A DNA stretch of 64,000 nt, from positions 1 through 64,000 of the forward strand of contig JAEPNO010000012.1 of NCBI GenBank assembly GCA_017643365.1, read 5' to 3'. A model generated the notes under the pieces. The model made no database searches, was not told the DNA's origin, and worked only from the letters and a program-made list of their open reading frames with translations. Origin of the DNA: Balneolaceae bacterium (GTDB lineage: Bacteria; Bacteroidota; Rhodothermia; Balneolales; Balneolaceae). The first letter of the stretch is position 1. Each line of letters begins with the position of its first letter. A program made the translations under genes and the position numbers. Below, piece after piece: positions 1-64,000 of this stretch.

Positions 1-240
1 TGTTGTGCAACTCAAATATACATTTGAGATACACAAAGTTCTTTCTCTCTTTTTTTATAACGTTTAGGACGCTATTGTTGAGCAACTATAATTGAAATCA
101 CCACCGAGTGAGATTACACCAAACAGAAAAGTGGATAATAGTGCATCCTATGCTACCACAAAAAATCAATGCTAACTCATTATTTTTCATGTATTGAGCC
201 GTTTGTTTGCTGGGCATTGAACATATTTGCTAATCAGCTT

Positions 241-821
241 TTAATCCCTTTTTGACAAATCCAGCCAGTTGGGAATAGCATCAATGCCGTTATTATTAAT
301 ACGTTGGATGGTGTTTTCCAATGTGCCCGCATCATATTCCATCCAATCAATTTGTTCGATTATTTTCAGGTTTTCATCGAAGGTTAACCAAATTGTAAAC
401 TCCATACCCCAATCGGAATCGATGAGCGTATCATCGTAATAAAATGGATTTAAATGCCCTTTAGCGGCTACGGTATTTCCATCTACAATAAGTGATTGAA
501 CATTAAGGTGTTCCTGCTCCGGATATAACTTCTTAAAACGACCCCCTTCTTCATCCCATTTATAAAATCGCTTGAATTTCCACAGGCTATCCAATTCTAA
601 CTGTAGCGTGATATCTTTAAAACGTACATCTTCTCGATAAAACGAGAGGAACTTATCCAATCGGAGCGATCGGAAAACGTATCGAAGTAGTTGATGGCTT
701 CATTTCGCACGGAATGTTCAAAGTCAGGAGCGTCTGCTGAATTTGATTGATTACAGCTATTTGTGATAAGGAGAAGGATGATCAGGATGGTTAAGAATCC
801 ATCAATTTTTAACGAGTTCAT
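241..821 (-). pseudogene. Frameshifted lipoprotein with NTF2/SnoaL-like domain
   Basis: Two overlapping minus-strand frames join into one protein. The upstream frame (597-821) gives a signal peptide with a lipobox-like ITNSC and runs through FDTFSDRSDW. The downstream frame (241-660) continues with DKFLSFYREDVRF and a small alpha+beta domain of about 130 residues that looks like a SnoaL/NTF2 fold. The reading D-W-D-K needs one extra G at the GG near 659-660, so a single-base deletion in a short G run is the simplest explanation. The domain name is inferred from pattern, not from a search. It is either a recent pseudogene or a one-base assembly error. The downstream frame begins only with TTG and has no convincing start of its own. 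Confidence 0.7.
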
Positions 822-913
822 TTATGGTGCTCCCCAATAGGTTAAATCGGGCCGTTATGCGCAGTTTTCCGAAGGGCATTGCTTAAAGGTTTGTTGGCGG
901 TAGTTTTTCATTC

Positions 914-1492
914 TTAACTTCCAGGTAGTTTTTCTCCTTTAGAAGACAGTTCAGTAATCTTCTTGATTCTATTTTGTCTTGTTTTATCGGTCTTAGCTAG
1001 TTTAATCCATCTTAGTACAAATCTCTTGCTTGAGTCATTAATTGATTGAAAAAAATCGGCTGCCCCATCAAGTTTTGAGAGCTCCTCAGACAAATCTTTT
1101 GGAATAATCAAATTGTCAACGTCATCCATGAAGGTCCAAAGGCCGTTCGATTTAGAATCTTCTATTGTCTTTAGTCCCGACTGATGCATTTTACCTTGGT
1201 CAATTAGCTTTGCTGCCCTTTCTTTATATGTTCTCGCCCAGTGTTCAACCTTGCGTTGTGATATTAACTGCATGGTTCTTTTATCATCCAATTTTCGTCT
1301 AATACCATCAATCCATCCAAAACATATCAACTCATCAAGCACTTCCCATCTCGAAACATACTTATCAGGTTCGCTTTTTTTATACGTAACTAGCCAAACA
1401 CTTTCTGACTGAAGATGATTATTCATCAGCCATGATCTGAGTTCTTCTTGAGAAGAAATTTCAACTTTATCGAAATTTTCAGTTTTAATCAT
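914..1492 (-). CDS. YdeI/OmpD-associated family protein
   Basis: A 192-residue cytoplasmic protein without signal peptide or membrane segment. The N-terminal half has the pattern of the YdeI/OmpD-associated family: SSQEELRSWLMNNH, then SVWLVTYKK, then ELICFGWIDGIRRKLD, then a WARTYKERAAKLIDQG helix. The basic C-terminal region (RFVLRWIKLAKTDKTRQNRIKKI) is also typical. The biochemical role of the family is not settled; some members are called bacteriocin-protection proteins. It is monocistronic here, between a broken lipoprotein gene and an attC-like palindrome, so it may be cargo of the same accessory region. A second, related but not close, member lies at 59075-59695. Confidence 0.8.
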   Translation of the reverse strand: MIKTENFDKVEISSQEELRSWLMNNHLQSESVWLVTYKKSEPDKYVSRWEVLDELICFGWIDGIRRKLDDKRTMQLISQRKVEHWARTYKERAAKLIDQGKMHQSGLKTIEDSKSNGLWTFMDDVDNLIIPKDLSEELSKLDGAADFFQSINDSSKRFVLRWIKLAKTDKTRQNRIKKITELSSKGEKLPGS

Positions 1493-1509
1493 TTCTTTTA
1501 ATTAGCGCT

Positions 1510-1630
1510 AACGTTCCGTGTATGAGCAGTAGCGGATTTCGGAGCGATTACTGTCCGCCACTACAAAAATAGGTTAAATGCGAGAACCTTCAAATTACTA
1601 CTCCACCCGCTATTGCTTATACACATTGTT
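1510..1630. repeat. attC-like imperfect palindrome A
   Basis: Arms 1518-1535 (GTGTATGAGCAGTAGCGG) and 1607-1624 pair at 16 of 18 positions around a 71-nt centre. An AAC triplet at 1510-1512 and a GTT triplet at 1628-1630 bracket the structure, as in integron attC sites (AAC...GTT with imperfect arms). No intI gene is in the window, so the identity as a recombination site is inference. Confidence 0.45.
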
Positions 1631-1729
1631 GTGTGCCCGTGCTTTCTTTTTTCCGTGTGTCGGGTAGCCATACTTTTTGGCAAGTTTTGGTTTGTGTGTC
1701 TGGATTGAGCGACTTGCCAATGTGTATGG
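1628..1729. repeat. Left inverted end and attC-like palindrome B of the metal/thiol module
   Basis: Starts with GTTGTGTGCC (1628-1637), which recurs inverted at 3897-3906. Subterminal arms CCATACTTTTTGGCAAG (1668-1684) and 1713-1729 pair except for a central TTT/ACA triplet. The central unpaired triplet resembles the unpaired central spacer of attC sites. Confidence 0.5.
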
Positions 1730-1764
1730 ATGTGAAGGGTTGGCAGTCGTTTGTCAAGTTTTGT

Positions 1765-2451
1765 TTAAAGATAGTAACTGAAAAGTCTGAAAAAATAAAA
1801 ACTTAAATACAGCAATGCTAATCCACTTATAATCTGAATACTTTTACGTAACCAAGTTAATTTCGCAAGTTTTGAAACAGTGCTTGCAAAAAGTCCGACT
1901 ATTAAAAAAGGCAAGCCTCTCCCAATACCAAACATAAATGCTAAAACTAATCCGTATAGAATGCTTGCTTTGGCTGCTGCCACTGATAATAATAATAGTA
2001 ATGGGGCTGCCGATGTTCCTAAACTGAAAATGAAACCATAAACAAAAGAGCCACCTATTCCTGGTCTGCGAAGAGTCTCAAGTTGACGCACACGTAAATA
2101 AGGTCCATAAAAAGCAATACCTGCTGCGATAAGTGATACGCTGCCCATTACCATAGCCCAATATTTTCCGAATGTTTCAGTCAGAAATGCTCCAACATAG
2201 CCTGCTATTGCACCCAAAATTGTCAGACACAAAATAATGCCTAAAAAAAAAGAAAAGGTAATGGAAAAACCTGTTTTGGATTCCCGCACTTCATTACTCC
2301 CAACATAACCTGCAAATCCAAGTCCGACAGGCAAAGTGCAAGGGCAAACCCCACTTGAAATTATGCCTGCCAATAAAGCAAGCCCTAAACTGAAAATTGA
2401 GCCTTCTTGAAATGTAGACGAAAATTGGTTTAAAAAATGCTCCAAATTCAT
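1765..2451 (-). CDS. CcdA/DsbD-like thiol-redox membrane protein
   Basis: A 228-residue integral membrane protein with about six hydrophobic helices. Near the N-terminus the motif SSGVCPCTLPVGLG places two cysteines (C36, C38) in the first helix, like the redox cysteine of CcdA/DsbD-beta transporters (PF02683). The matching cysteine in the fourth helix is missing: the equivalent stretch reads LGTSAAPLLLL. Electrons or metal may therefore be handled by the CPC pair alone. It is the last gene of an operon, overlapping the upstream HMA lipoprotein by 4 nt (ATGA). The neighbours (HMA, CsoR-like, thioredoxin) suggest metal or thiol detoxification rather than cytochrome c maturation. The family call is solid at fold level; substrate is unknown. 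Confidence 0.75.
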   Translation of the reverse strand: MNLEHFLNQFSSTFQEGSIFSLGLALLAGIISSGVCPCTLPVGLGFAGYVGSNEVRESKTGFSITFSFFLGIILCLTILGAIAGYVGAFLTETFGKYWAMVMGSVSLIAAGIAFYGPYLRVRQLETLRRPGIGGSFVYGFIFSLGTSAAPLLLLLSVAAAKASILYGLVLAFMFGIGRGLPFLIVGLFASTVSKLAKLTWLRKSIQIISGLALLYLSFYFFRLFSYYL

Positions 2452-2783
2452 TCTACCAACTTTTTTGGTTTACCTGCCTTGTAACCCAATTTATTTATTG
2501 CATCTATCAATTGTTCTTCTGTAACAATTAGAGCATCATACTTAACCTGTGCATTTTTGTCCTTGAGACTAACATTTACTTCTTTAACTCCATCCATATT
2601 GGATAAAGTCTTTTTAACATTTGCAACACAGGACATACAACTCATACCCTCAATAGTTATTTCAACTGATTTTACCTTTCCTTCATTTAAGCTTGTTTGG
2701 TTGTTTTGAGAATTATTTCCTGAACAAGCAATAAAGAATGTTTGTAGAATGAACAAAATGGCAAATGTTTTTCCTATGCTCAT
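2448..2783 (-). CDS. Lipoprotein with heavy-metal-associated (HMA) domain, MerP-like
   Basis: A 111-residue secreted protein. Residues 1-20 form a lipoprotein signal peptide ending in FFIAC (lipid cysteine C20), followed by an Asn/Ser-rich linker. Residues 39-105 form an HMA domain with the metal-binding motif GMSCMSC (C49, C52) and the family's beta-strand GVKEVNVSLKDKNAQVKY. Known HMA domains carry Cu(I), Hg(II) or Zn(II) between partners; the metal here cannot be told from sequence. The gene lies 4 nt after the CsoR-HMA gene and overlaps the CcdA-like gene by 4 nt, so the three are probably cotranscribed and the lipoprotein likely passes metal or thiol equivalents to the membrane protein. 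Confidence 0.85.
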   Translation of the reverse strand: MSIGKTFAILFILQTFFIACSGNNSQNNQTSLNEGKVKSVEITIEGMSCMSCVANVKKTLSNMDGVKEVNVSLKDKNAQVKYDALIVTEEQLIDAINKLGYKAGKPKKLVE

Positions 2784-2787
2784 AATT

Positions 2788-3363
2788 TTATATTTTGTCG
2801 TTTGGTTTATATCCTGCTTTTGTCAATGTGGTTATGAGTTCTTTTTCATTCGTTTCAGTGGGGCTAAATTTAATGTTCACCAATTTTTTCATAGCCTTCG
2901 TATTTACATCTTCCACACCTTTTGTTTCCTTTAAAATATCGGATATTTTTTCCGCACAACCCTGACAAACCATATTGTCAATGGTCAATGATATTTCTTT
3001 CATACTTTCTTTTTTATTGAGTAAAAATTCATAAATCTTATCAATCTCCTGCATTTTGTCTGTTAGTTCGTAAAGTCCTAAATCAGGAAATTGGTTTTTA
3101 ATAATTGCTATTCGTTCTTCTTGTCCACAATTACCCGGACAGGCTTCCAATGCCTCCGAAATTTTCATTGCCAAAGTTTTCCTGAAAACTTCATCTAATA
3201 GAAGCTGCTGGGTTTTTTCAAATCCTTTGTTGACCGCTTTAAACTGATTTAATATTTGGGCAGGGTCATTGCTTTCGTCAAGCATTTTTATTACTCCTAC
3301 AACCTGACCTTTAATGCTATTTAGTCGGTCTTTAAGGTCTTTTGTCAAATCTCTTGGCAACAT
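2788..3363 (-). CDS. CsoR-family repressor fused to a C-terminal HMA domain
   Basis: A 191-residue protein from the ATG at 3363; the longer frame to 3444 would read through the upstream hairpin and is unlikely. Residues 8-70 match the CsoR/RcnR/FrmR (DUF156) helical DNA-binding fold (KDRLNSIKGQVVGVIKML, then ILNQFKAVNKGFEKTQQLLL). The Cys-His-Cys copper ligands of classical CsoR are absent: the positions read in ESNDPAQIL and LDEVFRKTL. Instead there is a CPGNC pair (C75, C79), a helical linker, and an HMA domain (residues 122-191) with MVCQGC (C133, C136). Sensing may have moved to the HMA or CPGNC site. It probably regulates its own operon with the two genes downstream. Confidence 0.8.
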   Translation of the reverse strand: MLPRDLTKDLKDRLNSIKGQVVGVIKMLDESNDPAQILNQFKAVNKGFEKTQQLLLDEVFRKTLAMKISEALEACPGNCGQEERIAIIKNQFPDLGLYELTDKMQEIDKIYEFLLNKKESMKEISLTIDNMVCQGCAEKISDILKETKGVEDVNTKAMKKLVNIKFSPTETNEKELITTLTKAGYKPNDKI

Positions 3364-3370
3364 ATTAATT

Positions 3371-3413
3371 AAGTTAAAAACCACCCAACCTCCATTATTT
3401 GCAAGTTGGGTGG
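3371..3413 (-). terminator. Hairpin with T-run between trx and csoR-HMA genes
   Basis: Perfect 9-bp stem CCACCCAAC (3381-3389) with GTTGGGTGG (3405-3413), 15-nt loop, followed on the minus strand by TTTTT. It sits between the thioredoxin stop and the csoR-HMA start, so it may end or attenuate the transcript inside the module. It could also be an operator dyad. Confidence 0.65.
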
Positions 3414-3427
3414 TAATGGTTAATAAA

Positions 3428-3700
3428 TTAAATGGCTTTACCAATACCTGCTGCTGCTAATTCTTCCTTACTTACGCCTCTGTTCTGACAGCAAGCAAGT
3501 AATTTTCCATTAACTGCAACCGCTGGTAGGGAAGTAATGTTATACTCTTTCATTTTGTCAACACAGACTTTGTCGTCACATTGTTTAACAAGGTCGTAAA
3601 CGGTTACTTCACAAGAGTCGCAAGCCATTTCTTTTACTGTTTTTACTGTTGGTTCACATACCGGACACCCGGCTGTAAATACTTCAATTTGTCGTTTCAT
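3428..3700 (-). CDS. Small Cys-rich thioredoxin-like protein (CPVC)
   Basis: A 90-residue cytoplasmic protein of the thioredoxin/glutaredoxin fold: IEVFTAGCPVC at the first strand (C12, C15) and the cis-proline segment ITSLPAVAVNGK. It is shorter than a classical thioredoxin (about 105), like archaeal/bacterial small thioredoxins found near metal or arsenic genes. Eight cysteines occur in 90 residues, including a CDSC pair (C27, C30), C41, C46 and an adjacent C70-C71 pair, well above what redox catalysis needs. First gene of the metal/thiol module, separated from csoR-HMA by a hairpin. Likely a thiol or metal donor; substrate unknown. Confidence 0.8.
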   Translation of the reverse strand: MKRQIEVFTAGCPVCEPTVKTVKEMACDSCEVTVYDLVKQCDDKVCVDKMKEYNITSLPAVAVNGKLLACCQNRGVSKEELAAAGIGKAI

Positions 3701-3812
3701 TGTTTTACGTTTTTAATGATTAAAATTAATTACGCTACAAAGATGCGTCTGGTCAGGGGGTGGTCTCCAAATTTATTTTCAATTTTTTTTCAGTCTTGAG
3801 GCGTTGGCAAAA

Positions 3813-3906
3813 ATTCAGGCTCTTTTGTTTGCGAAGCGGTCGCCCGTGTGTTGGGGCAAGCAAATGTGCCTGAATGTGCGGTTGGCTTTTTCGCATGGCA
3901 CACAAC
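3813..3906. repeat. Right inverted end and attC-like palindrome C of the metal/thiol module
   Basis: Arms ATTCAGGCTCTTTTGTTTGC (3813-3832) and 3856-3875 pair at 17 of 20 positions, with mismatches near the middle as in palindrome B. The outer end GGCACACAAC (3897-3906) is the inverted copy of GTTGTGTGCC at 1628-1637, giving a 2.28-kb unit with inverted ends that contains exactly the four metal/thiol genes. Confidence 0.5.
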
Positions 3907-4014
3907 ATAGGAATATGCTGAACTCTATTCATTATATCCCAGTTAAATGGTTAAGTGTTATTCATCATATTCCATAAAATAATGGGGTTATAATGGATAA
4001 ATCCGATTTACTCT

Positions 4015-4183
4015 CAAAGTACAAACATCAGCTTATTCTTGAAGTGATTTTTCCGCCCGTTGTTCATTAAGCCCAAGTCATCTAGATCCGCCGGCTGGCG
4101 GAGAAGGATCCAGGCGGATTGTGGTAATTGGAAAGAAATTCGAGTTGGTGCAAGTCTTGGTTGATGCTTCGCCCCGATAAATC
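4015..4183. repeat. Dispersed repeat pieces left of the peptidase gene
   Basis: Two segments recur in the same orientation and order beyond the peptidase start: a 24-nt stretch at 4015-4038 is identical to 6689-6712, and about 65 nt at 4120-4183 match 7010-7074 with a few changes (shared core GGTAATTGGAAAGAAATTCG). Confidence 0.8.
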
Positions 4184-4191
4184 GTGAGTAC

Positions 4192-6531
4192 CTAAAAAGA
4201 TAGTTTAAAGTTCATCGGGGGCTCTTTGCCTAGTAAATGTCTATAAAAATAATCCCATCTTTTTCTGAAGAAATATGGGTTACTACTACTACCATGATTG
4301 GCATTAGGTATAAGTAAAAAGTCAAAGTCTTTATTCGCTTTGATCAATTCGTCAACTAAATTTATAGTCATAGATGGGTGAACATTATCATCTAAGTCAC
4401 CGGTCATAAGTAATAATTTTCCTTTCAGGTTTTGCGCTAAACTCGCATTTGATTGATCTTTCCAAGCAATAGAGTCTGCTTTACCCATATATGAATCCAT
4501 CCAAATACTAGTATAACCTCTGCTATCGTGGTTTCCGGCAGAGCTGACAGCAACATCATAAAATTCAGTGAATTCTAGAATTGCTCTTGTGGAGGCATAT
4601 CCGCCACCGGAATGGCCGAATGCACCAACACGACTTGTATCGATGTAAGAATACTTATCAGATAGTTGAATGATTCCTGAAACGTGATCATCTAATCCAC
4701 CTGCAGAACCTAAGTCATTGTAAGAATGATTGAGAAATTCTTTAGAACGGAATGGAGTGCCTCTGCCATCAATATTGGCTACCACAAAGCCTAATTCAGC
4801 AATGGCAGATTGATGCCTGATCAACGAGCTTATAGGTCCGTCAAAACCAATATGGTAATTCCTATTTATTTGCGGACCCGGATACATATCATCTAAAACC
4901 GGGTATTTGGCATTAGTATTAAGATTAGACGGCTTAAATACGACTCCATAAATAGATGTTTCCCCATCATTACTTAACATTTCAACTCGTTCCGGCCATC
5001 GCCACCCTTTGTCTGTCCATGCTGAAAAATCACTGTTTTCTAAATCCATTATATGATTACCATCAATATCTCTTAAAACGGAAACAGGTAAGCCATTCCA
5101 GGCATTATTGGATATAAAATATTTTTGATTGGGTGATAATTTTATTTTGTGATCTGCTTTATCAGGAGTCAATAATTCCAGATTCTTTCCTTCAAAATCC
5201 GCTTTGTAGAATTGTAGGAAATATGGATCTATGTTGTCTTCTTTACCTGTTGCTGTAAAAAATATCTGTCGATTTACTTCATCTACGAATAGAATTTCCC
5301 GAACTACAAATTCGCCACTGGTTATCGAATTCTTTAATTGTTTGTCCTTACCATAGAAATAGAGATGTCCGTACCCACTTTTTTCTGAGAACCAGATGAA
5401 TTCACCGGAAACCAAGTATTTGACATTGGGATTTGAGAAAATATTTAAATTGGGAGATATCAGGCTCTTACTTGTTTCACTGACTAATAAATCAGCACTG
5501 CCGTCATCCGGATTAATCAAATAGTATTCAATTTCATTATAGAATCGATCTTGCCAAAGTGCTTCAATGAACTCGCCTGAACTATGCCACCAAATCCGTT
5601 TGTTCCAGGCTTCTAAAGGTGATGCAGAGATTGAATTTAAAGGGGGGATATCAAGTTTAGTTATTTTCTTTTGTTCAATATCGATGACAACGGGGTATGC
5701 AAGTGGGATAATGGAATCGCCGGGAACCGGATATTTATAGGTATATAACATCGGACGTAAAGATTCATCCGTATCCACCATTTGCAGCAAGTGTGTTGAT
5801 TCAACCTTTCTTTCGTCTAACTGATGCGTTAGTATCTTTTTTGAATCTTTAGACCATGCCAAAACAGGGGGCACCGGCCAGTTATTACGAATGGATGTCA
5901 CATAACTTAAATTGGTTTCAGTAGTGGTAGCATATGCAAAATGCTTTTCACCATCGAAGGTAAGCTGTATTTCTTCTTTATTGTCGACTTCTCTGATATA
6001 GAGATTATAATCCTTTACATAAGCCACTAAACTCCCATCAGGCGATAAACTTTCTGTTGGCAATGGAGCATAAGGTTCGGGTAATGCTTCCAGATGGTTA
6101 TTTGTAATGTCGTAGGCATACAGATTATTGCCGTAGCGAAACTGAAGACTTCCTATTTCATCATCGTAGCTAAGATTTCTAATGGGCAATTGATAGATAT
6201 TGATGCTGTCACTTGACAATTCTTGAAGCTTTTGAGCTAGTTTACCGCGATCAAATAATGGTTTCTTAGATTTATTCTGCGGTTCAACAAGGAAATACTC
6301 AGTTAGTTTAACCCCTTTCTTTTCATACCAAAAGGCTTCACCATCACTTGTCCAATTAGGACTAACAAAAGCCTCATATACCGGGCTAAGAGTGGAACTA
6401 AGAAAGTATTGCGCTCTTTGATAGTCTTCAAGAGAGCTGCTGTTCTGAAATTGAGCAAAAACTAAACTTCCGGAATTCATCAGAAGAAATACCAAAGCCC
6501 CTTTTATAGCTGATCTTAAAAATGTGTTCAT
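4192..6531 (-). CDS. S9 family peptidase, dipeptidyl-peptidase IV type
   Basis: A 779-residue secreted serine peptidase. The ATG at 6531 is preferred over the longer frame to 6588 because it gives a clean signal peptide (LRSAIKGALVFLLMNSGSLVFAQ). The N-terminal 500 residues form the DPP-IV-type beta-propeller (repeated SPDGSLVAYV and WSEKSGYGHLYFY strands). The C-terminal alpha/beta hydrolase domain carries the triad: nucleophile in GHSGGG (about S641), aspartate in DLDDNVHP (about D714) and histidine in NANHG (about H746). Such enzymes release N-terminal dipeptides, usually X-Pro, in the periplasm for peptide nutrition. The gene stands alone, flanked by dispersed direct repeats. Confidence 0.9.
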   Translation of the reverse strand: MNTFLRSAIKGALVFLLMNSGSLVFAQFQNSSSLEDYQRAQYFLSSTLSPVYEAFVSPNWTSDGEAFWYEKKGVKLTEYFLVEPQNKSKKPLFDRGKLAQKLQELSSDSINIYQLPIRNLSYDDEIGSLQFRYGNNLYAYDITNNHLEALPEPYAPLPTESLSPDGSLVAYVKDYNLYIREVDNKEEIQLTFDGEKHFAYATTTETNLSYVTSIRNNWPVPPVLAWSKDSKKILTHQLDERKVESTHLLQMVDTDESLRPMLYTYKYPVPGDSIIPLAYPVVIDIEQKKITKLDIPPLNSISASPLEAWNKRIWWHSSGEFIEALWQDRFYNEIEYYLINPDDGSADLLVSETSKSLISPNLNIFSNPNVKYLVSGEFIWFSEKSGYGHLYFYGKDKQLKNSITSGEFVVREILFVDEVNRQIFFTATGKEDNIDPYFLQFYKADFEGKNLELLTPDKADHKIKLSPNQKYFISNNAWNGLPVSVLRDIDGNHIMDLENSDFSAWTDKGWRWPERVEMLSNDGETSIYGVVFKPSNLNTNAKYPVLDDMYPGPQINRNYHIGFDGPISSLIRHQSAIAELGFVVANIDGRGTPFRSKEFLNHSYNDLGSAGGLDDHVSGIIQLSDKYSYIDTSRVGAFGHSGGGYASTRAILEFTEFYDVAVSSAGNHDSRGYTSIWMDSYMGKADSIAWKDQSNASLAQNLKGKLLLMTGDLDDNVHPSMTINLVDELIKANKDFDFLLIPNANHGSSSNPYFFRKRWDYFYRHLLGKEPPMNFKLSF

Positions 6532-6688
6532 TCCTACAGTGGTTTTATGTTTTGATAAAGCGTTTGGTGATTTTCCAGTAGAAAGCACGGTTACCTTTAC
6601 TACAATGTTCCCCTAGTATCACTTGTAACTAAAACTTAATCAACTTCAATTGATTGCTAAGAATACAAATTATAAGCACCCTTATTAA

Positions 6689-7074
6689 CAAAGTACAAAC
6701 ATCAGCTTATTCATAAAAATTTAGAAGTGATCATGGTGCCAGTCTTGCTCTGAACTAAAGTCATCCAGAGCGAAAGCAAAGGATCAGCGGAATGTAGTTA
6801 TAGTTAAGATATTTGAGTTGGTGCAGGTCTTAATTGATGCTCCGCCCAGTGAAATCGAGATCAGTATGACCGATGGAATGAACGGTGCTTTGAACTATCA
6901 CTTCATTCCTTGCAGACTCGGTCTTTCCGTTAATGCTTCGGGCATAGCCTCACCATGACCGATGGAAAGAACTAAGGTCATCCAGAGCGAAAGCGAAGGA
7001 TCAACAGAATGTGGTAATTGGAAAGAAATTCGAGTTGATGCAAGTCTTGGTTGATGCTTCGCCCTGACGAATCG
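6689..7074. repeat. Dispersed repeat cluster upstream of the peptidase gene
   Basis: The 558-nt gap upstream of the peptidase gene holds no gene. It has the 24-nt copy at 6689-6712, a diverged middle copy (about 6762-6860, GTCATCCAGAGCGAAAGC then GAGTTGGTGCAGGTCTT) and a good copy at 6977-7074. GACCGATGGAA also occurs twice (6868 and 6958). The pieces resemble degenerate interspersed intergenic repeats rather than an insertion sequence. Confidence 0.75.
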
Positions 7075-7094
7075 AAATCGCCATGACTTTTCAC

Positions 7095-8135
7095 CTAAAA
7101 CCGATCAATCACCAACACGCCGGAATGTTTAAATTCATTCATTTTGGGAAGGATGAAAGTGGCTTCTTCCAACGAAATGGTTTTGCTAATCATTTTTTGT
7201 GGGGCCAGCTTTCCGGATGAAATCATGTTCAGCATTTCGGGATATTTGAACGCTTGCATCCCATGGCTCCCATAAATCTCTAACTCGTCGGCAATCACTT
7301 TGTCCATCGGGATTTTCGGATGCAGATGATCTCCGGTCACTAAGCCAACTTGCAAATGCCGACCGCGTTTCCGAAGATTGGCGATGGAGTTGAAACACGT
7401 TTCCTGGCTGCCCAGCGCATCCATCGAAACATGAGCGCCACCGCCGGTTAACTCGCGAATATGCTCCACTAATCCGGAATGATTTTTTGCATTAATAATG
7501 TAATCCGCACCCAACGTTTTCGCCATTTCCAACGAATGCTTGTTGATGTCCACCCCGATCACCTTTGCACCTAATGCATTGGCAATCATGATGGCCGAGA
7601 GCCCGATTCCTCCACAGCCGTGAATCACCACAAATTCCCCGCCACGTACTTTGGCTTGGTCCACAATCGCCCGAAAAGAAGTAATGAATCGGCAACCCAA
7701 AGTGGCCGCGGTCACAAAGTCGATGTCGTCAGGAAGAGGAACGATGTTGGTATCGGCGTAATCGATAGCAACAAATTCGGCAAACGATCCCCAGTGGGTA
7801 AAGCCGGGCTGCGATTGGTGATCGCACACTTGATGATTTCCGGAAACACATTGCGGACACAAGCCACATCCACACACAAAAGGAGTGGTAACCCGGTCGC
7901 CTACTTTTACACGTTCAACGTTCTTCCCAACGGCTGTTACGATCCCGGCAAGTTCATGCCCCGGTACGTGCGGTAATTTGATGTCAGGATCATGCCCCAT
8001 CCAGCCGTGCCAGTCGCTGCGGCAAAGTCCGGTAGCTTTCACTTCAATAATTACACCATCATCGGATGGCGCGGGATCATCCACCACTTCGATGGTGATG
8101 GGTCCTTGAAATTCATGATAAATGGCTGCTTTCAT
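7095..8135 (-). CDS. Zinc-dependent alcohol dehydrogenase, MDR superfamily
   Basis: A 346-residue cytoplasmic oxidoreductase of the medium-chain dehydrogenase family. Catalytic zinc ligands are visible as C38 ([10 protein letters not shown]) and H60-E61 (PGHELAG). The structural zinc lobe has C90, C93, C96 and C104 in the usual Cx2Cx2Cx7C spacing. The Rossmann fold shows GCGGIGLS near residue 174 and an acidic residue after the second strand (IGVDINKH), indicating NAD rather than NADP. Substrate cannot be predicted; the [15 protein letters not shown] context is that of zinc alcohol dehydrogenases acting on primary or secondary alcohols. Single-gene unit, 20 nt from the dispersed repeat cluster. 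Confidence 0.9.
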
Positions 8136-8190
8136 CAGTTTACTCGTTAATTACAGATGTATTAACAGGGCTGGAAATTCTCATTAAAAC

Positions 8191-8237
8191 AAAAAATGTG
8201 ATGCAATTGAGGGTAATCAATGTACATCACATTTTTT
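8191..8237 (-). terminator. Intrinsic terminator after the DUF5916 gene
   Basis: A perfect 13-bp stem, AAAAAATGTGATG (8191-8203) with CATCACATTTTTT (8225-8237), 21-nt loop. The A run reads as a T run on the minus strand, downstream of the DUF5916 stop. Being symmetrical it could work in both directions, but only minus-strand genes flank it. Confidence 0.85.
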
Positions 8238-8268
8238 AAAAGAAAGTTAACTGTTTTAAGGTCAGTTT

Positions 8269-10867
8269 TTATGAACCCAACAGGTAAGAGAATTTAACAA
8301 GGAACACATTTTCAGGTTTAACATTAATCAGAGCATTAATATCAGTGCCTAAGTCAAACTCACCATTTCCACCATCAATGCCTGTACGACCTTGGTTCCA
8401 AACCAGAAATATGAGTGAGCCCGGTCGATATTCCCAACGTAAAACTAGGTTAGAACGAAACTGTCGGAAACTGAAATCTCGGTCGTTTTCGAAATCTTCG
8501 TTAGTAAACGATAAATCGCGATTAAAACGGTCTTCAAAATTATCTGCTTTGGGATCGGTGATAACTTTCGGATCGGAATAATCAACTGAACTGATAAAAG
8601 GCGAGCCGTAATATTGGATGGTTAACTCCGGTGAAAGCACATAATCCATGCGAAGCGTTAGGCTGGTTGTAATCTGATCTATCTCGCCAAAGATGTATTT
8701 ATTTTCGCCGTTATCTTCGAGTGTGGTTAAATATTGCAGCTCGCTATTTCGTTTATTATAACTCGGGCGGAGACTAAACAACATGGCATCATTAGGGCGA
8801 AAACGCACCGAAACACCATAGTTTTGATTATGTGCAGCATTCTCGAAACCCCAAAATTGGCTGTGGTTAGCACTTACCGTAATCTGCTGTCGATTATCGC
8901 TATTAATAAACATGTGATAATTAAAGCCGCCCGGGTTTTTCATTGCGGGACCACCTCGCAAAAACGTGTTTGAGATATCTTCACCTTCAACATTTAAACC
9001 ACCACCGATAAACCAGTAATTTTTGAGCTGTCCGTTTAGATTAACATTTCCACCCGAAAAGGTTTTTGTGCCGCCGAAATCCCAACCGGTCCATTGATTA
9101 AAATTCAAATTCAAATTCCGGAATGCACCAATAGGATTCGCATAACGGTATCCGGCCCAAAGTACTTCCATAATAACATCACCTTGGCGATTGAACCCCA
9201 TATCGTTTAATTCTAAGCCGGGCGAACGCCAGGTTAACCAAGCTTCGTATCGCCAGCCACTATTTCCACTTTTCCCAACTTGAAGATGACCACCATGCCC
9301 TGAAAGCGACGTTCGGGTTGGGTCGTAAGTGGTGTAGTTGTTATCCGGGCGCTGATAGAATCTTCTGGATGATTCCTGCTGCGTTTGAATGGCTTTCTGT
9401 GAGCCATTAATTTGACTGAAAACAACATTAGCCCGCAGATAATAGGTGCGATCCTGCCAATATTGCTCGAAATTCAAACCTCCTGTATACGCATTATCCA
9501 CGAGTTCATTGAGTGAAGTGTCATCAATAAAACGATTGGTTGCGGTAGCCATTCCACCGATTATGGTATTGCCATCATTCGCTTCTTGTTGTGCACTCAT
9601 CAAAAAGTAGTTGGTCATTGGCTCAACTATTTCGCTGCTAGAATCACCGTCTCTGTATACGTCGGCATACTCATTGGCTGTTAAACTTTCCATTACTCCA
9701 ATGTTTAACCCATTTTGAGTTTTTCCTGTTAGTTTAACTGCACCAAGAATGGTTGTATTTCTTGGCACATCGGCATATTCATCAAGGTTTCCGTCAACAT
9801 CAGGGCTGGCAAAGGGATGTCTGCCGATTCTGCGTGAATAAAATAGATTGTCTCTTGAAAATGGGCTGCCACCTCGGGTTATTCTGAAGTTTGTAATACT
9901 GCGACCTTCGATAAAAAATGGGCGTCTTTCTTCAAAAAAGGATTCAAATGCAGTTAGGTTTACCTCAGATGGGTCAGCTTCGACCTGACCAAAATCGGGA
10001 TTAATGGTAAAATCCACAGTAAAATCATTTGTGATTCCAATCTTTCCATCAAGTCCAACGCTTAGCGAAGGATCTGTTCCATCGCGAAATGGGTTGCCTT
10101 CTTGGGCCTCGTAAGTTTCTAGTTTTGCGACAGTGTAGGGCGAGATTTCAATCTGTTTTTTTAGGCTTAATACCACTAATGCCATGTAAGGTGCCAAACT
10201 GACTAACCCAACCGGCACTTTCCTGGTCAACATATTGCCAGATCGAGCGTTCATCGTTTCGGAAAAAGCGACGGGTAAACTGAATGCCCTACGTTTGAAC
10301 TTCGTTTGCATCAAAACGCAGCTGAGTAAAAGGGATTTTCATTTCTGCGATCCAGCCTTCGTTGTCGATACTGGTTTTGAAATCCCAAAGAGGATCCCAT
10401 GAGGCGTCCCAATTATTGCCATTATCGCTAACGGCTTCATCTCCTTTAACACCGGAAACACTCGCCGAGAATGAGAATGCAGTTCGTTTATCGTTATAAC
10501 TATCAATATTAATTTCCACCCAGTCGCCTTCAAAGCCATCGCGGCGAGAAAGCCGTTTTACGATTTGTGAAGGATTTGAATCGTAAGCGCGAACGGCTAC
10601 ATATAAGTAATCATTATCGTATAAAATTTTGATTGCAGTGGGTTCCGAAGGAGCAGCGCCGTGATCGGGTTCAATTTGGGTAAAATCGCCCGACCATTCT
10701 ACCATTTGCCAGGCGGGGTCGTCAACCCTACCATCGATTGAAGGAGCTTGACCGTTAATTTTTTGGGTAGTGAAGTTTCGTTGCTGAATTTCAGTTCGTT
10801 CCTGGGCCGAAACAGATGTAGTGATGCCTAAAATAACTCCAAGGCAGCATTTTATTGCGTTTTTCAT
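8269..10867 (-). pseudogene. DUF5916 (CBM9-like plus outer-membrane barrel) protein, broken twice
   Basis: Two frames form one DUF5916 protein of about 865 residues. The 5' part (10289-10867) has a signal peptide and a CBM9-like domain (IDGRVDDPAWQ to IPFTQLRFDANEVQT). The family expects W-G next; here TGG has become TAG (10289-10291). In the same frame the next residues still read GIQFTRRFFRNDERSIWQY and on to GIKPKK. There an A run of 7 (10156-10162, T on the plus strand) instead of 6 shifts the frame, and the rest (QIEISPYTVAKLE, then NPDFGQVEADPSEVN and a C-terminal beta-barrel) continues in the second frame. One nonsense substitution plus one homopolymer indel argue for a true pseudogene. 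The intact family is an outer-membrane protein of unknown substrate. Confidence 0.85.
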
Positions 10868-11038
10868 AGATGTAGCGATTAGTGCCTATTAACCAGTTAG
10901 TGACTAAGGTTTACACGCCGTATCCACTCTATGGTTACGCTTGAAATGTAAAATATTGGTATGGAATGAGTTAGGGAAGGCCTAAGCATTTAAAAAAATA
11001 GAATGTCCCGGATGAAAAGATTTTATCGAATCGGGGGG

Positions 11039-11740
11039 TTAGAATATCCATTTGATACCTAGCGTCGGATTTATCATCAATCCTTTATTAGCTGCAAAAT
11101 TAGCACTGATTTCTACCTCACTACCCAACTGAAACTTGGGCGTCAACACATACCAAAGTTGTGGCTCACTCAGAAAAACAAAGTCGGTTGTATAACTATT
11201 GCTTTGGTCATCGAACACAAGATTTTCTTCTTTCCAGAAATCGGTGAAGCCCTTAAAGATCAGTGCATCGTTGGCTAGTTTGATTTGCCAAACGGTATTA
11301 AGTTGAAAGGAAGCATTCGTTTTGTTTTGTATGTATTTATAAAGCAAAGCCACTTTAAAAGTTTTCGAAAAATCCTGAGCTATAAAAGTGTAACTGCTCC
11401 CAGCCAGGTATGCTTGATTAATCGGTGCTGAAAAAGTATCGTTTCTAAACATTCCGCTGTTTAACTCAACGTGTAGTGCAAAAGGATTATCCCAGAACAG
11501 AAACGAACGGGCAATTTCGTAATAAGCTGATGACACGCCTTCAACATTTGCTTTAGCGCCTCCAAAATTGAAATCGATAAAGTAAAAAGTGTTGCCAAGC
11601 TCATCCACTTTAAACATTTCAAAAGTGGCTGTAACCATTTGGCGATCTTCTCCCAAATCGAAATGCGTTTGCAGGTTTTGAGCAGTGCTGATTTCGAATG
11701 AGAAAATGCTTAAGACAAATAAAAGTGGAATGTATTTCAT
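11039..11740 (-). CDS. DUF5020 family outer-membrane protein (Tsx-like)
   Basis: A 233-residue protein from the ATG at 11740, chosen because it gives a clean signal peptide (KYIPLLFVLSIFSFEISTAQ); the longer frame adds only seven residues. The mature part alternates hydrophobic and polar residues as in a 12-strand outer-membrane barrel and ends in an aromatic (GIKWIF), as expected for insertion by the BAM machinery. Marker segments FYFIDFNFGG and LSEPQLWYVLTPKF fit the DUF5020 family, which is distantly like the nucleoside channel Tsx. Substrate is unknown. It is separated by about 65 nt from the serine hydrolase gene and reads in the same direction. Confidence 0.8.
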   Translation of the reverse strand: MKYIPLLFVLSIFSFEISTAQNLQTHFDLGEDRQMVTATFEMFKVDELGNTFYFIDFNFGGAKANVEGVSSAYYEIARSFLFWDNPFALHVELNSGMFRNDTFSAPINQAYLAGSSYTFIAQDFSKTFKVALLYKYIQNKTNASFQLNTVWQIKLANDALIFKGFTDFWKEENLVFDDQSNSYTTDFVFLSEPQLWYVLTPKFQLGSEVEISANFAANKGLMINPTLGIKWIF

Positions 11741-11805
11741 AAGGATACAAACTAGTTCCACCTGTTATCGGGTGACAACCTCTCTCACATTAGGATTAGC
11801 TTAGG

Positions 11806-12861
11806 CTATTGCCTTCTTTCTTCTAATATTTCGAAAATACGGTTATGAATAATATTCGAAATTCCCCAAGAATAACCGACGGATGTATTTACGAATTGAA
11901 CAACAATAGCGTCTAATTCTTGCGAATACGTTGCCCAACTTTGGTAGCCCGGAACCAATCCGGTATGCTCGAAAACATATACCCATGAGTATAACACCTG
12001 TTCCTTTTCACTGAATAATGTACCATCAACCATAGCACGAAGAAATATTCCTACATCTTCGGCAGTGGCAATCATATTTCCACCAGGGGTGATGTGATCT
12101 AACTCAATTACATCATTACCGTCGTACCCGACGATATAGCCATTCGATAATCGGTCAGGATTTTCAACTTCGCTGAACCAATAATAAGTGTCGGTTAATG
12201 CAAGAGGTGTAAGGATTTCATCTTGAATAAAATGATGATGACTATACCCTAACACCCGATCCATAATCTTTCCAAGCAATAAATAATTGGTGTTTGAGTA
12301 TCCATAATTCGACCCGGGTTCAAACGCAGCAGGTTCATCGAGTATAAGTTGAAGATGCTCATCAGGATTTTCATAGGTTTTCCCCCATTCCATGTTTGGG
12401 GAATCGGTAAAATTCATGATTCCACTCCGATGTTGAATCATCATTCTTAGGGTGATTTGATCAGCAAATTCGATTCGGTTTTCAAGTTCGGGGAGATATT
12501 CGGCCAAGGTTTTGTCGAGAGATAGGGAATCTGCCGCAACGAGTTTTACGGCTGCTGCGGCAATGTATAGTTTACTTATGCTGGCAATTCTGAACAGATT
12601 ATCAGGGCTCATTAAAATTTCCTGTTCTCGATCGCTCCAACCGGCAGCATACGATTCGGGCTCATTTCCTGCTTGATCGATATACACGATGATTCCATCC
12701 AAACCATGATCTGTGGCGGCATCGACCTGTTCTTGAACCGTTTCGGGTAATGGTTGAATCCAAGCCCATGCAATGCTCCATGGTGGGAAAATGATGAAGC
12801 ATGTCACAGCCACCAAAATCATGATGATTCTTACTTTTTTTACTACAGCTTCTTTATTCAT
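11806..12861 (-). CDS. Serine hydrolase of the class C beta-lactamase family
   Basis: A 351-residue exported or membrane-anchored hydrolase with a hydrophobic segment at residues 11-34. The three catalytic motifs of the beta-lactamase/transpeptidase fold are present: SISK (S94, K97), the tyrosine motif Y188-S189-N190 in YGYSNTN, and HTG (H299) in the third box. This combination is typical of the broad Pfam beta-lactamase (PF00144) family, which includes DD-peptidases and esterases; it is not evidence of antibiotic resistance. The protein is slightly shorter than average for the family, with the domain beginning directly after the membrane segment. Likely role is in the cell envelope; substrate unknown. 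Confidence 0.85.
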   Translation of the reverse strand: MNKEAVVKKVRIIMILVAVTCFIIFPPWSIAWAWIQPLPETVQEQVDAATDHGLDGIIVYIDQAGNEPESYAAGWSDREQEILMSPDNLFRIASISKLYIAAAAVKLVAADSLSLDKTLAEYLPELENRIEFADQITLRMMIQHRSGIMNFTDSPNMEWGKTYENPDEHLQLILDEPAAFEPGSNYGYSNTNYLLLGKIMDRVLGYSHHHFIQDEILTPLALTDTYYWFSEVENPDRLSNGYIVGYDGNDVIELDHITPGGNMIATAEDVGIFLRAMVDGTLFSEKEQVLYSWVYVFEHTGLVPGYQSWATYSQELDAIVVQFVNTSVGYSWGISNIIHNRIFEILEERRQ

Positions 12862-12963
12862 TAAGGTAAGTGATGAAGTTTTAGCAAATCACCTAGACGG
12901 GTAAAACTGATAAATGTTTACTAAGAATAGGTAACCCATATCTTTAGCACAATTGAAGGTGAA

Positions 12964-13050
12964 CTAATTGGAGGCTTTATCCTTCGGGAAAATCAAACTC
13001 CCCATTAACCCAACGCTAACCACGGTAAATACCCCAACGAGATTGAGCTT
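12964..13050 (-). pseudogene. 3' relic of a second sodium:solute symporter gene
   Basis: Translating the minus strand gives NLVGVFTVVSVGLMGSLIF, then PKDKASN and a TAG stop. The intact symporter at 14365-16104 ends NPVGAFTVVSVGLMVSLFF, then PKEEPSN and a stop. About 90 nt are clearly homologous at DNA level as well (shared core CCAACGCTAACCACGGTAAA). Only the last 27 or so codons remain; the homology stops next to the stop codon of the ATPase gene at 13058. The ATPase gene therefore probably replaced or was inserted into a tandem copy of the symporter gene. Confidence 0.85.
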
Positions 13051-13057
13051 TATACTG

Positions 13058-14188
13058 TTAGTCATTCAAAATAAAAGAAGGATAATTATCTCTGTGAATT
13101 ACATTAGTTTTTGTTGGGCGATATTCGTTGGTAAATGATTTGGAAAACTTTGCTTTAGCTTTTGGGTTCCACTTGAATTCATAGGCATGTATCTCGCCGT
13201 TTCGCTCTTCCAAGTAATCTATTTCTTGCTGTGCGTGATTTCTCCAAAAGAATTTATTCGAAGCAATTCTGTTATACTCTAATGTTTTAAGGCGTTCAGC
13301 GAGAATAAAATTTTCCCAAAGTTGCCCAACATCTTGTCGTAATTGAAACGGATTAAATTGTTTTATCACAGCATTTCGAACCCCAACATCGTAAAAGTAA
13401 ATTTTCCGGGATTTTTTAATTTCATTGCGCAAATTTCTGCTGAATGGAGACAACTGAAATATTATAAAGGCTTTCTCGAGCAATGAGATATAGCGCTCAA
13501 CAGTATGGTTATCTAACCCTGATATTTGTGAAAGCTCGTTTATTGAGATTTGTTGCCCAATTTGGAAAGCCAAGGCTTGAACTAGCCTTTCAAGCTTTGC
13601 CGGTTTTTGGATGTTTTCTAGAGACAGAATGTCTTTATACAAATAACTGTTTGTAAGCTCTAAGAGCACTTCTTGTTGATCACCTGGCGTAGTTACCACA
13701 TCAGGATACAATCCATAAATCATTCTCTGCTCTAGAAGTCGTTTTTCCTCCAACAGTCCATGATTTTTTACCAACTCACCTACACTAAAAGGGAATAGCA
13801 TCAATTCCCATTTACGACCTGTAAGCGGCTCGTTTATTTTGTTTGCCAAATCGAATGATGATGATCCTGTAACAATCACTTTTACTGATGGAATAGAATC
13901 CACAATCAGTTTTAAAGTTACTCCGATGTTATTCACTCGTTGCGCTTCATCGATAATTAGGAACTTCGCTGATCCAATGAGATTTTTTAATTCTGTTGAT
14001 GTTGGATCTGTTAGAATTCTCCGAATATCCGGTTCGTCACAATTCCACCAGATGCTTGGTTTGTCAAGTGAAGTTACAAGCTTCTTTAGAAGCGTAGTCT
14101 TCCCAACTTGCCGAGGCCCAAATAGAATAATGGCCTTTTTATCGCTTAATTTAGCTTGAATTTGTTGTTCTTGAATTCTTGATATCAT
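13058..14188 (-). CDS. AAA-type ATPase with DUF4143 domain
   Basis: A 376-residue cytoplasmic protein. Residues 17-130 form a P-loop ATPase (Walker A GPRQVGKTT, Walker B FLIIDEAQR, sensor VTGSSSFDL). The middle part contains a winged-helix-like segment (INELSQISGLDNHTVERYISLLEKAFIIFQL) and the C-terminus is DUF4143, with a PD-(D/E)xK-like end (IDYLEERNGEIHAYEFKW). Proteins of this type are common, mobile and of uncertain role. The gene lies between a symporter relic and an intact symporter, with a long interrupted dyad just upstream. AT-rich flanks and this position suggest recent acquisition. Confidence 0.85.
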   Translation of the reverse strand: MISRIQEQQIQAKLSDKKAIILFGPRQVGKTTLLKKLVTSLDKPSIWWNCDEPDIRRILTDPTSTELKNLIGSAKFLIIDEAQRVNNIGVTLKLIVDSIPSVKVIVTGSSSFDLANKINEPLTGRKWELMLFPFSVGELVKNHGLLEEKRLLEQRMIYGLYPDVVTTPGDQQEVLLELTNSYLYKDILSLENIQKPAKLERLVQALAFQIGQQISINELSQISGLDNHTVERYISLLEKAFIIFQLSPFSRNLRNEIKKSRKIYFYDVGVRNAVIKQFNPFQLRQDVGQLWENFILAERLKTLEYNRIASNKFFWRNHAQQEIDYLEERNGEIHAYEFKWNPKAKAKFSKSFTNEYRPTKTNVIHRDNYPSFILND

Positions 14189-14198
14189 GCCAAAAAGT

Positions 14199-14262
14199 GT
14201 GAAAATTTGGACTCAACTCCAAAAATTTATATAAAAATTTGGAGTTCGTTCCAAGAATTCAC
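14199..14262. promoter_or_regulatory. Interrupted 25-bp dyad upstream of the DUF4143 ATPase
   Basis: Arms 14199-14223 and 14238-14262 are inverted copies with the pattern GTGAA, 3 nt free, TTGGA, 3 nt free, AACTCCAAA, around a 14-nt AT-rich spacer. All 19 fixed positions match; the two 3-nt blocks differ. Blocks kept in register with variable spacers look like a multi-site operator rather than a simple terminator. The dyad ends 11 nt before the ATG of the ATPase gene. A hairpin in the 5' UTR is the alternative. Confidence 0.6.
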
Positions 14263-14364
14263 ATAAAATGACCGAAATTTGAATTATGCATTCAAATATC
14301 ATTTATTCAGAAATGCCTACAGAATCGAACGAAACCTTGTGGCTTTAGCTCGATTGAAAGGGAA

Positions 14365-16104
14365 CTAATTTGACGGTTCTTCCTTTGGGAAAAATAAACT
14401 CACCATCAAACCAACGCTAACCACGGTAAACGCGCCAACGGGATTGAGCCACAGAAACTCGATGGCTTTGGTGTAAGTTTCGGGTACTTGAGTCCAAGGC
14501 AGGAAGAAAGAGTAATCGGCCAAAGATTCAGAAACGAAGAGCCGATCGAAAGTGAATACGGCAAGCATACCGGAAAGAAGTCCGACAAGAGCTCCGGTGC
14601 CATTGGCTTTTTTCACCCACAGCATCAAAATGAAAACGCCCAGAATGGAACCGTAAAAATAACTCCCAATCTGGTTAATCAACTCGATGATGGATTTGGT
14701 CTCGCCAAGTAAAAGTGCAAAAGCGGTGGCTAATATTCCCCACGCCAAAGTAACCCAACGTGAATTGCGTAAATAGTGGGCATCATCGTGTTTGTCGCCA
14801 TCCAGGCGTTTGTACCAATCCACAATGCTCACGGTAGTAAGGGCATTTAATTCCGAATCGATGGAGCTCATCGCGGCAGCAAAAATCCCAGCGATGATCA
14901 ATCCCACTAACCCAATCGGGATGTAATTCAATATGAAGTAAGGAAAAATGTAATTGGTGTCGTTCACATCCGAATCCAGAATCTCGGCTTGTAAAGCTAA
15001 ATCAGCACTTCGGGCAGAATTGAAGGCGGCATCCGCTTCTAAAAATGCCTGCTGATTGCTTTCAGAGCGATTCGTGGCAACAGCAATGGCTGCCTGCTCA
15101 CGGCGCTGTTCCGCTTGGGAATACGCCATCATAATTTCTTCTTCGCGCTGAATTTGCTGCTCGGTTTGGGCAACGGGATCAGCGGCTCGGAAAGAAACCG
15201 GGGCATCGTTAAAAATGAAGAACACGTATAACATCACCCCAAGAAGCAGGATGAAAAACTGCATCGGAACTTTTGCATAGGCAGAAAGCAACAACGACTT
15301 CCGAGCTTGTTCAACCGAAGGAGTGGTTAAGTAGCGTTGGACTTGTGTCTGATCGGTTCCAAAGTACGAAAGCATCAAAAAGAGTGCGGCAAACACGCCA
15401 CTCCACACATTGTAGCGCTCCGAAAGATCGAATTTCCAATCAAGAGCGGTAAGTTTATCAAGACTTCCGGCCAGATATAGCGCATCGCCAAAATCAACAT
15501 CTTCGGGTAGATTGAAAAGTATCATCCCAAAACAGAAAACTAGGCCAAATATCATTACGGCCATCTGTTTAACATCGGTGGTGATAACTCCGGCAACGCC
15601 CCCGATCATCGTATAACCGGTGGCAAGAAGGCCAATAATTAAAATGGTGACGCCAAGTGGGAGTCCGAGCATCAAGGAAAGAACATAGGAAGGAGCGGCT
15701 ATCACGGCGCCGAGTGGTAATCCGCGGGAAAGCAAAAATAAACCGGCAGTGGTTAGACGGGTTTTGAGGCCGAATCGTTTTTCGAGTGTTTCGTAGGCAG
15801 TAAAAGCCTGAACTTTATGGAAAAAGGGGACTAGAAACATACAGATCAAAATCATGGCAAAAGGAATCGCCAGATACACCTGAACAAAGCGCATGTCTTC
15901 GGTGTATGCAATACCCGTTGTTCCGATAAAAGTGATCGCAGAGGCTTGCGTTGCCATCACTGAAAGTCCGGCCGCCCACCAGGGCATGGTTCGTCCGGCA
16001 AGTAAATAATCGTTGATATTATGCGCGTGTTTGCCTTTTCGGGTTCCATCCCAAACGGTGTAGGCAAGAAAAGCGATCAGCACCACCCAGTCTATCCAAT
16101 GCAT
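14365..16104 (-). CDS. Sodium:solute symporter (SSS family)
   Basis: A 579-residue inner-membrane transporter with about 13-14 hydrophobic helices. The N-terminal region has the SSS signature DYLLAGRTMPWWAAGLSVMATQASAITFIGTTG, shown here as DYLLAGRTMPWW and ATQASAITFIGTTG, including the serine/threonine sodium site. A soluble insertion of about 70 residues rich in Ala, Gln and Glu (from about residue 303) is predicted to be a coiled coil between helices. Substrate is not predictable; relatives carry sugars, proline or pantothenate. A 38-aa membrane peptide is encoded 3 nt upstream and WbqC further upstream, all minus strand, so the three are probably one transcript. A 3' relic of a paralogue lies at 12964-13050. 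Confidence 0.9.
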   Translation of the reverse strand: MHWIDWVVLIAFLAYTVWDGTRKGKHAHNINDYLLAGRTMPWWAAGLSVMATQASAITFIGTTGIAYTEDMRFVQVYLAIPFAMILICMFLVPFFHKVQAFTAYETLEKRFGLKTRLTTAGLFLLSRGLPLGAVIAAPSYVLSLMLGLPLGVTILIIGLLATGYTMIGGVAGVITTDVKQMAVMIFGLVFCFGMILFNLPEDVDFGDALYLAGSLDKLTALDWKFDLSERYNVWSGVFAALFLMLSYFGTDQTQVQRYLTTPSVEQARKSLLLSAYAKVPMQFFILLLGVMLYVFFIFNDAPVSFRAADPVAQTEQQIQREEEIMMAYSQAEQRREQAAIAVATNRSESNQQAFLEADAAFNSARSADLALQAEILDSDVNDTNYIFPYFILNYIPIGLVGLIIAGIFAAAMSSIDSELNALTTVSIVDWYKRLDGDKHDDAHYLRNSRWVTLAWGILATAFALLLGETKSIIELINQIGSYFYGSILGVFILMLWVKKANGTGALVGLLSGMLAVFTFDRLFVSESLADYSFFLPWTQVPETYTKAIEFLWLNPVGAFTVVSVGLMVSLFFPKEEPSN

Positions 16105-16107
16105 GGG

Positions 16108-16224
16108 CTACGGTAGATTAAATGTTGCGGTGAACCACCAAAACACGAGCACGAAAATGATGCCGAGCACAAAAACGGAGGTGTAAATCCGGTTCCAGTT
16201 AGTTTCTTGAGATGAATTTTCCAT
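16108..16224 (-). CDS. 38-aa single-pass membrane peptide upstream of the symporter
   Basis: A short frame from ATG at 16224 to TAG at 16108 reads MENSSQETNWNRIYTSVFVL, then GIIFVLVFWWFTATFNLP. A polar N-terminus of about 12 residues is followed by one hydrophobic helix of about 20. It ends 3 nt before the symporter ATG and starts 23 nt after the WbqC stop, so spacing fits a translated operon member. Small single-pass peptides beside SSS and related transporters are known in other bacteria (for example DUF4212/DUF485 type), but I see no clear family match. Likely an accessory subunit of the symporter; this is inference from position and topology. Confidence 0.65.
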   Translation of the reverse strand: MENSSQETNWNRIYTSVFVLGIIFVLVFWWFTATFNLP

Positions 16225-16247
16225 GCGGGATGATAGGAATTGATCGG

Positions 16248-16859
16248 CTACTTTAAAAGATCGAGCACTTTAAAGCTTTCGGGACCGTGATAAAACAACA
16301 GGTGCAAGATCGAGCGTTCGGCGAAGTGTGCAATTTGCGGATCATTGATGGTTACCGCTTGGGCGTTTTCAATTCGATGGATGTAGTTTTTGGATTGATA
16401 TTCCTGATAAACTTCCGTTACTGCATCCGCATCAAAATCGGACGAACTTGCCAATTCGTAGCTCAGGTCAACTTCGAGAAATCCAAGCAATGCATCAAAG
16501 ACAGTCAGGTTAAAATCGATGAGCTTTTCTGAGGATCGCGCTGACTCAAACAAAGCAAGGAGCTCGTCTTCGAAATGATCGAACCAAATTGCTGAGTGGA
16601 AATTGTGATGAATCCCGTTCCAAAATGGCGTAAACCAATCTTCATCATGGTCGATGCAAACTTTACGAATGGCTTTCTTTTTGTCGTCGGTTTTTATGGG
16701 GATGTTGATCCATTCCGACTCCGTAATGCTGGCGCGATGCGTTCGTCCTTTGCGCGACCATCGGTCTTCATCCAGCAAAATCACACGATCGGCACGAAAC
16801 ATGGCAATCAGATCGTACAAATTCGGTGCAAATTGGGGTTGGGTGAGGCTCAAAATCAT
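16248..16859 (-). CDS. WbqC-like family protein
   Basis: A 203-residue cytoplasmic protein matching the WbqC-like family (PF08889): N-terminal TQPQFAPNLYDLIAMFRADRVILLDE, then RWSRKGRTHRASI and INIPI, then the W-FTPFWNGIHHNF region. WbqC proteins occur in O-antigen gene clusters and are thought to act in acyl or glycan modification, but the reaction is not established. No glycan genes are near, so this is a stand-alone member. First gene of the minus-strand unit wbqC, 38-aa peptide, symporter; divergent from gltX with a long hairpin in between. Confidence 0.8.
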   Translation of the reverse strand: MILSLTQPQFAPNLYDLIAMFRADRVILLDEDRWSRKGRTHRASITESEWINIPIKTDDKKKAIRKVCIDHDEDWFTPFWNGIHHNFHSAIWFDHFEDELLALFESARSSEKLIDFNLTVFDALLGFLEVDLSYELASSSDFDADAVTEVYQEYQSKNYIHRIENAQAVTINDPQIAHFAERSILHLLFYHGPESFKVLDLLK

Positions 16860-16874
16860 AACAACGCGAACTTC

Positions 16875-16925
16875 AACACCTCAACACTTAAACACAAGAA
16901 AAATGTGTTTAGGTGTTGGCGTGTT
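16875..16925. repeat. Long imperfect hairpin between WbqC and gltX
   Basis: Arms 16875-16896 and 16904-16925 (22 nt each) pair at 19 positions around a 7-nt A-rich loop; core TAAACACA/TGTGTTTA is perfect. It is in the divergent promoter region, 16 nt before the WbqC start. No T run follows, so it is not a typical terminator; a short interspersed repeat or operator is possible. Confidence 0.7.
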
Positions 16926-16974
16926 AAGGGTTTTCCAAGTTCGATCTTAGGCTGATTATCGAAAGGGTTTTTCA

Positions 16975-16982
16975 TATCTTTG
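16975..16982 (+). promoter_or_regulatory. Possible -7 box of the gltX promoter
   Basis: TATCTTTG fits the Bacteroidota -7 consensus TAnnTTTG and lies 35 nt before the gltX ATG. A clear TTG -33 box at the usual distance is not visible, so the call is weak. Confidence 0.35.
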
Positions 16983-17017
16983 AGGCTATCAAAATTTTGA
17001 ATCAAACCATAGAGTTA

Positions 17018-18499
17018 ATGAGCGTTCGCGTACGTTTCGCACCATCACCAACCGGATTTCTTCACATTGGCGGATTACGAACCGCATTGTATAATTACCT
17101 GTTTGCCCGTCATCACGGCGGCACATTTGTTCTTCGCATTGAGGACACCGACCAATCGCGCTATGTAGAAGATGCCGAAGCCGACATCATTCGTTCGTTG
17201 GAATGGGCAGGAATGACCATAGACGAAGGTCCGAATGCACCCGGCGATGTTGGTCCGTACCGACAAAGTGAGCGTAAAGCGATGTACCACGAATACGCCA
17301 AGCAGTTGATTGAAAGTGGAAATGCGTATTACGCCTTCGATACCACCGAAGAAATTGACGAAATGCGTGAGCGGTTGAAGGCATCCGGGAATCCATCGCC
17401 AAAATACGATTCCATTACTCGCCAGAGCATGAAAAACAGCCTTACGCTGCCGCAGGATGAAGTAGAGCGACGATTAGAAGCCGGCGAGGAATATGTGGTT
17501 CGATTGAAAGTGCCGCGCCGTGAAACCGTAAAATTCGAAGATTTAATTCGTGGAATTGTTTCGTTTGATACGGCCGGATTGGATGATCAAGTGTTGTTGA
17601 AATCGGATGGAATGCCGACTTATCACTTAGCGAATGTGGTGGACGATCACACGATGAATATCACGCACGTGATCCGTGGTGAAGAGTGGTTGAGTTCTGC
17701 GCCCAAGCATATATTGTTGTATCAGGCGTTTGGTTGGGAAGCTCCCACGATGGCGCACTTGCCATTAATCATGAGCCCGAGCGGTGGAAAACTATCGAAA
17801 CGAAAAGCAGAGAGCGAAGGCATTCCTGTAAACACCAAAGATTACATTTCGGGCAATTACGAGCCGGAAGCACTGATTAATTTCTTGGCGTATTTGGGAT
17901 GGAGCCCGGGTGATGATTCGGAAATCCACGACATGAAAGAATTGTGTGAGCTATTTACGCTGGATCGAGTTAGTAAGGGTGGTGCGGTGTTCAATCACAA
18001 AAAGCTGATGTGGTACAACGAGCATTACATCCGCGAAGCAAGCATCGAAGATTTACAGCCACGTGTGAAAGCATTGGCAGAAGCTGCCGGTTACGACACC
18101 AAAGATGATGCCTATTTAAATACGGTTCTTGGATTGTTGCACGAGCGCGTTTCTAAAGTGGATGAGTTTGTGGAAATGGGATCGTTCTTCTTCGAAGCTC
18201 CCAAAGAATACGACGAGAAAGCATTGAAAAAGTGGAAAGATGACAGTCCGGGAATGGTGAAAGCGTATCAGGAAAAAGTGAGTGCGCTTGCGGAAGAGGA
18301 GTTTAAGGCTGCAAACCTGAAGGCAGCGCTCGAAGCAGTGGTTGCAGAGCAGGAAGTTGGCTTCGGTAAAGTGATGATGCCCGTGCGTATCGCTACAACC
18401 GGACAAGGTTTTGGGCCTGATTTATTTCCGGCGCTTGAATTACTCGGCAAAGATGAAGTTCTTGCCCGCATCGAAACTGCACTTGAACGCCTAGCTTAA
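17018..18499 (+). CDS. gltX: Glutamyl-tRNA synthetase
   Basis: A 493-residue class I aminoacyl-tRNA synthetase that charges tRNA-Glu (or tRNA-Glu and tRNA-Gln if a GatCAB system is present). The ATG at 17018 puts the catalytic start VRVRFAPSPTGFLHIGG at residue 3, the normal place; the upstream start in the same frame adds seven residues before it. Motifs: HIGG (HIGH box), GxDDQVLLKSDG-type segment, and KLSKRKAE (KMSKS box). The C-terminal anticodon-binding helical cage is complete. The next gene (PBP4-type) starts 10 nt downstream, so both may share a transcript. Function certain by family. Confidence 0.97.
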   Translation: MSVRVRFAPSPTGFLHIGGLRTALYNYLFARHHGGTFVLRIEDTDQSRYVEDAEADIIRSLEWAGMTIDEGPNAPGDVGPYRQSERKAMYHEYAKQLIESGNAYYAFDTTEEIDEMRERLKASGNPSPKYDSITRQSMKNSLTLPQDEVERRLEAGEEYVVRLKVPRRETVKFEDLIRGIVSFDTAGLDDQVLLKSDGMPTYHLANVVDDHTMNITHVIRGEEWLSSAPKHILLYQAFGWEAPTMAHLPLIMSPSGGKLSKRKAESEGIPVNTKDYISGNYEPEALINFLAYLGWSPGDDSEIHDMKELCELFTLDRVSKGGAVFNHKKLMWYNEHYIREASIEDLQPRVKALAEAAGYDTKDDAYLNTVLGLLHERVSKVDEFVEMGSFFFEAPKEYDEKALKKWKDDSPGMVKAYQEKVSALAEEEFKAANLKAALEAVVAEQEVGFGKVMMPVRIATTGQGFGPDLFPALELLGKDEVLARIETALERLA

Positions 18500-18509
18500 G
18501 CCCAATTTT

Positions 18510-19895
18510 ATGAACAGCAAATGGTTGATGATCACGCTGGTAATAGGACTGCTTGCCTGCAAAACGTCTGAAATTGCCACCGATTCGGAGAATGTGTTTA
18601 TCCACGAGTCTGAATCTCATGAACAAGAATCACTTGCAGGTATTTTTGAGAACTCAGAAACGTTTTCAAAAACCATTACCGGGTTTATGCTGTTCGATCC
18701 TGAAGCAGATTCGACTTTATATGCGGTGAATGAGTCCAAATATATGAATCCGGCTTCGAATACGAAGTTGTTCACTTATTTTGCGGCGATAAATGTGTTG
18801 GAAGATCGACTTCCGGCTCTAAAATATGTGATCAGAGATGATTCGCTCATTTTTTGGGGAACCGGCGATCCGTCGTTTCTTCATCCTGATTTCGGAACGG
18901 ATGCTGTGTACGAATTCCTAGCCAACTTTGAAGGCGAGCTGTTCTTTTCCGATTCCAATTACGATGATGAGAATCTTGGTCCGGGTTGGTCGTGGGCGGA
19001 TTATAACTCGTATTACTCCGCCGAGAAAAGTCCACTTCCTATTTACGGCAATGTAGCTAGAGTTACCATCGAGCATATTGAAGAGTATCGCATCGCGAAA
19101 GAGGATGGTGAGTATTTGATAAGTCCGGCTATTTTTAACGAATATTTGTTAGAAGCCGAACGAAGTGAAGAAGGGCGATTTGTGCTTGAAAGAGACCGAG
19201 TAGGGAATAATTTCACCTATCAATTTACTTCTGATACTTCTCGATACACCACCGATAAGCCATTTCATTACACGCCGGAATTTGTGGTGAATTTGCTTTC
19301 TGATACGCTGAAGAAAACGGTGAGCTATTTACCAGAGGCCGAACTTCCCGAAGTTCATCGAACTATGTACAGCATGGAAACGGAAGAGTTGCTCAAAGAA
19401 ATGATGTTGCCGAGCGATAATCAGTCGGCTGAGCAAATTATGTTGATGATCGCGGCTGAGTTGGGGATGGATTTAAATTCACGAGCGGCAATCAATCATG
19501 TTGTGGAGACTTATTTATACGATTTGCCCGATTCGCCGAATTGGAGAGACGGCTCGGGACTAAGTCGCTATAACTTGTTTACACCACGCTCGATGGTTGC
19601 CTTGCTGGATAAGATTGATGATTTGGTAGATGACGAGCAATTGTTTGATTCGCTTCCCCAAGGTGGCAAACAAGGCACAATTCGAAGATTGTATGCCCAC
19701 AAAGAAGGTGGAGAGCCATACGTGTTTGCGAAAACAGGGACACTAAGTAACAACCATTGTCTTAGCGGATATGTGGTGACGGAATCCGGTAAAAAACTGT
19801 TGTTTAGCTTTATGAATAACAATTATGTGATTCCTACTCGTCAGGTTCAAGCTCAAATGGATGAAGTGCTGTGGTTCATTTATAAGAATTATTGA
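18510..19895 (+). CDS. dacB: D-alanyl-D-alanine carboxypeptidase, PBP4 (S13) type lipoprotein
   Basis: A 461-residue envelope enzyme with a lipoprotein signal ending in GLLAC (C17). Catalytic boxes of the S13 family: SNTK (S83, K86) in NPASNTKLF, SxN in SGLSRYN (about residue 350), and KTG in AKTGTL (about residue 412). These enzymes cut terminal D-Ala or cross-bridges of peptidoglycan. The domain between the first and second boxes is shorter than in E. coli PBP4. It follows gltX by 10 nt. The lipobox indicates anchoring in a membrane rather than free periplasmic location. Confidence 0.9.
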   Translation: MNSKWLMITLVIGLLACKTSEIATDSENVFIHESESHEQESLAGIFENSETFSKTITGFMLFDPEADSTLYAVNESKYMNPASNTKLFTYFAAINVLEDRLPALKYVIRDDSLIFWGTGDPSFLHPDFGTDAVYEFLANFEGELFFSDSNYDDENLGPGWSWADYNSYYSAEKSPLPIYGNVARVTIEHIEEYRIAKEDGEYLISPAIFNEYLLEAERSEEGRFVLERDRVGNNFTYQFTSDTSRYTTDKPFHYTPEFVVNLLSDTLKKTVSYLPEAELPEVHRTMYSMETEELLKEMMLPSDNQSAEQIMLMIAAELGMDLNSRAAINHVVETYLYDLPDSPNWRDGSGLSRYNLFTPRSMVALLDKIDDLVDDEQLFDSLPQGGKQGTIRRLYAHKEGGEPYVFAKTGTLSNNHCLSGYVVTESGKKLLFSFMNNNYVIPTRQVQAQMDEVLWFIYKNY

Positions 19896-19913
19896 TAGAG
19901 AATACACCTCATC

Positions 19914-20616
19914 TGTCTTCTCCTAAAGGAGAAGGACTTGCTTAGCCAACCAGAGTCACTTTATTGGTTACCAAGACAAGCTAGGTAACCAATTAGCCCA
20001 CAGACTCAATACCAAGTCATCCCCGCGTAGGCGGGGATCTGAAGCTAGCTAGAAACTCCAAAGCTTCATCACGATTTAGATGCCTGCCAAACCTACGCCA
20101 AAAGGCTTCTGTTCGCATGCTGCGCAGGCATGACTAGATGAAAACACCTCATCTACACCGGCACTCGAATAATGAGTTTCGGTGCATAAATGTCTTCTCC
20201 TAAAGGAGAAGGACTTGCTTAGCCAGCCAAAGCAATTTTATCGGTTATCTCGACAGGCTCGGTGGCCAATTTCACTCCAGACTCACTATAAGAGTCATCC
20301 CCGCGGAAGCGGGGATCTAAAGTTGGCTAGATAATTCGGAGCTATAATACGTTATAGACGCCTGCCAAACCTACGCCAAAAGGCTTCTGTTCGCATGCTG
20401 CGCAGGCATGACTAGATGAAAACACCTCATCTACACCTGCACTCGAATAATGAGTTTCGGTGCATAAATGTCTTCTCCTAAAGGAGAAGGACTTGCTAAG
20501 CCAGCCAAAGCAATTTTATCGGTTATCTCGACAGGCTCGGTGGCCGATTCCCCTGAAGGCATGACTAAATTCAGTGCTTCTGTGTTTTAGTGGCCATATC
20601 ACTCAAGCGATCTTAA
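19914..20616. repeat. Tandem 277-278-bp intergenic repeat, about 2.4 copies
   Basis: The segment starting TGTCTTCTCCTAAAGGAGAA occurs at 19914, 20191 and 20469, giving periods of 277 and 278 bp. Each unit carries three small inverted repeats: TTCTCCT/AGGAGAA, CCCCGC/GCGGGG in a GTCATCCCCGCG motif, and TGCCTGC/GCAGGCA around an AAACCTACGCCAAAAGG core. The second full unit and the partial third are nearly identical (CGGTTATCTCGACAGGCTCG in both), the first is more diverged, so the array grew recently. No coding frame runs through it. It fills the 720-nt gap between dacB and nhaC. Confidence 0.9.
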
Positions 20617-22098
20617 TCAAGGATTATCGAAATCGTCTTCAAGTTGTTCTTGTCCTTGAGCTTCTTTCAATGATCGGATTTTAATTCCGGCGAATGCATA
20701 AAACATCGTCATAAATGGACTGACTAGATTGAAGAATGCGAAAGGTAGGTACTCTAGTGTTCCAACTCCTAGAACTCCAGAGTGGTAAGCCCCACAGGTA
20801 TTCCATGGGATAAGCACAGAGGTGACGGTCCCGGAATCCTCCAGCGTACGACTGAGATTCTCAGGGGCGAGATTTTTCTCTTTAAACGTGTCGGTGTACA
20901 TACGCCCGGGTACAACTATTGCGAGATATTGATCAGAGGCAGTTATGTTGAAGAAAATACACGTTCCCACGGTCGAAGCAATCAAAGAGCCGGTGCTATT
21001 TACCATCGTGATAACAGCTTCAGCAATGCGCTTTAGCATTCCACATCGTTCCATTACACCGCCAAACATCATTGCTGAAAATACGATCCAAACCGTGCCA
21101 AGCATGCCTGCCATTCCGCTTGAAGTCAACAAGTCATCAACCAAACTATTTCCCGATGAGACAGCTACATCACCATAAAAAGAGGTCATTACTCCTACAA
21201 AAGCGGCTTCCCAATTATAAACATCGTAGCCCGAAACCGCTAAAACCACATCTTTTTGAAATATCAGTGCGAAGATACCGCCTAACACAGCACCTGCAGT
21301 AATGGCCGGAATTGCCGGTACTTTCTTAACTATCAAGCCAATTACAATTGCGGGAACAAGAAATAGCCAACCATTGATGTTGAATTCACTATCGATTGCA
21401 TCCAATATTTCTTGCGTATTGATGACGTCGCTGGTGGGTGTATTGGTAAATCCCAGTATCAAAAAAATGACCAAAGCAATACTTATGGAAGGAACGGTGG
21501 TTAACGACATATACCGAATGTGTGTAAATAAATCGGTTCCTGCCATTGCCGGAGCTAGGTTTGTAGTGTCGGAAAGTGGCGACATCTTATCGCCAAAGTA
21601 AGCACCTGAGATGATTGCACCACCCACCATTCCAACATTAATGCCAAGTGCGGTTCCGATACCAACAAGGGCAATCCCGACGGTTGCGGAGGTAGTCCAA
21701 CTAGAACCTGTTGCTACCGATACAATGGCACAAACAATACAGGCTGCAACCAAAAATATGGTTGGGTTTAGGATTTGTAGCCCATAATAAATCATTGCCG
21801 GAACTATTCCACTAAGCAGCCAGGTTCCTGCCAACGATCCGATCAACAAAAGGATTATGATTGACGACATCGCCGAGCTGATACTTTTAACCATGCCCGA
21901 TCGAATTTCTTTCCATTTAAAACCTAAGCGGATCGCAACAATGCTTGCTATACCTGCCGAAAGCATTAAAATGATTTGATTGGAACCATCGAGCGATGCA
22001 TCGCCGTAAATCCTAACATTTATAAACAGCGTAATGATGAGGAATATGATCGGAATGAGCGATTGGAAAAGCGTTGGTTTAGTATGGGTATAGGTCAT
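20617..22098 (-). CDS. nhaC: Na+/H+ antiporter, NhaC family
   Basis: A 493-residue inner-membrane protein with about 12 helices. Recognisable NhaC features are the TGSSWTTSATVGIALVGIG segment, the GDKMSPLSDTTNLAPAMAG loop with its charged/polar ion site, and a repeat of this architecture in the second half (SDQYLAIVVPGRMYTDTF and TVTSVLIPWNTCGAYHSGVLG). The family exchanges sodium or malate/lactate for protons at alkaline pH or high salt. Monocistronic; the 3' side is the tandem repeat array. Confidence 0.92.
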   Translation of the reverse strand: MTYTHTKPTLFQSLIPIIFLIITLFINVRIYGDASLDGSNQIILMLSAGIASIVAIRLGFKWKEIRSGMVKSISSAMSSIIILLLIGSLAGTWLLSGIVPAMIYYGLQILNPTIFLVAACIVCAIVSVATGSSWTTSATVGIALVGIGTALGINVGMVGGAIISGAYFGDKMSPLSDTTNLAPAMAGTDLFTHIRYMSLTTVPSISIALVIFLILGFTNTPTSDVINTQEILDAIDSEFNINGWLFLVPAIVIGLIVKKVPAIPAITAGAVLGGIFALIFQKDVVLAVSGYDVYNWEAAFVGVMTSFYGDVAVSSGNSLVDDLLTSSGMAGMLGTVWIVFSAMMFGGVMERCGMLKRIAEAVITMVNSTGSLIASTVGTCIFFNITASDQYLAIVVPGRMYTDTFKEKNLAPENLSRTLEDSGTVTSVLIPWNTCGAYHSGVLGVGTLEYLPFAFFNLVSPFMTMFYAFAGIKIRSLKEAQGQEQLEDDFDNP

Positions 22099-22163
22099 GT
22101 TGCTGTTTTTAGGATAACCGATTAGTAAAATAGTTAGATAAAGTAGCGAATGAGTTCGAAATA

Positions 22164-22937
22164 TTAAGACTGAAGAGAATAGGTATTCTCTTCTAAAAAT
22201 TCATCACTATCGGGCGTAAAACGTCTTTCCGTTAATTCTACTTCGCCATTATTTTTAATAAGTAGCACTGTAGAGCACCGAGTGCCGTAGGTTTCAGTTT
22301 TTATAAATATAGAAGAAACGGCCTTTTCCCACTCATAGGGAATGCCTGTTTCAGGTAAATCATTGTCGCTTGCTTGAGTTGGGTTTGCCAGAATATCGAA
22401 GATTTCTTCTTTTTTGATGGGGCCTTTTCTTGAGATTACCTGTTCTAGATCGGATTTAGCTTTGTCTAGCTTAGGCCAAGGCGTATCCAAGAGTGCATTG
22501 CTAACTCCATGTATTCCGGGTTTTATTAGGGTGGCTATTTGATTGTAATTAGAATAATGGTAGAGCTCTTTTGAGTCGGCGATAAGTACATTGAACCCGG
22601 CATAGTGGCTGGCATCGAGGTCTAACTCTTTAATGAACTCGATGGAAGAGCCTGATTTTTTTAAATAATTAAGTACAATTTGCCCACGACTAGGCGGGTC
22701 GAGGACCTGCCATTTCGGATCTCGATAATTCGTAAGGGCTGCCCATCGTGCATTTTCGGTAACTCCCATCCAAGTGCCACCTGCTTCTAAATCTTTGCCG
22801 GCAATTAGATTAGGGAAACCTTCCTGGAACCAATGCTGAGCTTTACGAGTAGGACGGGAATAAAATTCGTCGCGATTGGAAGCTAGAATTAGCCGATATT
22901 CGGGGTGAACCTTGTATGCAAAGGTGATGAGGCACAT
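22164..22937 (-). CDS. NRDE (TANGO2-like) family protein
   Basis: A 257-residue cytoplasmic protein starting MCLITFAY, with cysteine at position 2 as in N-terminal-nucleophile-like folds, and the diagnostic SNRDEF motif at residues 20-25 followed by RPT. GKDLEAGGTWMGV and NYRDP are also typical. In eukaryotes TANGO2 affects secretion, metabolism and heme traffic; the bacterial function is unknown. It is divergent from the phosphatase gene at 23026, sharing an 88-nt promoter region. Confidence 0.9.
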   Translation of the reverse strand: MCLITFAYKVHPEYRLILASNRDEFYSRPTRKAQHWFQEGFPNLIAGKDLEAGGTWMGVTENARWAALTNYRDPKWQVLDPPSRGQIVLNYLKKSGSSIEFIKELDLDASHYAGFNVLIADSKELYHYSNYNQIATLIKPGIHGVSNALLDTPWPKLDKAKSDLEQVISRKGPIKKEEIFDILANPTQASDNDLPETGIPYEWEKAVSSIFIKTETYGTRCSTVLLIKNNGEVELTERRFTPDSDEFLEENTYSLQS

Positions 22938-23025
22938 GTAATTTCTTTGAAAAGATATGTTTTAAAAACGCCTGAATCTAAGCATATTGACGCAACCTTA
23001 TCTCAGATTTCCGTATAGAAGTTTT

Positions 23026-25578
23026 ATGTTTGCTTTACACGATCAACGCTTTAGGGATATCCTGCTTTTAGCACTGGGATTTTTTGGGTTACTTTGGTTT
23101 TTCATCGACATGAAGAACCATCATCCATTAACGTCTGTCGAATCTTTGATGGACGAATCGAAGGCATTGGCTACCGCCGACTCGATTTATTTCGATTGGG
23201 AATATAAGCCCGAAAACTTGAAAAAGCGTGCTGTAGTAAATGCGAATGAAGATCTTATCAATCAAATTCAGGCTGAGTACGGGCGCCAAAAATATTTATC
23301 AAATACGGATACTGAAAACTACCAGGCATTGCCGTTGTATACCTGGGCAATTCAAGAGTTTAGGGTTTCCGGCGATAATGTGGAAACAGCGGTTGAGTTT
23401 GATATCAGTAAAGATGGCGAACTAGTTGCCTTTCAGGTTTCGGATGAAGTGATAGCCCGCCAAACTCCGGTCAATCGAAAATTAATTCGCCTGGCTTTCC
23501 CGAAGATAATTTTAGGGAATGCCCAACGCGAAGATTCTGTAATTGCTCAACTCATCGACTTCCAGCACATCCGCACAAGTCCGATGAACATTTACGAGAT
23601 GTTGCTGATTGATGAGGAAGAGAACCAAAATAATTTTGTATGGAAAGGGGCTGAGTTGTACCTAAAAAACAGCTATTGGAAGCGGTTTAATTTTAAAAAG
23701 GACTCACTAAGTTTTGATGACGATGGTACGGTGCGCTACGCCCGATTGTTTTTTACATCGCTGGATACCGTGATGGGGGTGGTTCCAAAAGTTGAGATCG
23801 AAATGTTGCCGGCCGGTAGTATTCGGGAAATGAGTTACACTCTCGAGCATGATTTACCGGAGTTAGAAGGCTGGAATACAACTCGCTCTAACATAATTTT
23901 AGGAATGCTGTTGGTGTTTGCTGTGTGGCTGCTTACATCGTTCTATTTACGCATTAAAGCCCGAGCCATAGATACTCGCCCGGCGCTAATAGTGGCCATC
24001 ATCTCCGGGTTTTTATTCCCATTACTTTTTTTACTTGAGCTGGCAAAAACACTTGAGGTAAGTCTAGAGGTTGAACAGATTTCGAATTTGTTCAATCAAT
24101 TCCTTTCGTTTGGGATAATTGGAGCAGTTACGGCGGTTTCTTTTTTTATCGGGACTGCAGTTAGTGATTCCATCACCCGACAGTTTTGGCCCGATCAACT
24201 AAAAACATGGGATCTCGTTCGTCGCGGGATGTTTAAAAACAAACCGGTAGGCTGGGCAATCATTCGGGCACTTTGTATCGGATCATTTTTAATCGGTTTG
24301 CTAACGCTCTTATTTTTGGCTTTCCCCGATGCCTATATAGATGGTGATATTAACTTTGTGCAAAACAGATTCGTGTTTTCGCCCATTGCAAACATCATTA
24401 TAACCATGCTATACAGTTTAGGAACGGTGGTTTTAGTGTACATGATTATTGGGAATCAACTGTATTCAATAACGAATAAAAAATGGTTGGTACCTTTGGC
24501 TGGTGCAATCCTTTTTGCCTTAGTCGAACCCATTATGTTCGAGTTTAATCCAAGTTCGTACTCCATGGCATTTAATCTGGTTGTGGGATTTATGATGGGT
24601 ATGTTTTATATCTATTTCGATTTTGTGACTGTATTTCTAGGGTATTTTATTTTCACTAACTACTTAACCACAATTCAAGGTTGGTTAGTGGATAATTCGC
24701 CCGATGCACCAATTTTTATTGGCTTTGTTTTAACATTGATTGGGCTAGGAGTAGTTGCGGTTTACTTTTTAGTTACCGGCGAAGAAAAAGATAATCTGCC
24801 TGATTACATCCCCGATTACATCGAAGATCAAGCCAAAGAACAGCGGGTACTGCAGGAGCTTGATATCGCACGGAATGTTCAAGTGGCATTTTTACCTGAA
24901 CAAACTCCGGAAATCCCGGGCTTCGATACATCGGCCATTTGTATTCCGGCCCAAGAAACCGGGGGCGATTATTACGACATTATCTGTCTTGATGATGAAA
25001 AAGTAGCTATAGCTATAGGTGATGTGAGTGGAAAGGGAATTCAAGCTGCATTTTATATGACCTTTGCCAAAGGCGTAATCCATAGCTTGTGCAGCATCTT
25101 TCCATCGCCAAAAATGATGATGTTTCGGGTTAATAAATTGTTTAATCAGAATGCCACTCGCGGCACGTTTATTTCAATGATATATGGCGTGCTGGATGTT
25201 AAAGAACGATCGTTTACTTACATCCGAGCAGGTCATAACCCGATGCTTTACAAAAAGGCCGACGGTACTATTCTGTGGATGCAGCCAAAGGGTGTAGCTT
25301 TGGGCATGGCAAAAGGCGAAATATTTAATAAAGTTTCTGTGGAGGATAAAATAGACCTAGCCAAGGGAGATGTGCTGGTACTTTATACCGATGGGATAAC
25401 GGAAGCACAAAATGAGTCGGGAGAGTTTTACGACGAAAAAAGGTTGAAAAAGCTATTAAAAAGAGAAAAAACGAACACATCAAAAGAACTTCGCGATTTA
25501 ATTATAAAAGATGTTCGTACCTTTATAGGCGATGAACGCCAATTTGATGACATGACACTCGTTGTTATCAAAGCGTAA
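23026..25578 (+). CDS. Membrane-bound SpoIIE/PP2C-type serine phosphatase
   Basis: 850 residues from the ATG at 23026; the frame can extend to a TTG at 22987 but the ATG fits the start of the first helix better. Residues 1-290 have one N-terminal helix and a long extracytoplasmic domain; 295-600 hold about eight helices; the C-terminal 250 residues are a SpoIIE/RsbU phosphatase (LDIARNVQVAFLP, metal-site GGDYYD and GDVSGKGI, then DGITEAQN and FDDMTLVVI). RsbU-type phosphatases dephosphorylate anti-anti-sigma factors and switch partner release. No kinase or anti-sigma gene is nearby, so its target is unknown. Ends 15 nt before a thioredoxin gene. Confidence 0.9.
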   Translation: MFALHDQRFRDILLLALGFFGLLWFFIDMKNHHPLTSVESLMDESKALATADSIYFDWEYKPENLKKRAVVNANEDLINQIQAEYGRQKYLSNTDTENYQALPLYTWAIQEFRVSGDNVETAVEFDISKDGELVAFQVSDEVIARQTPVNRKLIRLAFPKIILGNAQREDSVIAQLIDFQHIRTSPMNIYEMLLIDEEENQNNFVWKGAELYLKNSYWKRFNFKKDSLSFDDDGTVRYARLFFTSLDTVMGVVPKVEIEMLPAGSIREMSYTLEHDLPELEGWNTTRSNIILGMLLVFAVWLLTSFYLRIKARAIDTRPALIVAIISGFLFPLLFLLELAKTLEVSLEVEQISNLFNQFLSFGIIGAVTAVSFFIGTAVSDSITRQFWPDQLKTWDLVRRGMFKNKPVGWAIIRALCIGSFLIGLLTLLFLAFPDAYIDGDINFVQNRFVFSPIANIIITMLYSLGTVVLVYMIIGNQLYSITNKKWLVPLAGAILFALVEPIMFEFNPSSYSMAFNLVVGFMMGMFYIYFDFVTVFLGYFIFTNYLTTIQGWLVDNSPDAPIFIGFVLTLIGLGVVAVYFLVTGEEKDNLPDYIPDYIEDQAKEQRVLQELDIARNVQVAFLPEQTPEIPGFDTSAICIPAQETGGDYYDIICLDDEKVAIAIGDVSGKGIQAAFYMTFAKGVIHSLCSIFPSPKMMMFRVNKLFNQNATRGTFISMIYGVLDVKERSFTYIRAGHNPMLYKKADGTILWMQPKGVALGMAKGEIFNKVSVEDKIDLAKGDVLVLYTDGITEAQNESGEFYDEKRLKKLLKREKTNTSKELRDLIIKDVRTFIGDERQFDDMTLVVIKA

Positions 25579-25593
25579 ATGAATTAAAGAACT

Positions 25594-26112
25594 ATGAAAA
25601 AGATGGTTAGTGTCCTATTTGTTGTAGGGCTACTATTTAACAGTGATGTTTTTGCTCAAGATCAGTCGGAGATTAATTCCGGTTTCGAATGGATGAGCTT
25701 AAAGGATGCGCAGGTTGAGGCAGCCGAAACCGGTAAGAAAATTCTACTTTTTGGCTATGCCGAATGGTGTACATATTGCCTGAAAACTAGAAAAGAAACC
25801 TTCCCGGATTCCACCGTACTTGCTGCAATCAAAGAACATTATATTCCTGTTCAATTGGATGCAGAATCGGAAGACGAAATTTCCTACAATGGAACAGCAA
25901 TGCCCGAATATGAATTGGCTCGCTATTTACGCCTTTCATCGTATCCAACGCATTATTTTATTGATTCTGAAGGTTCGATTTTAGGGGCACAACCGGGTTT
26001 TATTGAACCATATGTGTACGGACCATTATTAAATTACGTTGGCTCAGGGGCATTTAAAGAAATGACTTTTGATGAGTATTTTGAGAAAAACGATAAAGAT
26101 TCTGACAATTAA
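25594..26112 (+). CDS. Secreted thioredoxin-like protein (CTYC)
   Basis: A 172-residue protein with a signal peptide (cleaved after about VFAQ) and a thioredoxin fold: LLFGYAEWCTYCLKTRKETF with C59 and C62, then a long insertion and the cis-proline strand SSYPTHYFIDSEG. Similar 'DUF255/thioredoxin_7' proteins reduce or oxidise envelope thiols. The gene starts 15 nt after the phosphatase gene and its stop codon is followed directly by the ATG of the DtxR-like gene, so it is probably in that transcript. It resembles the protein at 31738 at the other end of the iron locus but keeps both cysteines. Confidence 0.85.
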   Translation: MKKMVSVLFVVGLLFNSDVFAQDQSEINSGFEWMSLKDAQVEAAETGKKILLFGYAEWCTYCLKTRKETFPDSTVLAAIKEHYIPVQLDAESEDEISYNGTAMPEYELARYLRLSSYPTHYFIDSEGSILGAQPGFIEPYVYGPLLNYVGSGAFKEMTFDEYFEKNDKDSDN

Positions 26113-26778
26113 ATGAGTTTAAGTCAGTCGGTAGAAGATTATTTAAAAGTGATATATGTACTTGAATCGGAAGGTTCGGGCGCAACCACTAACAATATTG
26201 CAGAAATGATGGAGGTTTCGTCTGCTTCGGTTACAAATATGCTGAAGCGATTGGCCGGGCTTAATCTAATCGAGCATAAATCCTACAAAGGTGCCAAGCT
26301 TACTGATTCCGGACGTAAAATAGCTCTTGAGATACTACGACATCATCGCTTGCTTGAGCTTTATCTGAAAGAAATTATGGGCTACAGCTGGGATGAAGTG
26401 CACGACGAAGCTGAAAAGCTGGAGCATCATATCTCTGAACAGTTTGAAGATAAAATTGCGGAATTGCTCAATCACCCAACCCACGATCCGCACGGCGACC
26501 CGATACCATCGAAAGATGGGGTGATGCCGGAAATGGCATCATTGGCTTTATCCGAAGCAGATATCGAAGAACAGTATGTAATCGGACGAGTGAAGGATCA
26601 GGATCCGGAGTTACTTCGATATTTAGAAAAAATCGGTCTGCTACCCGGGGCGAAAATCAAACTACTGGAAAAAGCACCTTTCGATGGCCCTATTCGTGTG
26701 ATTTTAGAGGAAGAAGAAAAAACCGTTGGCTACAATATCGCAGAGCAGATTTACCTGGTTAAAGCAAAGATGCTTTAA
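26113..26778 (+). CDS. DtxR/MntR-family metal-dependent transcriptional regulator
   Basis: A 221-residue DNA-binding protein with the DtxR arrangement: N-terminal winged helix (SVEDYLKVIYVLESEG to MLKRLAGLNLIEHKSYKGAKLTDSGRKIALEILRHHRLLELYL, given in parts: SVEDYLKVIYVL, SSASVTNMLKRLAGLNLIEH), a dimer domain with metal-ligand helix WDEVHDEAEKLEHHISEQ and HPTHDPHGDPIP, and a C-terminal SH3/FeoA-like domain (LPGAKIKLLEKAPFDGPIRV). Fe or Mn bound dimers repress iron or manganese uptake. It reads toward feoB and the two stop codons abut (26778/26779). The two palindromes at 29324 and 29423 are its likely targets. Confidence 0.92.
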   Translation: MSLSQSVEDYLKVIYVLESEGSGATTNNIAEMMEVSSASVTNMLKRLAGLNLIEHKSYKGAKLTDSGRKIALEILRHHRLLELYLKEIMGYSWDEVHDEAEKLEHHISEQFEDKIAELLNHPTHDPHGDPIPSKDGVMPEMASLALSEADIEEQYVIGRVKDQDPELLRYLEKIGLLPGAKIKLLEKAPFDGPIRVILEEEEKTVGYNIAEQIYLVKAKML

Positions 26779-28194
26779 TCAGGCAAATGCCCGCCAAACG
26801 GCTGCAAGAATCAACAAAATGGTTATCCCAAAACCATAAGGTAAAAGCGTAGCAACCACGGTCCATTTAACACTCTTGGTTTCTTTGTAAATGGTATAAA
26901 TAGTGGTGCTGCAAGGATTATGCATCAAGCTGAACAGCATTACACTAATTGCAGTTAATAACGTCCAGCCACCGGCCTGTAACACATTGCTTAATGTGCT
27001 CATATCTTCCGGTTCGAACATCACACCGGCACCCGATCCCACATCCACCATACCGGTTGTTAGCACGGTAAGCATCAAAATGGTTGGGATGATGATCTCA
27101 TTGGCAGGAATAGCTACGATGTAAGCGAGCAGAATTACGCCATTCAACCCAATGAACCAGCCGATGGGATCAAGAGCATATATAATGTGCTCAGCCACAC
27201 TCAAATCGCCCACAATAATGTTGGATGAAAGCCAAATGGCTGCTCCGGCCGGTAAGGCAAAAATGATAGCTCGCCATAACACAAAAATGGTGCGATCGAT
27301 AATTGAAGTATACAATGTTTGCATAATTCTTGGAGGCCGGTAGGGAGGTAGCTCTAAACTAAATGCCGAGGCTTCTCCTTTTAACACGGTATTGGAAAGC
27401 ATCCACGAGGCGAGAAAAGTTAGTGCCACACCGAGCAAAGCAATGGCAACTACCGATAATGCTGTTGCAAATCCTGCAAACCAAGCTGGAGCAAGTGCGC
27501 CTACAAACAACGAGGATAAAATGATTATAGTTGGCCAGCGCCCATTACACAAAGAGAAATTGTTTGTGATGATTGCAATCAAACGCTCGCGGGGACTGTC
27601 GATGATACGTGCAGAAATCACTCCGGCAGCATTACATCCAAAACCCATCATCATGCTTAGAGATTGCTTACCATGTGCACCGGCTTTTTTAAATAATCCA
27701 TCCAAATTGAAGGCAACGCGTGGTAAGTAGCCAAGATCTTCGAGCAAGGTGAACATCGGAAAAAAGATAGCCATGGGTGGTAACATCACTGAAATAACCC
27801 AAGCCGTTGCCAAATACATGCCATCAATCAGCAAGCCGCTGATCCACCACGGCCAGGCTTCCGTTCCGTCTTTTAAAATCGGATAAAGGAAATCCAAAAA
27901 GAAAGTTGCCAGCATCGAAGAGGGCACGTTCGCACCTTCGATAGTGAGCCAGATGACCAACGTGAACAAGCCGATCATAGTTGGGAAACCCCAAAGTTTA
28001 CTGGTCAAGATTCGGTCGATTTTTTCGTCTTTGAGATATCGAATCGACGATTTAGTAACCGATTCTTTGCTGATACTCGCCGCTTCCTGAAAGAGCTTTT
28101 CTACATACTGATCGTGAACGGATTGCCCGATTTCCGATTGGAATCGCTCCGCCTTGTTTAGTAAATCCTGAACCTGAGCTGAAGATTGACTCAT
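26779..28194 (-). CDS. feoB: FeoB membrane domain, split from its GTPase
   Basis: A 471-residue integral membrane protein matching the C-terminal half of FeoB: WGFPTMIGLFTL, the gate pair segments FGCNAAGVISARII and HNPCSTTIYTI, and nucleoside-gate type repeats. It has about 9-10 helices and an N-terminal soluble linker (residues 1-80). It does not contain the GTPase; that is the separate frame ending at 28195. Its ATG follows the TAA of the GTPase gene directly, in the same reading frame, so the break is a single stop codon. Function: Fe(II) uptake across the inner membrane, probably with the GTPase translated as a separate subunit. Its stop codon abuts that of the regulator. Confidence 0.9.
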   Translation of the reverse strand: MSQSSAQVQDLLNKAERFQSEIGQSVHDQYVEKLFQEAASISKESVTKSSIRYLKDEKIDRILTSKLWGFPTMIGLFTLVIWLTIEGANVPSSMLATFFLDFLYPILKDGTEAWPWWISGLLIDGMYLATAWVISVMLPPMAIFFPMFTLLEDLGYLPRVAFNLDGLFKKAGAHGKQSLSMMMGFGCNAAGVISARIIDSPRERLIAIITNNFSLCNGRWPTIIILSSLFVGALAPAWFAGFATALSVVAIALLGVALTFLASWMLSNTVLKGEASAFSLELPPYRPPRIMQTLYTSIIDRTIFVLWRAIIFALPAGAAIWLSSNIIVGDLSVAEHIIYALDPIGWFIGLNGVILLAYIVAIPANEIIIPTILMLTVLTTGMVDVGSGAGVMFEPEDMSTLSNVLQAGGWTLLTAISVMLFSLMHNPCSTTIYTIYKETKSVKWTVVATLLPYGFGITILLILAAVWRAFA

Positions 28195-29055
28195 TTACTT
28201 AGTCTCCTCATTTAGCACTTCCACTTCAGCGGATAAATCCAACGGTGGTTGTTGATAAGACTTCATCAAAGCAGAAAGCTCATTGTTCTTTAGTGCATGA
28301 ATAATGCGTTCATCCCCTTCAAGTAGGCGCAATGCAATCCATCGCGAATTAGGCAAGTCTGGATATAGTGCGTTGATGTCGGTTTCGAGAGCTAGAATAG
28401 ATTCTTCCAGTTGTTTCGGAACGGTAATTTTAAATCTCTTTTGGATTGGCCAGGCGTTCGTAGCCACTTGTTCGATGGCGTACAATAACGCTTCCATGCC
28501 ATCGCCATAGCGTGCGGTTGTAGTAATTACCGGAATGCCCAAACGATCTTGCAATGCCTTTTCATTAATTTTGATGCCTTTTCGTTTGGCTTCATCCATC
28601 AGATTTAGACACAAAACAGCATTTGGGGTGATCTCTAAAATCTGAAGCGTGAGATTGAGATTTCGTTCTAATCGAGTGGCGTCTGCAACAATCAGCGTAA
28701 CATCCGGCTGACCGAATAGAATGAAATTCCGAGCAATTTCTTCGTCTTCGCTAGTAGATAACAGAGAATAAGTACCGGGCAAATCAACGATCTTGTATCG
28801 ATTGTCTTTATACGAAAAAGCACCTTCGGCACGTGTAACGGTCTTTCCCGGCCAATTTCCGGTGTGTTGACGTAATCCGGTTAGGCTATTGAAAACGGTG
28901 CTCTTTCCGGTATTGGGATTTCCGGCCAATGCCACAACAAAATCCCATTTATCTAAATTAACACCGAGTTTTTGAAGCTGACGAATGCGAAATGTTTGGC
29001 TTAATAAACCATGCTCAGAAGGCATGTGCCTCGAGCTTTCTTTCACTTGTTTCAT
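28195..29055 (-). CDS. feoB: FeoB GTPase domain, separate protein
   Basis: A 286-residue protein with the G domain of FeoB: G1 GNPNTGKST (residues 45-53), G2/G3 [12 protein letters not shown] and [11 protein letters not shown]4 NLMDEAK, followed by the helical GDI-like domain. In most bacteria this is fused to the membrane domain as one protein of about 700-800 residues. Here a TAA stop ends it and is followed at once by an ATG in frame. A sister example of two-gene FeoB is known in some lineages, so this may be a natural split; a nonsense mutation rescued by restart is the alternative. feoA lies 6 nt upstream. Confidence 0.9.
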
Positions 29056-29061
29056 CAGAAA

Positions 29062-29295
29062 TTAATCTTCAAGCGTGAAGATAAAATCGGTTTGTTCTTT
29101 GCGAAGTGCAATAACAGAGCCTAACACTTCAAAGGCTTTGGGCTCGCCGGTGGCAGAATTAAAACAATGCGTGATAGTTGCACCGGGGTAAATTCCCAGA
29201 TCAAGTAAACGACGACGTTGAGTACCAGAAATGTCATCTCCAATTTTAGAGATCACTGAACTCTTGCCTTGTCTCAAATTTGATAATGGTGCCAT
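29062..29295 (-). CDS. feoA: FeoA, SH3-like Fe(II) transport protein
   Basis: A 77-residue cytoplasmic protein of the FeoA/SH3 family (LRQGKSSVISKIG, then RRRLLDLGIYPGATI). FeoA helps FeoB but its exact step is debated. It is the first gene of the feoA-feoB unit, with a good ribosome site (GGAG, 8 nt before the ATG) and an upstream palindrome at 29324-29339, so expression is probably repressed by the DtxR-like protein when iron is sufficient. Confidence 0.92.
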   Translation of the reverse strand: MAPLSNLRQGKSSVISKIGDDISGTQRRRLLDLGIYPGATITHCFNSATGEPKAFEVLGSVIALRKEQTDFIFTLED

Positions 29296-29323
29296 GGTTT
29301 TCTCCTTTATTATTTGATATAAA

Positions 29324-29339
29324 TTTAGCCAAGACTAAA
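29324..29339. promoter_or_regulatory. Likely DtxR/MntR operator of feoAB
   Basis: TTTAGCCAAGACTAAA is a 7+2+7 palindrome with one mismatch, 28 nt upstream of the feoA ATG. It repeats in perfect form near the divergent receptor gene. DtxR/MntR boxes are 15-20 bp palindromes of this kind and the regulator is encoded in the same locus. Assignment by position; no search was run. Confidence 0.7.
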
Positions 29340-29422
29340 ATCAAATTCAATGTATGCGGAAGTATTTTTGAGTTTGGGATAATCTGTAAACATAGTTGCC
29401 TATAAAAATACAATATGATAAA

Positions 29423-29438
29423 TTTAGCCAAGGCTAAA
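29423..29438. promoter_or_regulatory. Likely DtxR/MntR operator of the TonB receptor operon
   Basis: TTTAGCCAAGGCTAAA is a perfect 7+2+7 palindrome, 12 nt upstream of the receptor ATG. It sits where a repressor would block transcription or start-site use. Same sequence family as 29324-29339, so feoAB and the receptor should respond to iron together. Confidence 0.75.
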
Positions 29439-29450
29439 AATTAAGTTACC

Positions 29451-31730
29451 ATGTATAAAATATTAATTTCAGTAGTAGTAAATTTATTAGCAACAGGCGT
29501 TTTTGCTCAATTAACTACAATTTCCGGAACAGTTACGGGAAACTCAGAGCCCATCGAGTTTGCCAATATTTATTTGGTTGAGGCAGAACGAGGTGCGATC
29601 ACAAACGCCGATGGGAGATTTATTATTGAGCGCGTTCGTCCGGGAACCTATACTTTGAGAGTGTCTTTTGTAGGCTACCAACCCTACGAAAAGAAAATAA
29701 CGGCATCCTATGGCGACGATATTTCGCTAGATATTAAACTCGAGCAACTAAATGTGCGTGGATAAGAAATCGTAGTAACGGGGACTTTGAAAGAAATCAG
29801 CCGTACCAAAAGCCCTGTTCCTGTTGAAGTGTTTTCACCGGCATATTTTAAGATGAATCCAACGCCAAATTTGTACGATGCCATGCAAAACGTAAATGGC
29901 GTTCGCCCACAGTTAAATTGCAGCGTGTGTAATACCGGCGATATCCACATCAATGGATTGGAAGGGCCTTATACCATGGTTTTGATTGATGGAATGCCGA
30001 TCGTGAGTGGACTGTCAACTGTATATGGTTTATCGGGCATCCCAAACTCTATGATCGAGCGAGTTGAGATTGTAAAAGGGCCGGCTTCAACTTTATATGG
30101 TTCTGAAGCAGTTGGAGGATTAATCAATGTGATCACAAAAAAGCCTTCGTCTGCGCCTACTTTTATGGTGGATGGGATGTCGTCGAACTGGATGGATTTG
30201 AATCTAGATTTGGGTGGCAAGTTTGCACTCGGAAAAAACGTGGATGTATTAACAGGCGTGAACCTGTTCAATTACACCAATCCTATCGATAATAATAACG
30301 ACGGCTTTACTGACATCACCATTCAGGAGCGAGCTTCATTGTTTCAGAAATGGTCGATTCAGCGAGATGAAGGACGATTATTTACCGCTGCCGGGCGTTA
30401 TCTGTACGAAGATCGCTGGGGCGGTGAAATGGATTGGACGAAAAAACACCGAGGAGGCTCTGACATCTACGGAGAAAGCATCTACACTCGTCGTTGGGAG
30501 TTAATCAGTAATTATCAGCTGCCAACCGCCGAGAAATTGTTGCTTTCATTGTCGTACAATCAACATGATCAAGATTCCTACTACGGCGATATGGAATATC
30601 AGGCGGATCAGCGAATCGGTTTTGCGCAGCTTACCTGGGATACGGAACTGAATAACCACAGCATCATGGTTGGATCTGCGCTGCGATACACTTATTACGA
30701 TGATAACACGCCGGCAACGGCTTCGTCCGAAGATGTGAACATCAATAAAGCCGATGAGGTTTGGCTGCCCGGAGTTTTTGTGCAGGATGACATCACGCTA
30801 AACGAAAACAACCAATTGTTGCTTGGACTTCGATACGATCACAATTCGAGGCATGGCAATATTTTTACTCCACGATTTGCTTACAAATGGTCGCCAAATA
30901 CGAAGAATATTTTTCGATTGAATGCCGGAACGGGATTTAGAGTGGTGAATTTATTCACCGAAGATCATGCGATCCTAACCGGGGCGAGGGAAGTAATCAT
31001 CGAAGAAGAACTGAACCCGGAGCAATCGTACAACGTGAATTTAAACTACGAGCACAAGATTTTTGGGGATGGAGGGCGATACATCGGCATCGATGCCACC
31101 ACTTGGTATACTTGGTTCAATAATCAGATTTTGCCCGATTACGAAACCAATTCGAATCAAATTATTTACTCCAATCTGGAAGGGCATGGCGTAACTCAAG
31201 GAGTTTCTTTAAATATAGATGTAGAGTTGCCAAACGGAGTAAAGCTGATGGCTGGTGGTTCTTTTATCGATGTATACACCAGCGAAAACGGAGAGCGAAC
31301 TCAACCATTGCTTACCGAACGTTGGACCGGAACCTGGGCGATTGGATTGCCAATCGTTGAAACAGGATTTAAGATAGATTATACCGGAAACCTGTACGGT
31401 CCGATGAAACTTCCGGTGCTGAACGACTCAGATCCACGTCCTGCCAAATCTGGTTGGTGGAGCTTGCAAAACATTCAGTTTACCTGGCAGCAATCAGGTT
31501 CGCAGCTACAGGTGTATGGCGGAGTTAAAAATCTGCTCAACTTTACTCCGCCATCGAACAGTATCGCACGATCATTCGACCCGTTTGATAAGAATGTTCA
31601 ATTTGATGGAAACGGAAACCCAATGCCAACGCCGAACAATCCACATGCATTAACTTTTGATCCGAGCTACGTGTTTGCGCCCAATCAGGGGATTCGTGGC
31701 TTTTTGGGAATTCGTTATTTAATTCGATAA
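29451..31730 (+). pseudogene. TonB-dependent receptor interrupted by one in-frame stop
   Basis: One reading frame from 29451 to 31730 is interrupted by a TAA at 29763-29765. The first 104 residues have a signal peptide and a CarboxypepD_reg-like domain (TISGTVTGNSEPIEFANIY). After the stop the frame continues with EIVVTGTLKEISRTKSPVPVEV, shown as EIVVTGTLKEIS, then plug domain (NCSVCNTGDIHINGLEG, GMPIVSGLSTVYGLSGIP, IERVEIVKGPASTLYG) and a 22-strand barrel ending FLGIRYLIR. One base substitution (for example GAA to TAA) explains it. The CSVC cysteine motif in the plug is unusual and may bind metal. Iron import is likely from context; the protein is not made full length unless the stop is read through. 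Confidence 0.85.
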
Positions 31731-31737
31731 AGGCACG

Positions 31738-32217
31738 ATGTTCAATCGATCATTTCTCATACTTCTCTTTTTCTGCATGATGGGTTCCGAGCTTGCGAAT
31801 GCTCAACCCCGCTTGAATACCGTAGATTTTGAGGATTTACCGACGCTTCAGGCATCACAAGAAAAGCCCGTTTTGGTATTTCTAACTGCTGATTGGTGGC
31901 GTTATTGCAAAAATGTGGAGCAGACTTCTTTTCGTGATCCCGAAATTGTAAAGCAGTTGAATGAAGAGTTTTATGTGGTGATTTTTGATATCGAATCGAG
32001 AAAATCCATTGAATTTAAGGGGCAAGAATATCGGTATAAATCAACAGGACTAAATACCGGAGTGCATGAGTTAGCCGAGAAAATAGGCATGATAGAAGGA
32101 GTGCTGAATACGCCCACTTTTGTGGTAATTGATGCGGCGATGAACATTGTATTTCAGTACGGCGGATATATGGATTCCCAACAAATCTTACAGCTGATCA
32201 CAGCAGTTAATTCTTGA
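31738..32217 (+). CDS. Thioredoxin-like protein with one CxxC cysteine replaced by Trp
   Basis: A 159-residue secreted protein (signal peptide ending near ELANAQ) with the thioredoxin_7-like pattern ADWxxYC. The first cysteine is tryptophan: D52-W53-W54-R55-Y56-C57, codon TGG where TGC or TGT is expected. One cysteine cannot form the redox disulfide, so activity is likely lost or changed to a monothiol mode. The protein otherwise looks intact, with the cis-proline strand LNTPTFVVID. It follows the interrupted receptor by 7 nt and is probably cotranscribed, so the receptor operon seems to be losing function. Confidence 0.8.
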   Translation: MFNRSFLILLFFCMMGSELANAQPRLNTVDFEDLPTLQASQEKPVLVFLTADWWRYCKNVEQTSFRDPEIVKQLNEEFYVVIFDIESRKSIEFKGQEYRYKSTGLNTGVHELAEKIGMIEGVLNTPTFVVIDAAMNIVFQYGGYMDSQQILQLITAVNS

Positions 32218-32866
32218 GTAATCAGCTGAAAACTAACTATTAGTCATCCCTGCGAAGCTAGCAAACAAAAACAGCATTAGAATTATTGATGGAATAAGTC
32301 GAGATGAAATGAGTGTATCGCCGATTGGCGAATCATGAATTCACACCGGCTCTTGCTTGATGATTGGAATGTTTGTGATGGACCATTGAATTCATCAAAC
32401 GAATGCAATCGAGACGCATCAATAATTCTTAGCTTGACCTTTTGTGTACTTTTGGGTCAAGCCAAAAGTACAGAGGTAAAACCCGTGGTTACTTTAAAGA
32501 CTACTGTTTTAAGTAAAAGAATGGAAGAAAGAGCTTCAAGACATCTTTCCGTATTTCGGCTCTTAAAAGTTAGCCTACGCATCGATTCGTCCAGACCTCG
32601 CATTAGTAGGACTATGGATATGAACGGATGCCTGGATCAGTTCTAATGATGTAGCAAAACAGTATTCAGCGTTGATTAAAGTGCACCCTTTAATCACAAG
32701 AGATACATTAATCCGTCTAGGTTCATCTCCGACAGCTGACGGATCTGAATGACAAGTTTGGGTTGTAGATTGCCAATTACTGTAAATTAAAATGAGCAAG
32801 AAATAGCTTAAGATTCCCACCTTCGTGGGAATGACTTAATTGAAAGTCACAAGATCAAAATGTAGG
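32218..32866. other. 649-nt intergenic stretch with interspersed repeat fragments
   Basis: No convincing gene. It holds a hairpin ACTTTTGG/CCAAAAGT (about 32450-32471) in a phrase common in Bacteroidota intergenic DNA and a hairpin ATTCCCAC/GTGGGAAT (about 32813-32832) close to the stop of the next gene, which could end the minus-strand operon although it lacks a T run. Short frames on both strands lack homology patterns. Confidence 0.55.
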
Positions 32867-33667
32867 TTACTTCACCAACAACATCCGTTGAGTAAACGAT
32901 TGTGTTGCCGTCTGCAATCGGTACAAATAAACTCCGGATGGATAATTTGTTGCATTCCAACTAACCGAATGACTTCCGGCAGCATATGAACCCGTGGCAA
33001 TGGTAGACAATTTGTTCCCAATCACATCATAAATCGCTAATTCAATTTCTGTTGTTTGATCGAGTTCAAACTGTATGTTGGTGCTGGGGTTAAACGGGTT
33101 TGGGTAGTTTTGGTGAAGTACAACCTGATCTGGAATAGAGCGATCCAATTCTTCGGAGGTTTCCAGCTTTTCAAGTTCTGCTTCGATGACGCTTTTAACA
33201 TCAGCCACGTCGTTGTCAACCTGAACGGAGCCTCGGTACAGCAAAATATTATCCAAACCAATTACCACTGAGCGGTCGTATGAGCTGGTGTTTCCGTAAT
33301 AGGCGTTCAACGTATTTCGCCCGTTTAAAAGCAATGGATAGGTGATGCCCGTAACATTACGAAAAGAATTGTTAGAGGAGGCAATCATGTTCCACGTATC
33401 GATGCCGAATGCCAAAAAATTGGGGTTATCTTTATAGCTTTGATAAATGTCTGATTCGGTCACGGGCCCGTTTGTTTTACAATGCGGACAATTAGCGCCA
33501 TAAAAGAAAATGTAAACCACTTTATCGGTATGTGCGCGAAGCATAACGGTCTCACTACCATTCAATTCCGGTAAATTAAAATCAGGGGCTGTTTCGCCCA
33601 CCGATGTTTGGGCGTTCGCTGAAGTGCTAAGCCATCCGGCAAAAATGATAAGTAGTAATTTTCTCAT
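32867..33667 (-). CDS. Redoxin with C-terminal type IX secretion sorting domain
   Basis: A 266-residue exported protein. Signal peptide (1-19), then a TlpA/redoxin-like domain with CPHC (C60, C63), and a type A T9SS sorting domain at the C-terminus (about 187-266: NYPNPFNPSTNIQF, LAIYDVIGNKL, SGVYLYRLQTATQSFTQRMLLVK in parts YPSGVYLYRLQT and QRMLLVK). T9SS cargo is exported through the outer membrane and anchored or released, so this redoxin should act at the cell surface. It is paralogous to the upstream lipoprotein (1-nt gap) and shares SFRNVTGITYPLLL. Last gene of the four-gene operon. Confidence 0.9.
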   Translation of the reverse strand: MRKLLLIIFAGWLSTSANAQTSVGETAPDFNLPELNGSETVMLRAHTDKVVYIFFYGANCPHCKTNGPVTESDIYQSYKDNPNFLAFGIDTWNMIASSNNSFRNVTGITYPLLLNGRNTLNAYYGNTSSYDRSVVIGLDNILLYRGSVQVDNDVADVKSVIEAELEKLETSEELDRSIPDQVVLHQNYPNPFNPSTNIQFELDQTTEIELAIYDVIGNKLSTIATGSYAAGSHSVSWNATNYPSGVYLYRLQTATQSFTQRMLLVK

Positions 33668-33668
33668 G

Positions 33669-34196
33669 TTATTCTCCTAGTTCTGATAAGGCATTTTCAA
33701 TAGCTGAAACCACAGCATCCACATCGGTGTTTACAAATCCGCTTCCTTGATAAACGATGGTGCCATTCCGATTTACCACCACCGATCGATCATAGGCACT
33801 GGATGTTCCATAATAATTAACTAAGGATTGCTGTGCCTGAAGCAGTAATGGATAGGTGATTCCGGTCACGTTTCGGAATGATTGATTGTCGGATGCCGAC
33901 AGATTCCAAGTATCCAAACCTAAAGCTACAAAGTCAGGATTTGAAGCAAATCGTTGATGAATGGAAGTTTCAGTTACCGGTCCGTTTGATCGACAATGTG
34001 GACATCCTGCACCATAAAAAAAGAGATAAACCACTCTACCACGGAAGTCAGAAAGAGTGAATTCGCCACCGTCCAGCGAGTTGTGCGTAAAATCGGGAGC
34101 CGGAGTATTTGGGGTTTCTCCTACAGAATTTCCTGTTGGCGATGGAGTGCATCCCAACCAGAGAAAAAGGACTAAAATGGTAACTAGAGGCTTCAT
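33669..34196 (-). CDS. Redoxin lipoprotein (CPHC)
   Basis: A 175-residue lipoprotein, lipid cysteine C16 in LWLGC. The AhpC/TSA-type redoxin domain carries GCPHC (C65, C68) and shares its core with the T9SS-sorted paralogue downstream (VTETSIHQRF, NQSFRNVTGITYPLLL, YDRSVVV). It lacks the second, C-terminal extension. Lies 7 nt after the DUF6029 gene and 1 nt before the paralogue, as part of one operon. Likely anchored at a membrane and paired with the surface redoxin. Confidence 0.9.
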   Translation of the reverse strand: MKPLVTILVLFLWLGCTPSPTGNSVGETPNTPAPDFTHNSLDGGEFTLSDFRGRVVYLFFYGAGCPHCRSNGPVTETSIHQRFASNPDFVALGLDTWNLSASDNQSFRNVTGITYPLLLQAQQSLVNYYGTSSAYDRSVVVNRNGTIVYQGSGFVNTDVDAVVSAIENALSELGE

Positions 34197-34203
34197 AATT
34201 CAG

Positions 34204-35736
34204 TTAAAATCGAGTGGTTAATCGTAATTCAACACCTTCAAAATCGAGGATTTCGTAGCAGATGCCGGAGGTGCAAGCAGGTCCACCACGACGTTTTCCG
34301 GCAAATAGTTCGATCGTATTGGTGGAGTTTGCTCGGTATAGAACGTTGGTTCCCAACCAAAATCGAGTTTCATCTTCCACCATCGAAAAAGTAGTGGGAT
34401 CATCCGTGAGTTGAGGATCGGTGCTCAGTTCCATCACCCCGGCGACCACAAAATCGGAGGAAAAAGAATAGGAAACCGAGGAGTACAAATTACTACTGGT
34501 GTTAGGCTCAAACTGTCCTGATGTTTGCACAAATTCATCGCGTTCAAATTGCTGAAACTGAAGATCAACAATAATGCCTGAGCCGTTGTCGAATAAATAA
34601 TCGGTGATAAGTCCGGCGCTGATGCGATTCATTTCGCCTTTTAGTTCATCATCTGCATAATCCAAAAAGCTCTTCACGCTGAGTTGATCGTTGAGTTGAT
34701 ACAATCCCTCCAGGAAAATTTCAATGTATTCAAACCGAAGAAATGCGTTGTTAACCGCCCGAGAAATATTGAAAGTAAGGGCATGACAATCATCAAAATT
34801 GTAATACACTTCAAATTGATAGCCGTATTCCCCGCCCGTATCGAGAACGTGCGTGCTTCGATTTAGCACCGGATAGGTATGTTCTTTGATCAGAGAAGGC
34901 GGATCGTTATAGCCGCTACCGATTCGAAAGTTATTGTAGCTCTTGTACTCTAAACTTCCACCAAAAGAACCGCTGTAGAAGTTGGAACCCAAATATAATC
35001 CAAAAGCATCGGTTTCAGATTCAAAGCCAAAGGCATCTTCCAACTCAAAAGCATATTCCCCAAAAAACTGCACATTATCAGTGATAGTAATATCAGTGGT
35101 AAGTGCACCGAAATTGGTGTAATCGCTACCAATTGTTTGATTTCTCATCAAAATACCACCGGCACTGATGCGGTCATTCAGGTAAAAATTAGCTTGAAGC
35201 GTTTCTACTAAATCGGGGCGACGAAGAGAATCGGGCATGGTGTTTGGCGGGAGAGGATTAAACAATGGTTGCGCTCGAAGTGCTTTTACTTCAACCAAAT
35301 CGGAAGTGTATTCGGCAGCAAAACCTTCCAATTCTCTAAAAAAAGCATAGCGTGTTCGCTCAAAGGATTCTTCGAATACAGAACCGGGGATATCATAACT
35401 GCGGAGCAACAATCCACGCCCCAGAGTTTCGTAAAAGTTTCCGGCTCGCACTCGAAACTGATCATCCTGAAATTGAATAGATTTTTGAGTAAGCTGAAAA
35501 TAATTTCGTTCTTCGATGGGGGTGATGAATTGCTCGAATCGCCCATAAAGGCTGATGTTACCGGAATCGTAATAAAGGTTGGTTTGATTATAACCGGTTG
35601 AATACGACCGATCGTCTTCAAAAGGAAGGTTGCCTAGCTGGAACTCAAAACTATTGCTTCCATAAACCTGAGCAGTGACTTGAGTAGAACTTAAAGCAAG
35701 TAGCACCACAGCAAATACTGAACATCGATACATCAT
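34204..35736 (-). CDS. DUF6029 family outer-membrane beta-barrel protein
   Basis: A 510-residue protein with a signal peptide (to about VTAQ) and a mature part full of alternating strands with aromatic girdles, ending in an aromatic residue (LTTRF), as in BAM-inserted barrels. Marker segments are GSNSFEFQLGNLPF, GNFYETLGRGLLLRSY and the conserved end FAGKRRGGPACTSGICYE. That end places two cysteines (C488, C493) near the C-terminus, so the barrel may be a redox partner of the CxxC proteins next to it. It overlaps tlpA by 4 nt and is followed by two redoxins. Function is not established for DUF6029. Confidence 0.85.
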   Translation of the reverse strand: MMYRCSVFAVVLLALSSTQVTAQVYGSNSFEFQLGNLPFEDDRSYSTGYNQTNLYYDSGNISLYGRFEQFITPIEERNYFQLTQKSIQFQDDQFRVRAGNFYETLGRGLLLRSYDIPGSVFEESFERTRYAFFRELEGFAAEYTSDLVEVKALRAQPLFNPLPPNTMPDSLRRPDLVETLQANFYLNDRISAGGILMRNQTIGSDYTNFGALTTDITITDNVQFFGEYAFELEDAFGFESETDAFGLYLGSNFYSGSFGGSLEYKSYNNFRIGSGYNDPPSLIKEHTYPVLNRSTHVLDTGGEYGYQFEVYYNFDDCHALTFNISRAVNNAFLRFEYIEIFLEGLYQLNDQLSVKSFLDYADDELKGEMNRISAGLITDYLFDNGSGIIVDLQFQQFERDEFVQTSGQFEPNTSSNLYSSVSYSFSSDFVVAGVMELSTDPQLTDDPTTFSMVEDETRFWLGTNVLYRANSTNTIELFAGKRRGGPACTSGICYEILDFEGVELRLTTRF

Positions 35737-36209
35737 TCGCTTAGCAGTTTCAGAATTTTTTCTCTGATTTCTGTTTCCTCACCGGCTTTATAGCCTTCGT
35801 GCACATATACAATTTCGTTGTCGGCATTTACTATTAACAACGTGGGGACGGCTCGCACACTAAGTTTGGCCATCACTTCGCTGTTTACATCAAGAAGTAT
35901 GGGATAAGTCATGCCCAGCGATCGGGCAAATGGTTTTACTTTGGCAAGATTACGCGGTCCATCAATGCTGATGCCAATAAACTGCACGCCTTGGTCTTCA
36001 AACTCGTCTGATATTTCCACCAGTTTAGGAATGGATTTTACACATGGTTTGCACCAAGTAGCCCAGAAATCAATTACCGTAAATTGCTCTCCCTTCAAAC
36101 TATTAAAAGCGACAGTACGATTGTTCAGGTTTTTAAGCCTGAAGTTTGGCACTTCCGGGTTGTAGCCAAATCCTGAAGCAAAGATGAGCAAGGGAAGCAG
36201 AAATTTCAT
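35733..36209 (-). CDS. TlpA-family thiol-disulfide oxidoreductase
   Basis: A 158-residue exported protein with a short signal peptide or N-terminal anchor and a TlpA/ResA-type domain: VIDFWATWCKPCVKSIPKL (C53, C56) and the cis-proline strand AVPTLLIVN. Such proteins reduce disulfides in the periplasm, drawing electrons from CcdA/DsbD. First gene of the operon, overlapping the DUF6029 gene by 4 nt (ATGA). It is the likely periplasmic electron donor for the barrel and the two redoxins. Confidence 0.9.
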   Translation of the reverse strand: MKFLLPLLIFASGFGYNPEVPNFRLKNLNNRTVAFNSLKGEQFTVIDFWATWCKPCVKSIPKLVEISDEFEDQGVQFIGISIDGPRNLAKVKPFARSLGMTYPILLDVNSEVMAKLSVRAVPTLLIVNADNEIVYVHEGYKAGEETEIREKILKLLSE

Positions 36210-36260
36210 GTTTTTCCATCAATGTGAGAAATTATGAGAATGGAAATATCACGAAATCAT

Positions 36261-36291
36261 AAAAAAACCCGGAAAGTAAATCCCGGGTTTT
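36261..36291 (-). terminator. Intrinsic terminator after the PD40 lipoprotein gene
   Basis: Stem AAACCCGG (36265-36272) with CCGGGTTT (36283-36290), 10-nt loop, followed on the minus strand by seven T. It ends the transcript of the lipoprotein gene at 36318 and lies upstream of tlpA. Confidence 0.9.
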
Positions 36292-36317
36292 AAAAAGGGG
36301 TGGTATGAATCCTTAAA

Positions 36318-37406
36318 CTAGTCTACCCAATCTGCAATAAAAACGTTGGTAGACCGATCGCCACCGTTAAAACGGTTTGATGCAAATACGATTTTGGTTC
36401 CATCATATGAAAACATCGGGAACGAATCGAAGGTGTTATCGAAAGAGATTTGCTGAAGATTCGAGCCATCAGCGTTAATCATATAAATGTTGAATGGGAA
36501 CCCTCTTTCTGATGCGTGATTTGAAGAGAATACAATCTTTTCGCCGGAAGGATGGAAGTATGGAGCCCAGTTTGCATTGCCTAAGTCAGTGATTTGCTTC
36601 AAGTCGGTTCCATCAATGTTCACGGTATACAATTCCATGTCGGTTGGCTCAACCAAGCCTTGTTCGAGCAATGAGGTATACTTTTCGATTTCCTCTTCAG
36701 TTTCTGGCCTTGAAGCACGGAATACTAATTTCTGCCCATCCGGAGAGAAGAAAGCGCCACCATCGTAACCAAGATCGTCGGTTATTTGTACCACGTTCGA
36801 TCCATCGGTATCCATGATGAACAACTCTAAATCACCGGTTCTCATCGAAGTAAACACGATTTTAGTACCATCGGGAGATAAAGTAGCTTCCGCATCGTAA
36901 CCCGGAGAATCTGGAGTTAGGTTCGCGATGATTTCCCCATCCAGATTTGCTTTAAAGATGTCGTAGCCATCATAAATTGGCCAAACATACGCACCATTAG
37001 GTCCGCGTTCGGGAACGGCCGGACAAGCTTCATCCGCAAGATGTGTAGAACCGTAAACGAAGGTTGTATCGCCGGGAAGGAAAAATGCACAGGTGGTGCG
37101 ACCTAAACCGGTGCTGATCATTTCAGGCTCGAAACCGGGTTGGTTTGCCTTCGCTTTCATGTAGAAAATCTGATCGCAGTTCACATCCCATTCCGGGTTG
37201 TCTGATTGAAAAATGATTTTAGAGTCGTCGAATCCCCAGTATGCTTCGGCATTATTTGCGCCAAAAGTAAGCTGCTGAATATTTCTGAAATGTTTTTCTT
37301 GATCGTATCGTAGAGTATCGTTTTCAGGATTGTAGGTAGAATCTGCCGATTCTTGCGCACAATTGGCTATGAATAGTGGAATAAAAAGAAATAGTAGTTT
37401 TTTCAT
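36318..37406 (-). CDS. TolB-like PD40 beta-propeller lipoprotein
   Basis: A 362-residue lipoprotein (lipobox IANC, C16). The body consists of WD40-like PD40 repeats: SPDGTKIVFTSMRTGDLELFIMDTDGSNVVQIT, seen in parts SPDGTKIVF, SPDGQKLVF, HPSGEKIVF and SYDGTKIVF, with the DLELFIMDTDG strands between. Similar propellers occur in TolB and in peptidase-associated proteins, where they bind proteins. Role unknown. It is bounded by terminators on both sides, so it is a single-gene unit; a 9-bp hairpin (37462-37483) lies in its leader. Confidence 0.85.
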   Translation of the reverse strand: MKKLLFLFIPLFIANCAQESADSTYNPENDTLRYDQEKHFRNIQQLTFGANNAEAYWGFDDSKIIFQSDNPEWDVNCDQIFYMKAKANQPGFEPEMISTGLGRTTCAFFLPGDTTFVYGSTHLADEACPAVPERGPNGAYVWPIYDGYDIFKANLDGEIIANLTPDSPGYDAEATLSPDGTKIVFTSMRTGDLELFIMDTDGSNVVQITDDLGYDGGAFFSPDGQKLVFRASRPETEEEIEKYTSLLEQGLVEPTDMELYTVNIDGTDLKQITDLGNANWAPYFHPSGEKIVFSSNHASERGFPFNIYMINADGSNLQQISFDNTFDSFPMFSYDGTKIVFASNRFNGGDRSTNVFIADWVD

Positions 37407-37461
37407 AAAGTGGATTTTTTAAAGCTCGAAGAACTAATTCTTATGTGAAGATTATATGAAG

Positions 37462-37519
37462 ATACTGCAAAGTGTTGCAGTATTTAATAAAAATGAAAAA
37501 GCCTCAGTGTCAGTGAGGC
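37462..37519 (-). terminator. Two adjacent hairpins upstream of the PD40 lipoprotein
   Basis: GCCTCA/TGAGGC (37501-37519) followed on the minus strand by five T is a good intrinsic terminator for a transcript coming from above 37520. The next hairpin ATACTGCAA/TTGCAGTAT (37462-37483) has no T run and lies inside the leader of the lipoprotein gene. Confidence 0.7.
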
Positions 37520-37875
37520 TTTCTCGGGGGGATGAGCCCCAATCCTAGGGTTGGGAGTGGGGCTTCCTTTAGGGGTTATATTCTTGCGCGAATCGCTGCA
37601 TTCAATAAACAGCGATTATGTTTAAACATCGGTTGAGTCAAGTAATTATTGTGCAGCTTTCCGCCGAACCTAAAATTGTGACCTGAAAGAATCTACTCTA
37701 TTATTTGTCCTTCGTCCCTTAATCCCGATCGTACATGTTTTTTTCGCAACGCCCCAAAGGTAAGGAGGTTTCGATACGAAAACCACCATTCTTTTGTATT
37801 GTTTACACTCTGAAACACAAAAGTGACTAATGTAAGATTACATGTACTCGGTTTTTTCAAATGTTGATGACCGAC
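37520..37875 (-). ncRNA. Candidate structured RNA or long 3' UTR ending at 37496
   Basis: This 356-nt gap has no coding pattern but is rich in hairpins, and a terminator (37496-37519) ends it. Paired elements are AGCCCC/GGGGCT (37535-37540, 37559-37564) with an inner CCAATCC/GGGTTGG stem and AATCGCTG/CAGCGATT (37591-37598, 37610-37617), plus GGTTTCG/CGAAAACC near 37770. I checked for tmRNA, SRP RNA and RNase P signatures and found none; 6S RNA cannot be excluded. It could also be the 3' UTR of the SGNH gene. Confidence 0.3.
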
Positions 37876-39384
37876 TTAATTCTTTGGTCTACCTGTAGAG
37901 AAAATGTTCGTCAACTGCGCGAATATACTTCTGCCGGCTAAGAAAAAGGCATCGTTTCCACCTAAAGACAAAAATCGTAATGCCATCTTTAATTCAGAAA
38001 GAAGTGCCGGTGGATATGTAACCAGCGTATCTTCTCTGATCGCGGTGTCCCAATCCATTGGTTTTTGGAATTCAACTCCGGCGCGATGCATTACCGTTCG
38101 ATAGTTATTAGCCATAAGGGCGTATCCAATTGTGGTTGGATGAAGCCCATCTAAACTAAAAATACCGCCTTTATATACTTTTCCGGTTTCTTTATCTGCT
38201 CGGATGAAATCGGTGGTTAGTGTTGCTTCTCCTTTCTCGTTTACAAGGTGGCTACTTTGTTCATTTCGCTTTAAAGCCGCAACGAAATCCTCAGGAAAAC
38301 CTCGCAATATTTCGCCGCCTAAACGGCGTTGAGCCATGCTTGCCACATGTTTAGCCATCGGCACCACATGCCAGCCATATTCTTTGGCCACTTTGCGAAT
38401 GATGTGATTGAACTCATCCACGGTAAAGTCAATCTGTATGGCTTCATCTTTGGTGAGATGGGGATGTTTCTCGGGATCAAAATCCTCATCCCAAATCCAA
38501 AATCGAGTGTAGTAATCGAAGTAGCCGAGGTGGTTAGCCGAAAATCGAGAATTTACCCCACGCAGAATAGGCGGAATGGTTGGGTAGGGGATGGTTGGCA
38601 CGAATACGCGTTGGGCACCAACTTTCTTTACTCGTTCGGCCAGTTTTCGATATTCCATTTCGAAATGCTCGGGGCGGTAAATCGAGTGTTTGCGAAATGC
38701 CATAAAAGATTCCAGATCTTCTTCCTCCGACCAAGTCAGATTTAAATTGATAACTGCACCCAATGCATTATTATGGCCTAAACACACAATTAGGTTTTCG
38801 ATTCCGCCGTCATCAGCAAGTGCCTGCACATTATCGATTTGAGTGCGATGTTCAAACGTTGGATTCAGGCTTGGATTCAAAACCAAACGAGCGGTAGTGA
38901 ATTTGGCATGCTCGGGCAGTAGCCCAAAAATGAAATAGCGCTCTTTGTGCTGATCAATAAACTCGCGGCTGTTCTTTTCATTTACGATCCATGAATCGTT
39001 GATAGCCAGCCCCCAAATTGCTTGATTGTGATACGGCTTAGTTCGGGCAACACTCAGATCTTTAAAACCACCTTCCCAATATTTTTTAATCCGTTTTAGC
39101 GTGCTGTATGTATGCTTTAAAGCAGATGGATATTCATCATAAGTGACTTTCGAGCCAAACTCGTCTGCAAGTCCGCGAAGCAGAACTTCGAGATTGAGTG
39201 GAATCCCGGCTTGAGCGGTAAACACCGGTTGTTGAAAATCGGGGTACGGATCGAAGCACCGCGCAATAAATGAGGGAAAGTTGATATCGGTGCGATAAAT
39301 GCCGCCATTTTGAAATCCCTGTGCCAGAGAATCACCGAAAACGGCCAGTTTATGCTTCGCTTCTTTTTTGAAAATCATGGGCAT
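37876..39384 (-). CDS. SGNH/GDSL-type hydrolase
   Basis: A 502-residue protein without signal peptide. Block I is AVFGDSLAQGF with the nucleophile in GDS (S20), a possible oxyanion asparagine in CLGHNNALG, and block V is DGLHPTTIGY carrying the Asp-His pair. The rest is long for an SGNH esterase, with extra helices. Substrate unknown; members of this large group are lipid esterases or acetylxylan deacetylases. The start could be two codons downstream (MIFKK). It is divergent from the small decarboxylase-like gene at 39482. Confidence 0.8.
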   Translation of the reverse strand: MPMIFKKEAKHKLAVFGDSLAQGFQNGGIYRTDINFPSFIARCFDPYPDFQQPVFTAQAGIPLNLEVLLRGLADEFGSKVTYDEYPSALKHTYSTLKRIKKYWEGGFKDLSVARTKPYHNQAIWGLAINDSWIVNEKNSREFIDQHKERYFIFGLLPEHAKFTTARLVLNPSLNPTFEHRTQIDNVQALADDGGIENLIVCLGHNNALGAVINLNLTWSEEEDLESFMAFRKHSIYRPEHFEMEYRKLAERVKKVGAQRVFVPTIPYPTIPPILRGVNSRFSANHLGYFDYYTRFWIWDEDFDPEKHPHLTKDEAIQIDFTVDEFNHIIRKVAKEYGWHVVPMAKHVASMAQRRLGGEILRGFPEDFVAALKRNEQSSHLVNEKGEATLTTDFIRADKETGKVYKGGIFSLDGLHPTTIGYALMANNYRTVMHRAGVEFQKPMDWDTAIREDTLVTYPPALLSELKMALRFLSLGGNDAFFLAGRSIFAQLTNIFSTGRPKN

Positions 39385-39481
39385 AAATTTGCCACGAAAT
39401 CACGAAAACACAAAATATATTAACTATCTATTGAGAGGGTTGTGAAGGGTGCGTACTTTGTCAAAAAAAATTAAAATTGCC

Positions 39482-39853
39482 ATGTCAGATTCAGAGTTTA
39501 AAAACCGCCTCGAACAATTTCGTCAGAAACGAACCGAGCAGAATGAGAAAGTACTAGATCTTGGGCATCTGGGAATTAAGCGCTTCTTTAATATGGATGC
39601 CAACACTTATCGCGATGGCGCTCTGGACTCTAAAACCAAGGAGTTGCTTGGGTTGGTTGCGTCTAGCGTGTTGCGCTGTAATGATTGCATTGATTACCAT
39701 CTAGAGCAATGTGCCAAAACCGGATCTACTAAAGAAGAAATTGTAGATGCCTTAAATGTGGCTTTAATAGTTGGTGGAAGTATCGTAATCCCGCATATGC
39801 GTCACGCGGTTGGAACGCTTGAGTTTTTGGAAGAGGAAGGGGTGTTTAATTAG
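39482..39853 (+). CDS. Carboxymuconolactone decarboxylase / AhpD-like protein
   Basis: A 123-residue cytoplasmic protein from the ATG at 39482; a GTG 33 nt upstream in frame is less likely because it adds a basic stretch without family match. The AhpD/CMD fold is shown by SSVLRCNDCIDYHLEQCAKTG with a CxxC (CNDC) and the downstream histidine (YH), then ALNVALIVGGSIVIPHMRHAVG. CNDCxxxH is the redox-active form of the family, as in AhpD, so it may assist peroxide or thiol metabolism. Stand-alone gene followed by the repeat region. Confidence 0.85.
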   Translation: MSDSEFKNRLEQFRQKRTEQNEKVLDLGHLGIKRFFNMDANTYRDGALDSKTKELLGLVASSVLRCNDCIDYHLEQCAKTGSTKEEIVDALNVALIVGGSIVIPHMRHAVGTLEFLEEEGVFN

Positions 39854-39900
39854 GAATTACTCAATTAAGAATTAGGAATAGGTGCCATGGGTAAGTCAGT

Positions 39901-40215
39901 AAATCAATCCGATTATAGTTGAAGCGATAAATCCCTTCATTTGGTAAAATCTGATTCCGGACTTTTTACCAAGAGAAGGAATTTAGTCCTTCGAAACAAA
40001 GCCCAAAATAAAATCAAGGCAAGAACATAATTAAGCCAACCTACGTTTGAATAACCTTGGTAGGCAGGCATGGACTTCTACCCCTTTAAGCGAATGATGA
40101 TGCCTTGGGCAATTCAGCAAATCAATCCGATTATAGTTGAAGGGTTAAAACCCTTCATTTGGTAAAATCTGATTCCGGACTTTTTACCAAGAGAAGGACT
40201 TTAGTCCTTCGAAAC
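39901..40215. repeat. Two 97-bp direct repeats after the AhpD-like gene
   Basis: Copy 1 is 39901-39997, copy 2 is 40119-40215; both run from AAATCAATCCGATTATAG to CTTTCGAAAC-type ends and differ at a handful of positions. Each contains a stem TTGGTAAAA/TTTTACCAA and a second GAAGGGTTAAAACCCTTC-like palindrome. The 121 nt between them is unique. These look like short interspersed palindromic repeats that were recently duplicated. Together with 40216-40325 they account for the noncoding gap between the AhpD-like gene and the ftsZ terminator. Confidence 0.85.
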
Positions 40216-40325
40216 TTTCAGTCCCGCGGTTTAATTTCGATACCTTCAGCAATTTATGTTCGTACGGACGTATCGCATACGTCCATACGCAGCTTAAAGC
40301 GAATTAATCAATCCAAACCCCATCC

Positions 40326-40360
40326 AAAAAAAGGAAGCTCCCTTTCAAAAAGCTTCCTTT
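40326..40360 (-). terminator. Intrinsic terminator of the dcw cluster
   Basis: Stem AAAGGAAGCT (40330-40339) with AGCTTCCTTT (40351-40360), 11-nt loop, then seven T on the minus strand. It is the first strong terminator downstream of ftsZ and probably ends the whole minus-strand cluster. Confidence 0.9.
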
Positions 40361-40361
40361 A

Positions 40362-40506
40362 TTGTTAGCAATCTATAGCCTGCCGTCTGTAACAGCATCC
40401 GTTTCATAACTGCGCCACGGAATGGGGCTATAATCCAGTAAACGAGTTCGGCTTAGACGTAGCTCTCCCAAGCTACCTCTGGGGATAAGCCGATTTCATT
40501 GGAGAT
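40362..40506 (-). other. Structured 3' UTR or small RNA after ftsZ
   Basis: The 145 nt between the ftsZ stop and its terminator fold into nested stems: CGGCTTA/TAAGCCG (40449-40455 and 40486-40492) around GTAGCT/AGCTAC (40459-40464 and 40471-40476), followed by TATAGCC/GGCTATA (about 40376-40382 and 40423-40429). No frame is open across it. It may be a regulated 3' UTR or a separate small RNA cut from the mRNA. Confidence 0.4.
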
Positions 40507-41835
40507 TTAATCCATGATCTTGCGTAAAAACGCAGGTTGATCTGAATCGTCTTTGCGGATACGCTCGGTGCTTTGTCGGAACGGCGCCACATTTGATGGC
40601 TGCTCGTTCTGAGTTTGCGCCGGTTGTTGTTCCATCGCTTCTTCCTCGTCACGACGTACATTCAAATCGCGACGTAAATAAGATGGCGTATCCAATTTTT
40701 TGAGGTTGTTTTCGCCCTTGTAGTAATCACCACTGGTGCGAGTAAATCTCGTTGGGATTTCTTTCTTGGCAGATGGCGTTGCAGCCGGTGCACTCATTCT
40801 CTGCTCAGCTGGTAGTCCAGCCGGTTTGTTAGGCGCCACACGAACGTTATTGCGATCTTCAGCCAAATCGAAACCGGTTGCGATAACCGTTACGCGAATT
40901 TCTTCTCCGAAATTCTCGTCGAGTACCGTACCCAAAATGATTTCCGCTTCATCACCCGCTTCCTGCTGAATGATAGAAGTAGCCGTAGTTGTTTCGCGCA
41001 TACCAAGGTTTGAACCCGCCGAAATATTCACCAACACATTACGTGCTCCATTGATGCTTACACCATCAAGCAGTGGTGAATTGATCGCTTCGCGAGCGGC
41101 CATTTCTGCACGTTCCGGTCCTGAAGCCGTTGAACTACCCATAATTGCAGCTCCGCCATCGGTCATGGTTGTGCGCACATCGGCAAAATCAAGGTTGATT
41201 AGACCAGGCATCAGAATTAAGTCGCTGATACCGCGTGTTGCATTGTAAAGTACTTCGTTTGCGAGCGCAAAAGCTTCCATCAGCGAAGTGTTTTCATCGG
41301 CGATATCGAGCAGACGCTCATTTGGAATTACGATAACGGTATCGCAATTTTTCTTAAGCTCGTTGATGCCTTCTAGGGCATATTTTTTACGGATTTTACC
41401 CTCGCACTCGAACGGTGTGGTAACAATCCCTACGGTAAGAATACCGCGACGTTTTGCCATGCCTGCAACCACGGGGGCACCACCGGTTCCGGTTCCACCG
41501 CCCATTCCTGCTGTCACAAAAATCATATCGGCGCTTTCGATGGATTCTTCGATCTCATGTCGATTTTCCTCCACCGCTTCGCGGCCGATTTCAGGGCGTG
41601 CACCTGCACCAAGTCCGCTGGTTAGAGCAGCTCCTACCTGTATTTTAATGTTTGCGTGACTCGCTTTTAAGGCCTGCGCATCGGTGTTCAACGCAATGTA
41701 TTCCACACTATCGAGGCCCATGTTGATCATATTATTGATGGCATTTCCGCCACCGCCGCCAACGCCAATGACTTTGATTTTGGCATTTTCTTGGCTTTGT
41801 TCGTCGAAAAAGAATCGAGAGTTGTGATTAGCCAT
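40507..41835 (-). CDS. ftsZ: Cell division GTPase FtsZ
   Basis: A 442-residue tubulin homologue that forms the Z-ring. Motifs: VIGVGGGGGNAINNM at the N-terminus, the tubulin signature GGGTGTGGAPVVA, and the T7 loop around NLDFADVRTTM. The C-terminal linker (about 120 residues) is long and the conserved peptide PAFLRKIMD at the end binds FtsA and other partners. Last gene of the dcw cluster; 48-nt gap to ftsA. Function certain by family. Confidence 0.98.
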   Translation of the reverse strand: MANHNSRFFFDEQSQENAKIKVIGVGGGGGNAINNMINMGLDSVEYIALNTDAQALKASHANIKIQVGAALTSGLGAGARPEIGREAVEENRHEIEESIESADMIFVTAGMGGGTGTGGAPVVAGMAKRRGILTVGIVTTPFECEGKIRKKYALEGINELKKNCDTVIVIPNERLLDIADENTSLMEAFALANEVLYNATRGISDLILMPGLINLDFADVRTTMTDGGAAIMGSSTASGPERAEMAAREAINSPLLDGVSINGARNVLVNISAGSNLGMRETTTATSIIQQEAGDEAEIILGTVLDENFGEEIRVTVIATGFDLAEDRNNVRVAPNKPAGLPAEQRMSAPAATPSAKKEIPTRFTRTSGDYYKGENNLKKLDTPSYLRRDLNVRRDEEEAMEQQPAQTQNEQPSNVAPFRQSTERIRKDDSDQPAFLRKIMD

Positions 41836-41883
41836 GATAACTCCTGTTATTGTTTACTGGATTTTTTATAGATGATATTCTTG

Positions 41884-43143
41884 TTACAGTTCTTTGAACC
41901 AGCTCTTCATGCGGTCGGCGATTTTATTCATCACCTGTTCTACACTTGTCGCTTTTCCTGATCCTGCAATCATAGTTTTGCTGGTATTATTTCCGGTTTG
42001 TAAAGCATGCACTACAAGACCTACGCCGGTAGCGTATATCGGGCTGTTCACTTCTTCAACCAAACCGCCGGTAATTCCAAGAGGAATTCCGATCTTAGCG
42101 TCCATGCCAAGTATTTCGTTGGCAAGTGGACATACATTCTTGATCAGAGATCCGCCACCGGTCATAACTACACCGGCGCTGAGCGCATCAGAATAGCCGC
42201 TGCGTTTAATTTCGATGCCTACGATCTCTAAGATTTCTTCCATCCGCGCTTGTATGATTTTAGCTAGGATGCTTTTTGTAATTTCTTTTGGTGGACGACC
42301 CGCAATGCCTGGAACCGTAATCACTTCGTCGTTTTCGATCATGTCGGCATAGCATTCGCCGTGATTTCTTTTCAGCGTTTCGGCTTGATCATCAAGCACG
42401 CTTAGGCCAAGTCGGATGTCGTCGGTTACTTTTTGTCCGGCAATGGCAATTACGGCTGTGTGGCGAATAGTGTTGTCGCGGAAAATGGCCACATCGGTAG
42501 TGCCACCTCCAATATCAACCAACACTACGCCGGCTTCTTTCTCTTCGTAATCCAACACAGAATACGACGAAGCCAACGGCTCGAGAATAATGTCTGCCAC
42601 TTGATAACCGGCACGTTCCACACAGCGGTAGATGTTTTTAGCCGCAGAAACCAGTCCTGTGATGATGTGCACTTCTGCTTCCATCCGCATGCCACTCATG
42701 CCCACTGGATCGCTGATGCCATCCTGACCATCAACCACAAATTCTTGCGGAATTACATGCAAGATTTGCTGATCGGTTGGTAGCATGATGCGCTGGCAAT
42801 CTTCCAATAAGCGCTCCACGTCTTGCGCGGTTATTTCGTTATCGCGGTTGTTGATGGTGATCACACCTTTACTTCTCATACTTCGAATGTGATCGCCGGC
42901 AATACCAACATTTACCGAGTTAACCTGAATGCCCGAAGCTAACTCTGCTTGTGCGATGGCATCTTTGATGGCGTTCACGGTTTTGTCGATGTTTACAACT
43001 ACGCCACGGTTCAATCCATCGCTGGGAGCTTTACCCACACCCAGAATGTTGATCCGGTTAGATTCGTCGATGGAAGCGACGATTGCGCAGATTTTTGTGG
43101 TCCCGATGTCGAGACCTACCATAATGTTTTCCTGTTCAGACAT
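41884..43143 (-). CDS. ftsA: Cell division protein FtsA
   Basis: A 419-residue actin-like protein that ties FtsZ to the membrane. Phosphate-1 motif VGLDIGTTKICAI, phosphate-2 VLVDIGGGTTDVAIF, and adenosine motif MTGGGSLI are all present. The amphipathic tail that binds the membrane is the last 15 residues (KIADRMKSWFKEL). It precedes ftsZ and follows ftsQ by 70 nt. Confidence 0.97.
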   Translation of the reverse strand: MSEQENIMVGLDIGTTKICAIVASIDESNRINILGVGKAPSDGLNRGVVVNIDKTVNAIKDAIAQAELASGIQVNSVNVGIAGDHIRSMRSKGVITINNRDNEITAQDVERLLEDCQRIMLPTDQQILHVIPQEFVVDGQDGISDPVGMSGMRMEAEVHIITGLVSAAKNIYRCVERAGYQVADIILEPLASSYSVLDYEEKEAGVVLVDIGGGTTDVAIFRDNTIRHTAVIAIAGQKVTDDIRLGLSVLDDQAETLKRNHGECYADMIENDEVITVPGIAGRPPKEITKSILAKIIQARMEEILEIVGIEIKRSGYSDALSAGVVMTGGGSLIKNVCPLANEILGMDAKIGIPLGITGGLVEEVNSPIYATGVGLVVHALQTGNNTSKTMIAGSGKATSVEQVMNKIADRMKSWFKEL

Positions 43144-43213
43144 TAGAGTTTACCGCTGTTTTGATGATTGCTAAAAATTTGTTGTTCGATGTTGAATGTT
43201 CAGAGTTCATGGT

Positions 43214-43960
43214 TCAACTGCCCTCCCTCGTTACAACTTGATTCGTAAATCGTAAATCAACTTGTTGCATGCTGTTGATGCCCTTCACACTTATAATTTC
43301 CCGATAAAAGGCTTCCCAATTCTTGAGTTTGATGTCGAATTCGTTTCTGCCGAAAAGCAGTTTTACACCGTTTTCGTGGCTCAGTGCTACCACGCCGTCG
43401 TATGGGTCGAATGCGATTTCGCTAATGGTTGTCCAGCCCAATGGATTATTCAAAGCACTCACCAGAAAATCCCGAACCTGAATAAATTCATCCGAAGAAA
43501 GCGTGTCGCTGTTTGCTCGTGCATCGAAGCCATATACAATCGGCAAGTTTCGAGTTTTCCCATTCAATATCGGCAGTTTTACACCGTAAGCATCAACATA
43601 GGTTTGGTTTGATCCGGACATCAGCAAAGCAATAGGAAAACGTTCTCGAACGGTGAGTTTCAACTTTCCTAATGCATCCACATACGGAACCACAGAGTGT
43701 ACATAAGGCAGTTTTTTGATGGAGGCTTTCACCACTTCAAAGTCGAGACTGTCGGGATGTACTCCCGTTTCAACGGCCGATGATTGAATGATATCCGCCT
43801 CATCAGTAAAGTAATTCCCAGCCACCATCACAGATTTAACGCGAAGGTTCTGTTGCCAATACAACGCGGCAATCACCGACACACCAAGTACCAAAATCAC
43901 CAAGGCTGCCCAAGGTAAAACTCGTCTTTTTTCGGTGTTATGTTGCGCTTTTTTACTCAA
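43214..43960 (-). CDS. ftsQ: Cell division protein FtsQ/DivIB
   Basis: A 248-residue single-pass protein: cytoplasmic tail (1-17, RRVLPW), one membrane helix (AALVILVLGVSVIAALYW), then a POTRA-like domain (NLRVKSVMVAGNYFTDEADI) and beta domain. It is a scaffold of the divisome, linking FtsL/FtsB and FtsW-FtsI. It overlaps murC by 4 nt (43957-43960). FtsQ is less conserved than its neighbours, but position, length and topology agree. Confidence 0.92.
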   Translation of the reverse strand: MSKKAQHNTEKRRVLPWAALVILVLGVSVIAALYWQQNLRVKSVMVAGNYFTDEADIIQSSAVETGVHPDSLDFEVVKASIKKLPYVHSVVPYVDALGKLKLTVRERFPIALLMSGSNQTYVDAYGVKLPILNGKTRNLPIVYGFDARANSDTLSSDEFIQVRDFLVSALNNPLGWTTISEIAFDPYDGVVALSHENGVKLLFGRNEFDIKLKNWEAFYREIISVKGINSMQQVDLRFTNQVVTREGS

Positions 43961-45387
43961 GAGCGAGCTTCTACTTTAAAATTTCCAAGTTCAATTTCTT
44001 CTACAAAGCGATCGCCCGATTTATAAATATCGCCGGCGCCCATGGTGATAATGATGTCGCCCGGTTCTACGATTTCCTTCAATCGTTCATGCACTTCGTT
44101 CTTGTCTTCCACATACACCACATTACGATGACCATATGTTGAGGCGGTATCAGCAATCATTTTCCCGGTTACGCCTTCGATCGGTTTTTCTCTGGATGGA
44201 TACACATCGGTTACCACCATCACTTCGGCATCAAAAAAGGAGAGACCGAATTCTTTGTAAAGTTCTTGCGTACGTGAGTACAAATGTGGCTGAAATACCG
44301 CAATTACACGTCGATCCGGCCAGCCGGAATTGGCAGCTTCAAGTGTAGCCTTTACTTCGGTCGGGTGATGGGCGTAATCGTCAATCACCATAATGCCGTT
44401 GTTGTACTTTAACTGGAACCGACGATAAACGCCTTCAAAACTCTCCAATCCTTGCTTGATCAACTTAAAGTCGATGTTTAGTTCCAATCCGGTAGCAACG
44501 GCCGCCAGCGCATTTTTCACATTATGCTCTCCGGGCGCTTTCAAAGTGATTACACCTAGTTTATTGCCATCCTGTAAAACAGTAAACGTACTATTGAATT
44601 GATTCATCTGAAGATCGGTAGCACGAATATTGGCTTGTGGGGTAAGTCCGTAGCTAAGTATTCTGCGTTCCAATTTTGGCAGGATACTTCGCACATTGGG
44701 ATCATCCAAACACACAACAACTGCACCGTAAAAAGGCACTTTGTTAGCGTAATCGATAAAGGCGCCTTTCACATCGTCCAGGTCATCGTAAATATCCAAA
44801 TGCTCGGCTTCGATGTTCGTAATAATGGCTATCGAAGGAGTGAGGCGAAGAAAGGTTCGGTCAAACTCATCGGCTTCAACCACAATCACATCGCCTTTAC
44901 CAACAACTGCGTTCGTTTTATCAAAACTATGCACTTTGCCACCCACCATGATAGTTGGATCGTAATTTCCTTCGCGCGTAACCATACCGATCATGGTCGT
45001 AGTAGTGGTTTTACCATGAGTTCCCGCAACTCCAATCCCGAATTTCATTTTCATCAACTCGGCCAACATTTCGGCACGTTTAATGGTCGGGATGCGGGCG
45101 TCTAGCGCAGCTTTGGTCTCAACGTTATCCTCAGCTTTTACCGCGCTGGTGTAAACCACAACATCGGCACCTTCAATGTTTTCGGGTGCATGTCCTTCAA
45201 AAATGGTTGCTCCGATTTCTTCTAAGCGTCGGGTTGTGTCGCTAAGTGCACCATCAGAACCGGTTACTTTGTATCCACGATGAATCAGAATCTCAGCCAT
45301 TCCACTCATACCAATCCCACCAATCCCCACCATGTGGATGTGTCGGGTTCTACCAAATACGGGCTGTGTTTCAAATTGCTTACTCAT
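43957..45387 (-). CDS. murC: UDP-N-acetylmuramate-L-alanine ligase
   Basis: A 476-residue Mur ligase adding L-Ala to UDP-MurNAc. N-terminal Rossmann region IHMVGIGGIGMSGMAEILIHRGY, central P-loop GVAGTHGKTTTTTMIG, and the C-terminal DDYAHHPTEVKATL motif that marks MurC. Start codon shares one base with the murG stop (45387), so translation is coupled. Confidence 0.97.
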   Translation of the reverse strand: MSKQFETQPVFGRTRHIHMVGIGGIGMSGMAEILIHRGYKVTGSDGALSDTTRRLEEIGATIFEGHAPENIEGADVVVYTSAVKAEDNVETKAALDARIPTIKRAEMLAELMKMKFGIGVAGTHGKTTTTTMIGMVTREGNYDPTIMVGGKVHSFDKTNAVVGKGDVIVVEADEFDRTFLRLTPSIAIITNIEAEHLDIYDDLDDVKGAFIDYANKVPFYGAVVVCLDDPNVRSILPKLERRILSYGLTPQANIRATDLQMNQFNSTFTVLQDGNKLGVITLKAPGEHNVKNALAAVATGLELNIDFKLIKQGLESFEGVYRRFQLKYNNGIMVIDDYAHHPTEVKATLEAANSGWPDRRVIAVFQPHLYSRTQELYKEFGLSFFDAEVMVVTDVYPSREKPIEGVTGKMIADTASTYGHRNVVYVEDKNEVHERLKEIVEPGDIIITMGAGDIYKSGDRFVEEIELGNFKVEARS

Positions 45388-46496
45388 TAATTCAATCGGG
45401 ATTTTGCTAGTTCTAAAATTTCGTTTGCGATGGTGCCGGCAGCGTCAGGTTTTGCCAATGCCAGTGCTGCTTTGTTCATTTCTTTTAGGCGTTCCTGGTC
45501 GTTAATTAACTTCGATACCAACTCACTGATTACCATTTTCGCCTCGTCATCTTTCACTAATTCGGAAGCTCCTGCCTCTGCCATGGCTTGTGCGTTTTGC
45601 GTTTGATGGTCTCCCGCTACATTCGGGGATGGAATCAATACACTGGGCATTCCAATCAACATAAATTCGCTGCATGAACTGGCACCGGCACGGCTGATCA
45701 CTAAGTCAGCTGCGGCGTAGGCTTCCGGCATCGAATCGATGAAGGCAGTCAACCTTAAATTTGGATACTTGGCTTCATCCACTTTAGTGGTTAATTCATC
45801 GTAATAACGAGAACCGCACTGCCAGATAATTTGAAGCTCAGATTGATTGTGCAAAGCCTCAAGGTTATTCAAAATTGCTTCGTTGATGGATTTAGCGCCA
45901 CCACTTCCGCCCATCACCAATAAGACTGGTCTGGTATCGTCAAAACCGAATGCTTTTAAGCCTGCTTGTTTGTCTACCGCGGTTAAGGTGCTCCGAGTTG
46001 GATTACCGGTGATCATAGTTTTGGATGCCGGTAAAAATCGATCGGCTTCCTCAAAGGCGGTGAAAATCTTTGTAGCAAATTTCGCCAATAGCCGATTAGT
46101 AACGCCTGGGAAACTATTCTGTTCTTGGATAACCACGGGGATCGACTTCTTTCCTGCAACCCATCCAACCGGACCTGCAACGTATCCACCGCATGAAACC
46201 ACCACATCGGGTTTGAATCTCGAAAGAATGGCGAAACTTTGGGCCAATGCGGTTATCAATTTAACCGGGAAGAGCAGGTTTTTAGCTGTTAATCGGCGAT
46301 GGAATCCACTGATCCAAACATTATCGATATCGTAGCCTGCTTTTGGAACAGCGTGCCATTCCATATGATTTTTGGTTCCCACAAACCGGATTTCGGTTTC
46401 GGGGTTGTTAGTTTTTAATGCATCGGCAATGGCGATAGCGGGATAAACATGTCCGCCTGTGCCACCGGCTGCGATTAAGATTTTCGGATTACGCAT
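45387..46496 (-). CDS. murG: UDP-GlcNAc transferase to lipid I
   Basis: A 369-residue GT-B glycosyltransferase on the cytoplasmic face of the membrane that makes lipid II. Signature segments IAAGGTGGHVYPAIAIA, CGGYVAGPVG and LVISRAGASSCSEFM are in place. It overlaps ftsW by 8 nt and touches murC by 1 nt. Confidence 0.97.
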   Translation of the reverse strand: MRNPKILIAAGGTGGHVYPAIAIADALKTNNPETEIRFVGTKNHMEWHAVPKAGYDIDNVWISGFHRRLTAKNLLFPVKLITALAQSFAILSRFKPDVVVSCGGYVAGPVGWVAGKKSIPVVIQEQNSFPGVTNRLLAKFATKIFTAFEEADRFLPASKTMITGNPTRSTLTAVDKQAGLKAFGFDDTRPVLLVMGGSGGAKSINEAILNNLEALHNQSELQIIWQCGSRYYDELTTKVDEAKYPNLRLTAFIDSMPEAYAAADLVISRAGASSCSEFMLIGMPSVLIPSPNVAGDHQTQNAQAMAEAGASELVKDDEAKMVISELVSKLINDQERLKEMNKAALALAKPDAAGTIANEILELAKSRLN

Positions 46497-47676
46497 AAAA
46501 AGGCCTCCTCTCTTTACTGTGTTTACTGATGTTGAGCAATATGCCCACCATCAAGCCTGCAAAGAGCATGTTTGTTCCACCGTAACTTACAAACGGCATA
46601 GGGAGACCGGTTACCGGGAGTAACCCACTGGCAACACTGGCATTTACAAATCCAAAAAGCACAATGGTTAGGGTACAACCAACTGCCAATAGAGCGCCTA
46701 AAGTATCTTCAGATTTTCGTGCGATAAACACGATGCCTCGAATCAAAATGAGGCTGAAAATTACGATCAAACTCATAGCGCCGAAGAAGCCATATTCCTC
46801 TGCTATGATCGCGAAAATGAAATCGTTGTAAGGAGCGGGGAGGAAATCACGTTGTGTGCTTTTTCCTATTCCAACACCAAATAATTCGCCTTTGGCAATG
46901 GCAATGTGCGCTTGTTGAGCCTGATAGCCACTTCCGGTTAAAAACTCTTCCGTCTCGATATTCTTGATTTGCTCAACATACTGCTCAATTCGATCCTGTC
47001 GATTCGCTGATTGATTGAGCAATAACATCCCACCTAATAAAGCCACAGCTACCATCGATCCCATTTGGATGATGCTAATCCGTCCGATGAACATCATCAC
47101 CAAGCAAATTCCCATTAAAATTCCGGCGGAGCTGAAATCCTCGATGCCGATGAGCCCACAGGTAACCGTTACCCAAACCATAATTGGGATAAATGACTTC
47201 TTGAAATCCTTTACATAATCTTGCTTTTCGCTCAATAACACACTCACATGCAGCAATAGCGCAACCGTTGCCAATGTTGAGGGCTGAAAGCTAAATCCGC
47301 CCACATTCAACCATCTTTTGGCGCCGAATTGTTCGGTTCCGAATATTAGTACAGCTACCAATAACAGAAGGCTGATCATCATCCCGATTCGGGAGAATTT
47401 CGCTAAAGTGTGATAATTAATTTTAGAGACGATCAACATCACAAAGAAAGCGATCGCCAGCTTAACCACATGTCGCGTTACTAGTGCAAAGGCAGAGGTG
47501 TCGTTCGATTCGGCAAAAAATGCGATCGACGAATACACCGCTAGCACGCCAAACATCATCAACATGATAATGGCCATTAACAACACACGATCGCTTCCTT
47601 GTCGGCCTGCATCGATATCCTCAGGGCTGGTGCCTAGTACGTTGTTTAAGTTGTTATGTGGACTGGTGTGGATCAC
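46489..47676 (-). CDS. ftsW: SEDS peptidoglycan polymerase FtsW
   Basis: A 395-residue membrane protein with 10 helices and the SEDS landmarks: WLNVGGFSFQPSTL in the fourth loop, the large periplasmic loop, and the catalytic-site region LPFVSYGGTNML near the end. It polymerises lipid II with FtsI at the septum. Between murD (80 nt gap) and murG (overlap). Confidence 0.95.
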   Translation of the reverse strand: MIHTSPHNNLNNVLGTSPEDIDAGRQGSDRVLLMAIIMLMMFGVLAVYSSIAFFAESNDTSAFALVTRHVVKLAIAFFVMLIVSKINYHTLAKFSRIGMMISLLLLVAVLIFGTEQFGAKRWLNVGGFSFQPSTLATVALLLHVSVLLSEKQDYVKDFKKSFIPIMVWVTVTCGLIGIEDFSSAGILMGICLVMMFIGRISIIQMGSMVAVALLGGMLLLNQSANRQDRIEQYVEQIKNIETEEFLTGSGYQAQQAHIAIAKGELFGVGIGKSTQRDFLPAPYNDFIFAIIAEEYGFFGAMSLIVIFSLILIRGIVFIARKSEDTLGALLAVGCTLTIVLFGFVNASVASGLLPVTGLPMPFVSYGGTNMLFAGLMVGILLNISKHSKERRPFYA

Positions 47677-47755
47677 TCTTTAGTTACAAAGTTTCTCAGT
47701 TACAAAGTGACAAAGTTGGATACTCTGTAACTCTGGTACTTTGAATCTATGTTTC

Positions 47756-49111
47756 TCATAGTTTTGCTACTTCCTCTTTAAATACTTTGCCGCGGTGTTC
47801 GTAATCATCAAACATATCGAAGGAAGAACACGCCGGGCTCAGTAATACTACTTCACCTCGTTTGGCACCTTTTTTGGCAATTCGAACTGCATCCCGCATC
47901 GAATCTGCTTTTTCAAAATTTGGGGCTGTTTTTCCTAGTTGCTCTTCAATCTTATCTTTCGATTCGCCGATTGCGATGATCGTATGCACTTTATCACGAA
48001 TCAAAAATTTGATTTCTTCATAATCGTTGCCCTTGTCGCGGCCGCCTAAAATCAATGTGAGTGGAACGTTGAAACTGTCGAGTGCAAACCACACAGCGTT
48101 AACGTTGGTAGCTTTGCTATCGTTAATGTATTTCACGCCATCAACTATTCGAGCCAACTCTAGGCGATGCTCTACACCGCTAAAGGATTTCAGGCTTTCA
48201 CGAATGGCTTCGTTCTTTATTTCTCCGGCGCGGGCAGCCAACGCGGCTGCTAATCCGTTTTGCAAATTGTGATTGCCGGGTAATCCTAGTTCGTGCACAG
48301 GCATGAGCGATTCCTCGTTGTTATTAAATCTGAAGATGATATGATCGTTATGGACAAAAGCACCCTCCGGGACTTCGTTTTTCGATGAAAAACCCCAGAG
48401 CTTCGGGTGACTTTCTGAATTTTGGAGACGAGCAACATGCCCTTGAATGAGCGGGTCGTCGAAATTGTAGATGAAAAAATGTTTGTCGGTCTGATTTTCC
48501 GTGATTCGGAATTTCGAGGCTGCATACGAGCGCATGTCGTTTGCATACCGATCGAGATGATCGGGCGTAATGTTTAGTAAAACGCTTACATCCGGCGTAA
48601 AAGCGTCGATGTGATCCAGCTGAAAACTCGATACTTCTAAAATGTGTGTGCCCTTTGCTGATACAACCTTCTCAGAAAATGCGTACCCAATGTTTCCGGC
48701 AAGTGAATAATCAATCTTTGCGGTTTCCCACATATGGGCTAGCCAGCTTGTAACCGTGGTTTTGCCGTTACTTCCGGTAATGGCCACAATTTTTTGATCA
48801 GAAAACCAGCTGGCAATTTCAATTTCGGAAAAAACCGGAGTGCTGTTGTTCAAGTGATGCTGAACAATGGAAGCCTCAGTTGGTACGCCAGGACTTAAAA
48901 CCACAAAGTCTGCATTTTGGGCGCGGTTGGTATGCCCGCCTTGCTCAAATTCGATGTGATTTGATGCCAACGTATTTTGATTGGTTTCAGAAATACTTCC
49001 AAAATCAGACACAAAAACCTCAGCACCTTTTTGCTTAAGCAGTAAGGCAGCGGCAACACCACTTCGGGCAGCTCCAATAACGGCGATATGTTTACCGGCT
49101 ACTTCTCTCAT
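47756..49111 (-). CDS. murD: UDP-MurNAc-L-alanine D-glutamate ligase
   Basis: A 451-residue Mur ligase. Rossmann start IAVIGAARSGVAAALLL, ATP loop ITGSNGKTTVTSWLAH, middle HILEVSSFQLD and C-terminal GGRDKGNDY specific to MurD. It overlaps mraY by 4 nt at its start. Confidence 0.97.
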   Translation of the reverse strand: MREVAGKHIAVIGAARSGVAAALLLKQKGAEVFVSDFGSISETNQNTLASNHIEFEQGGHTNRAQNADFVVLSPGVPTEASIVQHHLNNSTPVFSEIEIASWFSDQKIVAITGSNGKTTVTSWLAHMWETAKIDYSLAGNIGYAFSEKVVSAKGTHILEVSSFQLDHIDAFTPDVSVLLNITPDHLDRYANDMRSYAASKFRITENQTDKHFFIYNFDDPLIQGHVARLQNSESHPKLWGFSSKNEVPEGAFVHNDHIIFRFNNNEESLMPVHELGLPGNHNLQNGLAAALAARAGEIKNEAIRESLKSFSGVEHRLELARIVDGVKYINDSKATNVNAVWFALDSFNVPLTLILGGRDKGNDYEEIKFLIRDKVHTIIAIGESKDKIEEQLGKTAPNFEKADSMRDAVRIAKKGAKRGEVVLLSPACSSFDMFDDYEHRGKVFKEEVAKL

Positions 49112-50244
49112 CTGATTTTAAGCGTTAGTAAACTTATCAGGCCAAGTAACACGGTGATGATCCAGAATCGAACCACGATTTTTTGCTCGCTCCAGCCTTT
49201 TTTCTCAAAGTGATGGTGGATAGGTGCCATCAAAAAGACACGCCTTCCTTCGCCGTACTTTCGTTTGGTATATTTGAAATAGGTGGTTTGTACAATCACT
49301 GAAAGTGTTTCGAAAAAGAACACACCACAGATAAATGGAAGGAGTAATTCTTTGTGTAGCATCAATGCTAAAGCACCAAAAGCACCTCCTAAAGCCAACG
49401 AACCGGTATCGCCCATAAACACAGACGCCGGGTTGGTGTTATACCACAAAAATCCCATGCAGGCGCCAACAAGTGCAGCACAGAAAATGGTGAGTTCACC
49501 CGCGCCTGGTAAGTACATGATGTCGAGGAATCCGGAGAAATCGACCCGACCGGAAACGTAGGCAAAAATGGCAAATACAAATCCGCAAATGGCCGAAATA
49601 CCTGACGCAAGACCGTCTAGGCCATCGGTTAAATTGGTTGCGTTACTAACTGCGGTGATAATGAACACCGCAAGTGGTAGGTAAATTACCCAACCCCATT
49701 CTTCACCAAAAAAGGCATAATCAATGTTCAAATCGGCGGCAAACGGAACCGTTGAAAGTGTGTTGAATGCCTCAAAATCCGGGTGGAAGTACAAGACGCT
49801 TCCTAAAATCAAACCAACAGTTACCTGCCCGGCGATTTTAAATCTCCCGGCTAAACCGCTCTTATCTTTTTTCACCACCTTGATGTAATCATCGATAAAG
49901 CCAACCAGCCCGAGTGAAAGCATCACAAAGAAAATCAACCAGCCGTAAATACTGTCCATTCGAATGAAAAGAAGGGTTGGGATAAGCGTGGCAAGTAAAA
50001 TAATTACACCACCCATCGAAGGCGTACCCACTTTTTCGATGTGGTGATCGAGACCAACATCCTCGCGAATTACTTCTTTTAGCTGCATTTTGCTCAGCCA
50101 TTTTATAATCCTGCGCCCAATAAATAAGCTGATGAGCAGCGAAAATACAGCTGCCAGCCCCGTTCGGGTTGAAATAAATGCCATCGCCGTGGCTCCGGGA
50201 AATTCATAGGCTTTTTCTAGCCAGTCAAACAATTCGTAAAGCAT
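49108..50244 (-). CDS. mraY: Phospho-MurNAc-pentapeptide transferase
   Basis: A 378-residue polytopic enzyme that makes lipid I. Conserved cytoplasmic loops: GTPSMGGVIIL, FIDDYIKVVKKDKSGL, NLTDGLDGLA and FMGDTGSLALGG, with the Asp residues that bind Mg and UDP; and the C-terminal HHHFEKKGW. It shares one base with murE (50244) and overlaps murD. Confidence 0.97.
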   Translation of the reverse strand: MLYELFDWLEKAYEFPGATAMAFISTRTGLAAVFSLLISLFIGRRIIKWLSKMQLKEVIREDVGLDHHIEKVGTPSMGGVIILLATLIPTLLFIRMDSIYGWLIFFVMLSLGLVGFIDDYIKVVKKDKSGLAGRFKIAGQVTVGLILGSVLYFHPDFEAFNTLSTVPFAADLNIDYAFFGEEWGWVIYLPLAVFIITAVSNATNLTDGLDGLASGISAICGFVFAIFAYVSGRVDFSGFLDIMYLPGAGELTIFCAALVGACMGFLWYNTNPASVFMGDTGSLALGGAFGALALMLHKELLLPFICGVFFFETLSVIVQTTYFKYTKRKYGEGRRVFLMAPIHHHFEKKGWSEQKIVVRFWIITVLLGLISLLTLKIR

Positions 50245-51704
50245 CAGTGGTCCTCCTTTTTTTGTTGCAGTGCCGCTTCCGCGATTTCATAATCGTTGAA
50301 GGGATGCTTAGTTCCACGGATGTCCTGATAATCTTCGTGCCCTTTACCGGCAATTAGTACGATGTCGTTACTTTTAGCAGATTTGATCGCTTGTTCGATG
50401 GCTTTTTTGCGATCAGATTCTGAATGAACACTATCCGGATGATCGAAACCTTTTAGAATGTCATCGATGATAACGTCCGGGTTTTCGAATCGAGGATTAT
50501 CGCTGGTAACAAATAATTGATCAGCAAATTTAGCTGCCACACGCGCCATTTCGGGTCGTTTAGTAGGATCGCGATCGCCCCCGGCACCAAATACACAAAT
50601 TAACTCAGAATCTTTGCCTTTCAGCTTTTCAAGCGTTGAGAGAACATTTTCGAGCGCATCAGGAGTGTGGGCATAGTCCACAATCACCACAGGAAGATTG
50701 TCACCATCAACTACCACGGTTTCCATGCGTCCATTTGCACCGCTGCAAGTTTGCAATGCTTTGGCTATATCGCTTCCATTTAAACCAAGTTCTTTACAAA
50801 TCAAAAATGCTTCGGCAACATTGTAGGCGTTGAAATCACCCACTAAAGGCGACTTGATATTCACACCATCAACAATTAGGGTTAACCCTTCTGCCGAATT
50901 TTGAAGGATGTGATTATTATCGGTTTTATAGCTGAATTCGATCTTTTTTGCCTTGGTGTCGTTGACCATAAAATGACCACGCACATCATCAATGTTTACT
51001 ATTGCGGTGGATGTGCTCGGTAGATGATCGAACAGTAATTTTTTAGCCTTTGCATATTCATCAACAGTGCTGTGATAATCCAAATGATCGTGCGATAAAT
51101 TGGTAAATGCTGCCACACTAAAATCGAATCCATTTACACGTTCTTGAGCAAGGGCATGCGACGATACTTCCATGATCAGAAATTCCGATCCGGCTTTGGT
51201 CATGGCTTTCATGTCGGATGCAAGTTCAATGGGATCACTTGTGGTTAGAGCACTATCGAGCTCTACGTCTAATATTCGCTTTGAAACCGTTCCAAGTAAC
51301 GATGCCTTTTTCTCAAGCTTGGTTAGCACCTGATACACAAGCGTTGCCACCGTTGTTTTACCGTTGGTTCCGGTAATGCCAACAATGGTCAAATCTTTGG
51401 CTGGATTTCCCGCAAATTCTTGAGCCAATACCCCTAAAATTTTGCGTGTATTTTCAACTTCAATTACACAAACATCTTTAGCATCGGTGTAATATGATTC
51501 TTCACAAATAAGCACATTAGCACCACGGGCAATGGCATCCTCTAAAAACATATGGCCATCTACTTCGGTGCCTCTGATTGCAATAAACACCGAGCCTTTC
51601 GTAACCTGCCGGCTATTTTGATGCACCCCGGTTAGTTCAATATCCAGCTTTTTGTTGGATACATGAAGGGGGTTAATAAGAGCTATGAGTTCTTTAATGT
51701 GCAA
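50244..51704 (-). CDS. murE: UDP-MurNAc-tripeptide ligase, meso-DAP type
   Basis: A 486-residue Mur ligase with ATP loop VGITGTNGKTTVATLVYQ, HAxD-type core EVSSHALAQERV and SDNPRFE in the C-terminal domain. DNPR is the known marker of meso-diaminopimelate addition, so the wall should be A1-gamma type. murF usually follows but the next gene is mraY, overlapping by one base; MurF must be encoded elsewhere. Confidence 0.95.
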   Translation of the reverse strand: MHIKELIALINPLHVSNKKLDIELTGVHQNSRQVTKGSVFIAIRGTEVDGHMFLEDAIARGANVLICEESYYTDAKDVCVIEVENTRKILGVLAQEFAGNPAKDLTIVGITGTNGKTTVATLVYQVLTKLEKKASLLGTVSKRILDVELDSALTTSDPIELASDMKAMTKAGSEFLIMEVSSHALAQERVNGFDFSVAAFTNLSHDHLDYHSTVDEYAKAKKLLFDHLPSTSTAIVNIDDVRGHFMVNDTKAKKIEFSYKTDNNHILQNSAEGLTLIVDGVNIKSPLVGDFNAYNVAEAFLICKELGLNGSDIAKALQTCSGANGRMETVVVDGDNLPVVIVDYAHTPDALENVLSTLEKLKGKDSELICVFGAGGDRDPTKRPEMARVAAKFADQLFVTSDNPRFENPDVIIDDILKGFDHPDSVHSESDRKKAIEQAIKSAKSNDIVLIAGKGHEDYQDIRGTKHPFNDYEIAEAALQQKKEDH

Positions 51705-51705
51705 T

Positions 51706-53871
51706 CTATTTATCCAATTTTGCGATCGTTACCGTTTCCAGCGAACGTGCTTTACCCCGAATGGTAACTTTGCCGCCAATTTTCATAATCTGATCTTGTT
51801 TCGGGAACTGAGTGAATACCGTTCCTGAACCGATTTTTTCAATATCAAAACCTGTGCTTCTGAGTAATGCAATAGCATTGCGCATGCTTAATCCCTTTAC
51901 ATCGGGAATGCGCGCATATCCTTCTTTAACAGAAGTGGTGTCGGATGAAGCAAAACTATTCGCCACAGTTAATTTGAGTTCATTACCAGCCCAAAGGGTG
52001 TCGTTTGGCATCGGTATCTGTTGCTGAACCAAACCCGCACTTCCTGTAATGCTTAATTCCAAATTCATGGTTTCAGCCATTTCTTCTGCTTCATAAACAG
52101 TCAATCCAACCAGATTTGGTGTAATTTGATATTCCGATTGCTCAGCCAATGGCTCTAGTATCATTTGATTGCGAAGATCATCATCTAACCCAGAAATGCG
52201 TTTTGCAACCTGACGAAAAATGGGTGCTGCTGTGTACCCTCCGTATCCAACCGGTTTGGGTTCATCCAACATGATAAAGCACACGTATTTGGGATTGTCG
52301 ACTGGGAAAAATCCTACAAAAGAACCACGATAATTACTGGTATAACGTCCGTTTACTACTTTTTTTGCAGTTCCTGTTTTGCCCGCAATGCGCAAGCCTT
52401 CAACCTGGGCAAGATCTCCGGTACCCGAATCGCTTACAACACTTTCAAAAACCGGTAATAATTTTTGAAGGGTTCGTTTTTTAGCAACACGACGGATTTC
52501 AACGGGTTCATGTTCAGAAATTACATTCCCGTTGTTGTCTTCAATCCGCTCAATGATGTAAGGGCGCATCAGCATGCCATCGTTAGCAAATGCAGCGTAA
52601 GCCTGTGTAACCTGGATGGGAGTGCTTAACAATTCATACCCGTGCGACATCCACGGTAAACTCACCATACTCCAATCGTAGGGTTTTGCCATTCGGCCAC
52701 TTTCTTCCCCGGCAATATCCACATAAGTTGGGGTGCCGAAGCCCAAGTTTCTTGCATATTGATAAAAGCGATCGTTGTCGAGGCGCATGGCTAATTCAGC
52801 CGTTGCAATATTCGACGACTGACGGATTACTTCCGCAAAATCAATATCCCCTAGCGGATCGTGATCTCGCAGAGTAAGTCCATGAATAACTTTTTCGCCA
52901 TCCTCGGGAGTTTTAAAAACTTCATCAAAAGTAACTTTATTCTGTTCTACCGCAGCAATTGCAGTTACTAGTTTGAAGGTAGAACCGGGCTCAACCATAT
53001 CAGAAATAGCGAAATTCCGCCGATTTTCATCTTCGCTACTTCCCGGGAAATTTGGATCAAAGGTTGGATAATTTGCCAAGGCAAGTATGGCACCAGTATT
53101 TGGATCCATAATAATGCCCGTGCCATAATTCGCATTATGTTTTTCAACGCCGGCTTTCAGTTCATCTTCGAGAATTGCCTGGATGTACGCATCCACCGTA
53201 GTATGGAGCGAATAACCATCGGTGGGGAGTTTTTTGGGAGCTCCCACATATTCGAACACGCGATTAAATGGATCTTTGCGAACTTGTTGTACACCGTCTT
53301 CGCCATTTAGCTCGTCATTATAGAACGCTTCGATCCCGGTTCGCCCGTTCATTGAATGGTTCACAAACCCGATAGAATGTGCTGCAAGCGAACCAAACGT
53401 GTACTTACGGCGGAAGTTCTCTTCAATAATCACGCCTTTAATTCCTAACAGATCAATTTCATCTTTCTGAATTCCGGTAAGATTTTTAGCCAACACCACA
53501 TAACGAGATCTGCTAGGCGCATCTGAAATTTTTTGGCGGTATTCACTTGCCGGTTGATTGGTAACCTCACCAAGTTTGGTAATTAGTTGATTAATCTGGT
53601 CTCTGGTCAATCCTTTGATTTTCGGATCTAACGCGATCTGATAATCCGCTACATTGGTTGCTAGTAACGTGCCGTTTTTATCGTAAATGTTACCACGTTG
53701 TGCAGGAATAGGGATTTCATCGATGGCCTGCTTGGTCCAAAGCGTGCGTAGTCCTTCACCTTCCACATAATTAATGCGGATAAGCTGAAATGCCAACGCG
53801 CAGGGGATCAGAAACAGAAATCCCAGCACGACAAACATTCTACTTAATATGGAGGTACGGTGTTCGGTCAT
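51706..53871 (-). CDS. ftsI: Septal penicillin-binding protein FtsI with two PASTA domains
   Basis: A 721-residue class B PBP. Short cytoplasmic tail, one membrane helix (MFVVLGFLFLIPCALAFQLI), dimer domain, then transpeptidase boxes EPGSTFK (SxxK), QSSNIAT (SxN) and AGKTGTA (KTG). The C-terminus has two PASTA repeats (from about 600: TPNLVGLTVYEAEEM and IPDVKGLSMRNAIAL), as in SpoVD and PBP2x, not in E. coli FtsI. It overlaps ftsL by 4 nt. Works with FtsW for septal peptidoglycan. Confidence 0.95.
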   Translation of the reverse strand: MTEHRTSILSRMFVVLGFLFLIPCALAFQLIRINYVEGEGLRTLWTKQAIDEIPIPAQRGNIYDKNGTLLATNVADYQIALDPKIKGLTRDQINQLITKLGEVTNQPASEYRQKISDAPSRSRYVVLAKNLTGIQKDEIDLLGIKGVIIEENFRRKYTFGSLAAHSIGFVNHSMNGRTGIEAFYNDELNGEDGVQQVRKDPFNRVFEYVGAPKKLPTDGYSLHTTVDAYIQAILEDELKAGVEKHNANYGTGIIMDPNTGAILALANYPTFDPNFPGSSEDENRRNFAISDMVEPGSTFKLVTAIAAVEQNKVTFDEVFKTPEDGEKVIHGLTLRDHDPLGDIDFAEVIRQSSNIATAELAMRLDNDRFYQYARNLGFGTPTYVDIAGEESGRMAKPYDWSMVSLPWMSHGYELLSTPIQVTQAYAAFANDGMLMRPYIIERIEDNNGNVISEHEPVEIRRVAKKRTLQKLLPVFESVVSDSGTGDLAQVEGLRIAGKTGTAKKVVNGRYTSNYRGSFVGFFPVDNPKYVCFIMLDEPKPVGYGGYTAAPIFRQVAKRISGLDDDLRNQMILEPLAEQSEYQITPNLVGLTVYEAEEMAETMNLELSITGSAGLVQQQIPMPNDTLWAGNELKLTVANSFASSDTTSVKEGYARIPDVKGLSMRNAIALLRSTGFDIEKIGSGTVFTQFPKQDQIMKIGGKVTIRGKARSLETVTIAKLDK

Positions 53872-54281
53872 TCTTCCACCTCGATAATATATTCGGCGGG
53901 ACCACCATTGATAAATCCTGCAGCCTGAGCTTTATCATAGATTTCAGCCGGGCCAACCATGCGATCGTATTGCAACTTCAGCTCGTCGTGGGTTTGGCGG
54001 GCTTTGTTGTATTCGTTTTCAAGAGCCTGAACTTCTTCGAGCAAGCTTTGAGTGGCGAACACATGCGTTAAATACGCAAAGCCAAACGCCCCAATAATCA
54101 GCGACCATAGAATTACTACGCCCGGTTTAATTTTGGGGATGCCAGTTTTGGAGGAATCGGTTGCTCTTTTAGCATTCGATTGCTTTTTAGCGGAGGCAGA
54201 AGAGGTTGATATGTCAGGTTTAGAGACTTTTCGGAGATTGGGCTGCACTTCGCGACGCTTAAGTGGGGATTGCACCATCAT
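53868..54281 (-). CDS. ftsL: FtsL-like divisome protein
   Basis: A 137-residue bitopic protein: basic N-terminal 50 residues, one helix (VVILWSLIIGAFGFAYLTHVFA), then a leucine-rich coiled coil (SLLEEVQALENEYNKARQTHDELKLQYDRM). Length, topology and position between rsmH and ftsI are those of FtsL, which bridges FtsQ/FtsB to FtsW-FtsI; sequence conservation is low as is usual for FtsL. It overlaps both neighbours by 4 nt. Confidence 0.85.
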   Translation of the reverse strand: MMVQSPLKRREVQPNLRKVSKPDISTSSASAKKQSNAKRATDSSKTGIPKIKPGVVILWSLIIGAFGFAYLTHVFATQSLLEEVQALENEYNKARQTHDELKLQYDRMVGPAEIYDKAQAAGFINGGPAEYIIEVEE

Positions 54282-55204
54282 GAGCCACCTCCGTTTATTT
54301 TTTCAGCAATTCGGAGTTTAGCGCTCCGGGCTGCGGGGTTTTGGGCAACTTCTTGATCAGATGGGATGATCACCTGTTTATTAATCAGGCGAAATGGGGA
54401 CAAATTGTTGCCGTAAAAATCTTTCTCGACCTTTCCTTCAAAATTTCCTGCTTTTAAAAATCTCTTTACTAAGCGGTCTTCCAGTGAATGGTACGACATC
54501 ACTACCAATCGGCCGCCTTCTTGCAATACTTCCAACGATTGCGCTAATACGTCTTTTAAAACTTCCAACTCTTGATTTACTTCTATTCTGATCGCCTGAA
54601 ATACTCTTGCAAGCGACTTTACTTCAAATTTGGGGTTTACTACTTCGGTGATGGCTTTTCTTAAATCACGGGTAGTTTCAACCGGGCGATGGTCGATGAT
54701 AGAACGAGCAATTCTACGGCTCGCTTTTTCTTCGCCATAATGAAAAATAATATCCCGAAGTTGCTCATACTCGTAGTTATTAACTACTTCGTAGGCAGTA
54801 AGTCCGGTCATGTTTCCCATTCTCATATCTAATGGGCCATCTTCCTGAAAGCTGAATCCGCGATCGCCGGCTTTAATCTGATGGGTTGAAACGCCAAGAT
54901 CTAAAAGGATTCCGGCTACCTGGCCATGATACTGGGGAGGTAGAAGTGTAGTCAGGTATCCGAAATTTCCTTTTAATATGTTAAAACGGTTGTCTTCGCC
55001 GATGTAAGCTGTAGCAGCAGCAATGGCTTCATCATCCTGATCGACAGAAAAAAGAGTTCCATTGGCAGATAATTGGTCAAGAATAGCTTTAGAATGACCG
55101 CCACCGCCTAGGGTGCCATCGATATAAATGCCGTCGGGTTGGGTAATTAATCCATCGAGGCATTCGCGAAGCATAACAGGTATGTGCTGGTGATATGTGG
55201 CCAT
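54278..55204 (-). CDS. rsmH: 16S rRNA (cytosine1402-N4)-methyltransferase
   Basis: A 308-residue SAM-dependent enzyme that methylates C1402 of 16S rRNA. Start chosen at 55204 (MATYHQHIPVML), four codons inside the frame, because HIPVML is the usual beginning. Motifs: YIDGTLGGGGHSKAIL (SAM site), LLDLGVSTHQI and FQEDGPLDMRM. It starts 1 nt after the mraZ stop, as normal in dcw clusters. Confidence 0.97.
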   Translation of the reverse strand: MATYHQHIPVMLRECLDGLITQPDGIYIDGTLGGGGHSKAILDQLSANGTLFSVDQDDEAIAAATAYIGEDNRFNILKGNFGYLTTLLPPQYHGQVAGILLDLGVSTHQIKAGDRGFSFQEDGPLDMRMGNMTGLTAYEVVNNYEYEQLRDIIFHYGEEKASRRIARSIIDHRPVETTRDLRKAITEVVNPKFEVKSLARVFQAIRIEVNQELEVLKDVLAQSLEVLQEGGRLVVMSYHSLEDRLVKRFLKAGNFEGKVEKDFYGNNLSPFRLINKQVIIPSDQEVAQNPAARSAKLRIAEKINGGGS

Positions 55205-55205
55205 A

Positions 55206-55673
55206 TTAATCAGCATCGGAAGTGTTTCCGCCTCCCATCACCTGTTCAAATATCTCTTCAAATGCATCTGCATCAAGGCTTTCGTCGGCTTTTTGCAGAT
55301 TCTCTGGGGACCAAATCTCGATGTACTGTCCCATACCTATAAATACAGCTTTAGAACTGATTCCGGCAAAGGCGCAATGATCGCTGGGGATTGCGATACG
55401 GTTTTGCTTATCGAGAGCGGTGTCTTCGGCAAAGCGAAGAAAGTTACGTTTAGCAATACGGCCAGCACGGGTAAAATTGTTGGCCTTGTTGAGGGCTGCT
55501 TCCACGTTCAGCCACTCATTTTCGGGGTATAAATATAGGCAGGATTCGATTCCGCGTACCACTACAAAGCGATCCTGTGCGTCAGGATTTACCAGTTTGC
55601 GCAGTTTCGCCGGGAAGGATATACGTCCTTTATCGTCGATGCTGTGCTCGTATTGGCCTTTAAAACTATGCAC
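55206..55673 (-). CDS. mraZ: Transcriptional regulator MraZ
   Basis: A 155-residue AbrB-like DNA-binding protein with two SpoVT-AbrB halves: GQYEHSIDDKGRISFPAKLR in the first and ALDKQNRIAIPSDHCAFAGI in the second. MraZ forms rings and binds tandem repeats upstream of its own gene; three such repeats are seen at 55726-55751. First gene of the cluster, so it likely represses the whole operon. Confidence 0.97.
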   Translation of the reverse strand: MHSFKGQYEHSIDDKGRISFPAKLRKLVNPDAQDRFVVVRGIESCLYLYPENEWLNVEAALNKANNFTRAGRIAKRNFLRFAEDTALDKQNRIAIPSDHCAFAGISSKAVFIGMGQYIEIWSPENLQKADESLDADAFEEIFEQVMGGGNTSDAD

Positions 55674-55725
55674 GATACCCGCGGAATGGATGATTTGATT
55701 GCTAAATGATCTGTAAGAGAAAAGT

Positions 55726-55751
55726 CCCCACTTTCTCCCACATCACTCCAC
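55726..55751 (-). promoter_or_regulatory. Three MraZ boxes with 10-bp period
   Basis: On the minus strand GTGGAG starts at 55751, GTGGGAG at 55741 and GTGGGGA at 55731, exactly 10 bp apart and about 55 nt upstream of the mraZ ATG. Known MraZ operators are repeats of TGGG or AAAGTGG type at this spacing. The first box touches the putative -7 element. Confidence 0.8.
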
Positions 55752-55781
55752 AATGTACCCTTCTTTACCATAATCTGTCAA
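55751..55781 (-). promoter_or_regulatory. Candidate promoter of the dcw cluster
   Basis: TTGAC at 55777-55781 and TACATTG at 55751-55757 are separated by 21 nt, close to the Bacteroidota TTG / TAnnTTTG pattern. Transcription would start beside the MraZ boxes, fitting autorepression. Confidence 0.5.
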
Positions 55782-55871
55782 ATAAAATCCACAGGGTGCG
55801 TAATAATTATTTTTTAGGCGGGTGGATCAATTAAGAACTACACGATTCAAAAAGGGCGAATACATTTTGTA

Positions 55872-55956
55872 GTCATCTCGAAGTGCTAATCAGAGGGGTG
55901 AGTTCAGAGTTAATAATTGCTTCGCTCTCTAGATTTCTCACTTCGTTCGAAATGAC
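55872..55956. repeat. REP-like fold-back between mraZ and metX
   Basis: GTCATCTCGAAGTG near 55872 and CACTTCGTTCGAAATGAC ending 55956 form imperfect arms with about 55 nt between. The phrase is common as an interspersed repeat in this group. Nothing else is seen in the gap 55782-56023. Confidence 0.5.
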
Positions 55957-56023
55957 AAAGAGTTTGTGCTTTATTGTAAAGGTGATACAGTTTCAAAAAT
56001 TTACCCGAAACCCGAAACCAGGT

Positions 56024-57064
56024 TCAACTAATAGCGACTCTCTTGGTACAAAACTGTCTCAGCGCTTGATTGATTTGCTCAAACTCGATCAAAAAAGCAT
56101 CGTGTCCGTATTTCGACTTAATCTCTCGAAAGGTAGCGTTGGGGAGAAGTTCGGCAAGCTCGATCTGTTCGTGGATCGGATAAAGGATATCAGAATCGAT
56201 GCCGATTACTAACACCGGTAGATCTAATTTGCCGAGTACCGATTTAGCAGTTCCACGTCCCCGGGCAACATCATGCGAGTCCATAGCTTTGGTTAAAGTG
56301 ATATAAGAATTCGCGTCAAAGCGTTGAGTGAGTTTTTCGCCCTGATAATTCAAATACGACTCAACCTCGAACTGTTCTTTTTGGATGTTCCAATTTCTGC
56401 CGAATTTACGATCGTAATCGTGCGGACTTCGATAGGTGATCATGGCCAAGCTTCGAGCGGCGGCTAATCCATCGTTAGGTGGTTTTTCATCAGAATAAAA
56501 GCCGTTGTTCCAGTTTTTGTCTGCTTTAATGGCAATACGCTGTGCTTCGCTGATTCCAATGGCCCAAGGTGAATGTGAAGCTCCCATCGCGATGAGGCAA
56601 GCCGATTTAATTCGGTCATCCATCACACAGAATTCCAGTGCAATCATTCCGCCCATAGAGCCACCGATGATTAATTCAATTTCCTGGATTCCGAGTTCAT
56701 CCAACAAAAGTTGTTCTAAACAAACAATATCGCGGATGGTTAGATTTGGAAAATCAGCTTGATACTTTTTTCCGGTAGTCGGGTTAATCGATATGGGACC
56801 AACCGATCCGTAACAACTTCCGGGGTGATTAATGCAGATCACAAAATGCCTATCCAAATCAATAATGCCTGAATTATCGAATAACCCGCGAAACCAATCA
56901 TCGGCATTGGAGTTTCCGGTGAGCGCATGGCAGATCAGAATGGCGTTATTCCTTTCACTGTTTAACGTGCCCCAGGTTTGATAAGCAAAATGCGGTTGAG
57001 GTATTTCATCACCGGATTCGGTGAGAAAGACAGTGTCAATTGTATGGGTTTTTAAATCAGACAT
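56024..57064 (-). CDS. metX: Homoserine O-acetyltransferase
   Basis: A 346-residue alpha/beta hydrolase-fold enzyme that acetylates homoserine with acetyl-CoA, first committed step of methionine synthesis by direct sulfhydrylation. Nucleophile elbow GGSMGG (S136), catalytic D291 in IDSDILYP and H321 in YGHDAF. NSNADDWF and HPGSCYGSVGP are substrate-site segments of MetX. It lies 74 nt after metY and both follow the SAM riboswitch, so it is probably under the same control. MetX and serine acetyltransferases overlap in sequence; the GGSMGGM and SCYGS motifs fit MetX. Confidence 0.93.
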   Translation of the reverse strand: MSDLKTHTIDTVFLTESGDEIPQPHFAYQTWGTLNSERNNAILICHALTGNSNADDWFRGLFDNSGIIDLDRHFVICINHPGSCYGSVGPISINPTTGKKYQADFPNLTIRDIVCLEQLLLDELGIQEIELIIGGSMGGMIALEFCVMDDRIKSACLIAMGASHSPWAIGISEAQRIAIKADKNWNNGFYSDEKPPNDGLAAARSLAMITYRSPHDYDRKFGRNWNIQKEQFEVESYLNYQGEKLTQRFDANSYITLTKAMDSHDVARGRGTAKSVLGKLDLPVLVIGIDSDILYPIHEQIELAELLPNATFREIKSKYGHDAFLIEFEQINQALRQFCTKRVAIS

Positions 57065-57138
57065 AGTAGTGGAAGTAAAAGTCGGAACCGCAAAAACGAT
57101 TCCGACTTTCTAGGTTGCTGTTCGATGGTGAGGGTTCT

Positions 57139-58473
<1,335 letters not shown>

Positions 58474-58507
58474 CTATTGTAAGTGATGTTGTGTTTTTAA
58501 ATTCTAT

Positions 58508-58546
58508 AAAAAAAGCCTTGCTCGTTGAGTTCGAACAAGGCTTTTT
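58508..58546 (-). terminator. Terminator of the SAM-I riboswitch
   Basis: Stem GCCTTG (58515-58520) with CAAGGC (58536-58541), extended by A/T pairs, then seven T on the minus strand. The loop holds the palindrome GAGTTCGAAC (58527-58536), whose TTCGAACTC can pair with GAGTTCGAA at 58556-58564 beside P1, so an antiterminator competes with it. Confidence 0.92.
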
Positions 58547-58562
58547 GCCAACATCTTTCGAA

Positions 58563-58689
58563 CTCATCTTTTCCCGATACCCATAACATGTATCAGGCAG
58601 GATGTAGCACCTTTTCGTGAACGGCTTACGATATTCGCGACGGTTGCCAAGGCTTCGTAGGACCTGATCCCTCCACCTTTCTTAATGAG
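58563..58689 (-). ncRNA. SAM-I riboswitch upstream of metY
   Basis: On the minus strand P1 is CTCAT (58685-58689) with ATGAG (58563-58567). Between them are the SAM-I hallmarks in order: TTAAGAAAGGTGGAGGGA, then GCCTTGGCAACC, then AAAGGTGCTACATCCTGCC. These match the conserved core, k-turn and J-regions of the S-box. SAM binding stabilises P1, frees the terminator and stops metY-metX transcription. Confidence 0.96.
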
Positions 58690-58731
58690 AATGCAATAGT
58701 TTAAAAGAACGATTGAAAATTGAAATCCAAC

Positions 58732-58769
58732 AAAAAAGCCCTTCTGATATTGCATTCAAAAGGGCTTTT
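58732..58769 (-). terminator. Second terminator upstream of the riboswitch
   Basis: Stem AAAAGCCCTT (58734-58743) with AAGGGCTTTT (58760-58769), 16-nt loop, followed by a T run on the minus strand. It lies 24 nt after the Met/Cys leader ORF. AAGGGTTTT (58786-58794, starting inside the ORF stop codon) can pair with its first arm, giving an antiterminator. Confidence 0.85.
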
Positions 58770-58792
58770 ATGAAACTAGTTATACAAAACCC

Positions 58793-58867
58793 TTAAGTGC
58801 GCATCGTCATGCACATGCATTTACAGCAATTGGGCTTACACATAGTATGTTGGTTTGAAAATTTCAT
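58793..58867 (-). CDS. 24-aa Met/Cys-rich leader peptide of the met unit
   Basis: A short frame from ATG at 58867 to TAA at 58793. The translation is MKFSNQHTM, then CKPNCCKCM, then CMTMRT. It has five Met (1, 9, 18, 20, 22) and five Cys (10, 14, 15, 17, 19), 10 of 24 residues. The codon for residue 9 onward lies over a stem GTGCAT/ATGCGC. The frame ends at a stop whose bases are also the start of AAGGGTTTT, which can pair with the following terminator. This is the plan of a leader-peptide attenuator sensing Met or Cys supply. Supporting points are position, codon content and pairing; no ribosome site is strong and no homologues were searched. Confidence 0.6.
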   Translation of the reverse strand: MKFSNQHTMCKPNCCKCMCMTMRT

Positions 58868-59074
58868 TGTTTACAGCTTACGCGTTGTTGCTTTTAAAAA
58901 CAACTTGACGTGCAAAATTTATCGGAAGCCCCCTAATTAAACTTAAACTGATCGGCTAAGTGGTTAAAATTCAAAAAGAATAATATTCTTTGAGGCTCTA
59001 AAAAATTACCTATTCGTTGAAATTTATTCTATAAATAAATCATCAATAGAATAAAATTCTGTGCGCGAATGAGG
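58868..59074. other. AT-rich intergenic region carrying leader promoter
   Basis: Holds no gene. It includes the palindromes AAAGAATAATATTCTTT (near 58976) and TATTCTAT/ATAGAATA (near 59027-59052), which lie after the stop of the YdeI-like gene, and GTTGTTTTT/AACAAC near 58890. A promoter for the leader must be here but no clear -33/-7 pair is visible. Confidence 0.4.
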
Positions 59075-59695
59075 CTATCGATCATGAAAGCCTTTGCCTT
59101 CCATTATTTTTGGGATGCATTTTTCGATACGTGCGAACCGGGTCTTTGCTTGTTTAGCTTGAGAGAAGTGAAGGATGTAACCACGTTGCCGGCCAGGGGT
59201 TAATTCAAAGAAAGCGGATTTTAGTGCAGGATCGTTTTCGAAAACAGATTCGAGTTCTTCAGGGATGGGCTCGGGTTCTTTTTTGAATTCAACTTTTAAG
59301 CCTTTTTTCTCAATCTCGATGGCTTGAGAAATGTAGTCTAAAATAATCTGTTCCTGATCCTGAATAACAGCAGTGTCGGTAAAAGTGAGCCGCATTACTG
59401 CTTGCGAGTTTTTTCCGGGGCTTTCCAATAGATTATGATGATCATCAAGCAGGGTTCCTTTAAAAAAACCTATAACGGCATAATTTTTAAGGGCGCTTAG
59501 CATCAAAACATTGTTTCCATCGAAGGTGTAGCAGGGATTGCTCCATTTGAGCTCTTCCTTGAGTTCTGATTTCAGAATAATTTCGCGAAGCGTAACAATT
59601 TCATCTTGCCAAATTTGAACTTTACAATCGGGAGTTCCAACAAGCGGGCATCGACCACAGCCGATGTCTAAAAATTCTTCAATGGAGTTAATCAT
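59075..59695 (-). CDS. YdeI/OmpD-associated family protein with DUF1801-like domain
   Basis: A 206-residue cytoplasmic protein from the ATG at 59695; the 59 residues read upstream in this frame overlap era and lack family features. Residues about 25-120 resemble the DUF1801 fold (LREIILKSELKEELKWSNPCYTF, then AVIGFFKGTLL), and the C-terminus (ELTPGRQRGYILHFSQAKQAKTRFARIEKCIPKIMEGKG, seen as TPGRQRGYILHFSQAKQ and RIEKCIPKI) is the OmpD/YdeI tail. Function unsettled. GxCGRCPLVGTPDC-like start (GCGRCPLVG) gives extra cysteines. Second YdeI-like gene in the window. Confidence 0.8.
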   Translation of the reverse strand: MINSIEEFLDIGCGRCPLVGTPDCKVQIWQDEIVTLREIILKSELKEELKWSNPCYTFDGNNVLMLSALKNYAVIGFFKGTLLDDHHNLLESPGKNSQAVMRLTFTDTAVIQDQEQIILDYISQAIEIEKKGLKVEFKKEPEPIPEELESVFENDPALKSAFFELTPGRQRGYILHFSQAKQAKTRFARIEKCIPKIMEGKGFHDR

Positions 59696-59711
59696 CCTAA
59701 AAGGAAATAAA

Positions 59712-60602
59712 TTAGGATCGATATCCCAAATTGCGAACCATTTGTTCGTTGTTACGCCATTTTTCGCGCACTTTAACGTGCAGATCGAGGAAGACTTTTC
59801 GGCCGATAAACTCTTCGATGGATTGCCGTGATTCCATCCCAAGATTCTTAATCGCACGGCCGCCTTTTCCAATAATCATCCCTTTTTGTGAGGTGCGGTT
59901 CACAATCACTTCGGCGTTGATATAATCTAAGTCTTCGCGTTCTTCATATTGGATCACTTCAACCGTAGCTGAATAGGGAATTTCTTCGTGATATTGAAGA
60001 AAAAGCTGTTCGCGGATTAACTCTGAAGCAAAAAATCGTACCGGGTGCTCACTCAATTCATCCTTCGGATAAAAGGGAGGTCCGGGCATCAAGCGAGAAA
60101 TGATGGAAGATAATAGTGTATCGATGCCCTCATTTTGCAAAGCCGAGGTAAACACAGTGTCGGCAAACTTGAATTTCGATTGGAGCACCTCCGCTTTTTT
60201 TGTGGCTTCATCCTGCGAAACAGTATCAATTTTATTAATAACCAGAATTACGGGTTTGTGAAATCGTTTTAGTTCTGTGAATGCGAAATCCGGAATTTTG
60301 TGATCCTTTACATCCACAATAAATAGAATTACATCGGCATCTTTTTCGGCCTTTTCTACAAATCGCATCATCGCTTTTTGCAGTTCATATTTTGGGTTGA
60401 TGATACCCGGAGTGTCTAAAAACACAACTTGAGACTCATCATCTGAATGAATTCCCACAATTTGATGTCTGGTTGTTTGCGCCTTGTGTGTTGCAATGGA
60501 AAGCTTGGTGCCCAAGATTTGGTTCATCAATGTAGATTTACCGGCATTTGGTTTGCCAACTATTGCAGCATATCCCGATTTATGTGGCTTTGGTTCACTC
60601 AT
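59712..60602 (-). CDS. era: GTPase Era
   Basis: A 296-residue GTPase that binds 16S rRNA during 30S assembly. G1 GKPNAGKSTL, G3 DTPGI, G4 NKID and a C-terminal KH domain (VIVNRTSQKGMIIGKGGRAIKNLG, parts NRTSQKGMIIGKGG). Overlaps pdxJ by 4 nt, so both are probably one transcript, with the YdeI-like gene 16 nt after. Confidence 0.97.
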   Translation of the reverse strand: MSEPKPHKSGYAAIVGKPNAGKSTLMNQILGTKLSIATHKAQTTRHQIVGIHSDDESQVVFLDTPGIINPKYELQKAMMRFVEKAEKDADVILFIVDVKDHKIPDFAFTELKRFHKPVILVINKIDTVSQDEATKKAEVLQSKFKFADTVFTSALQNEGIDTLLSSIISRLMPGPPFYPKDELSEHPVRFFASELIREQLFLQYHEEIPYSATVEVIQYEEREDLDYINAEVIVNRTSQKGMIIGKGGRAIKNLGMESRQSIEEFIGRKVFLDLHVKVREKWRNNEQMVRNLGYRS

Positions 60603-61333
60603 TGCAAGTCATCATGTAGGCTCAAAATTTCGATGTAAGATTTAACGGTTTTGGGTAATCCCCAGAAAACGGCTTGGCTAATTAAAGCATGCCCGATGCT
60701 CACTTCGTTCAGATAGGGTACCACTTCAATTAAGGTGGGCAGGTTTTGGAGATTCAGTCCATGCCCGGCGTTTACTTTTATACCTAGTTGATGGGCCAGA
60801 ATTGCGGCTTCGCGCAGGCGAAGTAATTCATGCTGTTGTTCTTTTTTTGTGGCTGCATTGGCGTAATTTCCGGTATGCAGTTCTATGGCATCGGCTCCAA
60901 GTTCTTTTGCCAACTCAATATCTTTCCTATTTGGATCAAGAAATAAACTTATTTCAATACCCGAGGGTTTGATAGCAGGAAACACCCGGTTTTTAAAATC
61001 ATCGAAAACGAGTTCAAGATTAAGTCCACCTTCGGTAGTTAGCTCTTCTCGTCCTTCGGGTACTAGTGTGCAGAGATGGGGATTGGTTTTTATCAAAATC
61101 CCAATCATTTCATCTGTGGCCGCCATTTCAAAGTCGAGGGTGCCTTTTACCGTTTCTTTAAGTTCAATTACATCTTGATCTAATATGTGTCGGCGATCGC
61201 CACGTAAGTGAAAAACGATTCCATTCGCGCCTGCTTCTTCACAAACACGAGCTGCTTCAACAGGGCGAGGGTAACCTTCGCCCCTTGCATTTCTAAGTGT
61301 GGCAACATGATCAATATTTACCAATAATTCCAT
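60599..61333 (-). CDS. pdxJ: Pyridoxine 5'-phosphate synthase
   Basis: A 244-residue TIM-barrel enzyme that makes pyridoxine 5'-phosphate from deoxyxylulose 5-phosphate and aminoacetone phosphate, in the DXP-dependent vitamin B6 pathway. Landmarks: LLVNIDHVATLRNARG at the N-terminus, HLRGDRRHI, and KVNAGHGLNLQNL near residue 195. Start at 61333. First gene of pdxJ-era-YdeI. Confidence 0.97.
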   Translation of the reverse strand: MELLVNIDHVATLRNARGEGYPRPVEAARVCEEAGANGIVFHLRGDRRHILDQDVIELKETVKGTLDFEMAATDEMIGILIKTNPHLCTLVPEGREELTTEGGLNLELVFDDFKNRVFPAIKPSGIEISLFLDPNRKDIELAKELGADAIELHTGNYANAATKKEQQHELLRLREAAILAHQLGIKVNAGHGLNLQNLPTLIEVVPYLNEVSIGHALISQAVFWGLPKTVKSYIEILSLHDDLQ

Positions 61334-61415
61334 GAGTGCAGTTTGAGCTGTCTTTTAATGATGTTTGTATGTGAAAATAGACAATAGTAGCTATATTATT
61401 TTTTTAATTTTTTGG

Positions 61416-61937
61416 ATGCAGTTGGTTAAACAAATAGTAATTGGATTTATTTATGTAGTGCTTTTCGCTTCGTGTGGAGTTGTTCAAAGAGGAACTATTC
61501 CATGGGATAAATCTACAGCTGTTGATGGAAACAATGCGACCGTACCGGTAAATTTTTCCAGATCAGAACGAGCAATTCGTAATAAACTAGACCAAGCATT
61601 GGGTGATTGGAGGGGGACAAGATATATCTTAGGTGGTACATCAAAAAGAGGGATTGATTGCTCGGCGTTTATGCAAGTTGTGTTTAAAGATTACTTAGGG
61701 GTTAATTTGCCACGTACAACTCGCGAACAAATGAAAGTTGGAAGCTCCATTAGAAGGAGAAATATTCGAATCGGGGATATGGTTTTTTTTAAAACTGGTA
61801 GAACAACTTACCATGTGGGGGTTATGATAAACGGGGAACAGTTCTTGCATGCATCAACATCCTCTGGAGTAACAATCTCGAATATTCAGAATCAGTATTG
61901 GGTAAGTACGTATTTAACCACCCGCCGGATACTTTAA
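61416..61937 (+). CDS. NlpC/P60 family peptidoglycan hydrolase, lipoprotein
   Basis: 173 residues from ATG 61416, preferred over the upstream ATG at 61365 since it gives a standard lipoprotein signal ending FASC (C20). The C-terminal 115 residues are the NlpC/P60 papain-like domain: GTRYILGGTSKRGIDCSAF with C82, H133 in TYHVGVM and H145 in FLHAS as the triad. Such enzymes cut D-Glu/meso-DAP bonds, which agrees with the DAP-type murE in this window. Monocistronic, divergent from pdxJ. Confidence 0.9.
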   Translation: MQLVKQIVIGFIYVVLFASCGVVQRGTIPWDKSTAVDGNNATVPVNFSRSERAIRNKLDQALGDWRGTRYILGGTSKRGIDCSAFMQVVFKDYLGVNLPRTTREQMKVGSSIRRRNIRIGDMVFFKTGRTTYHVGVMINGEQFLHASTSSGVTISNIQNQYWVSTYLTTRRIL

Positions 61938-62035
61938 TGATACATTTTTGATGTTGTATTATCCTTTGTTTCCAATAAATTATTGGGATTGAATTTAGAG
62001 GTGTAATTAAAATTGAGAAATTTAGGTGTAAGTAT

Positions 62036-63589
62036 ATGTACTTTCTATGGGTAGTAGATTTTTTGAAAAACTTGACCAACGATAGATTTATGCCACATGG
62101 CATGTGTTATCAGTGGCAGCCGGCTACACTTTGGTCGAATGTAATTGGGGATTCGATAACCGCATTAAGTTATTTCTTAATTCCGGCATTTCTTGTGTAT
62201 TTCGTTTCGAAGCGGAAGAACATTGAGATGAAGGGTATATTTGTGATGTTTGCCATTTTTATAGTTTCGTGCGGTGCAGTGCATACAATTTCGGCCGTAA
62301 ATGTTTGGATCCCATACTACAATCTCGCAGGTTTTATGAAACTAACAATGGCATTTGTTTCTATGGCCACTTTAGCTCTGCTTTATTTAAATATGCCTAA
62401 AGCACTTAAAATTCCAAGTCCATCAGAACTGCAAGATATTAACGAAAAGCTGAAAGCTGAGATTGATGAAAAAAATAAGCTGCAAAAAGAATTAGAAAAT
62501 CAACGCGAACAGCTTCAAAAAACAGTCCAGCTTTTAAATTCAACGCAAGAGGCAGCAAACATTGGGTCTTGGAAAGTTGACTTCAAAACAGGAAAAAGTG
62601 TGTGGTCTAACCAAGTATACCGCATACATGGTTTAGATATCGGGTCGCCAACAATTTTGAAGGACGGTATAAATTATTACCGGGAAGATTTTAGAGATCG
62701 TGTAACTGAAGTAATAGAAAGGGCAAGAATTGAAGGGAAAAGCTGGGACGAGGAATGGGTGTTAGTTGATATTACCGGAAAGGAAATATGGGTACGCACA
62801 ACAGGCTTCGCTACTTACGAAAATGATCAAGTAGTTGGTTTAGAAGGTTTAATAATTGACATCGATCAACAAAAACGAGCGGCCATTTCACTGGAAGAAC
62901 AAGCTATTGAGTTACAGGAATCGAATGATGAGTTGGAATCTTTTAGCTATTCAATAAGTCACGACATGAGAGCCCCTTTACGCGCTATAAATGGATATGC
63001 CGAAATTTTAAAGGATGAGTATTCAGAAGCACTAGATAAAGAGGGAAACAGAATTCTGGGAATTATCCACTCGAGTGCTTTAAAGTTGGGTGAGTTAATT
63101 GATGATATTCTGGCGTTTTCAAGATTGGGCAGAAAGGAACTTTCGAAAAGTACCATCAAAATGAATAATTTATTTAAGCAGATAATAGAGGAGTTACCGG
63201 ACTCAAAGTATTGGAATGAGAATGTTAAAATTGATATCGCCAAACTTCCTGATTGTAAAGGAGATGAGGCGATGCTAAAACAAGCCCTATATAATTTGTT
63301 AGAAAATGCGATAAAATATTCATCCGGAAATGAAAACATCAAAATCGCTGTTGGTTCGATATCGAAAGGTGCAGATGAAGTTTATTTTATTAAGGATAAT
63401 GGCATCGGGATAAATATGGAATACAAAGATAAAATTTTTGGTGTCTTTCAGAGGTTACACTCTGCGAAAGCTTATGAAGGAACTGGAGTTGGGCTCGCAA
63501 TTGTTAGGAAAATAATAGAACGTCACGGTGGCGAAATTTGGCTTGAGAGTGAAGAAGGAAAAGGCAGTACATTTTACTTTAAACTATAA
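62036..63589 (+). CDS. Ethylene-receptor-like sensor histidine kinase
   Basis: A 517-residue kinase. Residues 19-115 contain three membrane helices like those of plant ETR1: D39, Y46, I49, P50, I76, C79 and H83 align with ETR1 D25, Y32, I35, P36, I62, C65 and H69 at a constant offset of 14. C79 and H83 (VSCGAVHT) would hold Cu(I). Residues about 130-170 are a coiled coil, about 170-285 a PAS domain (WKVDFKTGKSVWSNQVYRIHG), H309 in SISHDMRAPL is the phosphorylated histidine and the C-terminus is an intact ATPase domain (DNGIGI, GTGVGLAIV). A response regulator follows 14 nt later. The ligand is inferred, not proved. Confidence 0.88.
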   Translation: MYFLWVVDFLKNLTNDRFMPHGMCYQWQPATLWSNVIGDSITALSYFLIPAFLVYFVSKRKNIEMKGIFVMFAIFIVSCGAVHTISAVNVWIPYYNLAGFMKLTMAFVSMATLALLYLNMPKALKIPSPSELQDINEKLKAEIDEKNKLQKELENQREQLQKTVQLLNSTQEAANIGSWKVDFKTGKSVWSNQVYRIHGLDIGSPTILKDGINYYREDFRDRVTEVIERARIEGKSWDEEWVLVDITGKEIWVRTTGFATYENDQVVGLEGLIIDIDQQKRAAISLEEQAIELQESNDELESFSYSISHDMRAPLRAINGYAEILKDEYSEALDKEGNRILGIIHSSALKLGELIDDILAFSRLGRKELSKSTIKMNNLFKQIIEELPDSKYWNENVKIDIAKLPDCKGDEAMLKQALYNLLENAIKYSSGNENIKIAVGSISKGADEVYFIKDNGIGINMEYKDKIFGVFQRLHSAKAYEGTGVGLAIVRKIIERHGGEIWLESEEGKGSTFYFKL

Positions 63590-63603
63590 GCGAATTATTG
63601 AGG

Positions 63604-64000
63604 ATGAAAAATTTAGATATTGTATTAATTGAAGATGATGACAACGATGCAGAATTAGCCATTTTAGCATTAAAAAAGTCGATTCCTACAGTAGAAATAA
63701 TCAGATTAAGAGACGGCGAAGAAGCGATCGAATTTTTTGAGCAAAATGGGGATATCAAGCAAAAACCAAAATTGATTTTATTGGATTTGAAAATGCCAAA
63801 AATTGATGGGTTAGAAGTGCTAAGAAAAATTCGATCTAACGACTGGGTTAAAAACTTACCTATTGTAATGTTAACATCTTCAAGAGAGCATAAAGATATT
63901 GTAGAGAGTTACAATTTGGGAATCAATAGCTACGTGGTTAAACCAGTATCGTTTAAAGACTTTGCCGATACAATAAGCTCAATTGGCCGTTATTGGCTTA
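63604..64000 (+). CDS. Rcp1-like response regulator receiver (partial)
   Basis: 132 residues are encoded before the window ends without a stop. A single receiver domain: acidic pocket VLIEDDDNDAE (D11-D13), phosphorylation site D61 in ILLDLKMPK, T91 and K113 (VVKPVS). Rcp1-type insertions (ELAILALKK and FEQNGDIKQ) suit a regulator paired with phytochrome- or ethylene-type kinases. Starts 14 nt after the kinase gene, so it is its likely partner. Typical length is 140-150, so only the last few residues are missing. No output domain expected. Confidence 0.9.
   Translation, partial: MKNLDIVLIEDDDNDAELAILALKKSIPTVEIIRLRDGEEAIEFFEQNGDIKQKPKLILLDLKMPKIDGLEVLRKIRSNDWVKNLPIVMLTSSREHKDIVESYNLGINSYVVKPVSFKDFADTISSIGRYWL

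Follow-up and report, generated by a model that had tools for sequence, protein, structure and literature searches.

In the window, as we call the whole 64,000-nt stretch of DNA analysed here, the entire metYX leader element lies on the minus strand. Read 5' to 3' on that strand, a promoter-like pair is followed by a 24-codon open reading frame (ORF), a first terminator, a boxA-like GTTCTTT, a SAM-I aptamer with its own antiterminator and terminator, and finally metY and metX (Table 1). The ORF, MKFSNQHTMCKPNCCKCMCMTMRT, holds 5 Met codons, the start counted, and 5 Cys codons. An earlier note on this DNA had described this 24-codon frame ending at TAA 58793, with coordinates and counts that proved correct, and had left the strand unstated. 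The 3' end of the ORF reads TTAAGGGTTTT and is complementary to the 5' arm of the first terminator, while AAGGGTTTT (58794-58786) overlaps the stop codon. This first terminator (58769-58734) forms a 14-bp stem of -18.7 kcal/mol, with a z score of -6.0 relative to shuffled sequences. Further downstream, the independent SAM-I riboswitch that had been proposed together with a terminator of its own was recognized, the aptamer matching RF00162 at 66.3 bits against a gathering cut-off of 44.4. Its 10-bp antiterminator takes part of the P1 3' strand (AUGAG) and competes with the stem of the second terminator.

Table 1. Features of the metYX leader element and the genes that follow it, with positions in the window.
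Feature	Position	Strand	Basis
Promoter-like pair: TTGTTT (58903-58898), 17 nt, TAAGCT (58880-58875), 7 nt to ATG	58875..58903	-	Sequence; offsets across 79 leaders
Leader ORF MKFSNQHTMCKPNCCKCMCMTMRT with stop codon (TAA 58795-58793), 24 codons, probably leaderless	58793..58867	-	Sequence; homologues in relatives
Proposed stall zone, codons 9-22, holding Met/Cys codons	58802..58843	-	Sequence; Met/Cys profile of 67 leaders
Segment 1 (putative protector) AAGCCC within the ORF, partner GGGUUU 58792-58787	58832..58837	-	Minimum-energy fold, z -4.0; 1:2 pairing test
Segment 2 (antiterminator 5' arm) AAGGGUUUU, overlapping the stop codon	58786..58794	-	Sequence; 2:3 pairing
Segment 3, terminator 5' arm and antiterminator 3' arm	58756..58769	-	Fold; 2:3 pairing
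Segment 4, 3' arm of the terminator (58747-58734), sharing bases with the U tract (58737-58732)	58732..58747	-	Fold
boxA-like GTTCTTT, 12 nt 5' of the aptamer	58704..58710	-	Motif count over the order's metY loci
SAM-I (S box) riboswitch aptamer	58561..58691	-	Rfam RF00162
SAM-I expression platform: antiterminator UGAGUUCGAA 58566-58557 with UUCGAACUCA 58535-58526, or terminator 58546-58510	58510..58566	-	Sequence; fold
metY, O-acetylhomoserine sulfhydrylase	57139..58467	-	TIGR01326, 680 bits vs 495 cut-off
metX, homoserine O-acetyltransferase	56024..57064	-	NF001209 above cut-off

SAM-I riboswitches were collected from 92 genomes of the family, all but one weak match being retrieved, and sorted by the gene downstream. 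Upstream of the aptamer, a Met/Cys-dense ORF ending about 70-160 nt 5' of it was present at 74 of the 81 metY-linked loci and at none of the 22 metH-linked ones. Both types occur in the window's own genome (L001, metH; L002, metY), and its metH-linked switch has no leader ORF upstream. The seven ORF-less metY loci comprise five from a single genus (g11), in which the upstream coding sequence extends close to the switch, and two singles (L050 and L076). The ORF extends to the order's remaining four families (f2, f3, f4 and f56), although not to every member, and the leader peptides there are strongly divergent (e.g. MMALCCMSCCCR, MSKQQNTSIAKRSCMMLCS and MKQIATLISCCMCCMRESHTA). Families of the class that were sampled outside this order lacked the leader ORF. 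The series arrangement, which the earlier note had considered within this group, is a trait of the whole order and has been lost in a few of its members. The order whose metY leaders carry these tandem brakes is one of salt-loving bacteria, and cultured carriers of the element are Gracilimonas mengyeensis, Fodinibius roseus and Rhodohalobacter sulfatireducens.

A covariance model of the leader, which consists mostly of sequence with only 3 pairs and was built from an alignment including the window copy, recovered that copy with an E value of 7e-15 and matched almost every member of the family with a metY-linked switch. A search of the window's genome with this model found no second copy. Weak matches before unrelated genes (e.g. 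L203, L206 and L208) were inspected and set aside as chance or coding sequence. Variations on the arrangement were seen among the relatives. In one genus of f2 (g14; L153, L155, L157 and L159), the ORF reaches nearly to the boxA-like element and aptamer, and an intrinsic terminator is not evident; the start of the ORF looks able to pair around or after its stop, and this subgroup may use another mechanism. In many relatives (L046, L079, L128, L118, L120, L044, L094, L077 and L093) a gene for a protein of about 160 residues, presumably similar to CoA-binding proteins, sits between the SAM-I switch and metY. No such gene is present between the two in the window.

The four segments of the leader can form three mutually exclusive helices, 1:2, 2:3 and 3:4. 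Because the position of the antiterminator relative to the stop shifts, an RNAalifold consensus of a plain MAFFT alignment recovered just 3 pairs. We therefore determined the best duplex between two segments of the same leader and compared the mean with that of 20,000 random re-pairings optimised identically. Cognate pairing exceeded re-pairing for 2:3 (z -8.8), 3:4 (z -13.7) and 1:2 (z -5.7), with 0/20,000 permutations reaching it in each case. Since leaders within a genus are related, the more sober figures are those for one leader per genus, namely 0/20,000 for 2:3 and 59/20,000 for 1:2. In 18 leaders from outside the family, 2:3 again gave 0/20,000. The 1:2 helix also lost strength in synonymous recodings of the ORF (z -8.1), and the peptide sequence alone therefore does not account for it. 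Compensatory pairs are present in 2:3 (C-G 31 / U-A 25, U-A 23 / C-G 19 and G-C 41 / U-A 11), in a register that was chosen to pair, which makes the permutation test the fair control.

The minimum-energy fold of the full window leader combines 1:2 with 3:4 (z -4.0) and additionally pairs the ORF start (58867-58860) with AGUUUCAU (58777-58770), while window RNA that ends within segment 3 folds into 2:3. We further folded the 67 distinct family leaders, each as an RNA ending with segment 3, with a 30-nt ribosome mask placed at each codon in turn. The median number of expected 2:3 pairs was 6.2 in ribosome-free RNA; it was 9.8 when the A site lay 9-10 codons ahead of the stop, and it fell to 5.3 at codon -3 and 0.2 at the stop. 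Met and Cys codons concentrate where this model wants the stall, their fraction ranging from 0.45 to 0.82 per position at codons -12 to -3. The earlier note had let the sequence over the stop codon pair with the first terminator arm, had left the antiterminator free when a ribosome stalls and the terminator free to form once the stop is reached, and had pointed to relatives as the place to look. The relatives bear this out, with ORF and 2:3 complementarity kept through divergence and pairs changing in compensation, and footprint folding yields the same ribosome logic in silico. Overall, features of a trp-type attenuator seen here in silico include an ORF rich in pathway codons, a terminator and antiterminator with compensation, a protector helix across the family and the stall/stop geometry.

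The position of the putative promoter bears on how the ORF is translated. A TANNNT ends exactly 7 nt 5' of the start in 47 of 79 leaders (next offset, 12), and a TTGNNN ends 29-31 nt 5' of it in 61 of the 79. Such spacing leaves almost no 5' untranslated region, and the leader ORF is on these grounds probably leaderless.

We consider it very probable that the element is a trp-type attenuator that senses the charging of Met- and Cys-tRNA and acts in series with the SAM-I switch. Sequence comparison shows the ORF, its codon bias, the three mutually exclusive helices, the order of the two devices and the SAM-I switch. Where transcription starts, that ribosomes stall, which way the element responds and how the two brakes combine are what we infer from structure, as follows. 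The transcript would begin at or beside the leader ATG, and a ribosome would load at the 5' end of the RNA. When Met-tRNA or Cys-tRNA is short, this ribosome would wait on Met/Cys codons and open the helix between the ORF and segment 2; free segment 2 would then capture segment 3, no terminator would form and RNA polymerase would continue. With sufficient charging, a ribosome at the stop would cover segment 2, 3:4 would form and transcription would stop after about 135 nt. A polymerase past the first terminator would meet the SAM-I switch, which would terminate when SAM is plentiful. Full expression of metYX would thus need uncharged tRNA, for Met and/or Cys, plus low SAM. Met codons are awkward as sensors because initiation needs charged initiator Met-tRNA too, and this counts against the explanation. 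If the protector helix is real, severe Met starvation would stop initiation on the ORF and thereby shut metYX down. The main signal may be Cys, with Met in second place.

What happens when nothing translates the leader is the sole point on which a two-state version, a sub-case of this attenuator and the minimal form put forward in the earlier note, gives a different outcome. It dispenses with the protector, and RNA polymerase reads through unless a ribosome sits at the stop codon. The window's own sequence fits such a device, as ribosome-free RNA ending with segment 3 forms 2:3 (8.9 expected pairs) in preference to the protector helix. Against it, 1:2 exceeds both permuted and synonymous controls over the 67 leaders, and in some of them (e.g. 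L121 and L084) almost no 2:3 forms without a ribosome. On balance we think the version without a protector unlikely. Two further observations count against the attenuator itself: the 2:3 helix is weaker in genus g6, and the g14 subgroup of f2 has the ORF with no evident intrinsic terminator.

The composition of the leader peptides bears on what the attenuator senses. Met and Cys make up 33% of residues in the 67 family leaders (median 7 per peptide), whereas base composition would predict 4.6%, and the two alternative frames give 11.6% and 1.6%. All 67 contain Cys (2-7 each) and all 67 contain Met beyond the start (1-5); in one relative outside the family (L134) Cys is present and the start is the only Met. 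The order and spacing of the two residues vary freely among genera (e.g. MCCMCMCM, CMMCMCC and ALCCMSCC). Beyond its Met/Cys codons and first few residues the peptide shows hardly any conservation, and substitutions within genera fall nearly evenly on the three codon positions (404/443/504). With such even substitutions and drifting residues, the leader looks like a codon counter and not like a protein.

The same RNA switch could also be set by the nascent Met/Cys-rich peptide itself, stalling the ribosome upon, for example, oxidation, metal binding or a drug, and not by uncharged tRNA. In favor of this, metal- and redox-active residues make up an extreme share of the peptide, and the case for tRNA charging is built here on sequence and folding. 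However, the free order and spacing of Met and Cys among genera is unlike that of arrest peptides, and the residues concerned are those of the pathway encoded downstream, like Trp at trpE, all of which leaves peptide-induced stalling with rather little probability. Small Cys/Met-rich proteins exist, and the ORF might likewise encode a functional metal- or sulfur-binding one, the terminator merely ending its transcript. This is highly improbable, as residues other than Met and Cys barely persist, codon positions change almost equally and the features that are conserved are RNA pairings across the stop codon. A chance Met/Cys ORF beside an unrelated terminator, which has nothing but the small size of the ORF in its favor, is already refuted by conservation over the order and by all pairing tests and can be dismissed.

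Between the proposed tRNA-sensing attenuator and the aptamer lies the invariant GTTCTTT element, found 3-16 nt 5' of the aptamer at 101 of 107 metY loci of the order, with or without a leader ORF, and at none of the 22 metH SAM-I loci of the family (background, 23 of 10,135 windows). It also occurs in families f6 and f7; in f7, which has no leader ORF, it stands directly behind a promoter-like pair. Of six genomes whose rRNA leaders were examined, three (G187, G108 and G069) have GTTCTTT there, and the other three, including the window's genome, have only variants of it; in the window's genome the rRNA leader was located by a 27F pattern search, as a 16S family search gave no match. From its sequence, a NusB/S10 boxA (core GYTCTTT) is the natural guess for this candidate element. 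Pairing with the aptamer was considered as well, but the possible match is short and seemingly unspecific, and the boxA reading is therefore preferred. A more ambitious picture is that of a three-layer device kept across the order, in which the leaderless ORF senses Met-/Cys-tRNA charging, boxA recruits an antitermination complex that tunes obedience to the next terminator, and the SAM-I switch checks last, so that tRNA charging and SAM would together feed a near-AND gate. We regard this full picture as doubtful.

Each half of the metYX leader is of a known kind, a trp-type attenuator and a SAM-I riboswitch. In common with trp-type attenuators it has a short ORF rich in codons for pathway products, the segment pairs 1:2, 2:3 and 3:4 and an intrinsic terminator; it departs from them in combining Met and Cys in one leader, in being probably leaderless and in being followed by a riboswitch with a terminator of its own. 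In mycobacteria, cysA2 encodes a thiosulfate sulfurtransferase. Leaderless poly-Cys uORFs precede mycobacterial sulfur genes, cysA2 among them (PMC4633059; Canestrari 2020 as cited in PMC13236596). A conserved terminator hairpin was not found in these poly-Cys leaders (PMC1262725), and PMC13236596 terms the case translation attenuation. The likeness lies in a Cys-rich ORF before sulfur genes, and relatives of the window too have a Met/Cys leader before a sulfurtransferase gene. In contrast, the metYX leader has a strong conserved intrinsic terminator with an antiterminator, Met codons and a SAM-I switch, and because of that terminator we do not class it with the mycobacterial attenuators. The uORFC-8-2 motif of Rhodobacterales cysS similarly places Cys codons in a uORF ahead of an intrinsic terminator (PMC8632094), but it has two Cys codons, no Met and no riboswitch, and belongs to other genes and another phylum.

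Tandem arrangements are known as well. In Bacillus clausii, metE is preceded by SAM and B12 riboswitches in tandem (Sudarsan 2006, as described in PMC3641672); there, as here, a Met gene follows two serial terminators that act independently and have one sensor each, and both sensors are riboswitches, whereas one sensor of the metYX leader would be a translating ribosome. Salmonella mgtCBR also has tandem attenuators, responding to Pro codons and ATP, in a leader that, unlike that of metE, lacks two intrinsic terminators (PMC3641672). There, too, a short codon-rich ORF provides one of the leader's two attenuation signals, and it differs from the metYX leader in what it senses and in not having two intrinsic terminators. 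A literature search covering few subscription journals turned up neither a codon-sensing leader placed in series with a SAM riboswitch, an arrangement of which the earlier note likewise knew no description for metYX in this group, nor an attenuator that uses Met codons. The combination, and the joining of Met and Cys in one leader, look new. Two unlike RNA sensors, a ribosome and a metabolite riboswitch, would stand in series on one operon throughout an order, letting the cell gauge supply (charged tRNA) and downstream product (SAM) independently. Met would join the codons used for attenuation, raising a sharp question since initiation too needs charged Met-tRNA, and leader-peptide attenuation would be extended to Balneolales.

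Other leaders of this kind were found as well. The search with the leader model also led to Trp leaders (e.g. MKKSAHKNINWWWPVKQHTQAVAFL) before trpE, with WWW and a terminator (L209, L211 and L218). A WWW leader, MQIIVLNETTWWWPVDNSTAGLLH, with a terminator likewise precedes trpE in the window's genome (L321, contig C47 at about 45 kb), so leader-peptide attenuation is apparently in use in the window's organism. In 11 relative genomes, Met/Cys leaders with terminators lie before a sulfurtransferase gene with no SAM-I switch (L217, L219, L220, L221, L224-L227, L229, L233, L238 and L239); for example, GGTAGTGG in the ORF matches CCACTACC in the terminator. The encoded protein is of the 3-mercaptopyruvate/thiosulfate type, its best NCBIfam match, 3-mercaptopyruvate sulfurtransferase, being below cut-off, and this sulfurtransferase is missing from the window's genome. 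The stand-alone Met/Cys leaders of relatives and the WWW leader of the window's genome both speak for the attenuator reading at metYX. Outside the order, Met/Cys-rich ORFs stand before metY at L305, L309 and L303 and, as weaker cases, at L308, L318 and L320, mostly with no SAM-I switch in between. The candidate ORFs of Gemmatimonadetes, Pontibacter and Wenzhouxiangella are too few to judge. In Melioribacter, metY is immediately preceded by a Met/Cys leader with a terminator, and the stretch contains no match to SAM-I; an unclassified member of Bacteroidetes (L303) carries both the Met/Cys leader and SAM-I, in series.
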